The notes under the pieces were generated by a model, which worked only from the letters and a program-made list of their open reading frames with translations, had not been told where the DNA came from and did no database searches. This document shows, in pieces, positions 1 through 44,426 of a stretch of 44,426 bases of DNA. The translations under genes and the position numbers were made by a program. The first letter of the stretch is position 1. The number at the start of each line of letters is the position of its first letter. The stretch is from a virus. The DNA lies in the IMG/VR virus record IMGVR_UViG_3300031251_000045, positions 1 through 44,426 of that record, one strand, 5' to 3'.

Positions 1-156
1 GCATTTACCGTTGTCCCCGGCTATGCGCTTTAAATGAGCATATACGGCGAGTTGAATAGGGGTGAGGACGGAAAATACTATGTTGGGTAATTCTGTACGG
101 TAGTGATTGTCGGGACGTTCTTCTACGATTTCTATGTTTATATTTTCTTCGATCAT
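1..156 (-). CDS. Replication initiator, N-terminal fragment (duplicate of the right end)
   Basis: This is the first 52 codons of the initiator gene that is complete at 43388-44347. It is cut here only because the contig starts inside the terminal repeat. The start ATG at 156-154 is preceded by AAAGGAGAG at ideal distance. Residue 17 of this copy is Asn where the other copy has His. It is not a separate gene and should be merged when the genome is closed. Confidence 0.9.
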   Translation of the reverse strand, partial: MIEENINIEIVEERPDNHYRTELPNIVFSVLTPIQLAVYAHLKRIAGDNGKC

Positions 157-235
157 TCGTGGCTCTCCTTTGTAAACGAGAACAGCCGAACGAACTAGCA
201 CACAAATATGAACTGATTTTTTTAATCAGCACACG
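1..235. repeat. Terminal direct repeat, left copy
   Basis: Bases 1-235 match 44192-44426 over the whole length except one position: T at 108 against G at 44299. A direct repeat exactly at both contig ends is the usual sign of a circular or circularly permuted genome assembled with an overlap. The mismatch changes one initiator codon (Asn in this copy, His in the other), so the two ends probably came from slightly different phage molecules, or one carries a read error. Confidence 0.95.
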
Positions 236-297
236 CCATAAATTCCGTTGCGGAAAAATGAAGTGTTGGGATATATTGTGTACATGAGTTCGTTCGG
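186..297. repeat. 11-bp perfect inverted repeat with 90-bp spacing
   Basis: ccgaacgaact at 186-196 and its exact complement agttcgttcgg at 287-297 flank 90 bp just upstream of the initiator gene. The spacing is too wide for a simple hairpin. It would suit two binding sites for one protein (initiator, Cro-like regulator or ParB-like protein) with looping. I saw no further copy of this 11-mer in the window. Confidence 0.5.
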
Positions 298-435
298 GAG
301 CTCATTGTATCTTTGGTCCGAGGGGTTCGCCCCTCGGATAGTTTTTAAATATGGTAACACGAAAGCACTTCCGAAGCAATGACCAAGCGGACTGGGATGA
401 AGGCGAGGTTTAGAGCTTAAGATGTTAGCGATCAT
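226..435 (-). CDS. Possible small protein overlapping the DUF3310 gene end
   Basis: A 69-codon frame begins at an ATGA overlap with the stop of the DUF3310 gene, which would allow translational coupling. It ends 70 bp before the initiator. Against it: there is no Shine-Dalgarno sequence, the composition is unremarkable and resembles no family I know, and the frame runs through the GC-rich UUCG hairpin at 318-337. It may simply be untranslated leader. Confidence 0.2.
   Translation of the reverse strand: MIANILSSKPRLHPSPLGHCFGSAFVLPYLKTIRGANPSDQRYNELPNELMYTIYPNTSFFRNGIYGVC
318..346 (+). terminator. UUCG-capped hairpin followed by T-run (rightward terminator-like)
   Basis: ccgagggg, a ttcg loop and cccctcgg form a perfect 8-bp GC-rich stem at 318-337, followed by atagttttt on the plus strand. 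That is the layout of an intrinsic terminator for rightward transcription. Surrounding genes read leftward, so it would either stop antisense transcription or end an unseen small rightward RNA. In leftward transcripts it would be a stable hairpin in the initiator leader. Confidence 0.6.
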
Positions 436-797
436 GGATTACCGTTTTGGTTCAGTTCTCTGTTAATGTACCATTCGGCTTTCAGAAGATCATCTCTTTT
501 GGAAGCCTTTTTTTCTGCCCTCAAAATGTACTTAATCGCGTTTCCGAGATTAAATCCTAGCCCGAAAGCTTCAATCACTTGAATACATTCGAGTCCATTC
601 CCTTGGTAATGAGGTGGGTGATTAATCAGGTCTGCTGATTTTTTCGTCTCATCCGTGGCTACGGTTAGACGTTTTTGGGAAACTAAAGGAGTGAGATAGA
701 TTCCCATCATGCAGTTTTTGCAGCAATTTACTCCTTCGATATGATTGATCTCTGACGAAGGAAAGTTTTTCTGGCAAATACTGCAAAAGGCTGTCAT
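432..797 (-). CDS. DUF3310 (T7 gp1.7-like) protein with N-terminal zinc-binding cysteines
   Basis: 121 residues. Residues 57-115 match the DUF3310 pattern: the NHPPHYQ motif, then the GNAIKYILRAEKK helix and the LLKAEWYINREL helix. T7 gp1.7, the studied member, is a nucleoside monophosphate kinase acting on dTMP/dGMP, so a role in nucleotide supply is likely but unproven here. The first 30 residues add CSIC (C5, C8) and CCKNC (C25, C26, C29), a likely zinc ribbon not needed for the DUF3310 fold. The start ATG follows AAGGAAG at 9 nt. The gene sits in the leftward early operon, downstream of the AP2-like gene and upstream of the initiator. Confidence 0.8.
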   Translation of the reverse strand: MTAFCSICQKNFPSSEINHIEGVNCCKNCMMGIYLTPLVSQKRLTVATDETKKSADLINHPPHYQGNGLECIQVIEAFGLGFNLGNAIKYILRAEKKASKRDDLLKAEWYINRELNQNGNP

Positions 798-799
798 TC

Positions 800-889
800 T
801 TAAAGCTTCCTTGAGTTATATTTATAATAAAGGGTTGCAGCATAGAAACCTATGAAGTACCCCAGCAGTAAAGCGAAAAACGTCTTCAT
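800..889 (-). CDS. 29-residue single-pass membrane peptide
   Basis: The frame begins MKTFFALLLGYFIGFYAATL and ends YYKYNSRKL. It has an 18-20 residue hydrophobic segment with a positively charged, presumably cytoplasmic C-terminus. It starts at an ATGA overlap with the stop of the AP2-like gene (TGA 888-886), and its stop abuts the ribosome site of the DUF3310 gene, so it fills the gap between two real genes exactly. AAAGG lies very close to the ATG, so translational coupling is likelier than free initiation. Function unknown; I have no specific evidence that it is a holin or toxin. Confidence 0.55.
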   Translation of the reverse strand: MKTFFALLLGYFIGFYAATLYYKYNSRKL

Positions 890-1389
890 ATCCTTTTACC
901 GAACATGTCAAAATTTTTGGGAGCTGGGAATGCTTTTTGAAGAGCCTCTCGGATCAACTCGTTAGGTTCTATGTATGCACCCTCTAGTATGGATCTTTGT
1001 AACGCCTGATTCTTTATAAAGTCAACATGTTCTTTCTCCATCACTAGGCAAATTGGCTTAGGATTTTTTATTGAGGACTTCATTTTCTTCATTTCTTTTT
1101 TCGGCTTGTTGCTTGGCTTCCTTCCCACGTTGCGAATTCCCCAACTACAGGCAAACGCGCAGAATTCTTTTAAACCTAAACTTTCATCAAACATGAGCGC
1201 GTTGCATTGCGGGGGCATTGGCCCCATATCCTGTAAGAATCGGGAAAAGTTGTTGTTCCATTCTGGGCACACGTAAACCCCTTCCGCTCCGTACTTCTGG
1301 TACGAGTTCACATTTGGGTTCGAGCAACACGCTTTCATCCTCTCCCACGCTTTGTATTCTCTTGTTTTGCTTAGCATGTGTGTTGTCAT
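886..1389 (-). CDS. AP2/HNH-associated phage protein with C-terminal helical DNA-binding-like region
   Basis: 167 residues. Residues 6-57 carry the pattern that normally opens phage HNH-AP2 homing-type endonucleases (KTREYKAWERMKACCSNPN, then YGAEGVYVCPEW, then FLQDMGPMP). The expected HNH active-site segment and the AP2 DNA-binding domain do not follow. A Lys-rich linker leads to residues 115-155, which look like a ribbon-helix-helix or short helical DNA-binding unit. It is therefore probably a degenerate or domesticated DNA-binding protein. GAGGAGA precedes the ATG by 7 nt. It overlaps the end of the upstream HNH gene by 203 nt. Confidence 0.6.
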   Translation of the reverse strand: MTTHMLSKTREYKAWERMKACCSNPNVNSYQKYGAEGVYVCPEWNNNFSRFLQDMGPMPPQCNALMFDESLGLKEFCAFACSWGIRNVGRKPSNKPKKEMKKMKSSIKNPKPICLVMEKEHVDFIKNQALQRSILEGAYIEPNELIREALQKAFPAPKNFDMFGKRI

Positions 1390-1861
1390 TTTTTTTCTCC
1401 TCGAAGTTGAATTCCATTTGTGATGACTGAACAGGAAATTTGTCTTTCACCAACTTTTTCATGAGTTTAGAGACTGGTTGTTTTTGCTTGTCGGCTTGCG
1501 CTTTCAAAGACAGATATTCACGCACAGGAAGCGTAAACGCCACTGTGACGGTTTTGTAGCGATCCATGACGGATGGCATAGGGGTTTGTGTGTTGTTCTC
1601 TGGATTTAGGGGGTGATTCTTACGATGCACTCGACCGTGACAGGAATGGCACACCCAAATGACATCAAGGGGGCGACCATAATCTACGTGGTGGGCATCG
1701 AGTTCTGTCACAGAATCACAGAGCTGGCAGGCGTTCGGTTTTTTAATTTCCCCACGGCGCACAGCATTTTGAAAAAAGGTGCGGACGTGGACACGCTTTT
1801 TGTACTGGATCACTTCTTCTTCTCTGATGGTACGAGGATGAATCTTCATTTCCATTTCCAT
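1187..1861 (-). CDS. HNH-like zinc-finger protein, overlapping the next gene
   Basis: An N-terminal CxxC, HHVDYGRPLDVIWVC, HSCHGRVH pattern matches the phage HNH/treble-clef fold common beside replication genes. Counting from the ATG at 1861, C45 and C48, H57/H58, C71 and C74, and H79 are the metal or catalytic candidates. Residues 100-150 resemble a small DNA-binding tail. The start is unclear: ATG at 1861 lacks a good ribosome site, and a TTG at 1894 gives 11 more residues. The last 67 codons overlap the following gene in another frame and look like non-functional extension; an A8 tract at 1389-1396 separates the frames. Confidence 0.6.
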   Translation of the reverse strand: MEMEMKIHPRTIREEEVIQYKKRVHVRTFFQNAVRRGEIKKPNACQLCDSVTELDAHHVDYGRPLDVIWVCHSCHGRVHRKNHPLNPENNTQTPMPSVMDRYKTVTVAFTLPVREYLSLKAQADKQKQPVSKLMKKLVKDKFPVQSSQMEFNFEEKKNDNTHAKQNKRIQSVGEDESVLLEPKCELVPEVRSGRGLRVPRMEQQLFPILTGYGANAPAMQRAHV

Positions 1862-1912
1862 TTTGAATATTTCATAAGTAGGGTAGTTTGTCAATTGTGG
1901 GAGTGTTCATAA

Positions 1913-2128
1913 CTACGTATAACGCTGACGGCCAACGTTTTCGATCAACGGCAAAATTTCTCCCCTTGTGATCTCAACGATCTTTCTGGCGTATTTCGGG
2001 CAGATGGGTATGCCGCGTTTCACTTTCCACACAACAGGGCGCGAACAGCCTACCATGTTCGTGAATTCCGTTGTGGTCATGTTTCTGGCTCGTATCCATT
2101 TTTCTAAAGGCGAGTTTTCTGGATTCAT
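1913..2128 (-). CDS. Cro/XRE-like helix-turn-helix regulator
   Basis: 71 residues. A short helix-turn-helix of the XRE/Cro type is seen around residues 17-53 (TTTEFTNMVGCSRPVVWKVK, then IPICPKYARKIVEIT). It is the first gene of the leftward operon, next to two divergent promoters with overlapping -35 boxes, exactly where a phage switch protein belongs. AGAGGAGA precedes the ATG by 5 nt. It most likely represses one or both promoters at 2153-2203. With no integrase in the genome, a Cro-type timing role is likelier than lysogenic repression. Confidence 0.8.
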   Translation of the reverse strand: MNPENSPLEKWIRARNMTTTEFTNMVGCSRPVVWKVKRGIPICPKYARKIVEITRGEILPLIENVGRQRYT

Positions 2129-2152
2129 GCTTCTCCTCTTGATTTTTCCGAT

Positions 2153-2181
2153 ACATTACCATTTTAAATGTTTCTTGTAAA
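2153..2181 (-). promoter_or_regulatory. Leftward sigma70-like promoter for the early operon
   Basis: On the minus strand, -35 TTTACA (2181-2176) is separated by 17 nt from -10 TAATGT (2158-2153), which carries an extended TGG upstream. It lies 25 bp ahead of the Cro-like gene. Its -35 box overlaps that of the rightward promoter. Confidence 0.55.
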
Positions 2182-2203
2182 TATTTTTTCTTTCAGGCAT
2201 ACT
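2175..2203 (+). promoter_or_regulatory. Rightward sigma70-like promoter facing the recombination operon
   Basis: -35 TTGTAA (2175-2180), 17-nt spacer, -10 CATACT (2198-2203). It shares its -35 region with the leftward promoter, so one bound regulator could block both. The predicted start is near 2210, just ahead of a small open frame and the exonuclease gene. Confidence 0.45.
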
Positions 2204-2224
2204 TCTCCAAAAAAGGTATTGCAG

Positions 2225-2323
2225 ATGATGAAATGGAAGAGAGTCAAAACAGCAGGGCTGATGCTCAGGGAAGCGATGAATAAAAAACGCCCTGTGCGTG
2301 GAAATTCGCACAGGGCTAACTAA
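2225..2323 (+). CDS. Possible 32-residue basic leader protein
   Basis: The frame MMKWKRVKTAGLMLREAMNK, continuing KRPVRGNSHRAN, is preceded by AAAAAAGG at 8 nt and lies between the rightward promoter and the exonuclease gene. It is strongly basic. The last third is encoded by the 10-bp hairpin at 2289-2316, so it could be a leader peptide or a small Cro-like protein. An in-frame ATG at 2168 would lengthen it but lacks a ribosome site. Confidence 0.35.
   Translation: MMKWKRVKTAGLMLREAMNKKRPVRGNSHRAN
2281..2316 (-). terminator. 10-bp GC-rich hairpin with leftward T-run
   Basis: gccctgtgcg (2289-2298) pairs with cgcacagggc (2307-2316) over an 8-nt loop. On the minus strand it is followed by GTTTTTTA, giving an intrinsic terminator for leftward transcripts. 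In rightward mRNA it forms a strong hairpin just ahead of the exonuclease ribosome site, where it may attenuate or protect the message. Confidence 0.6.
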
Positions 2324-2334
2324 AGGAATGCAAA

Positions 2335-2925
2335 ATGAAAAAACGAGAAGAAATACCAGCAGGATATATCCGAGTGACAACGGTCTTGCAGCCTTACTCT
2401 ACGCTTGGTGCTTTAGACCCTGCGATGGTAGCGAATGCAGCGGACAGGGGTACTAGGGTACACGCCTACTGTGAGTCCTACGCGCTCGGTTTACTTGTAC
2501 CGCAAGTGGATGATGACTGCAAGAATTATTTTGAAGCTTTTCAAAGATGGTTCGATCAGATGGTTGCTGAGGTGATTTGGACAGAGAAGAGAATGAATCA
2601 CAAGGGATACAAATTAAGTGGTTCTGCGGATATGATCGTGAGGCTGGTAGGTGACAAGGGACTAACTTTGCTCGACATCAAGACTCCTGCTTCTACTTCA
2701 CAGTCTTGGAATTTACAGACAGCAGCTTACAGAATCCTCGCAAGAGAGGTTTTAGGCGTAGAAACAGAACGTCGCATGTGTTTGATGCTACCTAAAAGAG
2801 GAGATTCCGCAAGAATTGTAGAATTCACCCAACACTCTCAAGACGAGGACATGTATCTTGGCGCGTTGAAGTTGTTCCGCCATTTCTTTGGTTCTTCAAC
2901 AGACTTTCCTGTGGGCAAAAAGTGA
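2335..2925 (+). CDS. PD-(D/E)XK exonuclease (RecB/Cas4-like), recombination partner
   Basis: 196 residues. Motifs of the PD-(D/E)XK nuclease superfamily are in order: a GTRVH-type helix (residues 39-43), GSAD (D99), DIK (D114, K116) as the metal-binding core, and Q128xxxY132 typical of RecB/lambda-exonuclease-like enzymes. It should resect 5' ends so that the annealing protein encoded at 4285 can load on the 3' strand. AAAGGA precedes the ATG by 8 nt. First sizeable gene of the rightward operon. Confidence 0.85.
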   Translation: MKKREEIPAGYIRVTTVLQPYSTLGALDPAMVANAADRGTRVHAYCESYALGLLVPQVDDDCKNYFEAFQRWFDQMVAEVIWTEKRMNHKGYKLSGSADMIVRLVGDKGLTLLDIKTPASTSQSWNLQTAAYRILAREVLGVETERRMCLMLPKRGDSARIVEFTQHSQDEDMYLGALKLFRHFFGSSTDFPVGKK

Positions 2926-2943
2926 TCCTTTTCCAGATATCGC

Positions 2944-2972
2944 TTTACATAAAAGATGATTTACGTTAATAT
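2944..2972 (+). promoter_or_regulatory. Rightward promoter, copy 1 of a shared promoter element
   Basis: -35 TTTACA (2944-2949), 17-nt spacer, -10 TAATAT (2967-2972), followed by TTAG. The surrounding 34 bp (2943-2976) are identical at 26 positions to 31409-31442, which drives the other rightward gene cassette. It lies in the only gap of this operon, 28 bp before the gene at 3001. Confidence 0.65.
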
Positions 2973-3000
2973 TTAGGAAAGCACAAACTAGGAGTAAAAA

Positions 3001-3231
3001 ATGGAAATGGCATGGTATCAGGTGGGAACGATTGTGGTGGCAAACCTCGGATTGTTCTTGTGGACTGTAAGACAATCTAGGTCGGATTATTTACACATTC
3101 AAAGATCGACTGATTCTTTTAAAGAGGCAATGCTCAAAGAGTCGAAAGAATTTCATGGTAAGCTTGAGAGAAACGATTGCGAGTTCAAACTCCGATTGAC
3201 CGCAATCGAAGCAAAGAAGGTGAAGTCATGA
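3001..3231 (+). CDS. Small membrane-anchored coiled-coil protein
   Basis: 76 residues: an N-terminal hydrophobic segment (about residues 5-22, WYQVGTIVVANLGLFLW), then a charged helix likely to form a coiled coil (residues 28-75, rich in Glu and Lys). AGGAG precedes the ATG by 6 nt. Its stop overlaps the next start (ATGA). No family recognised; a one-TM protein with a cytoplasmic coiled coil could be a membrane scaffold. Confidence 0.7.
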   Translation: MEMAWYQVGTIVVANLGLFLWTVRQSRSDYLHIQRSTDSFKEAMLKESKEFHGKLERNDCEFKLRLTAIEAKKVKS

Positions 3232-3380
3232 GCTTTTGGCAGGAATACAGCCATGCAGAGATTATGTCTATGCACGGAGTTGAAATAGACGATACTGAAT
3301 ATATGGATTATGAAATTGATGTGGACGTCGAACAAGAAGATGATAACGACCAGCAAGAGCAAGACGAGGAGGAAGAATGA
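3228..3380 (+). CDS. 50-residue hyperacidic protein, possible DNA mimic
   Basis: Starting from the ATG at 3228, which overlaps the previous stop and follows GAAGGTGAAG, the protein has 12 Glu and 9 Asp in 50 residues and no Lys or Arg. The C-terminal half alternates acidic and polar residues and ends DEEEE. Such composition is typical of DNA-mimic inhibitors (for example T7 Ocr) and of some acidic chaperone tails. The operon setting, between recombination genes, fits protection of DNA ends or inhibition of a host nuclease or restriction enzyme, but this is inference from composition only. Its stop overlaps the next start. Confidence 0.65.
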   Translation: MSFWQEYSHAEIMSMHGVEIDDTEYMDYEIDVDVEQEDDNDQQEQDEEEE

Positions 3381-3754
3381 AGAGTTGTAAAACCGAGCAT
3401 GGTACTGAAGTTTTCATTATAGACGATAACGAGCATTTCACTTTAGAGGAGAGCTATAAAATGTCTGATGTGATTCAGGTTCATGCTGAAACCAATTTTG
3501 CTTTCGTTAAAATCCCATCCTCACTGAAAGTGATTTCCGGTGGTTTAAGGATTTACGACAGTTTTATTTTGACTCGCTCTAGTTCCGTTCAGTTTATCGC
3601 GACAGATCGAAACGCATTGGAACTCTACGCTTGCATCGGACAGCCTTATTTCAATCAATTTGAAATAATTCCTCCAAAGGGAAAGTGGTCAAAAAAGACA
3701 CTGGATCTATTCAAAAGCTTTTTTCATGGAGAACAAGACAATGCTACCGATTGA
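3377..3754 (+). CDS. Unknown protein of the recombination operon
   Basis: 125 residues, no family recognised. The sequence alternates short beta-like stretches (VIQVHAETNFAFVKIP, FILTRSSSVQFIAT) and ends with a basic helix (KGKWSKKTLDLFKSFF). GAGGAGGAAG precedes an ATGA overlap start. It overlaps the next gene by 14 or 29 nt depending on that start. The tight packing indicates co-expression with the exonuclease and annealing protein. Confidence 0.7.
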   Translation: MKSCKTEHGTEVFIIDDNEHFTLEESYKMSDVIQVHAETNFAFVKIPSSLKVISGGLRIYDSFILTRSSSVQFIATDRNALELYACIGQPYFNQFEIIPPKGKWSKKTLDLFKSFFHGEQDNATD

Positions 3755-4274
3755 ACATGAGATATCTGAAATAAAATATCGCCTTACGCGACACCTCGAC
3801 ATTGATTTTATGGAAGGGGCTGAGGCTGCTATGCACGTTACTTGTGAGGACACCGCAAAGCACGCTTTAAGCATGGCTTTACAGAGCCGGAAGCTAGAAC
3901 AGACGTTGGAATCTAGCCGTCTTGAGCTGACTAAACCGCACTTGGATTATCAGCGAGCGATCAACAAGCTTGTCAAGGACTTCAATGACAAGCTTAAGAC
4001 AATGCAGAAATCACTACAGGACAAAATTGAAGGGTGGGTAAAAGAGAACAGTGACAATCCGTTTGTGTATCTGGACAAGATACGAGTTGACGATGGCTGT
4101 CTATACACGGTTGAGGACTGGGATTTCGAAATTGTTATCCCACAAATTGTTCCTACAGAATTTTTGAGTCCTGATCACGATAAAATTAAGGAAGCGGTAA
4201 AAAACGGTCACAGGAATATACCTGGGGTCAAAATTGAAAAATCGGTACGTACAATAATGAGAGTTAAAAACTAA
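3741..4274 (+). CDS. Coiled-coil recombination-associated protein
   Basis: 177 residues from the ATG at 3741, which has GGAG at 9 nt; an upstream ATG at 3726 adds 5 residues but lacks a ribosome site. A long amphipathic helix (about residues 45-110) is followed by a globular C-terminus with FLSPDHDKIKEAVKNGHRNI and IPGVKIEKSV, a signature I associate with phage proteins encoded next to RecT-type annealing proteins. It probably assists or regulates the recombinase, by context. Confidence 0.65.
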   Translation: MLPIEHEISEIKYRLTRHLDIDFMEGAEAAMHVTCEDTAKHALSMALQSRKLEQTLESSRLELTKPHLDYQRAINKLVKDFNDKLKTMQKSLQDKIEGWVKENSDNPFVYLDKIRVDDGCLYTVEDWDFEIVIPQIVPTEFLSPDHDKIKEAVKNGHRNIPGVKIEKSVRTIMRVKN

Positions 4275-4284
4275 AGGAGAGTCC

Positions 4285-5136
4285 ATGAGCAAAGAGCTAA
4301 CTGTAAAAAACGACATTCAAAAAGAACACGAGTTGTCGCTTATTGAGCAGGTCGTGATGCAAGGAGATCTGTCAAAATTATCACCTGAACAGAGAGTCAC
4401 ATACTATCATTCTGTTTGTGAAAGTATCGGTCTTAACCCACTGACAAGGCCATTTGACTATATTAGTCTTAATGGCAAGTTAACGTTATACGCCAAGAAG
4501 GACGCTACTGAACAGTTGCGTCACAACAAGAAAATATCTATCACTGGACTTGAATGCAGGGTTGTTGATGACCTTTACATTGTGATCGCTAAAGCTTGCA
4601 CTCCAGACGGTAGGACTGATCAGGCTACTGGTGCTGTTGTTCTCACAAACCTACGAGGAGAACAAAAGGCCAACGCAATCATGAAGGCAGAGACTAAAGC
4701 GAAACGCAGGGTAACATTGAGCATTGGCGGTCTTGGTTGGACTGATGAATCGGAAGTGGAATCCATACCGAACGCAGCCAACGCCAGTGTGGATTTTTCT
4801 ACTGGTGAAATCCTTAACGCATTAACTGCTCAGAACACACAGCAACAAATTTCTCATCAAGCTCCTCAGCAATCCCCACCTGTTGTTGATAAACCAAAGG
4901 ACGCTCCTGCAAAGCTTGAAGGATTCGACGCTTTCAAAGAGAAGTACACTATGGAATACGGAAAATTGATTAATAAATTCGTATCGGTTTCGTCAACCAA
5001 TTCTGGAATGCACGAGATATCTGTTTGGAATTATGCAATGAAAAATGAAGATACTTTTCAGGAAAGATTTGACAAGTGGAAGGCAAATAACCCACAGGAA
5101 AATAACGTGATTGAAGCGCAAGTTGAGATGATGTAA
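4285..5136 (+). CDS. RecT/Bet-like single-strand annealing protein
   Basis: 283 residues. The N-terminal 170 residues show the phage annealing-protein pattern: YYHSVCESIGLNPLTRPFDY, then LNGKLTLYAKKDATEQLR, then ETKAKRRVTLSIGGLGWTDE. The C-terminal third is a Gln/Pro-rich linker and a small helical domain. It should bind single strands made by the exonuclease at 2335 and anneal them, supporting recombination-dependent replication or genome circularisation. AAAGGAGAG precedes the ATG at ideal spacing. RecT versus Bet subgroup cannot be settled by eye. Confidence 0.8.
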   Translation: MSKELTVKNDIQKEHELSLIEQVVMQGDLSKLSPEQRVTYYHSVCESIGLNPLTRPFDYISLNGKLTLYAKKDATEQLRHNKKISITGLECRVVDDLYIVIAKACTPDGRTDQATGAVVLTNLRGEQKANAIMKAETKAKRRVTLSIGGLGWTDESEVESIPNAANASVDFSTGEILNALTAQNTQQQISHQAPQQSPPVVDKPKDAPAKLEGFDAFKEKYTMEYGKLINKFVSVSSTNSGMHEISVWNYAMKNEDTFQERFDKWKANNPQENNVIEAQVEMM

Positions 5137-5152
5137 AACAGCTTTACAAAAG

Positions 5153-5180
5153 AAAAGGTCGGGGTTCACCCGACCTTTTT
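5153..5180. terminator. Bidirectional intrinsic terminator
   Basis: An 11-bp stem (aaaaggtcggg at 5153-5163 with cccgacctttt at 5169-5179) has a 5-nt loop and T-runs on both strands (CCTTTTTC rightward, CCTTTTCTTTT leftward). It sits between the converging recombination operon and the late operon, closing both. Confidence 0.9.
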
Positions 5181-5207
5181 CTTGTCTACTCTTAACCTAT
5201 AGGAGTC

Positions 5208-5390
5208 CTACGGTGTCAAATCTACCTTCAAACCTGTTTCAACTTCAATAACTTTCTCAATATCAAGCTCAACAGGATTGTTTTTTCCCAAAACAAGCAC
5301 TGACCCATATGCTAGGATGAGCAGGACTGTTCCAAAAATAATCGGCTTACTCCACTTTTCCCAAAATGGGCATGAGTCAATTTCGTTCAT
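5208..5390 (-). CDS. Small one-TM protein at the end of the late operon
   Basis: 60 residues: a short N-terminus (MNEIDSCPFWEKWSK), one strong membrane segment (residues 17-35, PIIFGTVLLILAYGSVLVL), then an acidic tail. It starts at an ATGA overlap with the lipoprotein gene, so the two are probably co-translated membrane partners. The tail after the membrane span is only about 25 residues, short for an inner-membrane spanin. Position at the end of the late operon would suit a lysis role, but nothing in the sequence proves it. Confidence 0.65.
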   Translation of the reverse strand: MNEIDSCPFWEKWSKPIIFGTVLLILAYGSVLVLGKNNPVELDIEKVIEVETGLKVDLTP

Positions 5391-5569
5391 TTTGCCGCCA
5401 ATGCTGGGATTGCTGACACCGGAACGTTTATGTTGGGAGAGATATCTGGTGTTGAGGTTTGATCCTCGTCCAAGGTGTCTGTTGAGCCTTCTGTATGCAT
5501 TAGCGTGACACTATATGTGCAGCTACTCAGCATTAGGATCATGAGTAAGAAGGTGATTGTTTTTGTCAT
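5387..5569 (-). CDS. Small phage lipoprotein
   Basis: 60 residues with a signal peptide (MTKTITFLLMILMLSSC) ending in a lipobox, so the mature protein would be lipidated at C17 and about 44 residues long. The mature part is Thr/Ser/Asp-rich and seems unstructured (residues 28-52). GAGGAC precedes the ATG. It is encoded between a Cys-rich protein and a one-TM protein. It could be an outer-membrane spanin subunit or a superinfection-exclusion lipoprotein; context does not decide. The lipobox supports a Gram-negative or at least lipoprotein-processing host. Confidence 0.75.
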   Translation of the reverse strand: MTKTITFLLMILMLSSCTYSVTLMHTEGSTDTLDEDQTSTPDISPNINVPVSAIPALAAK

Positions 5570-5873
5570 TCTTGTCCTCGATTTGGTTAAAAATTACAGA
5601 GCGAGACATTTCGATCAATGTTCGTAGGTATGACGAAAGCTCCTCATATTTGTTCCTTGAGTCGCACAAAGCTTGTTGAACGCATTCAAGACGATGCTGC
5701 ATCAACTGTTGCTGTAAAAGCATTCTTTTGGGCGAACAGTCTTTTATCAACACAGGTTCTTTGCCTTCACCTTCTAGCCACCAAGACTCGCAATAGTTCG
5801 GGCATTCCTTTTCTTCAGCGCAAAACCCTTGCTTTACAAACGGACAGTTGCATCCGCAGCTAGTGTTCTTCAT
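5523..5873 (-). CDS. Cys-rich N-terminal protein with C-terminal helix
   Basis: 116 residues. The first 46 residues contain eight Cys (C6, C8, C10, C18, C24, C28 and nearby, with DC at 45-46) plus a WW pair, suggesting a disulfide- or metal-stabilised mini-domain. Residues 50-105 form a Gln/Leu-rich amphipathic helix. Starts at an ATGA overlap with the collar-fibre gene and overlaps the lipoprotein gene by 47 nt. No function recognised; position after the fibres suggests a fibre accessory or host-envelope protein. Confidence 0.65.
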   Translation of the reverse strand: MKNTSCGCNCPFVKQGFCAEEKECPNYCESWWLEGEGKEPVLIKDCSPKRMLLQQQLMQHRLECVQQALCDSRNKYEELSSYLRTLIEMSRSVIFNQIEDKNDKNNHLLTHDPNAE

Positions 5874-6541
5874 GATGTTTTAAGCCCCAAGATCCCAACG
5901 TTGGCTAGCGGTCGCCACGTGTTACCGTGATTGTGCGGTTGTCCCAATAAGGGTGATCCGAAACTAAGACTCCCATCGGACGTATACGCAGTACAAGGTT
6001 GATCTCCGCTGCTGTTTGGGGTAACGACACCTTGCACATACGATGTGTTTATATTTGTGTCGCTTTTCCCTAAATAGACTTGGTGTTTATGAGGGGGCAA
6101 TTGCGCAGGAGTCAGAGTCCAGTCTGTTTGTTGCCACGTACCTGTTTGTGTTCCTGCATTTTGGGAATTATAGTATTGGGGATTCGCTGTTAGAGGAGAA
6201 TCAGATACGGCCAAAAGCCTGTTTCCTGTACCAGCGATTGGTGACCATCCTGCTGGTACTACTCCCTGATAAAACCACATTTGAGTTCCTTGTACCAATC
6301 CGACCTGAGAGAAGTTGATCTTGTAATTCTGCGGTACTCCACCAAGGGTTCTATTGATCATGAAAGCATCCGTTGGATTTGCATAACCGTTAGGAATTGC
6401 AGTAAGCGAAGGGATATTTATATTCCTGATCAATCCCACAGAGCATTGATAATCCGTTAACCCTTGGCGCAAAAGAGTGGTGTCGGAATTGTTTGCTACT
6501 GTCGCTACAGGAAGATCGTTCAGTTCTACTGGTGATGACAT
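5870..6541 (-). CDS. Short tail fibre / tail collar domain protein
   Basis: 223 residues. The N-terminal part is a virion-attachment segment. Residues 85-223 look like a phage tail-collar fold: WFYQGVVPAGWSPI, GTWQQTDWTLTPAQLPPHKH and QPHNHGNTWRPLANVGIL. The paired HxH motifs (HKH near 152-154, HNH near 203-205) resemble the metal-binding HxH sites of trimeric phage fibre tips. Likely a receptor-binding short fibre on the baseplate. AAAGGAG precedes the ATG. Confidence 0.8.
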   Translation of the reverse strand: MSSPVELNDLPVATVANNSDTTLLRQGLTDYQCSVGLIRNINIPSLTAIPNGYANPTDAFMINRTLGGVPQNYKINFSQVGLVQGTQMWFYQGVVPAGWSPIAGTGNRLLAVSDSPLTANPQYYNSQNAGTQTGTWQQTDWTLTPAQLPPHKHQVYLGKSDTNINTSYVQGVVTPNSSGDQPCTAYTSDGSLSFGSPLLGQPHNHGNTWRPLANVGILGLKTS

Positions 6542-6552
6542 ATTTACTCCTT

Positions 6553-7041
6553 TTATTGAGCATTGGTCAGGCCAACTACGACGTATGGGCCAACACCGCC
6601 AGTTACCGTCACATTGCCTGAGGTTGATATGCTTGAAACGGTCAAAGTTGATGATGTGGCGATTGTATTAAATGATACTGGACTTACTGGACTTGGTGGG
6701 ACATAACAAATTCCATTGAAGAAATTTGCTGCTCCCCCTGATCCTTTGTCCTGTACCCATATAATGCAAAGACCGCCTGTAACCGTGTTAAATGCGGCTG
6801 TGGACCCAGTTCCGTCGGTGGTAACTTTTAATCCAGCTTGCTGAGCTAGATATTGAATCCAGTCGTTTATTGTCCTAAACAGCCAGTTGAACCACTGTCT
6901 CACTGGGAATTCCAGCCTTGACCATCCGTACTGTTGCTTTTCCGGAGGGGGAACAAGCACGTTATTTTGTCCTGAAACATCATCAACTTGATTTTGAACA
7001 GCCCAGTCTGGAAAGCTGGAAGGCGGTGTAAGTAAGGCCAT
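6553..7041 (-). CDS. Fibre-connector protein at the baseplate
   Basis: 162 residues. The N-terminal 65 residues (FPDWAVQ, then LVPPPEKQQYGWSR, EFPVRQWFNWLFRTINDWIQ) are the conserved phage motif usually found in proteins joining fibres to the baseplate. The C-terminal 90 residues are Ser/Thr/Gly/Val-rich beta structure. It lies between the gpI-like protein and the collar fibre, and AGGAG precedes the ATG. Probable fibre adaptor. Confidence 0.65.
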   Translation of the reverse strand: MALLTPPSSFPDWAVQNQVDDVSGQNNVLVPPPEKQQYGWSRLEFPVRQWFNWLFRTINDWIQYLAQQAGLKVTTDGTGSTAAFNTVTGGLCIIWVQDKGSGGAANFFNGICYVPPSPVSPVSFNTIATSSTLTVSSISTSGNVTVTGGVGPYVVVGLTNAQ

Positions 7042-7051
7042 AAAAAAACTC

Positions 7052-7855
7052 CTAGTATGGTGGTGCTAAGTTTCCGCCAGTCATTATCGCTTCGGCGATT
7101 TGTCCTGCACCTGTTGTGTCCACTGAATTATTTGTGTTTCCTTCGGCGAAACCGCCTCCGAAATTTGGGTTTATCACTTCACCTCTTTGTATGTACAGAT
7201 CTTCCGCGCCTGACCCTCCCTCCACTTGGAAAGGGTTTGCTTGCGTTGGATCAACTGGATTTGGAGCGACAAAAAACTGTTCGTCTATCGGATCGCTGGA
7301 AAAAACAAACGGATTCGTATTGTAAGTGGCTGCGATGTTAAGAAAGTTAACACCTGCTGGTGAGACTTGCTGAATCGCTCCGACTAAATCGCTAGGAAAA
7401 TCTGGAAAATTTAGGCCATTTGTCGACATCTGGTATGCGGCAGGATAAACTTCATTGTACCAAACTTCTGAGGCTTTTGTTAAATAGCTTAAAATGTAAA
7501 TTACCTCTTCAGGAGTACCCTGAGAGTTGTTTACAAATATTTGAAACTGCAAATCTTGTCGGTATCCTGTGACTTGCACACCATCAATTATCTGGTCGTC
7601 ATCTGGCTGGCCAGTTACGCGCAGCAATCCAATAATTTCTCCTAGGCCATCAAGCTGCACACCTTGCGCAGTGTTCAGATTTCTAAATCCATTCAGCAAG
7701 TTTAATTGGGTTTGGATGTCTTGATATTGTTGCGATTGGACATAGAGGATCTTCTGCAAGTTTGTCTTGCTTCCATCCGGTGTAGTCCCTTGAAATTGGG
7801 ATGCTAGAAGGATGACCATCCTAGAGTAAAAATCTTCTATGTCTACCACTTTCAC
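7052..7855 (-). CDS. DUF2612 / gpI-like baseplate protein
   Basis: 267 residues. The segments QLDGLGEIIGLLR (about 68-80) and YRQDLQFQIFVNNSQGTPEE (about 98-117) are hallmarks of the DUF2612 / Mu gp48 / P2 gpI group of baseplate wedge proteins, which connect J to the tail fibres. The C-terminal 70 residues are Asn/Pro/Gly-rich and probably contact fibres. The start is GTG at 7855, or a second GTG at 7849 that is better spaced from TAGG. Position directly downstream of gene J fits. Confidence 0.75.
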   Translation of the reverse strand: MKVVDIEDFYSRMVILLASQFQGTTPDGSKTNLQKILYVQSQQYQDIQTQLNLLNGFRNLNTAQGVQLDGLGEIIGLLRVTGQPDDDQIIDGVQVTGYRQDLQFQIFVNNSQGTPEEVIYILSYLTKASEVWYNEVYPAAYQMSTNGLNFPDFPSDLVGAIQQVSPAGVNFLNIAATYNTNPFVFSSDPIDEQFFVAPNPVDPTQANPFQVEGGSGAEDLYIQRGEVINPNFGGGFAEGNTNNSVDTTGAGQIAEAIMTGGNLAPPY

Positions 7856-7871
7856 ACCTATTCTAAAAGCA

Positions 7872-7891
7872 TTTTCCTGACATCAGGAAAA
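7872..7891. repeat. 8-bp perfect hairpin in the J-gpI gap
   Basis: ttttcctg and caggaaaa flank a 4-nt loop in the 84-bp gap after gene J. No T-run follows on either strand, so it is not an intrinsic terminator. It may tune transcript stability or be chance. The remainder of the gap has an open frame without a start codon (see findings). Confidence 0.4.
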
Positions 7892-7939
7892 TGATCCACA
7901 AACCATCTACGACCATATCGCGCATGTCCGCGAAATGGT

Positions 7940-9943
7940 TTAAGCTATACTGACAAAGATCACATCGAGATTAAATACGGATATCTGAGTGTCGCTTATC
8001 GTTATATCTGATGTTCCATACGAAGGATTCTGAGTTGGAGAAGTTGTAGCTGCTATCTGCATGTCACCACTAGCAATCCCCGGTACTCTGAATATCTGCG
8101 CCAGCACTCTCTGAAAGAGAACGTCAATTCCCACACCAAGAGATATCCCATAATTGTAAATAGCTTCTTGCACTTGTTGCAATCCATTTACAGGGAATGT
8201 TTCCTCAGTGTAAAGGGTCAGTGCGACTTGAACGAAAATGTATACGTTCGTCGGCCTTGAGAAGAAGATCGTTTGGGTGTTGCCTTGGGAGTCTGTGATT
8301 GCGACTTGAGTATTCCCATAAGTTTCAATGCCAGCTGGTTTTGAGAGCCAGATCTGATTCGCGACTGCATCATCGGTTCCTCCTTGCACTACTGCTTCAA
8401 ATGATTTCGGCGGTCTACCGCCTGTGATTGTTGCTGTCTGTGCCGACACAGATGTCGTTACAGAGTCTAAAAAAATAACTTGAGAAATGTTCATGTTTAC
8501 GGTGAGGGTTTGATTACCTGCTCCACCGTAGGAAGCCGAAGAAACTTCAGGCAATGATTCGAAAGCAGCGACTAGCAATCCCATCGAGGTCGCTTGGTTT
8601 GGACTTGATGGACAAGTGACTGTAAAATTATAATTGTTGTTGTCGTATGAAACTGTCACGACATCACTAGAAGCAAAGGCTGAACCAAAAACGATTACAT
8701 AGGATTGTTGTCTCAATGTTCGATTTTCAAACACAGTTGCGCTCGTCACTCCGGGCACTTTCTGTTCTAGTTGTGCTTCGATAGCTTCGACCGTGCAGTT
8801 TCCTAAAAGTTTTATAGAATTTGCTCGCCTGATTCTGAGTTCGGCATCATTCTCCGTAAGTGTGCCGGTTACTCCTGCGATCCAGTTCGTCACTGAATTC
8901 CATCCCGCGATAGGGGTAAGGATTGTGTTCAACGCGTTTTCAGGACAGGAGATTGGCCCATAGTTTTCACACAGAAACGAGATTGGAGACGAGAGCAAAG
9001 CAATCGTTAGATTCAGTCCAACTTGAGCAATAAAGGGATTGTTAGGCAATAAGGTGTTGATTGACAGAGTGCCATCGATATTGTCTGTAGCTAGCCATGT
9101 TGGTGTTCCTACATTCAGCAGCGCAGTAAGTCTGGATGTTATTGCATTTGCGTTAGCTGGTGCTTGATAGGTGATTGCACTTCCGGCTTGGGAAGCACCG
9201 CCTGTGATTGTGATTTGAATCGTCGCAGCTGAAAATCCGGAATTTGGAACGATTGTGATTGTGGCTGGATTTGTTGGCGTAGCCACCAATTCAGATCCTG
9301 TTCCGAAGTTTGAAATCGCTGTTGCGATGGCAGCTAAAGTGGCGTTACTGCTAGAGGCGTACGAAACGGCAGGAAGCGCAACGCCGTTGATTGTCACTAC
9401 GATACTGTTTCCGGTTACGAAAATAGCCCCAGAATTTGAAAAGGTGATTATCGGAATTGAGTACACAAATGAGACGTTGTTCAAGACGATTGTGTATGGT
9501 TGGGTGGTTACCGTTCCTACTTGAACTTTTACAAAATCTGCATTGTTTGCTGTGATCGACCCACCTTGATCTGCATAAAAAACCGCACCAGAAAGCGGAA
9601 TTGTCGCTAATGAGTTCTGAGGAATGTAAGTCCCTTCCAAACCTCCACAAGTCGCCACCACGCTCGTCTGGGTAGCTGGCTTGCGAGATATTCCATTAAA
9701 CTGAACTACGTTGTCTAAGGCCACACCAGATGCTGAATTTGGGTACTGAGAGAGGTAAACATCTTCCAAGTTTTCCCAAAGATCAGCCAATGGCTTTGCA
9801 TCGACACCCACGAGTTGCCCGAATACTGATTGAGGATCAAGATTAATGTCACCGAACTGAGCCACGTAACCATCTTCCAAAGAAACTTTGATATCCGCGA
9901 GTCTTTTTGCATTGAAACCTTGGGGTGTCAAACCGAATGTCAT
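7940..9943 (-). CDS. Baseplate J-like wedge protein, enlarged by inserted beta modules
   Basis: 667 residues, far longer than usual J/gp47-like proteins. The N-terminus (residues 1-125: GFNAKRLADIKVSLEDGYVA, then FGQLVGVDAKPLADLWENLE) and the later core (WIAGVTGTLTENDAELRIRR near 355-373, then VEAIEAQLEQKVPGVTSATV near 385-404) are classic baseplate J. Residues 165-262 and about 415-510 are extra beta-rich segments; the first contains TINGVALPAVSYASSS and closely resembles segments in the sheath, cement and neck proteins. The wedge protein should ring the hub and trigger contraction. Starts at an ATGA overlap with the gp25-like gene, with GGAG ahead. Confidence 0.85.
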   Translation of the reverse strand: MTFGLTPQGFNAKRLADIKVSLEDGYVAQFGDINLDPQSVFGQLVGVDAKPLADLWENLEDVYLSQYPNSASGVALDNVVQFNGISRKPATQTSVVATCGGLEGTYIPQNSLATIPLSGAVFYADQGGSITANNADFVKVQVGTVTTQPYTIVLNNVSFVYSIPIITFSNSGAIFVTGNSIVVTINGVALPAVSYASSSNATLAAIATAISNFGTGSELVATPTNPATITIVPNSGFSAATIQITITGGASQAGSAITYQAPANANAITSRLTALLNVGTPTWLATDNIDGTLSINTLLPNNPFIAQVGLNLTIALLSSPISFLCENYGPISCPENALNTILTPIAGWNSVTNWIAGVTGTLTENDAELRIRRANSIKLLGNCTVEAIEAQLEQKVPGVTSATVFENRTLRQQSYVIVFGSAFASSDVVTVSYDNNNYNFTVTCPSSPNQATSMGLLVAAFESLPEVSSASYGGAGNQTLTVNMNISQVIFLDSVTTSVSAQTATITGGRPPKSFEAVVQGGTDDAVANQIWLSKPAGIETYGNTQVAITDSQGNTQTIFFSRPTNVYIFVQVALTLYTEETFPVNGLQQVQEAIYNYGISLGVGIDVLFQRVLAQIFRVPGIASGDMQIAATTSPTQNPSYGTSDITISDTQISVFNLDVIFVSIA

Positions 9944-10296
9944 AGATTTATCTCCACGTTAAGATCCCCATCAACCGTTATGCACGAGAAATTTACAGAA
10001 AATCTGCGACTTATACCGTCAAAATCGCTGGAAAATTCCGTTATCTCCTGAACGCCGTTCGTGTTTGCTATCTCTTCGGTTATAAAAGTCTCCACTTGGA
10101 TCTGATTGGGATCTTTTATAAAAATGTATTGATAGTATGGGAGTCCAGCTAAAATATTTAGATACCATTCTCCGAGTATAAATCGAAGCCTAATCGTTAA
10201 GTTTTGAGCGATCTGATCTATGCCACGCACCAATTGTGCATCGAAATTCTCAATCAGCAGATCTCCTGTTGTCGGATCTAACGCTAGATCAATCAT
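9940..10296 (-). CDS. gp25/W-like baseplate wedge protein (DUF2634-like)
   Basis: 118 residues. The fold pattern of gp25-like wedge proteins is plain: GDLLIENFDAQLVRGIDQIA, NLTIRLRFILGEWYLN, GLPYYQYIF, then a beta-rich end with EITEFSSDFDG. In contractile tails this protein joins the hub to J and to the first sheath ring. Start overlaps the previous stop (ATGA) with AGGGA ahead. Immediately upstream of gene J, as in other phages. Confidence 0.85.
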   Translation of the reverse strand: MIDLALDPTTGDLLIENFDAQLVRGIDQIAQNLTIRLRFILGEWYLNILAGLPYYQYIFIKDPNQIQVETFITEEIANTNGVQEITEFSSDFDGISRRFSVNFSCITVDGDLNVEINL

Positions 10297-10958
10297 GGTA
10301 TTGTCCCTGTAATCACATTCAACTGAGTCTGCAACGCTAACACTTGAGCAATAAACGCAGGATTAAGAGGTCCATTTAAAGTTGGTCCCATAACGGTCGA
10401 CCCTTGCAGGTAACCCATAAGCTGAGAGAGGAGATTTAAAACTTCGGTTGTCGAATTCCCTATCGCTACGGTTCCTGAAGTATTTATTACTACATCACCG
10501 CTTTCTTTGATAGTGATACTCGATCCGGAGTAGGTCAACAAAACATCCGAGGAATTTATAGCCTGTGAACTTTCGCTAAACGGAAACAATCCGGGGATGG
10601 CTACGGCATCGGATAGATTGAACTTTCTAGGATCATCGGGATCGACTTGTCCGCCTACTGTTTTCCATAGGTCTGTTGATCTTTCAATAAAAACGAGCAG
10701 GCAGGTATCGCCACTAGCGACTGGGAACGTTAATGACGCACCGCCTGCTCTAGGAAAAATGACTGGGACGTTCTCTATAATGGGCATCGGGGTTGTTGTA
10801 CCGTTACCCCAAACCTTATTTAATAACGGTTGGACGGCTGCACGTTGCTTGGAATAATCGTACGAAACGATCGCAGCAGGTAGAGCGGTGTGAACATTGT
10901 TTAGTTGATATAGGATGGCTTGCCTAATTGCCGATGGCATATCTACTGGTGATGTCAT
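10293..10958 (-). CDS. Gp138/gpV-like membrane-puncturing spike protein
   Basis: 221 residues from the ATG at 10958, which overlaps the hub gene stop (ATGA); an earlier in-frame ATG at 11015 would overlap the hub gene needlessly. An OB-like N-terminal region (about 20-120: PAAIVSYDYSKQRAAVQPLL, IIENVPVIFPRAGGASLTFP, VASGDTCLLVFIERSTD) matches the Gp138 N-terminal family of spike proteins. A beta-helical middle (SSITIKESGDVVINTSGTVA) and a C-terminal helix follow. The trimer should cap the tube and pierce the outer membrane. Confidence 0.8.
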   Translation of the reverse strand: MTSPVDMPSAIRQAILYQLNNVHTALPAAIVSYDYSKQRAAVQPLLNKVWGNGTTTPMPIIENVPVIFPRAGGASLTFPVASGDTCLLVFIERSTDLWKTVGGQVDPDDPRKFNLSDAVAIPGLFPFSESSQAINSSDVLLTYSGSSITIKESGDVVINTSGTVAIGNSTTEVLNLLSQLMGYLQGSTVMGPTLNGPLNPAFIAQVLALQTQLNVITGTIP

Positions 10959-11878
10959 GTTGGTGTAGTTACAACCTCGGTCACTTCCATCTGTGAACTC
11001 CAAATTGGCCCCCAAGTATCGCCTTCGTGTCTGACGTTGTCTACTCGAAAAGTTCCTTTGAAATTCAGATGTGTTGATTGTAAAACGATTGGCGATCCCG
11101 GCAAAACTTCAGGTTTTAGGGCGACATTAACTTTGTAACCGGAAGGTTGAGAAGGTGGCACTTGTGGAGCTGTGGGAACTTGTGTTGGATTGCGCACGAC
11201 TGGACGATACATATCAGTACGGCGAAAAGTAAAACGTTGAGGTATTCCCTGCATTCCTGTGTCTTCATTGATTATAATTGGCTGTTGTACGATTGTCCCT
11301 GTTTGAGGGATAATTTGAAGGTTAGAATTTTGAACGCTCCATTGCAAACCCAGCTTATTGCACACGTTTGTTAGCATGTCTTTCGCCATACCACAATCGC
11401 TGTATCCTTGCCGAAATATGAGGTTGTCTGAATTCGCGAATTCCACATTCGGAATTCCCATTTTTTTTGCGATGTCTTGCACGATAAGTCTTGCTGGAGC
11501 ATTGGAGGAATACGACACGACAAAGACAGACTGGTTGATGTATCTGTCTCCGTCTCCGCACTCGAACACTGAAACAATGTCTGGTTGATCGAAAATGTGG
11601 CTAACGGCTGTTGTGTCTCCGACATAAAGAATGCTTTGTCCCTCTGCTCGTTGATATCCTGCTGACAAGATGACTTGATCGCCATAGTCTTTTATTGCGT
11701 TCCTGTGGGCAGAACTAAGATTCCACACACGAATCACCGATGAGTTTGTACTCCAAGCAAGAGATTTCAAAATGGAAAATGATATCCTCAGATCCTTTAT
11801 TTCTATCGTTCGGTAGTATCCTGAAAAATCTTCTTTTCTAAGATTTACGATCAAGCTGGCTTCTCTGATAAATTCCAT
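10955..11878 (-). CDS. Baseplate hub protein (gp27/gpD-like)
   Basis: 307 residues. Contains the hub pattern: an N-terminal beta domain (SVIRVWNLSSAHRNAIKDYG), LYVGDTTAVSHIFDQPDIVS, a helical LysM-like insert (ARLIVQDIAKKMGIPNVE), then the GLQWSVQNSNLQIIPQTGTI hairpin and a C-terminal beta domain with the VALKPEVLPGSPIVL segment. Order plug-hub-spike-wedge is the normal one. The start overlaps the previous stop by one base (TAATG), so translation is coupled. Confidence 0.8.
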   Translation of the reverse strand: MEFIREASLIVNLRKEDFSGYYRTIEIKDLRISFSILKSLAWSTNSSVIRVWNLSSAHRNAIKDYGDQVILSAGYQRAEGQSILYVGDTTAVSHIFDQPDIVSVFECGDGDRYINQSVFVVSYSSNAPARLIVQDIAKKMGIPNVEFANSDNLIFRQGYSDCGMAKDMLTNVCNKLGLQWSVQNSNLQIIPQTGTIVQQPIIINEDTGMQGIPQRFTFRRTDMYRPVVRNPTQVPTAPQVPPSQPSGYKVNVALKPEVLPGSPIVLQSTHLNFKGTFRVDNVRHEGDTWGPIWSSQMEVTEVVTTPT

Positions 11879-12207
11879 TAAGCATTCGCCTCAAGTTCGC
11901 CTGGTTCGTAGTAAATCAGCTCTGTGGTTTGACCCATGTCAAATCTGGTTATTTCGTTCCACATGTCACGAATGTTTTGACAGACAATTTCTCCTGCTGG
12001 CATGCCAAGCAACGGAAATTGAGACGTCAAATCATAGTTTGTGACCACCTTCACGCCCAAAAGTATAGGTTGCTCATTCCGGTCATATATGCTCATTACC
12101 CAATATTTATTCATTGCGTTCCACTTGAAGTAAAACAGGAAAAGAACGTTGGTTAGTTGGATTTGCATCGACCACGCTGGCTGCTCTTGAAAGGGGATGA
12201 TATGCAT
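11878..12207 (-). CDS. Baseplate plug protein (Pam3 gp18-like)
   Basis: 109 residues, all-beta with the pattern WSMQIQLTNVLFLFYFKWNA, YWVMSIYDRNEQPILLGVKV, then PAGEIVCQN. This matches the small baseplate plug proteins described in minimal myophages such as cyanophage Pam3, encoded between the Dit-like protein and the hub. It likely lines or plugs the hub until ejection. The start overlaps the previous stop (TGATG). Confidence 0.7.
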   Translation of the reverse strand: MHIIPFQEQPAWSMQIQLTNVLFLFYFKWNAMNKYWVMSIYDRNEQPILLGVKVVTNYDLTSQFPLLGMPAGEIVCQNIRDMWNEITRFDMGQTTELIYYEPGELEANA

Positions 12208-12851
12208 CAGGTGGCCTCCTGAATCGCTGTTGCGTTAGTCAAGACATTAGGCAAGATTGACGTTGGGATTCTGGCTAAGTTTTGAATGCCGAAGCTGACT
12301 GGTGATGCAGCTTGATCTTTCAGGCTAAAAGGAGGGTCATTGCGTAAAATAGGAATTTGAGAATTGTCAGACACGGTCTGAATCGGTGTGTTATTTTCCA
12401 CACCTTGAAAAACATTGGGTTGGTTCAAAAATGCGTCGATGTTGTTGATGTAATTAATTTTTTGAAGCTCTATGTTGAAAGTCAGCGTTTGACCTGTTTT
12501 TACCGTTCTAGGCACGTCTAGAGTGACGATAGCCATGTCGTAGTAAACTTTTATTCCTGTGACAACAGTAACGACTTGCCTCTTTCTGTGAATCTCGATT
12601 AAAGCATTAAAGGCTGCTACAGAGCGATTGTAGGGGGCTAAAATTGATAGGGGCGTATCAGTGACCAAACCAGATAACACAACAACATCGGGCTGATTAA
12701 TAATGTGATCGCTAACAATGGTTCCGTTTTCCACAGGATAATTAGTGACTCGACTGGTATATCTGTGTTCTTCCGTAACCATTGTGTCAAACGATACAGT
12801 ACCAACCTTGCTCTGTGCATATTTCCTTCCGTAGATTAAGCTTAAAACCAT
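12207..12851 (-). CDS. Dit-like baseplate/tail protein
   Basis: 214 residues. Residues 18-150 fit the Dit-like phage tail N-terminal fold: GTVSFDTMVTEEHRYTSRVT, YPVENGTIVSDHIINQPDVV, LSGLVTDTPL, then DMAIVTLDVPRTVKTGQTLT. The C-terminal 60 residues are linker-like. It should form the ring between tube end and hub. Encoded directly after the tape measure, and starts with a one-base overlap. Confident as a family call; the exact structural position is inferred. Confidence 0.75.
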   Translation of the reverse strand: MVLSLIYGRKYAQSKVGTVSFDTMVTEEHRYTSRVTNYPVENGTIVSDHIINQPDVVVLSGLVTDTPLSILAPYNRSVAAFNALIEIHRKRQVVTVVTGIKVYYDMAIVTLDVPRTVKTGQTLTFNIELQKINYINNIDAFLNQPNVFQGVENNTPIQTVSDNSQIPILRNDPPFSLKDQAASPVSFGIQNLARIPTSILPNVLTNATAIQEAT

Positions 12852-13942
12852 TATTCCACCGTCGGATTGTTGCTGACGATTTCACGTGTCTTTTCATCCC
12901 ACGTATTCTGAATCGCCATTCTTACCATATCTGAAATTTGAATCCCTTGTTGTTCTGTCGTGCCAGCAGCTACGGCGAATTCGAATTTATTATTGTTAGT
13001 TACCGCTAGAGGTTGGTTATTGCTTGAGGATTTTTGAGAGTTTAAAAATGCTTCGAAGTTAGCCCGTTGCGTATCTAACCCAAGAAAATGAGCAATGGAG
13101 TCTTTGATATTTCTCGCTTCTTCCTGATGAGATTCTAGCCTCGCAGAAAGATTGGGGTGTCTTTTTTCTGCTTCAGCATGTAGCTTTTTCAGCCCTTCAT
13201 CTGTAAAAGATTCCCCTGAGAAAATTCCTTTTAACCCTTTAACAAAACCATGAATCGTCGGCAAAACCAACGAGACAAAAGATTGGGTAACGCTGGCAAC
13301 ATCATCATAAAAACTCTTTAGATCCCTTTCAAATTCCCCTAGCCCTTCTTTACTTTTCAATACTGTTTGAGCATATTCTTTGTAGGCGTCAGCACCTCTG
13401 CTTAAAGCTTCAGTACCCTGATTTAAAACATTTACAAAACCAGCTGCGTTATCTGCTCCAAAAACATCGGAAAAAAGCTTAGTTTGTTCCCGAACATCTT
13501 TTAGAGTTTTTCCATATTCAAGAACGGCTTTTATTGCACCTTCGATATCGTTTTTCTCGACAAAAGGCGTCAAATTTAACTGGTGAGCTGACCTTCTGAA
13601 TATCTCAAAAAGCTCACCAGCCCCATGTCTAGCATCATCAAGGATTTTGCTGACATTTTTGAAAGCTCCTTCAAAGTCAGGGATACGAAACTGATTGGCT
13701 GCTCTTCCTAGAGCTATAAATCGTTCTGTGGCAATTCCGGTACTCCTCGCCAGCTCATCAACATCCAATGTCTGCTTGGCTACATTTCCGAAATAATCCA
13801 ACGTCTTTTTTACACCTGCGATTATACCAGCGGAAGCAAGAGAGAATTTTGTTTTAAAACCGATGATCGAGCGTTCAAACTTATCTAAGTTTGTCCGGTC
13901 AAACTGAAAACCCAGTCGGGTCACCAATTCTCTAACGATCAT
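12851..13942 (-). CDS. Short tape measure protein
   Basis: 363 residues, almost all helical. The start LVTRLGFQFDRTNLDKFERS is the usual opening of Mu/DUF3383-phage tape measures, followed by a Gly/Ala-rich hydrophobic segment (residues 36-50) and long helices. It lies between the frameshifted chaperone gene and the Dit-like gene, as expected. With the common rule of about 0.15 nm per residue it predicts a tail near 50-55 nm. I see no lysozyme or peptidase domain in it. Confidence 0.8.
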   Translation of the reverse strand: MIVRELVTRLGFQFDRTNLDKFERSIIGFKTKFSLASAGIIAGVKKTLDYFGNVAKQTLDVDELARSTGIATERFIALGRAANQFRIPDFEGAFKNVSKILDDARHGAGELFEIFRRSAHQLNLTPFVEKNDIEGAIKAVLEYGKTLKDVREQTKLFSDVFGADNAAGFVNVLNQGTEALSRGADAYKEYAQTVLKSKEGLGEFERDLKSFYDDVASVTQSFVSLVLPTIHGFVKGLKGIFSGESFTDEGLKKLHAEAEKRHPNLSARLESHQEEARNIKDSIAHFLGLDTQRANFEAFLNSQKSSSNNQPLAVTNNNKFEFAVAAGTTEQQGIQISDMVRMAIQNTWDEKTREIVSNNPTVE

Positions 13943-14178
13943 TTTTTGTTCCTTCTTGTTTCTTCTTCAGCTAAATCTGCCTTCATATCCAAAAGGGCAT
14001 TTGCCCTATAGACATCATCCAACGACCAACTCACTTCAAGCGCACCTAACGTGGCTATATTCTCAAAAACTAAACGCCAGATTGCGAGTTCTGCGCGTAG
14101 GTCTTCGTGAAGGTTTTTCTCGTATCTTCCTTCGGAATTGGAGCCTGTTCGGATTGGTTTCCAATACCGAACATCGAA
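13939..14178 (-). CDS. Tail assembly chaperone, -1 frameshift extension
   Basis: This frame is open from 14214 but has only a GTG without a ribosome site, so it is best read as the extension of the upstream chaperone. A -1 slip at the T8 tract (14184-14177) joins 125 codons of the first frame to 79 codons here, giving a fusion of about 204 residues. The tail (LAIWRLVFENIATLGALEVS, then WSLDDVYRANALLDMKADLA) resembles the T-domain of lambda G-T type chaperones. It ends by overlapping the tape measure start. Confidence 0.75.
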   Translation of the reverse strand, partial: FDVRYWKPIRTGSNSEGRYEKNLHEDLRAELAIWRLVFENIATLGALEVSWSLDDVYRANALLDMKADLAEEETRRNKK

Positions 14179-14552
14179 AAAAAATTTGAGAAATTCACCT
14201 CTAAGACAAACCACACAACTTGATACAAAGTCCCTATGTCCCCAGCAAATTCGATATCGACTACGCTGGGAGTAAGTTCAACGCCATTTTTTCTAACGCC
14301 ATTGACGATTTCAAGGACTAGATTCTCAAAGACATTTTCGTCGATGGTGGATGCTAAAATTTGAACGGCACGCACCATGTCCTGTTTTTGCTGATCTTCT
14401 GATTTTTCTGCTGATGTCGTCAAATACATCTGCGCAAAAACTGGCCCGAAAAGCTTTATTAGCCTAGCTTTCAATTTTAAAGCTCTTCGCGCTGGTAGTT
14501 GCGTGACCATGTAGGTCGCGCCTTCTATATTCTTTTCTTTAGTTTGAATCAT
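14070..14552 (-). CDS. Tail assembly chaperone (gpG-like)
   Basis: 160 residues in the zero frame. Features of DUF3383-phage chaperones: the ARRALKLKARLIKLFGPVFA helix, ILASTIDENVFENLVLEIVN, and the GTLYQVVWFVLEVNFSNFF segment just before the slip site. It should bind the tape measure during tube assembly, together with the minor frameshifted form. The last 35 residues after the slip are polar and unstructured. No strong ribosome site is visible beyond a weak GGAAGG. Confidence 0.75.
   Translation of the reverse strand: MIQTKEKNIEGATYMVTQLPARRALKLKARLIKLFGPVFAQMYLTTSAEKSEDQQKQDMVRAVQILASTIDENVFENLVLEIVNGVRKNGVELTPSVVDIEFAGDIGTLYQVVWFVLEVNFSNFFSMFGIGNQSEQAPIPKEDTRKTFTKTYAQNSQSGV
14177..14184 (-). 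promoter_or_regulatory. T TTT TTT programmed -1 frameshift site
   Basis: On the minus strand the zero-frame codons read AAT TTT TTT TCG, so the heptamer T TTT TTT is exactly in register for a tandem -1 slip into the frame that ends at 13939. The two frames overlap for 145 nt (14070-14214) and the site lies inside that overlap. The gene position between tube and tape measure is where such frameshifts occur in tailed phages. I did not identify a clear downstream pseudoknot by eye. Confidence 0.75.
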
Positions 14553-14575
14553 ATAACCTTCCCAGTTAATTCAAA

Positions 14576-15007
14576 TTATGTGTTTGAGTTAGAGCCTACA
14601 AACATGTCGGCCTCGCTCAGAGAGAATGTCCATTGACGATCTGTGATGGCTTTGTCGAATGTCGAATTTGCATATTGATTTACCCATGCTGTCGCGGAGA
14701 AGTAAACCGAATTCCCAGACAGGTCTTTTACCAACACAGGGAAAATACCAGCGTTTGACGCTTCGTCTGCAGCCATTAATGCCGAAAGAATATCATTGCT
14801 GGGACTCGACTGTTTCAACGTCAAAGTCATCGTTCCAGAAAAATTGTTGGTTTTACCACGAGTAACCAACCCATCAGCCCCAACTACCATCGTCCAAGTT
14901 GGTTCGTTTCTGTCTATCTCCAAAAAAGTTCCATCGGAAAAACCCGACATTGGTACGCCTGCAATTGTCACGATTACCTGTTTAGGATCGTAGGTTCTTA
15001 CGCTCAT
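14576..15007 (-). CDS. Tail tube protein (DUF3277-like)
   Basis: 143 residues. The opening YDPKQVIVTIAGVPMSGFSD and the DGLVTRGKTNNFSGTMTLTL stretch are typical of the DUF3277 inner-tube family (same fold as Hcp and gpV tubes). It lies directly after the sheath gene. GGAGA precedes the ATG. Hexameric rings of this protein should stack around the tape measure. Confidence 0.9.
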   Translation of the reverse strand: MSVRTYDPKQVIVTIAGVPMSGFSDGTFLEIDRNEPTWTMVVGADGLVTRGKTNNFSGTMTLTLKQSSPSNDILSALMAADEASNAGIFPVLVKDLSGNSVYFSATAWVNQYANSTFDKAITDRQWTFSLSEADMFVGSNSNT

Positions 15008-15040
15008 TTTTTTTCTCCTTGTAAATCCGCTTTACATTCG

Positions 15041-17257
15041 TCAAACGGATACGGTTCCCGTGATATTTACTGCTTGAATTGCGCCTGCTAGTGTCGCTGT
15101 AAAGCTTACACCGTTAAGAACGCGAGCAGCTTTGTCTTCTGGCGAGACACTAGACGCTAGAGGCACGATTACATTGTAGGCTGGATCTTGTGCTATGAAT
15201 CCATTGGTAACTCCTAGATCCAAGGCTCTGCGAATTTGCGCCTCGATAGCTGTAATCCCAGAATCCGTGTAGGGGACTTTAGGATTCAAAATCAAGGTGT
15301 TGTAAACGTAGGTTTGAATTGTCGAAGTCAACCAGTCAACTCCACGGACAACGTCAATGTATTCCCCGGCTGCAACAGTACCTTTTTGTGTTATTCCAAA
15401 ACCTCCGATAAACTCGTAGGTGTTGCAACCCTTTCCAAAAGCATTATCTTCTTGAGTCGCATCCAAATCCGATTCCGAAATCGAAGCTAGCTGTTTAAAC
15501 ATCCAAGTTTCGCTTCCGGGGGTTAAAGGCAAGCAAACTCCAAACCACGCACATTCCGGATAATCGGTAGCTGCATCTTCATTAAAAAGCACAAAGCTAC
15601 GCACATAACCAGCGTTAGCAAATATTGCTGCGACAGAGGTAGAGTCGTAGCCGTCTCCGCTTCCAAGAGGTTTATTGATTATGTTTGGATCATTCGATGC
15701 TGTACCGAAAATCTTGATTTGAGTTTCGATCCAAGCTGCGATCGCTTGAACCGTTGCTGAGGTTCTGTCGGTACAAGCTAGAGCGTACCAGTCATCATTG
15801 ACATCCTGTATGTCCTGTAGGTCTGTAACAACGCTTCCGCTCGGAGTGTATGGCCCGATAATCAATCCTTTCTGGATTACCATGATATCCGCAGGGAATA
15901 CTTGCAATCTGAAAGGATCTGAAGGCACGACCGCGTTCAATTCAAAGCTTCCATTTCCGTTGTCTTCTGCTGTGACAACACCATTAATCGGGTTTTCTAT
16001 AGTCACACCTTGCTGATTTACATAGGTTGACGAGTTAATCAACGCAACCAATCCGGCAGCAACTTGAAGAGAGGTCGAAACATTTGAAGGCGCAGAATAA
16101 ACAAAGGTATACCCTTCAATTTTTACATTGTAGGCTGCTGAAGGCACAACTTGCGTAATTACCACTCTGGCATTGGTTGGATTTGCGATGTTTGTGCTGA
16201 CGGCTACCGTGTAAGGCACGCCAGAAACGTTGGCTGTTATCGAGAAGGTAGCACTTGGAGGTGAAACGATCGCGGCAGTAACGCCTAAGCTAGCACCATT
16301 AATCGCTTCCACTAACGCTTCTGCGATAACATCTCCTAGATTGTAATTCACGATTGTTGCCGTGGCTTGAGAAACTCCAAGAGTAACGGTAAAGAAGTCG
16401 ATGACGCAAGCGTCCGCAGCGTCAGTTCTAACCGTTATGACATGGTTTCCTGAACCAGATACAACAGCGGATGAGACATTCGGCATCAACGCGATTGCAT
16501 TGGCAATGGCTGTCATGGTTGCAAGATTACTTGAAGCATAAACAAATCCACCTTCAGAGATCGTTGCCGTTGGAGCAGATCCTCCAGTTGTGACCGCGCT
16601 GTTAACGGTGTTATTGCCTGGGTTTGTGAAGACAACGGTTACTTTGCTTGTTCCATCTGAAGTGGCACTCGTAACGCCAGAAACACCGGAGATAGCTGTT
16701 GCAATGTCTGCTAAAGTTTGAGTGTTGGATGTGTTGTAAGGCACGGCAGACAACGAAACTCCATTCACTGTTACGATTGTCGATGTACCGGAAGTAAATG
16801 AAGTGCTAAAAGCTATCACGCTGGTCACTGTACCTACGATTGTTCCATTGAGTGAAACGTTGATTCGATTGTTTGTGATCAAATCTCCACTCAAAGTCAC
16901 GACTGATTGCTGAAAAAGATCAGCAGAATTTACCTGAAGATTTGTGTCGTTTATTGTGACATTATAAAGTTGGGACGGCATAGGTGTTTCCACGGAAACA
17001 TCGACTGAATCCACCGTTCTTCTTCCAATGTAGATATAGGGGGGGGTGACAGGCTGAGAGAATAAATCCTGCGCAGCGATGTATTCAGGGTCGTAAGGTT
17101 CGAAATCCGCAGCAACACCCTGCATGTTTTTATATTTACGGATAAGATCGTTCCAATTCTTGTTCGTCCCTAGGATCATGGGGATACCAAAGCCCATTGC
17201 CGAAACAGACTGGGTCTGTCTGGTGATTTGTACGTTTACGATATCGCTTAAAGGCAT
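15041..17257 (-). CDS. Tail sheath protein (DUF3383-like), enlarged by tandem beta modules
   Basis: 738 residues, several hundred more than usual DUF3383 sheaths. Residues 1-125 (IVNVQITRQTQSVSAMGFGI, PEYIAAQDLFSQPVTPPYIY) and 465-738 (DWYALACTDRTSATVQAIAA, AGEYIDVVRGVDWLTSTIQ, GFIAQDPAYNVIVP) are the sheath core. Residues about 120-455 hold several tandem beta-rich segments; one (IVTVNGVSLSAVPYNTSNTQ, TLADIATAISG) repeats in the J, cement and neck proteins. These additions should project outward, away from the tube. AGGAGG precedes the ATG. Confidence 0.85.
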   Translation of the reverse strand: MPLSDIVNVQITRQTQSVSAMGFGIPMILGTNKNWNDLIRKYKNMQGVAADFEPYDPEYIAAQDLFSQPVTPPYIYIGRRTVDSVDVSVETPMPSQLYNVTINDTNLQVNSADLFQQSVVTLSGDLITNNRINVSLNGTIVGTVTSVIAFSTSFTSGTSTIVTVNGVSLSAVPYNTSNTQTLADIATAISGVSGVTSATSDGTSKVTVVFTNPGNNTVNSAVTTGGSAPTATISEGGFVYASSNLATMTAIANAIALMPNVSSAVVSGSGNHVITVRTDAADACVIDFFTVTLGVSQATATIVNYNLGDVIAEALVEAINGASLGVTAAIVSPPSATFSITANVSGVPYTVAVSTNIANPTNARVVITQVVPSAAYNVKIEGYTFVYSAPSNVSTSLQVAAGLVALINSSTYVNQQGVTIENPINGVVTAEDNGNGSFELNAVVPSDPFRLQVFPADIMVIQKGLIIGPYTPSGSVVTDLQDIQDVNDDWYALACTDRTSATVQAIAAWIETQIKIFGTASNDPNIINKPLGSGDGYDSTSVAAIFANAGYVRSFVLFNEDAATDYPECAWFGVCLPLTPGSETWMFKQLASISESDLDATQEDNAFGKGCNTYEFIGGFGITQKGTVAAGEYIDVVRGVDWLTSTIQTYVYNTLILNPKVPYTDSGITAIEAQIRRALDLGVTNGFIAQDPAYNVIVPLASSVSPEDKAARVLNGVSFTATLAGAIQAVNITGTVSV

Positions 17258-17266
17258 TTTATCCTC

Positions 17267-17806
17267 CTAAGATGGTGGGATGGTTTGAGTTTCATTGTAC
17301 ACGACGACATTCGCAGGATTGTAAATCGTCTCCTGAATGTTGACTGTGTCGATGACACCTAGAGTATCTGTGTAGACATCAGCAATTCGCAACAAGATGT
17401 CAAAACTCGCTCTTTGCTCATATCTTGAATCAACTAATTCTGTGACATCATTGATGGCAAACCAGTTCGCGAATACGATTCCAACTGCTCGCAGACTATC
17501 TAAAACCGTCTGTTTTTGCAATGATGTTCTTAAATTATTTAATATAGTGACTGGATCTCCTCCATAAGCTTGCGCCTGAACAGTGAATTCTCGGTCACCT
17601 ACCATTTGAGAAACACCGGAGTCATCCGTGGGGTCTTGAATCCAGTCCCACCCGATCTGTGTAACGGTAGAAATATAAAGACTGACGTAATCCACTGTAG
17701 GTCTTGGCGCGTTGGGATAAAGCCAGATCACAGGCATCCCAGAAGGAATATTGGCAATTGCCCAGTTATAAAGATTTGTCCTTACAGTATTGAAGTTTAT
17801 GCTCAT
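17267..17806 (-). CDS. Tail terminator / neck protein
   Basis: 179 residues from the ATG at 17806, which overlaps the previous stop (ATGA) and has GGAG close by; an upstream in-frame start at 17887 would intrude deep into the neighbour. The pattern IPSGMPVIWLYPNAPRPTVD, YVSLYISTVTQIGW and REFTVQAQAYGGDPVTILNN is that of the neck terminator proteins encoded just before sheath genes in DUF3383 phages. It probably caps the tube and joins tail to head. Family call by position and motif. Confidence 0.7.
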   Translation of the reverse strand: MSINFNTVRTNLYNWAIANIPSGMPVIWLYPNAPRPTVDYVSLYISTVTQIGWDWIQDPTDDSGVSQMVGDREFTVQAQAYGGDPVTILNNLRTSLQKQTVLDSLRAVGIVFANWFAINDVTELVDSRYEQRASFDILLRIADVYTDTLGVIDTVNIQETIYNPANVVVYNETQTIPPS

Positions 17807-18480
17807 AAAACTCCGGGGAGTGGTTGAAGTCTCATGGCTATGTACTTGAAGTGATTTGTGATATTGAAATTGGCATTGTTTTGCCATTCTAAAACTTGAA
17901 TCACTTCGAAAACGATGCCTGTGAATTTATCTGAAAGTATTGTCACCTGATCAGGATTTTGTGTTGTCACTGCATTAATTTCGGTAGAGGTGTACATTTT
18001 ATACGTTTCTTGATCCCTACGGCCTTCAGGTACTAACATAACGTCTTTACCTTTTGTGGGTTGGACGCTTGCTGTCGCGTTGATGATATACGGTGAATTG
18101 AGTATGTTGACAGTAGGTTGTGTCAATCCGGATGTGACATTAAAAACTGTCACAACTGACAGGTTTGGTTCTACCGGAATGATAGTTATCGTTAGCAAAT
18201 CGTTAGAAATATCGACCTGATCTATATTCGGTTGAGCCAATATTGCTGCTCGAATCAACGCCATCGTTATTGCAGCATTTGTCGTGAAAGTAATCGGAGT
18301 CAAGGCCACAGAATTAAGCGTGATATTGACCACATTGCCACTAACCAACACACTAGATAAAGTAATCTGGCTTCCCTCTTGCCACACTCCATTTAAGTAA
18401 AACCCTTGTGTAAAACGCCTGATTTGAATCGGTGTCCTAAATACTTCGAAAGGTGAAAGGGGTTCGATTGGAGGTATCAT
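17803..18480 (-). CDS. Neck/connector protein carrying the shared beta module
   Basis: 225 residues. Both ends belong to one phage neck family: SPFEVFRTPIQIRRFTQGFY with VWQEG (residues 9-36), then ATASVQPTKGKDVMLVPEGR, MYTSTEINAV and EVIQVLEWQNNANFNITNHF (about 135-215). Residues about 40-127 interrupt it with a segment (NITLNSVALTPITFTTNAAI, then IRAAILAQPNIDQVD) matching the repeated module of the sheath, J and cement proteins. Start and stop overlap both neighbours by 4 bp (ATGA). Family function assigned mainly by position. Confidence 0.65.
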   Translation of the reverse strand: MIPPIEPLSPFEVFRTPIQIRRFTQGFYLNGVWQEGSQITLSSVLVSGNVVNITLNSVALTPITFTTNAAITMALIRAAILAQPNIDQVDISNDLLTITIIPVEPNLSVVTVFNVTSGLTQPTVNILNSPYIINATASVQPTKGKDVMLVPEGRRDQETYKMYTSTEINAVTTQNPDQVTILSDKFTGIVFEVIQVLEWQNNANFNITNHFKYIAMRLQPLPGVL

Positions 18481-18962
18481 GGCATCACAACTTTGTGTCT
18501 GACTGACTGAACCATTTGGCCAAAATCAATCAGAGGTTTACTACTCTTCTTACGAGCTATCGTTCTTGGAGAGTTGGGAGGCTGATGAATGGCTCGGATC
18601 TTTTGTTGGATCAAACCAACGGCAAAAATCCCTATTGAATTCAACGACCTTTTGACTGTTGAAGCATCTCCTAAAACTTTTTCGTATTCGTTATCAATAA
18701 ATTCTTGGATCAAACCTCTATTCTCATCGAAGCTCGTCCTCATAAACGGTCTTGCTGGGATGTATTTAGTCCCGAATTCATTTTCAGCTGCGATCTGAGC
18801 CATATTCTTTCCGGGTGCTTTACGTCTATTCCCTTTCACTTGAGATTTGGTAACGGTTCCTTCTTGGAAACCCACCAACACGAAAGAGTTAGACATTTCC
18901 TCAATTTTGGCTAATTGTTGATCCATTAGCCTTCTGTTATCCAGTATTGAGGATCTAGCCAT
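18477..18962 (-). CDS. HK97 gp10-like head-tail joining protein
   Basis: 161 residues. FVLVGFQEGT (27-36), MAQIAAENEFGTKYIPARPF (54-73) with FMRTSFDENR, and PPNSPRTIARKKSSKPLIDF (127-146) match the HK97 gp10-like / tail completion group. It should help attach the neck to the tail. Begins right after the stop of the DUF4054-like gene and overlaps the neck gene (ATGA). Confidence 0.75.
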   Translation of the reverse strand: MARSSILDNRRLMDQQLAKIEEMSNSFVLVGFQEGTVTKSQVKGNRRKAPGKNMAQIAAENEFGTKYIPARPFMRTSFDENRGLIQEFIDNEYEKVLGDASTVKRSLNSIGIFAVGLIQQKIRAIHQPPNSPRTIARKKSSKPLIDFGQMVQSVRHKVVMP

Positions 18963-19427
18963 TTAACAACCACAGCCACAGCCACCACCGCCGGAATAGT
19001 ACCCACCGTACCCTCCACAGCACCCTGATGTGACTGGCATATTTTGAATGACACCCCCTAAGATCACAGGGAGATTAGTCACTGTGCTTCCGAGAGTGGT
19101 TCTTCTCACTAGATCGAGATAGCTACGACCGTATGGAGTCAACGCAAGAGCTTCCATATCTGCAGAGACATTATATCCGAGAGCTAGATCGCCCTCGGAT
19201 ATATTGTTCAGAACACCAATATTAGGGTTAGCAGCTAAAGTCAGATAATGAGCCATCAAAAACGCGAACACAGACACACCGCAGCAGGAGAGAAACTGAG
19301 CGTTCACTTGGCAAGAAACCAAAGTATAGAGCGTATTAAGGTACGCCAGTCGATCAGTATCTTCCGTGTAAAACTGAGGTGCATAAACGAACAGCGCACT
19401 AATGACAGTATTTGCTGAAATCTGCAT
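18963..19427 (-). CDS. DUF4054-like head-tail connector with Gly/Cys-rich tail
   Basis: 154 residues. Residues 1-110 fit the DUF4054 helical connector family (FYTEDTDRLAYLNTLYTLVS, LMAHYLTLAANPN, then YGRSYLDLVRRTTLG). The final 20 residues are unusual, GCCGGYGGYYSGG followed by GGCGCGC, with five Cys and many Gly. I know no DUF4054 protein with such an end. It could bind metal or form disulfides at the neck. It follows the capsid genes as expected. Confidence 0.75.
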   Translation of the reverse strand: MQISANTVISALFVYAPQFYTEDTDRLAYLNTLYTLVSCQVNAQFLSCCGVSVFAFLMAHYLTLAANPNIGVLNNISEGDLALGYNVSADMEALALTPYGRSYLDLVRRTTLGSTVTNLPVILGGVIQNMPVTSGCCGGYGGYYSGGGGCGCGC

Positions 19428-19434
19428 ACATCAC

Positions 19435-19803
19435 CTAATTAAAATGTTCTGCTTCTTCTTTAGCTTTTGCAGGATGACGAATCTTATCAAGCTGGTCTGA
19501 CGCAGCTCGAACGACTTTATCCCTACCATCTGTATCAATGATTTTCTTCAATAGCTTGGTATCGAAAATTTGAGGAATGTGTTTAAGCATATCCTGAACT
19601 GTTCTTTTACCGTCTTTGTCTACATTTTCGTGCATTATCTGCACTAAAGTTAGATCCATTCTTGCTTTGAAAAGAGGATGAGCCTTCATTATCTGAAGTT
19701 TGTCATCTTCAATTTCATTGATTCCGGGCAAGAGGCGAGCGATCTCGCCCCCTGCCATTACAACGCCTAGGATGTTTTTCCCAGTATAACTCACTAGTGC
19801 CAT
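19435..19803 (-). CDS. Small head-region protein of unknown function
   Basis: 122 residues from the ATG at 19803, with GAAGG at 9 nt; an upstream ATG at 19821 would overlap the capsid gene. The beginning MALVSYTGKNILGVVMAGG looks like a short beta hairpin, followed by a helical region rich in Lys and Asp. Encoded between the major capsid and the connector, so it is probably a minor head or assembly protein. No family named. Confidence 0.6.
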   Translation of the reverse strand: MALVSYTGKNILGVVMAGGEIARLLPGINEIEDDKLQIMKAHPLFKARMDLTLVQIMHENVDKDGKRTVQDMLKHIPQIFDTKLLKKIIDTDGRDKVVRAASDQLDKIRHPAKAKEEAEHFN

Positions 19804-19804
19804 G

Positions 19805-20752
19805 TTAGATACCTTCTCCAAATGCTAATGAAAGTGGATAATATGTGATAATCCCACCATAACGAGACTCGCAAGGAACTACAAATTCAAGCCCACGTTC
19901 CTGCGGAGGATACTGCGTGAATGGCATTGGAATTTCCATGGTAAGTTTGTCAGGGTTCTTATCGTAGACGATGAACATATCTGTTCCTTGACCGCCGGAT
20001 GGAGGTTGAATACCTGCACCAGTCAGCTCAGGTACCCAGTCAACTGTTGTGATGAATGGGTTGTTCTGGATAAAATATTCAAGGATCGTCGTATCGCTTG
20101 TCGTACTTCTTGGAGTCGACGCGATCAGAGTATACTGTTGCACAGGCAACAATACGGTGTTTGGCATTTCAACGCCTTTTGTCAATTGGACGATCGAGTT
20201 GGTGATCTGGTTAAGATCGCGCAAAACTTGATCTGGTGTCTTACTTGTCCAAAGTGTTGAAGAGCCAGTCCCATCAGCAGGGACTAAGTATGCCGGAATA
20301 TTCGGAGTATTGATTATCCCCAGAATATTGTAGGTGGCATTACCAAACCAAGCCAAGTGGTTGATCTGCTGGTCGTTCGCGCGTCTGGCTGCGTTTGCTT
20401 GTCTTTGTGTTAAAGAACGGCCTACGTAAACAGCTGCACGAATCTCTTGGACGGAGTAACCATAGGAGCAACCAATTGATTTAACTTGGGTTGTGTATTC
20501 TTTACCGCGAATGTCGGCTCTTGGGAGATCATCAGCATAGGACTCGATGACTCTTGCAAGACCGACCTCTTCGAATTGGGCGTACGTGATAGCCTGCGCG
20601 CCTTCCCCAGCTTCTGTGCTGATCGGAATGTGCTTGAAAGCTTTCATTTCTGGAAATTCAATGTCGTATGATTTCGACTTGATGTATTCCAATTCCCGCG
20701 CAAAGAAGAATGTCTCGTTCGCGTCGAGTTTTGTTGTGATAATCTTATCCAT
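19805..20752 (-). CDS. Major capsid protein (DUF2184-like, HK97 fold)
   Basis: 315 residues. Typical DUF2184 capsid features: an N-terminal arm with ELEYIKSKSYDIEFPEMKAF, YAQFEEVGLARVIESYADDL, the YSVQEIRAAVYVGRSLTQRQ helix, HLAWFGNATYNILGIINTPN, and the C-terminal PPQERGLEFVVPCESRYGG strand. Size fits the family. Encoded after the cement gene; GAGGAGA precedes the ATG. Expected to assemble on the scaffold part of the protein encoded at 21552-22895. Confidence 0.9.
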   Translation of the reverse strand: MDKIITTKLDANETFFFARELEYIKSKSYDIEFPEMKAFKHIPISTEAGEGAQAITYAQFEEVGLARVIESYADDLPRADIRGKEYTTQVKSIGCSYGYSVQEIRAAVYVGRSLTQRQANAARRANDQQINHLAWFGNATYNILGIINTPNIPAYLVPADGTGSSTLWTSKTPDQVLRDLNQITNSIVQLTKGVEMPNTVLLPVQQYTLIASTPRSTTSDTTILEYFIQNNPFITTVDWVPELTGAGIQPPSGGQGTDMFIVYDKNPDKLTMEIPMPFTQYPPQERGLEFVVPCESRYGGIITYYPLSLAFGEGI

Positions 20753-20763
20753 TTTTTCTCCTC

Positions 20764-21549
20764 TTACGGTTGGTTGACTTCAAGAACGGCCAAGTTTCCA
20801 GCAGTCGCACTAGTGATCCAACGGATACCAGTTGTGGAAGCCAACAGGATGGCATTACCACCATCTGAATCTGACCGGAATGAACCGACTTGAGGATTGC
20901 TCATAGTTGGAACGATTCTCCAGTAAACTGGACTGTCTGATGTGACGTTGTTTTCAGCCGTTACATAGATGCGTCCTCTCGTAAGAGTTGACACTGCATC
21001 TCCGATAAAGTAGGGAGCAGCACCTGCTGAGCCTTGTGGCCCATAAAGGTTCATCTTGTTTTGAATGTAAACAGACACGCCATAAAACACGTTGTCGTTG
21101 GAATATGTAGGTGTCCAAGTTGGCTGACCCGATCCTGCGGTTGTGACAAATGTCGCGGTTACCGCAAACCCTTGCGAGGCGGTAATCGTGATTGTGTCAG
21201 TACCGTTAGAAACAGCCGATGCGATCAAAGGCTGAGCAGCAATTAAAGCTGCAATCGCTGTCAGGGTAGCTGCATTGCTTGTTGCGTAAACTACAGGGGT
21301 CAACGCAATACCATTCAATGTCACCACCGTGCTGTTTGACGCAATCAAAGCTGTAGAAGCTTGAACGGCGACAATATCTTGGTGTGGTAAACGGACTTGA
21401 AGATCTTGCCCGATTACTTTTGCTACGCCTATACCTACTGGGATATTCTCCACAGAAGCGACAGGCGATAGAACGTTGTTAAAGCCAATGTCATAAAGCT
21501 CACCAGCTGAACCAATGCTCATGAAAAAATTATATGATGTTTGTGGCAT
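20764..21549 (-). CDS. Capsid cement/decoration protein with inserted beta module
   Basis: 261 residues. The first 60 residues (SYNFFMSIGSAGELYDIGFN, VASVENIPVGIGVAKV) and the last 110 (NVFYGVSVYIQNKMNLYGPQ, RGRIYVTAENNVTSDSPVYW) resemble cement proteins encoded just before DUF2184 capsids, which are normally about 150-170 residues. Residues about 62-148 (21106-21366) are an insertion with TVVTLNGIALTPVVYATSNA and TLTAIAALIAAQPLI, the same type seen in the sheath, J and neck proteins. The insertion should display on the capsid surface. Confidence 0.7.
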   Translation of the reverse strand: MPQTSYNFFMSIGSAGELYDIGFNNVLSPVASVENIPVGIGVAKVIGQDLQVRLPHQDIVAVQASTALIASNSTVVTLNGIALTPVVYATSNAATLTAIAALIAAQPLIASAVSNGTDTITITASQGFAVTATFVTTAGSGQPTWTPTYSNDNVFYGVSVYIQNKMNLYGPQGSAGAAPYFIGDAVSTLTRGRIYVTAENNVTSDSPVYWRIVPTMSNPQVGSFRSDSDGGNAILLASTTGIRWITSATAGNLAVLEVNQP

Positions 21550-21551
21550 AG

Positions 21552-22895
21552 TTATTTCCCCTTCGGTTTGTAGGCATTTAGTTGTCTACGAATCATGTTT
21601 TTCCGTGCAGCTACCTGATCAGCTCCGTCTTTCTCAGCATCACCGTCCATTTTCATGGAAGTTGGTGTTGCGATGACTTTTACTCCGGGAAGGTCTTCAC
21701 ACACAGAATCGAATCTTGCATTGATGTAAGTTTCGCTGCGCCCTTGCAATTGTGCTTGAGGCTGAATTGCCAAGATTAAACGTTGCTTAATCTCTAGGTC
21801 GCTCATTCCATCCATTCTTGCAATGGCTGTTTTGTCCAGATAACGCTCTGAGAGCTTCTCTAGTTTAACTCTTTCTTTCACCCGACGAGACACTTCCGCT
21901 CCATCCACTTTTGCGATGTGCGGTAGGTCGTGCGGATAATGTTCATTTTTGGGTGACATCACGGCATGATTCTCCATGTTGGTGGGTTTTTCATAATCTC
22001 TCACATGGGACTGCATCCCATACGTATCTATAGGGTCTTTCTCTTCTTTCCCTTTAGCTCCAATCTCATCATTTTCGAGTGGATGGTGAACGGCTTCTGG
22101 ATCGTGGTGATCTTTGTCTCTTAGACTGTCACGCTCGGCCATCATTTTCTCGTGCGAATCTTTCAATGCCATGTGTTCACTCATGAGTCCCTCATGAGCT
22201 TTTTTCAACTCATCGTGCTTTCTCATAAGCCCCTCAATGCCTTCTGCGGCATCATCTTCGAGCATATACTCCTCAGCATCGACCTTAACTTTTCTCATTT
22301 TCTTGTTAGCCACTTCGGCCTCCTCTTTTAAAATTTGCTCTGCATCCTGTCCGTCGAGCGAAATACGCGCTTCCGGTCCTGCCCTTGCTTCGTCCACTAA
22401 CGCCAAATGGTTGTAGCGGATATTGGTTTGACGGAATTCGTAAGGCTCCCCAAAATACATTCCAGAATCAGGTATGAGGTCGGTGGTGTAACCTAGGGAA
22501 AGCTCATTCTTTTTTTTACCTACAATTTCCTCTACTGTTCCCTTGTCAGTAATGACTAGATTGGCTATGATGTACGGCAACTCTTGTTCGACTGTCTCTC
22601 CGGTGTATCCAACGGATAATCTTTTGGAATTATCAGCGGTGACTAGGCGTTCGGGAGGGTGACCATTAACTACAGGAATCATACGCATGGAAAGCAAACT
22701 ATCAGGCTGCAAGACGTCATCGGGATGTCGCAGTTCTTTACGAATCGTGCCATCGGCATTTTTATACATAAAAACACCGCAGCGAGTGACGATGGATCGG
22801 GATTTGATATAACCCTCTGGGGTTAGATCAGCTTCGCCCCTGACGATCCCTTTGTCGTACCTAGCGAGATTGGTAAGTGTCATACTTCTTTGCAT
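21552..22895 (-). CDS. DUF2213 prohead protease-scaffold fusion
   Basis: 447 residues. The N-terminal 175 residues are DUF2213: GVFMYKNADGTIRKELRHPD, SMRMIPVVNGHPPE, ELSLGYTTDL, NIRYNHLALVDEARAG. The conserved His and Ser around residues 80-170 are candidates for protease catalysis. Residues 190-270 form a long charged coiled coil, and the rest is a basic helical end, as expected of a scaffold consumed during maturation. The start has GAAGG at 5-6 nt. It overlaps the upstream gene by 35 nt. Confidence 0.8.
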   Translation of the reverse strand: MQRSMTLTNLARYDKGIVRGEADLTPEGYIKSRSIVTRCGVFMYKNADGTIRKELRHPDDVLQPDSLLSMRMIPVVNGHPPERLVTADNSKRLSVGYTGETVEQELPYIIANLVITDKGTVEEIVGKKKNELSLGYTTDLIPDSGMYFGEPYEFRQTNIRYNHLALVDEARAGPEARISLDGQDAEQILKEEAEVANKKMRKVKVDAEEYMLEDDAAEGIEGLMRKHDELKKAHEGLMSEHMALKDSHEKMMAERDSLRDKDHHDPEAVHHPLENDEIGAKGKEEKDPIDTYGMQSHVRDYEKPTNMENHAVMSPKNEHYPHDLPHIAKVDGAEVSRRVKERVKLEKLSERYLDKTAIARMDGMSDLEIKQRLILAIQPQAQLQGRSETYINARFDSVCEDLPGVKVIATPTSMKMDGDAEKDGADQVAARKNMIRRQLNAYKPKGK

Positions 22896-23136
22896 CTAAA
22901 CCTTCACGCGCCTTATGGTGCTGTTTTAGGGTTGGATACTTTGCGTAGACCTTCTCTTTAATCCCTTCTGGGTTCGCGGCATAGTGAGCGCGAGCGAGGG
23001 CGTTCCTAGCTCTGGCCATGCTGTTCATCGGAAAGGTTCCGTCCGGTCCTGCAAAGTTTGATTTTTTAACGTTGTTATATTTACCTGCATTGGATTCCCC
23101 AGGTTTTTCCCTAATCTTGGATATCTCTTCTTGCAT
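22861..23136 (-). CDS. DUF6582-like small protein
   Basis: 91 residues with the motif FAGPDGTFPMNSMARARNAL, then AHYAANPEGIKEKVYAKYPT, a short sequence found in phage proteins near protease/scaffold genes or fused to them. AGAGGT precedes the ATG. It is likely a head-assembly accessory, from its place between the gpF-like protein and the protease; no direct functional evidence. Confidence 0.65.
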   Translation of the reverse strand: MQEEISKIREKPGESNAGKYNNVKKSNFAGPDGTFPMNSMARARNALARAHYAANPEGIKEKVYAKYPTLKQHHKAREGLDAKKYDTYQSR

Positions 23137-23144
23137 ATAACCTC

Positions 23145-23978
23145 TTAAAAGCCTTCAAACACTGGTATAGCAACGCAGCGACAATTGACATCATGTCCGG
23201 GGTGTCCTGTGGCTTTTGGCGGAGAGTCCCATCGAAAAGTCTTTCCGTCATTGGCTCTGTGTGAAGGACGCACTCGCTCGTCCCCGGCCGTTTGCCATAT
23301 GTATTTTTCAACGCCTACTTCTTGCTGCCTTAACTTTGTTAAGCTAGCATTCAGTTTCGTTGTTTGATCTCTGGCTATCAGCTTGGCTCGTCGGTGGGTG
23401 ATTCCAAAGGATTTTTGAATTTCCTTCGACACCGCTGTAAACCTCAGACCCTGCTGTAAGCCCCTTTCTACTGTTCCAGCAACTCTTTCAAGTTCCTGCT
23501 CTGGTAGCGACCGGATAAGCTGGGCATTTTGGACGCTAAACAGTTCAAGTTGATCAGCAAGCCAAGGCTCATCGACAAAAATATCAATGCCAAAAATGGA
23601 TTGATTTGTCTTTTGAAACTGAGCTTTGTTGAATCTTGATATGTCTGCCCCAACATACGAAGCCTCCAGTATTGTAATATTTACTTTACTCTGAATAGCA
23701 TTGCCGATGTAAATTATCAACGAATTTAATCGGGAGAGGAACGAGTCAGCCCTATCATTAGGCGTTTTGTTCTCTACCTCCGAGATCATCGAGGGTATCT
23801 CAGGCAATAAAATATCTTTTATCATATTTCTGAGTTCAGATGTTAGGGAATAAAGAATTTTATCGTATGTTCGTTCCTGATTAGTTGGAAACAACCAATT
23901 GGGAGGTTTTTTCTTTTTTGGCTTAATTTGTTGCTGACGGCGTTGTGCAAGCAGGATTTGAAAAGATCTTTTCTTCAT
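23145..23978 (-). CDS. Mu gpF / SPP1 gp7-like minor head protein
   Basis: 277 residues. Its C-terminal half is the head morphogenesis domain: FGITHRRAKLIARDQTTKLN (about 190-209), YIWQTAGDERVRPSHRANDG, and the GHPGHDVNCRCVAIP end with conserved His and two Cys. A basic N-terminus (KPKKKKPPNW) precedes helices. In the family it is a few-copy head protein needed for DNA ejection or assembly. Starts directly after the portal stop. Confidence 0.85.
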   Translation of the reverse strand: MKKRSFQILLAQRRQQQIKPKKKKPPNWLFPTNQERTYDKILYSLTSELRNMIKDILLPEIPSMISEVENKTPNDRADSFLSRLNSLIIYIGNAIQSKVNITILEASYVGADISRFNKAQFQKTNQSIFGIDIFVDEPWLADQLELFSVQNAQLIRSLPEQELERVAGTVERGLQQGLRFTAVSKEIQKSFGITHRRAKLIARDQTTKLNASLTKLRQQEVGVEKYIWQTAGDERVRPSHRANDGKTFRWDSPPKATGHPGHDVNCRCVAIPVFEGF

Positions 23979-25490
23979 TTAGAACGACCCTGCTGGCGAC
24001 CTCGGCAATCCAGTTCCCATGTAATCTGGCCCTTGGCTTGGAGCTTCTTTGTATAACGATTCCTTCTCTGCTTCCAGTTCTTGCAATGCTGCTGGATCTT
24101 GAGACATTTTCTCCCTAGATTCCATGTCAATTTCTGTGTTCATTGACCATTTATTGCCACCGAAGCGAGAAATTGCCACTTCGTCGGGTGTTAAAACGCC
24201 TCTGTCAATGTAAATGGCATCCGTTTCGGCGACTGCCCTCCTTGTGGTTGCGTCTTGTTCTTCTGTGTTTTGCCACAAGGGAATAAATTGAAGCGACCAG
24301 TCATCAGGTTCTTTACCTGCAAATGGGCCATCTTTCGATATCATTATATATCGAATAAGCTTCTCAAGACATCCTCTAAGCTTAGTTTCTTGCTCCTGCT
24401 TAACTGCATCGTAAAAATTGCGGACATCAGACTCCCCAGTGGCATTAAGACCTGCTGGAGATCTTCCGAAAAGCAAAGACACAGGAATTCGAGTAACAGC
24501 CGAGAGAGATAACATAAAACGGTCAATAAGATCAGCCACGCCAGACACGTTAGTCGAGTACTTTTCATACGTTTCGTCCCCATCCAGTATCATGGTATTC
24601 GTGGTACTTTTGGATAGGTTCAGAATATTTAGCCGTTTCAAAACGTTCTGGTCGCCACATTGTGAGGCCATAATTGAAGTTAGTCCTGGGATTTTTAGAA
24701 TCCCATTCACAAAGTCTTCCATCATCGTAGCAGTATGCGAAAAAGCCATCGAATAATTTCTTAACTCTTCGTAAATTGTTTGGATCAAAGGATCGCCCCA
24801 ACCTTGGTTAAAATTCTGCCATCTGGGAGGCAACACATTCCAATCCATTCTGAGAATTCGGGAATAATGCACGAAAAACACTGCGCCAGTTCGGTTGTCA
24901 TTGATCGTATAGACGTTTGGAAAACCGTAATTTGGTGAGTTGAGGTCAGATTCAAATGTGCCATCTCTGGAATATGCTTGATACCTATCAAACACACGTA
25001 GCCATTGAACATCTCTCAGACCCCTCTCATCAACTGGCTGATCAAGTGGCAGACCGTCAGCGATACCCATAATGCACACAGCACCGCCAAAAAGACGTGC
25101 CCACTTAATGAGATTCCCCATCGCTTCATTGACTTTCAACTCCTCTAGTTTTCCTAAAATTTTACCTTCTGCGTCGCCTTCCAATTCCCACCCTTGTCGG
25201 ATCATTTCTTGTGCAAAAAGATCAATAATCAACCTCAAAACACCGTCTGAGCGATACATCTGATCTAGTTCTGAACGATTGAAAATGTTGGTCAGCCGGA
25301 AAAATCCATTCTGTTTTTTATCACGACCACAGACTCCTAGTCCGGTAAGAACGTTCATCCAACCGTCGCCCCTAACAAAATTATCGTGGTGGACTTGTTT
25401 TACCTTGGCTAAAAGGTGCTTTTGTTCTTGAATATATGTCGTTGGAGAGTAATCCACGACATCGGCAATGACTAAAGGCTTGTCTTCCAT
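23979..25490 (-). CDS. Portal protein (DUF1073 / HI1409-like)
   Basis: 503 residues. Clear DUF1073 portal pattern: FRLTNIFNRSELDQMYRSDG, RLFGGAVCIMGIADG, VHYSRILRMDWNVLPPRW, LSLSAVTRIPVSLLFGRSPA and GLNATGESDVRNFYDAVKQE. It forms the dodecameric DNA gate at one capsid vertex and docks the terminase. AGGGGA precedes the ATG and overlaps the terminase stop region, so they are co-expressed. Confidence 0.9.
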   Translation of the reverse strand: MEDKPLVIADVVDYSPTTYIQEQKHLLAKVKQVHHDNFVRGDGWMNVLTGLGVCGRDKKQNGFFRLTNIFNRSELDQMYRSDGVLRLIIDLFAQEMIRQGWELEGDAEGKILGKLEELKVNEAMGNLIKWARLFGGAVCIMGIADGLPLDQPVDERGLRDVQWLRVFDRYQAYSRDGTFESDLNSPNYGFPNVYTINDNRTGAVFFVHYSRILRMDWNVLPPRWQNFNQGWGDPLIQTIYEELRNYSMAFSHTATMMEDFVNGILKIPGLTSIMASQCGDQNVLKRLNILNLSKSTTNTMILDGDETYEKYSTNVSGVADLIDRFMLSLSAVTRIPVSLLFGRSPAGLNATGESDVRNFYDAVKQEQETKLRGCLEKLIRYIMISKDGPFAGKEPDDWSLQFIPLWQNTEEQDATTRRAVAETDAIYIDRGVLTPDEVAISRFGGNKWSMNTEIDMESREKMSQDPAALQELEAEKESLYKEAPSQGPDYMGTGLPRSPAGSF

Positions 25491-25496
25491 TTTCCC

Positions 25497-26852
25497 CTAC
25501 ATTTGCGCGAGCGCGTAAAGATTGTATTTTTCCTCGGTGTGCATCAAAAAAGCTCCGGACAACGCATCCACTATGTCGTCATGAGACGCTTCCGGAAAGT
25601 TTTCCAACTCCCTAAAAAAATCTTCGTTCCAGTTTCCTCTTAAAACACGGATGTTTCCTGCTTCAGCTTGAGCAGATACCGGAGAGGCTCTAGTGATCTT
25701 GTCTTTTGTGACTTTGTAGGGAGTTGCGTTGTATCCTGCAAGCATCCTAATCAAGAGATCAACTTCGCTAACTCCGGCTTGTCCGGGATCTTGCTCTATG
25801 CCAACCCGACAATTGTTTCCATCCTGTGAAGAAGTATTTTTAATCGCATTCTGCACATGTAAAGGACTTTCTTGCAATCTAACAACATCACAAACGTAAA
25901 ATATTCCGTTTAAATCCTTAGCGAGTTTGACTCCGACTGTGTAGTCCGGATCGTTGTTTTCTGTCTTCTTTGTCGCGGCGCGATCCCAGTAACGAACGAA
26001 AGTGCAGTTACGAGGGAGAACGTCAACAACTTCAAAGTATCCGCGCTGAAAAAACATTCCGGCGGAGGGACGAACATTCCAGTTTCCCATCAAAAGCTGT
26101 TCTCTTTCGAATCTAGACAACGCCTTCAATGAAGATAAATATCCGGGATCTCGTTCCAACAAAATTTTATTATCGTACACCGTAGAAGCGACAAAACTGA
26201 AGCTTTTTGGCAAACGAGTTGAATCGACAGACAGCAACTCTTCTTTAGAGTCAGCCCATATCACTTTCTCATTTTCAACCACAAACCAGCGAATAACGCC
26301 TGATCGTTCGGGAATTGCATACCCAGTTTGATCGTCAATCCACCATGAAATCATATGGCGCACCCACGAGTCCGGATCAGGGTTTGTTGTTGCACGGATA
26401 TAGCTAGGAATTCCAGAAACTGAGCGATTACGGCTAAACATGTACATGAATTGTGACCACGTAAAATGCGTTAGCTCATCGAATCCTATCAATGGAATCT
26501 GAGAGCCTTGCCAGTTGAAGCGGTCTTTATCATATTCCATGTTAGCGAAAGCGATTTTAGCTCCTGAAGGGAATGACCATTCCAAGCGAGATTCACGAGG
26601 GTAGCCACCGCAAAGGGGATAAATTGTGGTTGAAGTGTCCCACAACCCACCAGCATTACGAATTTGCGTTGATGTTCGACGGAAAATGACAGCTGAAAAG
26701 TTTTTCTTGCTTATCCAGCGAAGGCATTCCAAGAGAAGAGCAAAAGTTTTTCCGCCTCCGGCAGCTCCACCGTAGATCACGATGTTGGCGTTGTTCTGTA
26801 GGAATTGTTCTTGTGGGCCTTCCTGTGGCCTTAGCTCAAGTTCATTTTGCAT
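25497..26852 (-). CDS. terL: Terminase large subunit
   Basis: 451 residues. The ATPase domain has Walker A GGAAGGGKT (28-36) and Walker B LIGFDE (121-126). The nuclease domain (about 280-440) shows YWDRAATKKTENNDPDYTVG, then RVGIEQDPGQAGVSEVDLLI, and the final DDIVDALSGAFLMH with acidic metal ligands. It pumps DNA into the prohead and cuts it. Circular permutation of the contig suits headful packaging, but the sequence alone does not prove it. GAGGG precedes the ATG; overlaps terS by 11 nt. Confidence 0.95.
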   Translation of the reverse strand: MQNELELRPQEGPQEQFLQNNANIVIYGGAAGGGKTFALLLECLRWISKKNFSAVIFRRTSTQIRNAGGLWDTSTTIYPLCGGYPRESRLEWSFPSGAKIAFANMEYDKDRFNWQGSQIPLIGFDELTHFTWSQFMYMFSRNRSVSGIPSYIRATTNPDPDSWVRHMISWWIDDQTGYAIPERSGVIRWFVVENEKVIWADSKEELLSVDSTRLPKSFSFVASTVYDNKILLERDPGYLSSLKALSRFEREQLLMGNWNVRPSAGMFFQRGYFEVVDVLPRNCTFVRYWDRAATKKTENNDPDYTVGVKLAKDLNGIFYVCDVVRLQESPLHVQNAIKNTSSQDGNNCRVGIEQDPGQAGVSEVDLLIRMLAGYNATPYKVTKDKITRASPVSAQAEAGNIRVLRGNWNEDFFRELENFPEASHDDIVDALSGAFLMHTEEKYNLYALAQM

Positions 26853-27372
26853 TCTTACCCTCTATACATCTCATGCCATTGTCGGGTAGGTAGATAGAAA
26901 CGCCTTGAGGCTTAAAGTCTACGTTTTGCTCTACGACATGGGTTTCTTTCCAGCCAAGTCTTGTCTTGGCTAAAAATATCAATGCTCCGAGATTGGGTCT
27001 AACGCCTTGGTCTATGATTTCTTTTGTTTCTGGATCGTAGATTGGATCACGCCCTACAGCCATCTGGTAAAGTCTTTGAGCGATTTTATTCTTCGCTGTA
27101 GCTCTTCCAGAAATAAGCTCTTCGGGGTAGTATTTTGTGATTGTTTTGTTGTCTAAACCTAGAGCTGCTGCTATGTCCTCGTTTGTGGCTCCATAGGCAG
27201 CGTAGGAGTAGACTATCTTAGCATCCGAGTCCGTTGGGGTGTACTCGTTGTAGCGTTTCTTTTTAGGCTTCTCAAAGTTATTCCTGCGGATTACTTCCCT
27301 CGGGTCGCCCAATTCGCTTGAACTCTCGTTCTTTTTTGACTTTCCTGATTCTTTTGACTTCTTCATTGACAT
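26842..27372 (-). CDS. terS: Terminase small subunit
   Basis: 176 residues from the ATG at 27372 (GGAA 8 nt ahead; GTG at 27378 and ATG at 27366 are alternatives). A basic unstructured N-terminus precedes a helix-turn-helix around residues 50-95 (SDAKIVYSYAAYGATNEDIA, ALGLDNKTITKYY) and the oligomerisation helix with NKIAQRLYQMAVG and ALIFLAKTRLGWKE, a classic small-terminase ending. It recognises phage DNA and hands it to TerL. Its start overlaps the oxygenase gene by 95 nt. Confidence 0.8.
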   Translation of the reverse strand: MSMKKSKESGKSKKNESSSELGDPREVIRRNNFEKPKKKRYNEYTPTDSDAKIVYSYAAYGATNEDIAAALGLDNKTITKYYPEELISGRATAKNKIAQRLYQMAVGRDPIYDPETKEIIDQGVRPNLGALIFLAKTRLGWKETHVVEQNVDFKPQGVSIYLPDNGMRCIEGKNAK

Positions 27373-28117
27373 TGTCACAATTCCACATTTGTTCTAGGGA
27401 ATAGTACACGACAGAGTAACGGTAGCAGGAATCGCTGTTTCCCGGTGGTTTAATGATTGGCGTTACCCCATGAAGAATTTGCTGTCCGTCGAAGATGACA
27501 ACGTGATTGTCATCACATTCAAATTTGACATCGTACTCAGGACATGCAAGCCTTCCACCTGCTACTCCTCTTTTTAGCACGATCATATTACTAAGTACAT
27601 TTTTAAAATTACCTGCGTCGTGGTGGTATTTTAAAGGATTATTTTTATTCACGATGCCTGATGTGAAAGGAGTTTCTTTTATTGTCCATTCAGAAAGCAC
27701 CTTAGATTTCACAGCTTCGTAGTGCTGCTCTAGCGTATCTGGGAAGTGTTGCAGATATAGTTTAGTCAGCTCCTTTGCAAATTCGCAGATCACAAAGTGT
27801 TGTTCTGGGAAATTTCTAGCCATAGCAGTTGCTGAGCAAAAATCCTTTCTCATGGTAACACGAGGACTAAAACCGAAAATAGCACTTCTGGTTTTCAGGC
27901 CATTTGTCCTAAGTGTTTCTGCGTATTCTATCGTCTGAACTGCCCATCTCAAATGACTTGTGGGGGAATTTACCTTCATGTACAGAATTTTAGGCTTTCC
28001 ATTTTCTGTTATCATACAGTCGTAGTTTACGAGTGTAGAGCAATCCGCTTCAAGAGCGGATCGCATCTTAAATTGCTTGAAATCGACTTTCTTAGGAGTT
28101 ATTTCTAAGATTTGCAT
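27278..28117 (-). CDS. TET/JBP-like Fe(II)/2-oxoglutarate dioxygenase (DNA pyrimidine hydroxylase)
   Basis: 279 residues from the ATG at 28117 (CAGG 8 nt ahead; an earlier in-frame ATG at 28138 is possible). The C-terminal double-stranded beta-helix holds the full catalytic set: H165 and D167 in YHHDAGNF, H216 in QQILHGVTPI, and R233 in YRYSVVYYSL for 2-oxoglutarate. The surrounding GGRLACPEYDVKF and VVIFDGQQ strands match the TET/JBP family rather than AlkB or prolyl hydroxylases. Family enzymes oxidise the methyl of 5-methylcytosine (TET) or thymine (JBP) in DNA. The neighbouring glycosyltransferase supports hypermodification of the phage genome. Substrate base is not decided by sequence. 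Confidence 0.8.
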   Translation of the reverse strand: MQILEITPKKVDFKQFKMRSALEADCSTLVNYDCMITENGKPKILYMKVNSPTSHLRWAVQTIEYAETLRTNGLKTRSAIFGFSPRVTMRKDFCSATAMARNFPEQHFVICEFAKELTKLYLQHFPDTLEQHYEAVKSKVLSEWTIKETPFTSGIVNKNNPLKYHHDAGNFKNVLSNMIVLKRGVAGGRLACPEYDVKFECDDNHVVIFDGQQILHGVTPIIKPPGNSDSCYRYSVVYYSLEQMWNCDNVNEEVKRIRKVKKEREFKRIGRPEGSNPQE

Positions 28118-28410
28118 GGACAACCTGGGCGCGCACATTCTTCATCTTCTTCATCGTCTTCTTCGCATTCTTCATCCAGCTGTTCTTGTGCTCGAATTTC
28201 GCATTCGATGATTTCAAAACTGCTTGAACATTGCTCTCCAACCCACAAATTCAATCCGGAACGAGCATTTCTTAGCATTTGGATTTCTGCGTCGAAACAT
28301 TTATCTTTCAGCATCGTGATCACAGTATTAATCATGGAAACTTGCTCCATGATCAAAGTCAGTTTTGGTGCACTTTTCTTCAAGATTTCAAGGGATTCTT
28401 TTCCGCTCAT
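28105..28410 (-). CDS. Small helical protein with acidic stretch and Cys-rich end, inside the modification cluster
   Basis: 101 residues. Residues 5-75 are helical. Residues 78-93 are almost entirely Glu/Asp/Cys (LDEECEEDDEEDEEC), and the protein ends ARPGCPCKS, giving four Cys near an acidic patch that could hold a metal. It starts at an ATGA overlap with the glycosyltransferase gene (GGAG at 9 nt) and overlaps the oxygenase gene by 13 nt. No family known; the position suggests an accessory of the oxygenase-glycosyltransferase pair. Confidence 0.7.
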   Translation of the reverse strand: MSGKESLEILKKSAPKLTLIMEQVSMINTVITMLKDKCFDAEIQMLRNARSGLNLWVGEQCSSSFEIIECEIRAQEQLDEECEEDDEEDEECARPGCPCKS

Positions 28411-29138
28411 TTTATTTTACTCCAGTTAATTTTTACGTCTATTCTTCCATCTTTTCTCAAGGGTTCTACGAGTCCCGGCCACTTTCTGCACAGCTTCCAA
28501 GTTTCGTGCATCTCAGTTTCTTCATTGTACCATTGAGACATACCACCTACTTGGCTTTTCATGTCTGCTATTCCATAGTAGTATTTGCCCGACCTAAGTG
28601 TCCCTTTATCTTTGAATATGGCTTGGAAACTTATGTCGTAATCCTCTCGTATTTTAAACCTAAGATCATAGTCGATATTCTGGCAATGTTGCAAATCAAA
28701 CATTACACACTGCATAGCAATTTTATTCTTCTGAACTTCCGGAGACGACCAAGCAAATTGCCGAAGTTCAAGAGATAGCATACTTGAGGGTCCATATGGT
28801 AGAAGTTGGTGAACGGCTTTACCCAAGACACTTGCATCGGACTGGATCGTTTTCCCACCTTCCACATAACCGAAGCATTCAATGTCATCGTCAAGCATCC
28901 AGAATTTTTCATAGTTCATTTTTCGCATTTGCTTGAGAATCCAGTGTCTAGCAAATGTTATACCTTGATCGTTCGAAGGTAGCACCATGAGAGGTTTACC
29001 AGATTCGGCATACCGTTTTTCATCTTGAGGTTCGACGACAAAGCAGAAATGTAAACCTGCTTTACTCAGCAATTTGTCTGTCTTCGTCTTCCCGGCTCTC
29101 CCCTTCGATGGGATCATAATCGGCAACATCGAGTCCAT
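28407..29138 (-). CDS. TET-associated-type glycosyltransferase (TAGT-like)
   Basis: 243 residues from the ATG at 29138, with GAGG at 5 nt. The opening PIMIPSKGRAGKTKTDKLLS is the nucleotide-sugar binding start of the TAGT group of GT-A-like enzymes. The FWMLDDDIE motif (DDD at 83-85) is the metal-binding site, and the KIREDYDISFQ motif (ED at 165-166) is the usual catalytic acidic pair. Known partners of TET/JBP oxygenases in phage add a sugar to the hydroxymethyl base. Separated from the oxygenase by one small gene. Donor sugar unknown. Confidence 0.75.
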   Translation of the reverse strand: MDSMLPIMIPSKGRAGKTKTDKLLSKAGLHFCFVVEPQDEKRYAESGKPLMVLPSNDQGITFARHWILKQMRKMNYEKFWMLDDDIECFGYVEGGKTIQSDASVLGKAVHQLLPYGPSSMLSLELRQFAWSSPEVQKNKIAMQCVMFDLQHCQNIDYDLRFKIREDYDISFQAIFKDKGTLRSGKYYYGIADMKSQVGGMSQWYNEETEMHETWKLCRKWPGLVEPLRKDGRIDVKINWSKIK

Positions 29139-29790
29139 TTCCAACCTCGTAAAAATTTAACAGTCTTAAAAGCACTTCGCTATTGTCATCGCAGTCAAGC
29201 TCTTTACTGATCTCGTCCATGTCCCTAATAACCTTTTCGTAGGTTTCTGTCGGGAAATGAAAGACAATCTGCTTTATAGTCTTTTCGTTAAAGTCTTTTT
29301 TTGAACGTTCTAGCTCATCGGCCGGAATGTCTGGCTTTACAGCGTCATCTTCACCCATCAAAGCTGTTTGTTTTATGTTAGGATCAGCCTCGGGAGCGGT
29401 GTGTTCTAGCAGAGAGATTTCGGTTCCGTACCTATCCAGCTCTTCTTGTGTGTAAATCCGCTTTACAATCTCTTGATCCCAGCGACCAAAGTCTACGTTG
29501 TCCCTGATAATGAAACGGCGTTGCTGGTCATCATTAATGTCATCTGCCCAGATCACCCACACGTGATCGAATCCGGCTTCTTTACAGGCTCTGTAGCGTT
29601 GATTACCGCCTAAGATGATTCCATCCTTGTTTACAACGATTGGACGCAGCTTAAGCATCCAAGGGGCATCCATGACAGATCTTAAGAGTTTCTTAAACTT
29701 TTCTTCCGAAATTGTTCTGGGATTGCTAGGATTTCTAAAAACCTTGTCGATTGGAGTCTTTACGATTTTGTAGGCTGGCTTACCTTGCAT
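29062..29790 (-). CDS. ParB-like nuclease-fold protein, copy 2
   Basis: 242 residues. Residues 9-110 are a ParB N-terminal domain: NPSNPRTISEEKFKKLLRSV, RPIVVNKDGIILGGNQRYRA, then IIRDNVDFGRWDQE. The GGNQR motif replaces the ParB GERR/GHRR nucleotide loop, as in ParB-like proteins beside DNA methyl- or base-modifying enzymes. The C-terminal half is specific to this pair, with a conserved IKQIVFHFPTETYEKV strand-helix. GGAGGGAAA precedes the ATG. It is paralogous to the gene at 29780. Role in base modification or DNA binding is inferred. Confidence 0.8.
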   Translation of the reverse strand: MQGKPAYKIVKTPIDKVFRNPSNPRTISEEKFKKLLRSVMDAPWMLKLRPIVVNKDGIILGGNQRYRACKEAGFDHVWVIWADDINDDQQRRFIIRDNVDFGRWDQEIVKRIYTQEELDRYGTEISLLEHTAPEADPNIKQTALMGEDDAVKPDIPADELERSKKDFNEKTIKQIVFHFPTETYEKVIRDMDEISKELDCDDNSEVLLRLLNFYEVGNGLDVADYDPIEGESREDEDRQIAE

Positions 29791-30418
29791 TTTCCCTCCA
29801 ATAACGGATAAGTTTAACGAGCATGTCTGGATTTTCTTCCGTTGCTGAGTGATTCTTTACAGCACTGAGAGACTGTACGACTTTTTCGTACAGTTCAGCA
29901 GGGTAGTAAACGACGACTTGTTTGATAGAGTTGTTGTCGTAAATCTCTTTTTGCTTGGCTAAGTCTGCGGAGTCAACCTCTGGTTCAATGTCTCCGATTA
30001 CTTCAAGGCGAGGGCTAGAAACTTCCACGAGATCCACACCAAGCTCAACCAGCTCGCGATCAGAGTAATTTGCTGCCACCAGTTCGCGATCGAATTGGCC
30101 GAAATACGTATTGTCTTTGACCACGAATTCCTTGAGCTGTTCTTCACTTAAATCCTCCGCTCTTACGACGTGGACTTCCTTCAATCCGGCTTCTTGACAC
30201 GCTCTAAACCTTTGGTTCCCCCCTAAGACCACATTGTCTTTGTCTACGACAATGAAGCGGATTGAGAGCATGAAACCATCAGTCTTAATCGAGTGGACTA
30301 GCTTCTTGAATTCCGCATCCTGAATCACACGAGGGTTGTTCAGGTTGGCTCGGAGTTGATTGATCGGTAAGCAATGGATCGGGTAGGCTTCCTCCGTCCA
30401 CGTTTTTTTGGTCGCCAT
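29780..30418 (-). CDS. ParB-like nuclease-fold protein, copy 1
   Basis: 212 residues with the same layout as the next gene: NNPRVIQDAEFKKLVHSIKT, FIVVDKDNVVLGGNQRFRAC, FVVKDNTYFGQFDRELV, then a C-terminal IKQVVVYYPAELYEKV segment. No Walker ATPase or partition centromere-binding domain is seen, so a plasmid-partition role is unlikely. GGAG precedes the ATG by 7 nt. Tandem duplication with later divergence is the simplest origin of the two copies. Confidence 0.8.
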   Translation of the reverse strand: MATKKTWTEEAYPIHCLPINQLRANLNNPRVIQDAEFKKLVHSIKTDGFMLSIRFIVVDKDNVVLGGNQRFRACQEAGLKEVHVVRAEDLSEEQLKEFVVKDNTYFGQFDRELVAANYSDRELVELGVDLVEVSSPRLEVIGDIEPEVDSADLAKQKEIYDNNSIKQVVVYYPAELYEKVVQSLSAVKNHSATEENPDMLVKLIRYWRENAR

Positions 30419-30629
30419 TTTGTTTCTCCATAAACTGTTGCGCTTGATACAGGTTGTAGTTTTTGATTGTCCGGATCATGTCATGCGTTAAGCGTTCAAA
30501 ACTAGCAGGGGCGAGTTTAACTTGAAATATAGCTCTCGTTCCCTCTAAGTATGACATGACAAACATTTCGTTTTCTTCGTCCCACTGAAGCGTCATTCTC
30601 AAGCCTTCATCTGGCGTTTCTTCGATCAT
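30285..30629 (-). CDS. Unknown small protein with long overlap into the first ParB-like gene
   Basis: 114 residues. The first 75 look like a compact domain (LRMTLQWDEENEMFVMSYLE, FQVKLAPASFERLTHDMIRT). The remainder is Pro/Ser/Gln-rich and overlaps the first ParB-like gene by 134 nt in another frame, so it may be an unselected extension. Begins at an ATGA overlap with the previous stop. No family recognised. Confidence 0.6.
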   Translation of the reverse strand: MIEETPDEGLRMTLQWDEENEMFVMSYLEGTRAIFQVKLAPASFERLTHDMIRTIKNYNLYQAQQFMEKQNGDQKNVDGGSLPDPLLTDQSTPSQPEQPSCDSGCGIQEASPLD

Positions 30630-30808
30630 TTTTCCGATTCCTTTTTAGTTATTTTTAGCACCATTTCATAGCAAAGGTTGGGATCAGTGCTTGGAAGTTC
30701 TAAAGCCAGTGAATAAAATGGAAGTTCTTGCTCATCCATCTTTTCCTTAAGCCTCGCATACATGGCATCAATCCATTCAGCGAATACTTCCCTATCTGTC
30801 CTTTCCAT
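30626..30808 (-). CDS. Small unknown protein
   Basis: 60 residues, mostly helical and acidic at the start (MERTDREVFAEWIDAMYARL), ending KITKKESEK. AAAGG lies 7 nt ahead of the ATG, and its stop overlaps the next start. It sits between the DUF1064 nuclease and the ParB-like genes. No function recognised. Confidence 0.65.
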   Translation of the reverse strand: MERTDREVFAEWIDAMYARLKEKMDEQELPFYSLALELPSTDPNLCYEMVLKITKKESEK

Positions 30809-30809
30809 T

Positions 30810-31166
30810 TCAAACCTTTGTGACTATTTTAATTTTAAGTGGGTAAAGATCCTCTACGATTTTTCGCTTGGCAATTGAGAGGGTAGTGTCTCTTCCTTTA
30901 GTATCCACGAATTCAACCGTACCGTCAGCCAGAAACACCGCGAAATCACATACGTACCTAACGCCACCCAAAAGATCAAAGGGTACTTGGCGGAGAAAGA
31001 AAACAACTTCTCCGCTCGCTTGTCTATCTTTAAGTCGATCGTAATACCTGCGTTCGAGGCGTGAAGGAAACTTTTTCTGATCCCTTTCGCACGAGACAGC
31101 ACCGAATTTATGTCGGACGACTTTTGATTTACGCAGGGCATGAAAATCCTCAACAGTTATTGCCAT
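30810..31166 (-). CDS. DUF1064 endonuclease-like protein
   Basis: 118 residues. The pattern HKFGAVSCERDQKKFPSRLE, RRYYDRLKDRQASGEV, FLRQVPFDLLGGVRYVCDFA and VEFVDTKGRDT is the DUF1064 restriction-endonuclease-like fold: E (in FPSRLE), D (in CDFA) and D-K (in VDTKG) are the expected active-site residues. Similar phage proteins are thought to resolve branched DNA before packaging. I chose the ATG at 31166, which overlaps the zinc-finger stop by 17 nt; an in-frame ATG at 31235 would read through most of that gene. Confidence 0.8.
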   Translation of the reverse strand: MAITVEDFHALRKSKVVRHKFGAVSCERDQKKFPSRLERRYYDRLKDRQASGEVVFFLRQVPFDLLGGVRYVCDFAVFLADGTVEFVDTKGRDTTLSIAKRKIVEDLYPLKIKIVTKV

Positions 31167-31320
31167 CTTCGCACCAAATTTTTTTTGCCTCACGATATGC
31201 TCTACAGTAGCAAGCTTGACAGAGGCCATGAGCATAATGTCTCTTTTTTGAGGTGTGGCAGATTTGACAATCGTCGAATTTGTTGCTCCATTTTCCCTTT
31301 TTCCTGAATTTTATGGTCAC
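31150..31320 (-). CDS. 56-residue zinc-finger protein (GTG start)
   Basis: The frame contains DDCQICHTSKKRHYAHGLCQ, then ACYCRAYREAKKIWC. The CxxC, HxHGLCQACYxR arrangement is a common phage treble-clef or zinc-ribbon motif, and the C-terminal CEDGNNC adds two Cys. It is the most upstream gene of the long leftward operon. GTG at 31320 is the only upstream start; GGAAGT lies very close, and GAGG is about 15 nt away, so initiation is uncertain. A longer frame with ATG 31235 in this region is a shadow. Confidence 0.7.
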   Translation of the reverse strand: MTIKFRKKGKWSNKFDDCQICHTSKKRHYAHGLCQACYCRAYREAKKIWCEDGNNC

Positions 31321-31409
31321 TTCCACAAAAAAACCTCAAAAATTTTCTTCCTCTACATCTCTCCCTGAGAGGTTATTTGAAAAAAAGATATATTGCAAAC
31401 ATATTTCTC

Positions 31410-31438
31410 TTTGCTTTAAAGATGCAATCTGTTAATAT
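31410..31438 (+). promoter_or_regulatory. Rightward promoter, copy 2 of a shared promoter element
   Basis: -35 TTTGCT (31410-31415), 17-nt spacer, extended TGT then -10 TAATAT (31433-31438). The 34 bp around it are 26/34 identical to 2943-2976. It lies 47 bp ahead of the first gene of the rightward accessory cassette. Confidence 0.65.
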
Positions 31439-31463
31439 TTAGCCATAACACAAGATCAGTCAA
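31435..31463 (-). promoter_or_regulatory. Candidate leftward late promoter
   Basis: On the minus strand TTGACT (31463-31458) and AAATAT (31440-31435) are spaced 17 nt. The -35 is good and the -10 only fair. The -10 boxes of this and of the rightward promoter overlap, so the two would compete. Another weaker option further on is TTGCAA with TAACCT. The late operon must start somewhere in 31321-31485. Confidence 0.3.
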
Positions 31464-31485
31464 ACAAGAGAGAAGGAAAAATAAA

Positions 31486-31722
31486 ATGAAAAAATACCAG
31501 ATGACAGCACTCGACAGAAATGATGACCCTTTTGATTACAGGATCGGATGTTTCAGAGATCACAAAAAAGCGTTGATGAATTTCGCGATGGAGATCTGGA
31601 GTACAGACGATTTTGGCACTTTGGCATTCTACAATAACGAGCTGGATGAGCTATGCCTGTATATTGAAGCCTCGGATGGAACTACGGTAGGTCGTGTAGG
31701 AATTAACGAATATCAAGACTAA
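31486..31722 (+). CDS. Unknown small protein, first gene of the rightward cassette
   Basis: 78 residues, a mixed alpha/beta pattern (KYQMTALDRNDDPFDYRIGC, HKKALMNFAMEIWSTDDFGT, LAFYNNELDELCLYIEASDG). AAGGA lies 8 nt before the ATG, downstream of the promoter at 31410. No family recognised. Followed by a 7-bp hairpin. Confidence 0.7.
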   Translation: MKKYQMTALDRNDDPFDYRIGCFRDHKKALMNFAMEIWSTDDFGTLAFYNNELDELCLYIEASDGTTVGRVGINEYQD

Positions 31723-31728
31723 AAGGAG

Positions 31729-31745
31729 GGGGACACATTGTCCCC
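31729..31745. repeat. 7-bp hairpin between two rightward genes
   Basis: ggggaca and tgtcccc enclose a 3-nt loop just after the first gene of the cassette. No T-run follows rightward, so it is probably a stabilising or weak attenuating hairpin. Confidence 0.45.
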
Positions 31746-31791
31746 ACCCATGAACAAACAAACAAAAAACTAGACACTATAGGTACATAAC

Positions 31792-32574
31792 ATGACAACA
31801 TTTTTAGATGAAGCAAAATTAAATAGATTGGTTCCTAGCATATTCGCTACACATGGCGGTGAAAAGGTTAGCAGCCGTTACGGATTTATACCTACGATTG
31901 AAGTTGTACGGGGATTGCGTACAGCTGGATTCCACCCCACAATGGCTATACAAAATTCTAGCAGGATTGCTGGGAGAGAAACTTACGTAAAGCACCTAAT
32001 GAGATTCCGACATGAATCCATGCTGGACTTCAAAGCTGGAGTAGTTCCTGAGATTGTACTGGTCAATAGCCACGATGGGACAACGAGCTATCAATTAAGA
32101 GCTGGGATTTATCGCCTTGTTTGCGCGAATGGAATGATCGCTGGCAACGAGATGCACTGCTTTAAGGTTAAGCATCAAGGGAATGTTATCGAAAAAGTTG
32201 TTGACGCTGCTAACCAAATCATCGAGATTGTACCGCTTTCGGTCAATAAGGTCGAAGAGTGGAAAGGAATAGAGTTAAGCGTGGCAGCGCAGCGAGCTTA
32301 CGCGGAGACTGCGATGTCGCTAAAATGGGAGCCTGAGCTGATGCCAGTTAAACCTAACCAAATCCTAACGCCAAGACGTACGGCTGACACTGGAAACGAT
32401 CTCTGGTCAACGTTCAACGTGATTCAAGAGAACATGATTCGCGGGGGGGTTAGGTATCAAACCGAGGCCGGATCTAGAATGAAGACTCGCGAGGTCGGAT
32501 CGGTTAGCGAGAATGTGCGGCTAAACACAGCGTTGTGGACACTGACCGAAAAAATGGCAGAATTGCTGAAATAA
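31792..32574 (+). CDS. DUF932 phage/plasmid-like protein
   Basis: 260 residues. DUF932 features: HGGEKVSSRYGFIPTIEVVR, then FHPTMAIQNSSRIAGRETYV, HLMRFRHESML, IVLVNSHDGTTSYQLRAGIY, RLVCANGMIAGNEMH and a late ALWTLTEKMAELL helix. DUF932 proteins are widespread on phages and plasmids, with no settled biochemical role; some are linked to DNA replication or host control. TAGGT precedes the ATG. Largest gene of this cassette. Confidence 0.85.
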   Translation: MTTFLDEAKLNRLVPSIFATHGGEKVSSRYGFIPTIEVVRGLRTAGFHPTMAIQNSSRIAGRETYVKHLMRFRHESMLDFKAGVVPEIVLVNSHDGTTSYQLRAGIYRLVCANGMIAGNEMHCFKVKHQGNVIEKVVDAANQIIEIVPLSVNKVEEWKGIELSVAAQRAYAETAMSLKWEPELMPVKPNQILTPRRTADTGNDLWSTFNVIQENMIRGGVRYQTEAGSRMKTREVGSVSENVRLNTALWTLTEKMAELLK

Positions 32575-32580
32575 ACGTTT

Positions 32581-32611
32581 GCGAGAAAAGTAAACCAACT
32601 ACTTTTCTCGC
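32581..32611. terminator. 12-bp hairpin after the DUF932 gene
   Basis: gcgagaaaagta (32581-32592) pairs perfectly with tacttttctcgc (32600-32611) over a 7-nt loop, beginning 7 nt past the DUF932 stop. No T-run follows, so termination would be partial at best. It may protect the upstream message from 3' decay. Confidence 0.45.
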
Positions 32612-32640
32612 ATTCAAACACTGAAACACAAGGATTTAAA

Positions 32641-32973
32641 ATGAAAGATTGGGAAAAGTACAAGGACTTAAAGGTTGACGATCCAAATTGGATTTCAGAA
32701 TACGATAAGATTTACGTCTTGCCAACACTGATTCAAAATGTCGCTATCGTTAGATTGATTATCACGGTCAGGTCGCATGTTACTGTCATCAGCGAGCATT
32801 ATCCCATCAGGCACGGAAAGAACTGGGGAGGGAAGGTTTTTCTCGGAGATGACCGAAACATTGATCTAACACCTAGCTTTATCTGGAATGGGAAAGAATG
32901 GATGATAAGCACGTCTGGCACTTTCTTGTTTGCAGAGATTGAAATCAACACACCCCCCACGAAAGGAGATTAG
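32641..32973 (+). CDS. Unknown protein of the accessory cassette
   Basis: 110 residues, beta-rich (IYVLPTLIQNVAIVRLIITV, RSHVTVISEHYPIRHG, TFLFAEIEIN). AAGGA lies 6 nt before the ATG. Ends one base before the next start. No family recognised; a small beta protein, possibly DNA- or protein-binding. Confidence 0.7.
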   Translation: MKDWEKYKDLKVDDPNWISEYDKIYVLPTLIQNVAIVRLIITVRSHVTVISEHYPIRHGKNWGGKVFLGDDRNIDLTPSFIWNGKEWMISTSGTFLFAEIEINTPPTKGD

Positions 32974-32974
32974 C

Positions 32975-33268
32975 ATGGCACATGCTGAAATTAAAGAAAC
33001 ACCTGATGTCCCTGAATTTATAATGCAGATGGACGTTTCTTTAGTGCGTATCCATCAGTTTATGCGTGAAGTCAAAAAGGACACTAACGAACACGCGTTG
33101 TTTAACGCTTACATAACATACCTGCTGAACTGGGCAACTTGCAGTTGTGAAAATCAAGAACAGGCAGATCAGATCGTGGAAACAATTTGTCAGGGATTAA
33201 AGAAAAACATCGCCAACTGGGCTACGGCTGGATTCGTCGATGGAACAAATTACAAAAAAAAGGAATGA
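32975..33268 (+). CDS. Unknown helical protein
   Basis: 97 residues from the ATG at 32975 with AAAGGAG ahead; an upstream start at 32930 would overlap the previous gene. Predominantly helical (FIMQMDVSLVRIHQFMREVK, then ALFNAYITYLLNWATCSCEN). It may dimerise. No family recognised. Confidence 0.65.
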   Translation: MAHAEIKETPDVPEFIMQMDVSLVRIHQFMREVKKDTNEHALFNAYITYLLNWATCSCENQEQADQIVETICQGLKKNIANWATAGFVDGTNYKKKE

Positions 33269-33270
33269 AA

Positions 33271-33411
33271 ATGGAATTTTTACTTGGAATTATTGCATTC
33301 ATATTGCTATGCTGTTGGATGAACAGGGTCGATAAAAGCCTAAGAACTATAGCAAAAAACAGCCATGAAATCATGGACGAGCAACGGCGCAGACCTTACA
33401 TTATAAAATGA
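33271..33411 (+). CDS. 46-residue one-TM protein
   Basis: Starts MEFLLGIIAFILLCCWMN, one membrane segment with double Cys, then a basic cytoplasmic tail. AAGGA lies 6 nt before the ATG at 33271. A longer version from 33187 would overlap the previous gene without a ribosome site. It may be a membrane accessory; function unknown. Confidence 0.6.
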   Translation: MEFLLGIIAFILLCCWMNRVDKSLRTIAKNSHEIMDEQRRRPYIIK

Positions 33412-33417
33412 GGGGAC

Positions 33418-33597
33418 ATGCCAACTTGCAAGGGGTGTGGTAAATATTTTGTGCAGCAGACTTTCACGCAGAAATATTGCAAAAACCCTTGCAAGGCTCC
33501 TTCAAACAAACGAACGCCATACGAAAAATGGATTGCACGATTACCGCCTAAACCTCAAGGGAATAAGCGTTGGGGAAGCATGAACAAAGGAAGTTGA
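33418..33597 (+). CDS. 59-residue zinc-finger protein
   Basis: CKGCGKYFVQQTFTQKYCKN with CK at the end of the motif gives a Cys4 treble-clef or zinc ribbon near residues 4-25. A basic, Pro-rich tail follows (KRTPYEKWIARLPPKPQ). GAGGGG is close ahead of the ATG. Its TGA is followed at once by the ATG of the next gene, whose ribosome site lies in this gene. Nucleic-acid binding is the likely role. Confidence 0.65.
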   Translation: MPTCKGCGKYFVQQTFTQKYCKNPCKAPSNKRTPYEKWIARLPPKPQGNKRWGSMNKGS

Positions 33598-34005
33598 ATG
33601 GAACTGGTAAATTTACAAAAAAGCATAGAGCAAAAATGCCTTCTAGAGGACAACAAGATTAATGTTATCACCTTCAAGCGTGGGTTGATATATTTTCCTG
33701 TTGTCGCGGCACTTACACAATTGAAGGTTGTGTTCACTGAGAGCGGTAGATATATTTTCGACGGAATGGAATCGATGATTTGTCTAGGAAATTTCAAAGA
33801 AAGGTGCGTAGAATTCTTTGCTGGTCAGGCCGGAGTTCCATGCCAACCGACATTTGTTTTTGTACCCGAAAAAAACACGTGGTTCCTGCTCACAGAGGGG
33901 AATGTGCTTTTTTATAACAATCCTGAAGAAGCATACAAAGAATGGATCGGGATTCTTAATGACGACAACTTAAACGATTTTACGGAGATATCATGGCCAA
34001 AGTAG
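33598..34005 (+). CDS. Unknown protein
   Basis: 135 residues, mixed alpha/beta (VITFKRGLIYFPVVAALTQL, TFVFVPEKNTWFLLTEGNVL, ending in NPEEAYKEWIGIL). AAAGGAAG precedes the ATG. It overlaps the next gene by 13 nt. No family recognised; no membrane or DNA-binding motif stands out. Confidence 0.65.
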   Translation: MELVNLQKSIEQKCLLEDNKINVITFKRGLIYFPVVAALTQLKVVFTESGRYIFDGMESMICLGNFKERCVEFFAGQAGVPCQPTFVFVPEKNTWFLLTEGNVLFYNNPEEAYKEWIGILNDDNLNDFTEISWPK

Positions 34006-34445
34006 CAAAGAGACAGCACCCGAAAAACAGTCCGGTCAAGGATGTTGTAACCAAAAAAGACGCAAAACCCAATCTTAAGATAAAGGCTCCCAAAAGGATG
34101 CCTGTTGAAAAGAAAGAGCAAGTCAATGAAATGCCTCCTGAAATTCAAAAGATGATGTCGAGACTTGACAAATTGGACACATTTATCAATGGTTTGGTTG
34201 TTGCGGAAGGAACTAAGAATTTAAGCCCTCAAGAAATCACGGAAATGCTTTTGATAAAAGCTAGGCATAACGCCTTTGTGCACACTTTAGATGCCGATCC
34301 CGGCCGTTGCTTGGTGTGGATGATTTCTTTTCTGATAAACAATTCAGAATTCGTTTACAACATAGCTAAGCAAAACGCTAAACAGGCTGAACAACCGGAG
34401 AAGGTCGAATGTATAGATCACCAGAATGGGGAAACGTCAATCTAG
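33993..34445 (+). CDS. Unknown protein with basic disordered N-terminus
   Basis: 150 residues. The first 45 are Lys/Pro-rich and unstructured (KRQHPKNSPVKDVVTKKDAK). Residues 48-140 are helical with EIQKMMSRLDKLDTFINGLV and EITEMLLIKARHNAFVHTLD. GGAG precedes the ATG at about 6 nt. The basic tail could bind DNA. No family recognised. Confidence 0.6.
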   Translation: MAKVAKRQHPKNSPVKDVVTKKDAKPNLKIKAPKRMPVEKKEQVNEMPPEIQKMMSRLDKLDTFINGLVVAEGTKNLSPQEITEMLLIKARHNAFVHTLDADPGRCLVWMISFLINNSEFVYNIAKQNAKQAEQPEKVECIDHQNGETSI

Positions 34446-34864
34446 GTGTTGATGTTTTACAGGGTCATGGCGAGCAAAATCAGCCTGGGAAGGCAGATTA
34501 TGACAAAAACCACCCCAGAAACCCTCACCAAAAACAGCAATATAATCCGGGGAGAAATCAGGAATTAAATTTGCCACCTGAGATTTTCAGGACGCAAAAG
34601 GGAAACCGTGAGAATCCTGATTCCCCAGCAGGTAAATTTGTTCCTTTGGCTGGCATACACGAGAGGATAAAAGAATTGCTGGGAGAAGGTATACCTAGAC
34701 GTGAAGCGATCATCAGAGCCAAGCAGGAAGCGAAAAAGGACAACCGAGGGGATGTGGGCACAATAACTACCAAGGAAGTGATGGCTAAACATTACCAAGC
34801 AGAAGAGCCTTGGAAAAAAATCAGTCCATTTTCTGAACAGGTTCAGGGAACGCCATATATGTGA
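34409..34864 (+). CDS. Unknown Asn/Gln-rich protein
   Basis: 151 residues. The first 75 are low-complexity, rich in Asn, Gln, Pro and Gly. A helical segment follows (LAGIHERIKELLGEGIPRRE, AIIRAKQEAKKD). GGAGAAGG precedes the ATG, which lies inside the previous gene (37-nt overlap). The composition suggests a flexible, possibly virion-associated or assembly protein; function unknown. Confidence 0.6.
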   Translation: MYRSPEWGNVNLGVDVLQGHGEQNQPGKADYDKNHPRNPHQKQQYNPGRNQELNLPPEIFRTQKGNRENPDSPAGKFVPLAGIHERIKELLGEGIPRREAIIRAKQEAKKDNRGDVGTITTKEVMAKHYQAEEPWKKISPFSEQVQGTPYM

Positions 34865-34913
34865 ATGAAATGTGTGCAGAATGTAACCCTCAAACATGGC
34901 CTCCCAAGATAAT

Positions 34914-35036
34914 ATGAAGCTGATTTTTGAAGATGACGACAATGTTTTAATTTGGTTTGTTTTCTGGGGGATGCTTTTCTCTTTGATCGGTTGGCTTATT
35001 TATTGCGTCTCTGCTTTTAACGGAGCTTTTCGATGA
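34914..35036 (+). CDS. 40-residue one-TM protein
   Basis: Starts MKLIFEDDDNVLIWFVFWGM, and the hydrophobic stretch continues to FSLIGWLIYCVSAF. An in-frame ATG at 34896 would add six residues without a ribosome site. A tiny 18-codon frame (GTG at 34861, with a CAEC motif) ends in an ATGA overlap with this start and may be a coupling leader. The stop overlaps the next ATG (ATGA). Function unknown. Confidence 0.5.
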   Translation: MKLIFEDDDNVLIWFVFWGMLFSLIGWLIYCVSAFNGAFR

Positions 35037-35392
35037 CAAACTGGAAAAAACCTTCACAGGAATTACCTCCGCAGGGAAAAAAAGTATTATACTTCAAAAA
35101 AGGGGACATTTATGTCGTTCAAAGAATTGGGGATATGTGGCTTCCCATCCCTTTTTACGATTCTGTATTTGCTTTTACAGACGCTCCTGAACTTTGGGCT
35201 GATATAGACGCCCCGACAGGTTTTACTGGAAAAATGATGGTTGGTGTAAAGGGAAAGATCGTTGATTTGGATACTCTAGAAACACAATACCCCGACACTC
35301 ACACGGTTCTTTACACGGCACAAAAGGAAATATGGACAAAATCACTGAGAGAGAGACGGCTAGACAGCTTATCAAAAGACTGGGAAAAGTGA
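35033..35392 (+). CDS. DUF551-like protein with extended C-terminus
   Basis: 119 residues. The first half follows the DUF551 layout: NWKKPSQELPPQGKKVLYFK, GDIYVVQRIGDMWLPIPF, then a Trp. DUF551 is a small phage domain of unknown role. The C-terminal 60 residues are less familiar. It overlaps the next small gene by 61 nt, which is unusually long here. Confidence 0.55.
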   Translation: MTNWKKPSQELPPQGKKVLYFKKGDIYVVQRIGDMWLPIPFYDSVFAFTDAPELWADIDAPTGFTGKMMVGVKGKIVDLDTLETQYPDTHTVLYTAQKEIWTKSLRERRLDSLSKDWEK

Positions 35393-35502
35393 GCGCGCCG
35401 TACCTGATGAGGAAATTTAGAATGAATCACGACGAAGCGATTAAAATTATGAACGAATCGACTGAAAAACAGAAAGAAATCAAACACAAGGGCAATCGGT
35501 GA
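35332..35502 (+). CDS. 56-residue winged-helix protein (FtsK-gamma-like)
   Basis: Residues 10-44 (ARQLIKRLGKVSAPYLMRKF, RMNHDEAIKIMNE) follow the FtsK gamma winged-helix signature in which a VSxxxLxRxFxxxxxxAxxIM pattern marks the recognition helix. It should bind DNA, possibly at an octamer-type site. AAAAGGA lies ahead of the ATG, and its TGATG end overlaps the next start. The overlap with the previous gene is in another frame. Confidence 0.55.
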   Translation: MDKITERETARQLIKRLGKVSAPYLMRKFRMNHDEAIKIMNESTEKQKEIKHKGNR

Positions 35503-35696
35503 TGTTTAAATACAATGAAGTTATGTGTGAGTGGATCAACATGAGTTTAATAAGAATTGTTTATCTCGACTATGACACTAATGACAAAACGTATTGCGTT
35601 TTCGCTTGCTTCGCGAACGGGGATTTGACAATTTTAAATCACGCAAAAGACAAGGCAACGATGGTCGAATGGATGTATGGTTTCATGAAAGAATGA
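35502..35696 (+). CDS. Unknown small protein
   Basis: 64 residues from the ATG at 35502, which overlaps the previous stop. Alternating beta strands (WINMSLIRIVYLDYDTNDKT, CVFACFANGDLTIL) end in a helix. It could be a small alpha/beta protein. Its stop is inside an ATGA overlap with the next gene. Confidence 0.6.
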   Translation: MFKYNEVMCEWINMSLIRIVYLDYDTNDKTYCVFACFANGDLTILNHAKDKATMVEWMYGFMKE

Positions 35697-35995
35697 TTTT
35701 TGTCCATCTTGTGGGTTTTATAAATGTTTTTTCCGCAAAAAGCATTCCTGACCTAATGGTCGAAAGACCGATGGCAATTCGTATAAACTCAGGCAGAGGC
35801 AAGATGGACACTTTTAAAAGTGTAAAGTATTTCAATACTTTATTTGGATTCAAATTTGAATTTACATTCTATGCCTTCACAGGTCATCTTAAACGCGTTA
35901 GTAATTTCTTTAATTGCCATAACCATGATTATCAGACCAAACTATTAATTTTAAACACAGGTCAAGTATGGACGCTTCTAACAAATGCAGAGTAA
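35693..35995 (+). CDS. Unknown protein
   Basis: 100 residues from the ATG at 35693 (ATGA overlap with the previous stop). An upstream alternative start at 35594 would overlap the whole previous gene. Basic, with Phe-rich segments (YFNTLFGFKFEFTFYAFTGH). No family recognised. Overlaps the next gene by 28 nt. Confidence 0.5.
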   Translation: MIFVHLVGFINVFSAKSIPDLMVERPMAIRINSGRGKMDTFKSVKYFNTLFGFKFEFTFYAFTGHLKRVSNFFNCHNHDYQTKLLILNTGQVWTLLTNAE

Positions 35996-36144
35996 GTGTT
36001 ATGTTCGCAGGCTCTACGAGCCAAATAACTGATGAAATAAACACGTTTCTTCTACAAAATCACGACCAAATATGGGTTTTGGACATAAAATTTAATGCTG
36101 AGCCATTAGGATACAGCGCGATGGTGATTTATGAATACAGATAA
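35968..36144 (+). CDS. 58-residue Cse60-like small protein
   Basis: The pattern KCRVSVMFAGSTSQITDEIN, TFLLQNHDQIWVLDIKFN, then YSAMVIYEYR follows the compact Cse60/DUF2758-type fold: strand, helix, strand, strand. AGG lies 6 nt before the ATG. Function of the family in phages is unknown. It overlaps the next gene by 14 nt. Confidence 0.5.
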   Translation: MDASNKCRVSVMFAGSTSQITDEINTFLLQNHDQIWVLDIKFNAEPLGYSAMVIYEYR

Positions 36145-36349
36145 AAACGGTGTAGTTGTGGAGTCAAAACGCCCTTCATGGCTACTTGAGTACCCTAGAA
36201 TCGTCTTGGACGAAGAAGGCACTTACTTCATGAAAGGGGTACAATTTGAGCATGGCGATCAAGCCATCCGCATTTCAAACAAGGAAATCTGGGACGCGCT
36301 CAAAGTTATGTTCCCCGGTCGGGACGTTAACAAGGGGATTTACGAATGA
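36131..36349 (+). CDS. Unknown small protein
   Basis: 72 residues: a basic start, then YPRIVLDEEGTYFMKGVQFE and a helix (NKEIWDALKVMFPG). Probably a small alpha/beta protein. GGTGAT precedes the ATG. Stop overlaps the next start (ATGA). Confidence 0.6.
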   Translation: MNTDKNGVVVESKRPSWLLEYPRIVLDEEGTYFMKGVQFEHGDQAIRISNKEIWDALKVMFPGRDVNKGIYE

Positions 36350-36573
36350 ATTTTGACGATGCAGCGATCAGCAGGCTTTCACAGGCTTATCTAAAGGAAA
36401 CAATCAAATCCGCCTTGAAAGAGGCAAGCGAAGAGTTTCTCGCGGAAAAAGCCGAACGTGAAAAATGGAAAAACTTCTGGTTTCACATTAGATTATTTAT
36501 CGTTCCTCTTTTTGGAGGTTTCGCTGGAATGTTACTCGGTCAATTTCTCAGTTTTTACCTCATCAAGAATTAA
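36346..36573 (+). CDS. Small membrane protein with amphipathic N-terminal helix
   Basis: 75 residues. An amphipathic, charged helix (residues 5-44: SRLSQAYLKETIKSALKEAS and on) is followed by one or two closely spaced membrane segments (WFHIRLFIVPLFGGFAGMLL, GQFLSFYLI). AAGGGGA precedes an ATGA overlap start. Last gene of the rightward cassette, converging with a leftward gene. A holin or membrane-targeting function is possible but unproven. Confidence 0.6.
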   Translation: MNFDDAAISRLSQAYLKETIKSALKEASEEFLAEKAEREKWKNFWFHIRLFIVPLFGGFAGMLLGQFLSFYLIKN

Positions 36574-37166
36574 TACATCGTGCCTTTCGAGAATTGCTTC
36601 ATCTGAAAAGGTGCTTGGTCATTTCCTTTGAAATTATGCACTCTAGCACGATTGTCAACACCAATTTGTCCAACTCCACGTCCGGGATCGCGACCTACAT
36701 TCTTTTGATGATGGTTGGTATTGTGTTGAATTGGCACGTCTTTACGAGCAGGGATGTTGTCTTTCTTTGTGATGTCTGACGCCCCTATTTGCCCCACGCC
36801 ACGACCTACGCCCTCATTTGAGGATCTATCAGTCTGTCTTTTGAAATATTCCGGATTCTGATGCTTTATGGAAGCTTGTTTTGTTCTAGCAGCTTCTTGA
36901 GGGCCACCTTGACGAGATCCTACGAATGTTTGTCCCTTTGGGGTAGGATGCATTCTTTTTTCTTGGCTTGGATTTGAAGGGATTACTGTGTTGCTCATTT
37001 GTCGGACTCCTTGATTTTCGCTTTGACCGCTCACTTGAGAGGCGATTTGTTTAGCTTCTTGGGGTGAATTCACATCGCCCCCACCTTTATTCTTTAAAAT
37101 TCCTATGCCGTAGCTTTGCAGCGCACTTTTGAATTTAGGATTTGCGATTATGTCTTCCCTTTTCAT
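36570..37166 (-). CDS. Disordered Gly/Gln-rich protein with internal repeat
   Basis: 198 residues. After a short helical start (REDIIANPKFKSALQSYGIG) it is low complexity, rich in Gln, Asn, Gly and Lys. The octapeptide GRGVGQIG occurs twice (residues 121-128 and 162-169). It starts at a one-base overlap with the previous gene (TAATG) and its stop overlaps the rightward membrane-protein gene by 4 bp. It could be a flexible structural or assembly protein; no family recognised. Confidence 0.6.
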   Translation of the reverse strand: MKREDIIANPKFKSALQSYGIGILKNKGGGDVNSPQEAKQIASQVSGQSENQGVRQMSNTVIPSNPSQEKRMHPTPKGQTFVGSRQGGPQEAARTKQASIKHQNPEYFKRQTDRSSNEGVGRGVGQIGASDITKKDNIPARKDVPIQHNTNHHQKNVGRDPGRGVGQIGVDNRARVHNFKGNDQAPFQMKQFSKGTMY

Positions 37167-37453
37167 TATTTTCCCGAGTTCAATTTTCGCTTGAATTCCA
37201 TCTTCTTGTCGTGTTTTGCAGCTCCGCGCTTTGTCGCGTACGCTATGGCTTCGGCTTGTTTGGGTGGCTTGCCAGCTTTAATTTCTGTAGCTACGTTATG
37301 GCTAAATGCAGCTTGGGATTTTCCTTTTTCAAGGATGTCTTTTCGCTTCATATCCATGCCGACTGAATTGTCTGGCTTACCAGCGTATCCGCATGAGTGC
37401 ATTCCGTTGCAAGAAGCATTAGCTCGGCATTGGTTTTTCATCTTTTTTACCAT
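37166..37453 (-). CDS. Phage small protein with Cys-rich start and conserved Lys/Ala motif
   Basis: 95 residues from the ATG at 37453. An upstream ATG at 37501 overlaps the neighbour more deeply; neither has a good ribosome site. [14 protein letters not shown] near the start has three Cys. The C-terminal [30 protein letters not shown] is a motif I recognise as recurring in small phage proteins of unknown function. Basic overall, maybe DNA binding. Confidence 0.6.
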
Positions 37454-37673
37454 CGTAGAATTCGGGAACGTAGCAAGCGAAATTTCTAGCTTCGCGGTCA
37501 TTGACTAAACAGGATGTCACTTGCCCGGAATACCCAGTTTGAAACGAGTCTTGGTCGGCATGAGCTAGCTTTAAAGCCATTTGGCACGCTTCGCCACAAG
37601 AGGCAGCTTGCACTTCCACAACATGGTGTGTGCTGATTGTTACGCCTATTCTCCATTTTGGGTCTTTACTCAT
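37419..37673 (-). CDS. Unknown small protein
   Basis: 84 residues: a beta-strand start ([20 protein letters not shown]), then [16 protein letters not shown] with two Cys, and [19 protein letters not shown] precedes the ATG. It is the first gene of a short leftward set, only 43 bp from the divergent secreted-protein gene. No family recognised. Confidence 0.6.
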
Positions 37674-37716
37674 TTTACCTCTGAATGTATGATGTCATTT
37701 CAACTAAAGGATCACC

Positions 37717-37944
37717 ATGAAAAGTCTATTTATTTCTTTAATTCTTTTTACATCATCTTCTCTTTTTTCCATAGAACATAACACAGTATTGGAACACCTT
37801 CAAGCGCGCATTTGGCAGTCAGAAGATGCTTGGGACGATGCTGTTGCGGATGATTCTACGAATCGCATGTACTATCACATAGGGCAGTGGGAAGCATTTA
37901 CCGAAATCCGCGATTTTATCGAGCAGTCGTCAACACCTGATTAA
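37717..37944 (+). CDS. Small secreted/periplasmic protein
   Basis: 75 residues: a signal peptide (MKSLFISLILFTSSSLFSIE; cleavage likely near residue 18-20), then an acidic helical mature domain with TRP-like aromatic content (RIWQSEDAWDDAVADDSTNR, YYHIGQWEAFTEIRDFI). AAAGGAT precedes the ATG. It is the only rightward gene in a leftward region and overlaps the tail of the long fibre gene by 29 nt. A periplasmic role such as exclusion of other phages or lysis control is possible; no direct evidence. Confidence 0.65.
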   Translation: MKSLFISLILFTSSSLFSIEHNTVLEHLQARIWQSEDAWDDAVADDSTNRMYYHIGQWEAFTEIRDFIEQSSTPD

Positions 37945-39409
37945 TGGTTACTAAGTCCAAATTCACTTGCGGTTGAGTCGATCCAGCGGATTTAAGGATG
38001 CTTATAAAAGGAGCGATTGCAGCGGAAGGAATGTGAGTTGTGATCGCAGATCCTAGACTCGCCAAATTAGCCAACGTTGTTCCTGCTGAGAAGCTTACTG
38101 ATGTTCCTGCGGCATTTATCACCATTTGCACAACTTGCCACCCTGTAGCAACTGTAGCTGATGAATTCGATGTGGTTTGTGAGGACGCAGCCGTACATTG
38201 ATATGTCCATTTTCCTGAGTTGACACCGGAGTTGTATTGAACAGAAATGCTGTTTGTAGTGCCTCCGACTGTGCTGTCTCCTAATCCTAGATACAATGTG
38301 AAAGTATTGGTTCCAGTTGAAAGCTGCAATAGATTAAAATAAAATGTTAACGTTATTTGTCCTGCACCGACAATGAATTCCCCACCTGACGTAACACCTT
38401 GAGCATACATAGACCAAATGATTGAGCCTGATGTGGCTGATCCTGCGGTTAGCAAAGCGGTTCCGGGATGTCCGGCTACGGAAGTGTTTTGCAATTGCAC
38501 TTCGCCACCGCTTGTGGCATTTAAAACATCCCAAACTCCGGCAATTTGATCGCCTGCGGTGAAAGCACCGGAATAACCATAAAGAAAATCGTCAACGAAA
38601 TCCAAGGTTGAATTTGCAGCATATGATGTGCCAATGGGAGCTTGGAAGCTTGGATCGCTTCCTGTTCCATTCGAGGTCATTACATAGGAAGCGGTTGAGG
38701 GAGAAACGGAAGTGAGCGAGTTTGAAGCCCCACCAACGAGAGCGTAGTGTTGTGTTACGCTGATTGGCGCGCCGTTATACTGAATGTAATTTATGGCATC
38801 GCTACCAACGTTCGTTACGGTAGAATCTATCAACCATCCTGTCAGGGCATTTACAGTGCCATTTACCACCGCGATAACACCAGTAGAATTAATGTTTGAA
38901 GGGGTGTCATAATCGACAGCCCTTGTGAATAAAGTACCTGTTCCGCCTGTTCCATTAGTTGTTAGGGTGTAGACACCATTGTATGCTGCGGTTGCTTGGT
39001 TTTTAAAAAGGATTCTCGATGCAACTGCTGGTGATGTTCCGTCTAGTGAAAAAGCACCTGTCGCTGTTGTCAAAAATGTGTCACCAACGCCACTTCCTAC
39101 TGGGGTGTATGTTCCGGGGATATTTGTCGTGGTCGCTGCATAAACTGATGTGCTGGGATTTACAGCGGAAATTGCAGAATCTACATAGGATTTTGTAGCA
39201 GTGTCGCTACCATTCACAGGGTTATTTGATACTGTCATTTGTGAAACCGTCGGAGTTGTGTTAAATGTGGGGTTTGAGCTTGACCCTGCTGAACAAAAAG
39301 GAGTTCCTGAAACGGAATTTGGAGCTACGTTTGCGATTAGATTCGAAGCAGCCCCTATGATCACGTTATGCTGTGTGGTTTTATAATTCGAAGAATTGTT
39401 TTGTGCCAT
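37916..39409 (-). CDS. Long tail fibre / adhesin with C-terminal lectin-like domain
   Basis: 497 residues. The N-terminus has the repeat-type segment NVIIGAASNLIANVAPNSVS, then SGSSSNPTF-like and a fibre repeat (VSNNPVNGSDTATKSYVDSA). A Thr/Ser/Gly-rich shaft follows. From about residue 260 a beta-sandwich-like domain begins (LDFVDDFLYGYSGAFTAGDQ, IAGVWDVLNATSGGEVQLQN, GGEFIVGAGQITLTFYFNLL), resembling lectin/glucanase folds used to bind surface glycans. Only a weak GGGA ribosome site. The nearby paralogues share the N-terminal segments. Confidence 0.7.
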   Translation of the reverse strand: MAQNNSSNYKTTQHNVIIGAASNLIANVAPNSVSGTPFCSAGSSSNPTFNTTPTVSQMTVSNNPVNGSDTATKSYVDSAISAVNPSTSVYAATTTNIPGTYTPVGSGVGDTFLTTATGAFSLDGTSPAVASRILFKNQATAAYNGVYTLTTNGTGGTGTLFTRAVDYDTPSNINSTGVIAVVNGTVNALTGWLIDSTVTNVGSDAINYIQYNGAPISVTQHYALVGGASNSLTSVSPSTASYVMTSNGTGSDPSFQAPIGTSYAANSTLDFVDDFLYGYSGAFTAGDQIAGVWDVLNATSGGEVQLQNTSVAGHPGTALLTAGSATSGSIIWSMYAQGVTSGGEFIVGAGQITLTFYFNLLQLSTGTNTFTLYLGLGDSTVGGTTNSISVQYNSGVNSGKWTYQCTAASSQTTSNSSATVATGWQVVQMVINAAGTSVSFSAGTTLANLASLGSAITTHIPSAAIAPFISILKSAGSTQPQVNLDLVTINQVLTTAR

Positions 39410-39462
39410 TTTTTATCCCAGAAAGATGTTAAAAATAAGGGCGTCCCAGTTCGCCCCATTAA

Positions 39463-40167
39463 TTACGAAACGGTCAAATTGCCTTGTGAACCGACAACTG
39501 TGAAAGCTGTGTTGGCAATTGTACAAACGAATTCCACTGAATCGTATTGATTGGCAGACGCTAGAGCAGTTGTTGCTGGTGCATTTCCATAGTTGATTGT
39601 CTGAGTGTGAGCAGTCAGATCAATTGTCCATCCACCGGCTCCATTGCCAGCAATCGCAAACACTGTACCAACAGCGCAAGTCGCTGGAGGAGTGAATGTT
39701 ACAAGACCGGCGTTGTTTGAAACGTAGCCAGTGTTGACAGCCATTGTTTGAGTTGTTCCTGTCTCATTCAAATATGGTGTCATGGCACTTGGTGTGAAGG
39801 TCTGGAAGCTAGCCAGCGCGCCTGCACCGTTCGATGTCAAGACTTGCCCTGATGTTCCTAGGGCGATTTGCTGCACAGCACCTGTGCTTGTTGTGCCAGC
39901 TGCGATCAATTCGTAAGCTGTCAAGCTTGATACGCCAAGTCCACCACCAGCAACCACGACTGTTGCGAATGCTGGGTTGGATGAAGCACCAGCGGAAACG
40001 AGGGCAATCCCTGCTGTCGCACTTGGGGCAACGTTTGCCAGTGTATCGGACGACGAGCCACCGATTACCACGTTGTACTGAGTCATCAAGTTACCGACGA
40101 ACGTACCTGATCCATTGTAGCCTGTAATCCCAGCTGCGCTAAGATTAATAGCATTGTTGGTTGCCAT
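39463..40167 (-). CDS. Fibre-like protein sharing modules with its neighbours
   Basis: 234 residues. It carries MTQYNVVIGGSSSDTLANVA and PSATAGIALVSAGASSNPAF (residues 28-67), the same type as the 497-residue gene, then a GTSGQVLTSNG segment, and a C-terminal beta domain (LNETGTTQTMAVNTGYVSNN, GTVFAIAGNGAGGWTIDLTA) that parallels the end of the 530-residue gene. AGGAGA precedes the ATG. Probably a fibre subunit or distal adhesin of the same particle structure. Confidence 0.7.
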   Translation of the reverse strand: MATNNAINLSAAGITGYNGSGTFVGNLMTQYNVVIGGSSSDTLANVAPSATAGIALVSAGASSNPAFATVVVAGGGLGVSSLTAYELIAAGTTSTGAVQQIALGTSGQVLTSNGAGALASFQTFTPSAMTPYLNETGTTQTMAVNTGYVSNNAGLVTFTPPATCAVGTVFAIAGNGAGGWTIDLTAHTQTINYGNAPATTALASANQYDSVEFVCTIANTAFTVVGSQGNLTVS

Positions 40168-40187
40168 AATTTATCTCCTGTTTTTGA

Positions 40188-41780
40188 TTAGACGACATTC
40201 CAGTTTCCGTTTGCCGAAACGGAAACCCACGTTGAAGTTGAGTTTTGATAAACTAGGTACAAAACGTCCCCGATTTCGGTATTCGTTGCTGTCCCAGCTG
40301 TACCAGAAGTGTCAATACCCACTTGTATTTTTTGCCCTGTGTTGGCTTGAATCACGACAGATGCAGCAAGAGCCACGATAACGACGATTGTTCCTGTTGT
40401 TGTGGTGGTGGGCATTGTTGCGGTTAATCCAGCGTTGCAGAAATAGCCTGTGTTTACGGAAGCGGGAAAAGACGTGCTTTGATCTGAGTAGGGAAGTACG
40501 CCTGTTGTCGGTGCTTGGAATGTGGGAGCCAACGGACCATTTGAAGTGAGCACATAACCTGAGGATGAGCTAGCAATTGAGACTAGGTTTTTGCTTCCAT
40601 CGGACGCGACAACTTGAGAGGCGGTCAGTGTGTTGTTTAAAATATTTCCTTGTACGTACAACCCATCAGTAGGCGTGGCAGCGGATTTTGAACCAGACCC
40701 GACAGTCATGTCGTATGACCACAGAGCTTTGTTAATCGTTGATGCTCCGGAAGGCTTCACAAACACTCCTGAGATAGCATTTGTAATTGCAGAGGCTGTG
40801 ATTCCAGCGACTAAAAGTCCATAGTAATTTGTGATAGTTTGCGTATTTCCAGCGAACGAAACACCTACATCTATCCCTACGACCTGCTGAATTGGCAAAC
40901 CAGCTGAGCGAGTGAAAGTATTTTGAATGCCAAGAGCGCAAGAATTTACAGAATTCGCAGCTGTCATCGTTTGATTTATCAAAAGCGAGAATTGTTGGTT
41001 GCTAGTCAAATTAGGGGATGATCCGCTGATATTCAAACCGATAGGCTGCGAGGAACTGATATTCATTTGAGAGGCGGAATTCGGCGAGTTAGTACCGAAT
41101 CCTGCGATTCCAGAAACTATTAACCCATTCGATGGTGGGGAGGCGTTAGTGTAACCGAGTGTTGCGTTGTCGGCGTATAAACCAGCATTTATACCTGCTC
41201 CTGTAGGTGCTTTTAGATAAGCTGCGTAGGCAGATGTTATCGTTCCATACGAGCAGTTAATGACAGGCTGATAAAACCCAGCGAAAAGCGCAACAGTACC
41301 CAAGCTGAGCGACCAGTCAGGTTTTGCATAAAATGAGGCAGCAACTGCAACAGCGTTGCCCCCAACTTGCCATATGGGTTTGTCGGCAAAGGAAGCTAAA
41401 GTGTTACCTGCTGATTCGGGTTGGACAAAGTTTGTGTTTAAATATGAATAAAAGTTGTTATCGGAATATGGAGTGACTTGACCTAAAACATCGGATTGGA
41501 ATGTTGCGCCAGCATTTAAATTTGAATAAACTGAAGCGTTTGATGAAGCACCGCCCACAAACACTGGTCCGGCGGTTTGCACACCGCCTGTGGGTGGAGT
41601 TACGTCATTACCTATCCAGATACCATTTTCAAGGCCAAAGATGACATCGCCTGTGGTTTGATTGACAGTGGTTTGTCCGACAGTTCCGGCAACGGAAGTT
41701 ACCGCACCGCTTCCTCCTCCGGTTCCTACGTAGTCCAAAGTTCCGGTAAAAGGGTTCCACACTAATGAGGCTGATGCCAT
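40188..41780 (-). CDS. Long tail fibre-like protein
   Basis: 530 residues. The N-terminus (SLVWNPFTGTLDYVGTGGGS, then VAGTVGQTTVNQTTGDVIFG) is the common phage fibre opening. A Ser/Ala/Gly-rich shaft follows and ends in a YVLTSNG segment and a C-terminal module (VNTGYFCNAGLTATMP to the end) similar to that of the 234-residue protein. No enzymatic motif seen. AAGGAG precedes the ATG. It likely builds the shaft of a longer receptor-binding fibre. Confidence 0.7.
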   Translation of the reverse strand: MASASLVWNPFTGTLDYVGTGGGSGAVTSVAGTVGQTTVNQTTGDVIFGLENGIWIGNDVTPPTGGVQTAGPVFVGGASSNASVYSNLNAGATFQSDVLGQVTPYSDNNFYSYLNTNFVQPESAGNTLASFADKPIWQVGGNAVAVAASFYAKPDWSLSLGTVALFAGFYQPVINCSYGTITSAYAAYLKAPTGAGINAGLYADNATLGYTNASPPSNGLIVSGIAGFGTNSPNSASQMNISSSQPIGLNISGSSPNLTSNQQFSLLINQTMTAANSVNSCALGIQNTFTRSAGLPIQQVVGIDVGVSFAGNTQTITNYYGLLVAGITASAITNAISGVFVKPSGASTINKALWSYDMTVGSGSKSAATPTDGLYVQGNILNNTLTASQVVASDGSKNLVSIASSSSGYVLTSNGPLAPTFQAPTTGVLPYSDQSTSFPASVNTGYFCNAGLTATMPTTTTTGTIVVIVALAASVVIQANTGQKIQVGIDTSGTAGTATNTEIGDVLYLVYQNSTSTWVSVSANGNWNVV

Positions 41781-41789
41781 GATAACTCC

Positions 41790-42074
41790 TTAAGAAAAAT
41801 AATCAGATTGAACATCATCCCATATGTAGAGCCATCCTGAGCCATTGTCTGGAAGTTGTTGACGATTCAAAATACCATTACCATCATATCCGAATTTTAT
41901 CACATTCCAGATAGGAAGGGAGGTGTCACCGTTGGGAGTGATGCACGTGCCTAGGTAAAGGATTTTTCCGGATGAATCGTTGATCATTCTTGTTTCGTAA
42001 AGACTGGACGGATTCACTAACCCTTGAAGAGCAAGGAAATCTGTCCAGATTGACGCGCTGGCTGGGATACCCAT
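41790..42074 (-). CDS. Small fibre-cassette protein
   Basis: 94 residues. WTDFLALQGLVNPSSLYETR, then ILYLGTCITPNGDTSLPIWN and a WLYIWDD end look like a compact beta fold. It is the first gene of the fibre cassette and AGGTGA precedes the ATG. May be a fibre adaptor or chaperone; no family named. Confidence 0.6.
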   Translation of the reverse strand: MGIPASASIWTDFLALQGLVNPSSLYETRMINDSSGKILYLGTCITPNGDTSLPIWNVIKFGYDGNGILNRQQLPDNGSGWLYIWDDVQSDYFS

Positions 42075-42131
42075 ATGTCACCTATAAAAATTTTAATTAC
42101 TATTTAACACGATCCGCTTTTTCTGTCTGCT

Positions 42132-42308
42132 TTAATCCTCTCGATAATTTCTTGGATGTGGCGAATGGCGTTCACCGATTGGACTTTTTCGTGATTGTTC
42201 ATCCGAGGCCACGACTTCATTAGCGAGAACATCAGCGGAATCAATTGCAGGGGACGGATACACCTTGGGAGCATGTTGTACCTCCTCGTTTCTTATTTCC
42301 TGTGCCAT
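42132..42308 (-). CDS. Small disordered acidic protein
   Basis: 58 residues from the ATG at 42308, which follows GGAG at 5 nt. Polar and probably unstructured (AIDSADVLANEVVASDEQSR). Lies between the SSB-like and fibre genes. No family recognised; the ribosome site is the main support. Confidence 0.5.
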   Translation of the reverse strand: MAQEIRNEEVQHAPKVYPSPAIDSADVLANEVVASDEQSRKSPIGERHSPHPRNYRED

Positions 42309-42351
42309 ATTCACTCCTATGCCTAAATTTAGTTATTGTCAACGATTGAGG

Positions 42352-42849
42352 TTAATATCCTTTAGGATTTTGATATGGTTGGGGTTGATTAGCCCAGAAA
42401 TCTTGCTGTGGTGGAATGGGTGTTACAGGTTGTGCCCATTGAGGCGTGACCATTTGTTGCGGTTGGGGCTGATAATTCGGGTTTGGTTGCGGAGGGGGTG
42501 GTGCTTGATTTTGGTAGTACTGGGGTTGTTGTGTGTAAGCAGGTTGAGAAGGTTGTGGCTGAGTTGGGCGAGTATTCCAGCGTTTGATGTGTTCGCGAAG
42601 GAAGTTGTCCATCGCTTTTTTGTCGTCTGATGAGTCCAGCTCGAAGGCCTGAGCAAAAGCTGGAACACCAGTATCGTCAGGAACGCGATAGGCTGCCACG
42701 GCAGGGAAAGAGCCAGCACCGTCTTTTCGCATGATCATTTTGTACCGAAGGATCATACGGTTGCCGTTGGCGAGGGTGACGCGGATTTTAGCGACACCGG
42801 AATATTTCTCTGTGGGAGTGGGGATGTACTCCAAAAATTCAGTGCTCAT
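42352..42849 (-). CDS. SSB-like protein with Pro/Gln-rich C-terminal tail
   Basis: 165 residues. The N-terminal 95 residues are a beta-rich domain (YSGVAKIRVTLANGNRMILR, FPAVAAYRVPDD) followed by a short helix; the rest is almost only Pro, Gln, Asn and Tyr. Folded N-terminus plus disordered tail is the layout of single-strand binding proteins, and the gene follows the helicase loader. The tail lacks the usual acidic SSB tip, so this is only a suggestion. A 16-bp hairpin hides its ribosome site and start codon, recalling self-regulated binding proteins such as T4 gp32. Confidence 0.5.
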   Translation of the reverse strand: MSTEFLEYIPTPTEKYSGVAKIRVTLANGNRMILRYKMIMRKDGAGSFPAVAAYRVPDDTGVPAFAQAFELDSSDDKKAMDNFLREHIKRWNTRPTQPQPSQPAYTQQPQYYQNQAPPPPQPNPNYQPQPQQMVTPQWAQPVTPIPPQQDFWANQPQPYQNPKGY

Positions 42850-42896
42850 AGATTGTCCTTTTTAATTTATAGGTTCCGTGAAGGACAATCTATGAG
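42845..42896 (-). promoter_or_regulatory. 16-bp hairpin sequestering the SSB-like ribosome site and start codon
   Basis: ctcatagattgtcctt (42845-42860) and aaggacaatctatgag (42881-42896) are perfect complements, separated by 20 nt. In the leftward mRNA the 3' arm contains the AAGGA ribosome site and the ATG (42849-42847). When folded, translation should be strongly blocked. It has no T-run. Opening by a bound protein, by ribosomes or by coupling to the upstream gene would be needed. Confidence 0.85.
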
Positions 42897-42923
42897 TTTA
42901 TTTATCAAATATCAAGTTTAAAG

Positions 42924-43505
42924 TTACATTCCTTTTCTCCTAAGATCCGGAGAATCAGGCAATTCGATGACGCAGTTCTCTGAGGCGAAGATCCTACTTG
43001 CAATTCTAGGGTTATAAGTTTTATAAAAATCGTTTTTTGAAAGATTGCTAGTAATGATTGTTGGCTTCATGCACGAGTAGCGATTGTCGATTGTGGCAAA
43101 GACAATCTCCTCTCGGAACTGAGTGTGTCCATCGGAGCCGATGTCGTCGAGCCAAATAAAGTCATCATCGAGGAGAAACTTTAAGGTTGTGTGGTAGTCT
43201 CCTTTCATGTCGAACGAGTCTCTAACCTTGTTAAATAGCTTATTCTCAGTATGATAACGATACGTTGGGAAGGTTGAAATCACCCATTCCACGATTGCTG
43301 CGGAAAAGTAGGTCTTGCCGATTCCGGGGCAACCGCAAAAGACGAGGAAGTTCTTAGGGTTTTTCATGTATCGAGCTAGCTTGTCGATTACCCATTCTTC
43401 GTATTGTAGTTTTGCAATGCTTGCGCCAATGAAACGAGCTTCAAAGTTGGCTCGTTGGAAGGCTTCGACTCGTTGTTGGAGAAGTCTGTCTTTTTCTGGG
43501 GGCAT
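42924..43505 (-). CDS. DnaC/IstB-like helicase-loader ATPase
   Basis: 193 residues. AAA+ motifs: Walker A GCPGIGKT (58-65), Walker B IWLDD (117-121) followed by IGSD, sensor-1 TIITSN (149-154), and an Arg-finger-like ASRIFA near 170. The N-terminal helical part (ARFIGASIAKLQYEEWVIDK) should bind the helicase. It would load the host replicative helicase at the origin, directed by the initiator encoded just upstream. AAGGA precedes the ATG, and it overlaps the initiator by 118 nt. Confidence 0.85.
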   Translation of the reverse strand: MPPEKDRLLQQRVEAFQRANFEARFIGASIAKLQYEEWVIDKLARYMKNPKNFLVFCGCPGIGKTYFSAAIVEWVISTFPTYRYHTENKLFNKVRDSFDMKGDYHTTLKFLLDDDFIWLDDIGSDGHTQFREEIVFATIDNRYSCMKPTIITSNLSKNDFYKTYNPRIASRIFASENCVIELPDSPDLRRKGM

Positions 43506-44347
43506 TTTGATTCCTTAGTTTTTTTGGTGATAGGGGCGAAAGTTTTTGCTCTTCTGAAGTTTTCGATTGTGCCTTTCATGAAGCCGAAGGCATCGCGGAT
43601 TGCACCGGAATAGGCGACTAGGACATCCCAAGCTTGATGGATCTCATCAGCAGTCCAGTTTGTGCGCATTTGGACGGCTCTGGAGAACATATCTTGAAGG
43701 GAGACGGCAAATGTCCCACCTTGAGGATTTCGCTTGATTACGCGAAGCGTTAGGCTTTTCTCTGATTTCTCAGAAGCGGGAGGGGTAACAGACCCCGACT
43801 CGCTACAAACAAACAAGGGTTCTTCTTGAGAGGGTTCTTCTTTATCCTCGTTTGGCGAACCACCCCCCTTCGCCTGGCGAACCACCCCCCCTTCGTTTGG
43901 CGAACCACCCCCCCCATCAGTTTTTGATGCCGAGCCATCATCGGGTTTTTCTTCAGGATTTTGAGCAGGTTTTGTGCTTTTTACTTTTCGGTAAAAGTCC
44001 CCATTTGCACGCCATATGTCAACGATCGAGATTATGCTAGTATCAGCACTGCCGTCAGGTTTTTTTCGCCTGTAAACACGAATAAAAGGTAAGCCAATAA
44101 GGACGTTGGTTTTTGCGAGTTCTTTAACACTTTCCCGAAAAGTTGTTTCACCGATTCCTACGTTGTCAGCAATATTTTTTATGGACATCCAGCATTTACC
44201 GTTGTCCCCGGCTATGCGCTTTAAATGAGCATATACGGCGAGTTGAATAGGGGTGAGGACGGAAAATACTATGTTGGGTAATTCTGTACGGTAGTGATGG
44301 TCGGGACGTTCTTCTACGATTTCTATGTTTATATTTTCTTCGATCAT
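43388..44347 (-). CDS. Replication initiator with winged-helix domain
   Basis: 319 residues from the ATG at 44347 with AAAGGAGAG ahead. Residues 25-105 are a helix-turn-helix/winged helix (VFSVLTPIQLAVYAHLKRIA, CWMSIKNIADNVGIGETTFR) typical of phage O/DnaD-like initiators. A Gly-rich and acidic linker (about 130-200) follows and is encoded by three direct repeats. The C-terminal region (MFSRAVQMRTNWTADEIHQA, AIRDAFGFMKGTIENFRRAK) should contact the loader. Gene order initiator-loader-SSB mirrors lambda O-P type modules. It would bind the origin and recruit the host replisome. Confidence 0.75.
   Translation of the reverse strand: MIEENINIEIVEERPDHHYRTELPNIVFSVLTPIQLAVYAHLKRIAGDNGKCWMSIKNIADNVGIGETTFRESVKELAKTNVLIGLPFIRVYRRKKPDGSADTSIISIVDIWRANGDFYRKVKSTKPAQNPEEKPDDGSASKTDGGGGSPNEGGVVRQAKGGGSPNEDKEEPSQEEPLFVCSESGSVTPPASEKSEKSLTLRVIKRNPQGGTFAVSLQDMFSRAVQMRTNWTADEIHQAWDVLVAYSGAIRDAFGFMKGTIENFRRAKTFAPITKKTKESKCPQKKTDFSNNESKPSNEPTLKLVSLAQALQNYNTKNG
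43849..43915. repeat. Three phased direct repeats in the initiator gene (candidate origin iterons)
   Basis: Copies begin at 43849, 43871 and 43894. All share the core tggcgaaccaccc with C-runs of 6, 7 and 8 and a spacing of 22-23 bp, about two helical turns. Because the C-runs differ, the middle copy is translated in another frame (VVRQ instead of SPNE), so conservation is of DNA, not protein. Phage lambda and relatives have origin iterons in the middle of the initiator gene, so these are candidate binding sites for the initiator. Confidence 0.65.
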
Positions 44348-44426
44348 TCGTGGCTCTCCTTTGTAAACGAGAACAGCCGAACGAACTAGCACACAAATAT
44401 GAACTGATTTTTTTAATCAGCACACG
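44192..44426. repeat. Terminal direct repeat, right copy
   Basis: Second copy of bases 1-235, with G at 44299 in place of T at 108. Contains the first 52 codons and the ribosome site of the initiator gene. The closed genome would be 44,191 bp. Confidence 0.95.

What the first reader, a model, noticed from the sequence alone, without database searches (positions are those of the whole stretch)
27278..30418. Putative phage DNA hypermodification cluster: TET/JBP-like oxygenase, TAGT-like glycosyltransferase, two ParB-like proteins
Sequence: the oxygenase has the HxD, H and R set (H165, D167, H216, R233) in a TET/JBP-like context, and the glycosyltransferase has the IPSKGRA, DDD and ED motifs of TET-associated glycosyltransferases. 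They are read in one operon with two ParB-like proteins and one acidic Cys-rich protein, immediately before terminase. Established: TET/JBP oxygenases hydroxylate the methyl group of pyrimidines in DNA, and TAGT enzymes cap them with sugar. Inference: the phage genome carries glycosylated hydroxymethyl-pyrimidine and is protected from restriction.
Basis: partly seen in the sequence, partly recalled or inferred. Interest (0 to 1): 0.88.

Follow-up and report, generated by a model that had tools for sequence, protein, structure and literature searches.

The report
Phage operon for sugar-coating its DNA
This virus of bacteria carries a compact gene set that very probably oxidises a base of its own DNA, most likely thymine, and caps it with a sugar to hide from bacterial restriction enzymes; the parts belong to known families, but the evidence points to thymine rather than methylated cytosine as the starting base, and to a ParB-like protein as a constant partner.

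Summary
Window 27278-30418 (- strand) encodes a TET/JBP oxygenase (Pfam E 7e-13, above cut-off; best PDB folds TET2, CMD1, NgTET1), a TAGT glycosyltransferase (E 3e-21) and two ParB-fold proteins, directly before terminase. The acidic Cys-rich ORF has no relative in any related locus and is not part of the core.

Comparison adds three things. (1) No cytosine-C5 methyltransferase exists in the window, in 53 related IMG/VR records, or in 12 of 13 isolate genomes with TET homologues; the exception (Melnitz-3) has it beside a TET from a distant branch. (2) Close TET relatives (49-59% identical) sit instead with amino acid:DNA transferase and P-loop kinase genes of thymidine hypermodification. So thymine is the likely substrate and glycosyl-5-hydroxymethyluracil, a base-J-like nucleotide, the likely product. 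(3) ParB lies upstream of TET in 60 of 60 loci with enough flank, while the neighbouring second-step gene is swapped (TAGT, other putative glycosyltransferases, FkbM, ADDT/kinase).

All families were described before, so this is a new member of a known kind. Product, sugar, sites and protection are inferred, not shown.

The parts
29780..30418 (-). ParB-like protein 1 (212 aa), first gene of the modification operon; ParB-CTPase fold domain with GxxR P-motif
   Evidence: Pfam ParB_N E 5.6e-9; GxxR invariant in 20 aligned relatives
29062..29790 (-). ParB-like protein 2 (242 aa)
   Evidence: Pfam ParB_N E 2.4e-7; model matches ParB-CTP structures 7bnr and 6sdk, Foldseek E 4e-6 to 2e-5
28407..29138 (-). 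TAGT glycosyltransferase (start probably the ATG at 29138; the ORF list gives TTG at 29144)
   Evidence: Pfam TAGT PF20691 E 3.4e-21; PHROG 842 beta-glucosyl-HMC-alpha-glucosyltransferase E 2e-29; DDD and ED motifs conserved; sequence
28105..28410 (-). small acidic Cys-rich ORF (101 aa) lying between TAGT and TET; not conserved, probably not a core part
   Evidence: no Pfam match; no homologue in relatives
27278..28117 (-). TET/JBP 2-oxoglutarate/Fe(II) DNA base oxygenase (279 aa from the ATG at 28117)
   Evidence: Pfam Tet_JBP E 7.3e-13; H165, D167, H216, R233 invariant; AlphaFold pLDDT 88; TET2 Z 19.6, NgTET1 Z 18.2
26842..27378 (-). terminase small subunit (ORF overlaps the TET end; the true start is probably further in)
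   Evidence: PHROG 309 E 1.6e-11
25497..26852 (-). terminase large subunit; boundary of the operon
   Evidence: Pfam Terminase_6N E 4.5e-27, PHROG 979 E 7e-169

Best explanation
The operon is a phage DNA hypermodification cassette acting after replication, probably just before packaging. The TET/JBP enzyme hydroxylates the methyl group of thymine in phage DNA, using Fe(II), O2 and 2-oxoglutarate, to give 5-hydroxymethyluracil. TAGT then transfers a sugar from a host nucleotide-sugar to that hydroxyl, giving a base-J-like glycosyl-hydroxymethyluracil that blocks host restriction enzymes. The ParB-fold proteins probably act as a nucleotide-dependent loading or targeting factor that brings the enzymes to DNA. 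Shown: gene families, fold, conserved gene order, lack of a C5 methyltransferase. Inferred: thymine as the base, the sugar, the ParB role, the timing and the protective function.
For: Family and fold: Tet_JBP and TAGT above curated cut-offs; catalytic residues invariant; fold closest to TET2, CMD1, NgTET1. Base: no C5 methyltransferase in the window or 53 related records or in 12 of 13 isolate genomes, while the same search finds it in Melnitz-3 beside a TET of the other major branch. TETs on the window's side of a 100/99 branch include those paired with amino acid:DNA transferase PF18724 and P-loop kinase, families tied to thymidine hypermodification (PMC11955845). No thymidylate synthase homologue that could make hydroxymethyl-dUMP in the window, in 15 other IMG/VR records or in 9 of 10 isolate genomes searched. 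ParB upstream of TET in 60 of 60 loci with enough flank. ParB fold matches ParB-CTP structures.
Against: The window is a linear contig without terminal repeats, so a missing gene could lie outside it; most relatives are fragments too. A host methyltransferase could supply 5mC. The only TAGT activity known to the papers read is addition of a second sugar to glucosyl-hmC (PMC13216743), so the acceptor here is uncertain. The TET relatives with ADDT or kinase partners show the pathway by company, not by assay. Only window-side TETs were widely sampled. No sequence signature of the modification was found.
Confidence: 0.72

Rival explanations
1. The same cassette acts on cytosine: a host (or unsequenced phage) C5 methyltransferase makes 5mC, TET oxidises it to 5hmC and TAGT glycosylates it, as in the methyltransferase-TET-glycosyltransferase systems reported for phages (Burke et al. 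2021).
For: Phage TET with cytosine activity is published (cited in PMC12730594 and PMC11404850); TAGT of T6 acts on modified cytosine; a C5 methyltransferase-TET pair exists in Melnitz-3.
Against: No C5 methyltransferase in the window, 53 relatives or 12 of 13 isolate genomes; the window's TET branch includes members in thymidine-hypermodification clusters.
Confidence: 0.15
2. TET makes hydroxymethyluracil but TAGT acts elsewhere (a sugar on a sugar, or a host surface glycan or virion protein), so the DNA carries only hydroxymethyluracil or a differently capped base.
For: TAGT of T6 adds a sugar to a sugar; the second-step gene is replaceable.
Against: TAGT or another putative second-step gene sits between ParB and TET in most relatives, which fits a role on the TET product; the window has no other glycosyltransferase among the proteins scanned.
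Confidence: 0.08
3. The ParB-like proteins have nothing to do with base modification and serve partition, packaging or regulation next to terminase (a rival on the ParB role only, compatible with the rest).
For: The cassette is next to terminase in many relatives; partition is the classic ParB role.
Against: ParB stays with TET even where TET is far from terminase (Altadena, HTVC112P) and upstream of TET in 60 of 60 loci; the canonical partition model TIGR00180 is far below its cut-off (24.7 and 28.5 against 58.45 bits). ParB-fold domains are also fused to DNA methyltransferases in phages and occur beside CmoX (PMC12704722, PMC12783734).
Confidence: 0.25

Closest known systems
Predicted ParB-TET-ADDT/kinase thymidine hypermodification clusters of actinophages (Rhodococcus phage Tonitrus, Mycobacterium phages Prince and Serendipitous)
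   Same: ParB immediately or closely upstream of a TET/JBP protein of the same branch, cluster before terminase, no C5 methyltransferase
   Different: Tonitrus and Prince use an amino acid:DNA transferase-type gene and a P-loop kinase as further steps; the window has TAGT and no kinase of that family. Serendipitous has both TAGT and kinase.
Phage C5 methyltransferase-TET-glycosyltransferase cytosine hypermodification (Burke et al. 2021, known here only through citing papers and memory)
   Same: TET plus glycosyltransferase
   Different: No C5 methyltransferase; TET on the other side of a 100/99 branch from the methyltransferase-linked Melnitz-3 TET.
Kinetoplastid base J pathway (JBP thymine hydroxylase plus glucosyltransferase)
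   Same: Predicted chemistry: thymine to hydroxymethyluracil to glycosyl-hydroxymethyluracil
   Different: Only the TET/JBP superfamily is shared as far as tested; other context, and the sugar is unknown.
T6 TAGT (beta-glucosyl-HMC alpha-glucosyltransferase)
   Same: Same glycosyltransferase family PF20691 and PHROG 842
   Different: T6 TAGT adds a second sugar to glucosyl-hmC made by other enzymes; here TAGT is solitary with a TET.

Membership tests
TET/JBP dioxygenase (PF12851) | Match above Pfam gathering score | tested here: met
   48.5 bits against 34.9
TET/JBP dioxygenase (PF12851) | Fe(II) HxD...H and 2-oxoglutarate Arg | tested here: met
   H165, D167, H216, R233 invariant in 30 sequences
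TET/JBP dioxygenase (PF12851) | TET-type double-stranded beta-helix fold | tested here: met
   TET2 Z 19.6, CMD1 18.3, NgTET1 18.2, above FTO/AlkB at about 15 or less
TET/JBP dioxygenase (PF12851) | Oxidation of the 5-methyl group of a base in DNA | not testable with these tools
   needs enzyme assay
TAGT glycosyltransferase (PF20691) | Match above gathering score and conserved acidic (DDD) and ED motifs | tested here: met
   76.6 bits against 27.5; D85-D87 and D168 invariant, E167 nearly so
TAGT glycosyltransferase (PF20691) | Sugar transfer to a modified DNA base | not testable with these tools
   needs assay and LC-MS
C5-methyltransferase-TET cytosine hypermodification system | C5 cytosine methyltransferase encoded with the TET | tested here: not met
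   0 in the window and 53 related records; positive control Melnitz-3. The contig may be incomplete.
Thymidine hypermodification with ADDT and kinase | Amino acid:DNA transferase and/or P-loop kinase in the cluster | tested here: not met
   No PF18751 match in the window and no ADDT-model match near the window's TET; present in relatives. So the window's cassette is the glycosyl version.
ParB-CTPase fold | ParB_N match, GxxR P-motif, ParB fold | tested here: met
Canonical partition ParB | TIGR00180 score above cut-off | tested here: not met
   24.7 and 28.5 bits against 58.45
Base J-like product | Glycosylated hydroxymethyluracil in DNA | not testable with these tools
   needs nucleoside mass spectrometry

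The most novel reading that the evidence does not exclude
A widespread, methyltransferase-free phage cassette makes a base-J-like glycosyl-hydroxymethyluracil directly from thymine in DNA, with a dedicated ParB-fold NTP switch loading a fixed TET oxygenase and interchangeable second-step enzymes (sugar, amino acid, O-methyl).
Probability: 0.45. Interest if true: 0.65.

Novelty: new member of a known kind. Interest (0 to 1): 0.42.

Why it matters
If the thymine reading is right, base J chemistry, known from kinetoplastid eukaryotes, has a common phage counterpart, which bears on where TET/JBP enzymes came from. It also answers in part what the many solitary TAGT genes in phages do (288 of 753 genomes lack the T4-type glucosyltransferases, PMC13216743), and marks a ParB-fold protein as a constant partner of TET that can be assayed. 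The modular second step offers a source of new DNA-tagging enzymes.

Tried and rejected
phmmer against PDB sequences gave nothing useful for either enzyme. Dinucleotide ratios gave no modification signature: GpC 1.04, CpG 0.95, TpA 0.65; low TpA is common in genomes and was not compared with controls here. Prolyl hydroxylase reading rejected: none among the Pfam matches or the 50 best folds shown, which are mainly TET, FTO and AlkB types. 'Queuine tRNA-ribosyltransferase', the label of the best PHROG match and of RefSeq phage entries, rejected as a propagated misannotation because the proteins match Tet_JBP. No PADLOC defence role: only the ParB domains hit a methyltransferase model's N-terminal part. 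Genome-contig scan found four relatives in bacterial assemblies (three MAGs and one Brevibacterium isolate) and no clear host for the window's phage. Papers by Iyer 2013, Burke 2021, Lee 2018 and Lee 2021 were not held.

Full report
Observation. The stretch 27278-30418 on the - strand reads ParB-like, ParB-like, TAGT, small acidic ORF, TET/JBP, then terminase small and large subunits. Pfam confirms Tet_JBP (E 7.3e-13), TAGT (E 3.4e-21) and two ParB_N domains, all above curated cut-offs.

Fold. AlphaFold of the oxygenase from 30 aligned relatives has mean pLDDT 88. The best solved folds are TET2 (Z 19.6), CMD1 (18.3) and NgTET1 (18.2), with FTO and AlkB types at about 15 or less. The second ParB protein is a ParB-CTPase fold (Foldseek E 4e-6 to ParB bound to a CTP analogue; mean pLDDT 73.5, with residues 11-120 mostly 79-97 and the rest weaker) and keeps the GxxR phosphate motif in all 20 aligned relatives. 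In PMC12704722 this arginine was needed for nucleotide binding by ParB-fold proteins.

Relatives. A profile scan of IMG/VR found 527 stretches that encode relatives; the 80 best were kept. Together with an earlier scan, 87 distinct loci (the window included) were classed. ParB lies upstream in 60 of the 60 with at least 2.3 kb of upstream sequence. Partner genes: TAGT 47, other putative glycosyltransferases 26, ADDT and/or P-loop kinase 9, FkbM 2, none found 3 (two of these begin at a contig end). The 'other glycosyltransferase' label is an inference: one group has a sub-threshold Glyco_trans_1_2 match, one group is bridged to TAGT by a member just above the TAGT cut-off (L040), and two groups have no Pfam match. 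On a tree of 42 TETs, all under 92% identical to each other, the partner label needs 14 changes where 3 would be the least possible, so the second step has been exchanged repeatedly around a stable ParB-TET pair.

Which base. TET-type enzymes need a 5-methyl group: 5mC, which requires a methyltransferase, or thymine, which does not. PF00145 gives no match above cut-off in the window and 53 related records (one sub-threshold 15-bit hit), nor in 12 of 13 isolate phage genomes with TET homologues. The 13th, Melnitz-3, has a C5 methyltransferase directly before its TET, which shows that the search can find one. In a tree of 24 TETs, Melnitz-3 lies across a 100/99 branch from the window (long branches call for caution). 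The window's side holds all sampled TETs with amino acid:DNA transferase or kinase partners, for example L095 and L111 (relatives with such partners are 49-59% identical to the window protein), Tonitrus and Prince. Tonitrus's authors call its cluster a thymidine hypermodification system (PMC11955845), and Prince's annotators call its TET a thymidine hydroxylase. None of the window, 15 other IMG/VR records or 9 of 10 isolate genomes has a thymidylate synthase homologue that could supply hydroxymethyl-dUMP before replication (only Cr30 does). Thymine in DNA is therefore the likely substrate.

Second step. TAGT of phage T6 adds a second glucose to glucosylated hydroxymethylcytosine, and many phages carry TAGT without the T4-type glucosyltransferases, which PMC13216743 takes as a sign of novel transferases. 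In the window TAGT is the only glycosyltransferase among the proteins scanned, so direct glycosylation of hydroxymethyluracil is the simplest reading. In Arthrobacter phage Altadena, TAGT is followed by a PIG-L GlcNAc deacetylase, a hint that HexNAc may be the sugar there; the window's sugar is unknown.

Parts that drop out. The acidic Cys-rich ORF has no homologue in relatives.

Novelty. Every family and the general idea of TET plus TAGT in phages are known (Iyer et al. 2013 and Burke et al. 2021, from memory and citing papers). What this comparison adds is the thymine assignment for this branch, the constant ParB partner, and the swappable second step. The window's operon itself is a new member of a known kind.

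Limits. Nothing here shows chemistry. The contig is linear, without terminal repeats, and most relatives are fragments, so absences are only as good as the sampling; the isolate genomes, deposited as complete, carry most of that argument.

Noticed in passing
L034 (NC_051587.1 and many mycobacteriophages, gene 2); PHROG 6059: TET/JBP proteins are labelled 'queuine tRNA-ribosyltransferase' in RefSeq phage records and in PHROGs; another branch (Cr30, DLP_6, S-CBWM1) is labelled 'SNF2 DNA repair protein'. Both look like propagated misannotations.
   Followed up: partly
L127:1852-2826 (Mycobacterium phage Prince gene 3): Annotated as DNA glycosylase, but matches amino acid:DNA transferase ADDT PF18724, E 1.4e-8.
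   Followed up: yes
L032:5729-7077 (Arthrobacter phage Altadena): TET, TAGT and a PIG-L GlcNAc deacetylase in a row: suggests a HexNAc, later deacetylated, on the modified base.
   Followed up: no
L058:5314-5994, L112:6899-7597, L128:4213-4914: FkbM-type methyltransferases beside TET in place of a glycosyltransferase: possible O-methylation of the hydroxymethyl base.
   Followed up: partly
L052, L072, L096 (slot between ParB and TET): A protein of about 300 aa, without any Pfam match where tested (L052), occupies the second-step slot; possibly an undescribed DNA-modifying transferase.
   Followed up: no
window 31792-32574 (+): DUF932 / phage-plasmid-like protein on the opposite strand just upstream of the operon, kept in that place in close relatives.
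   Followed up: no
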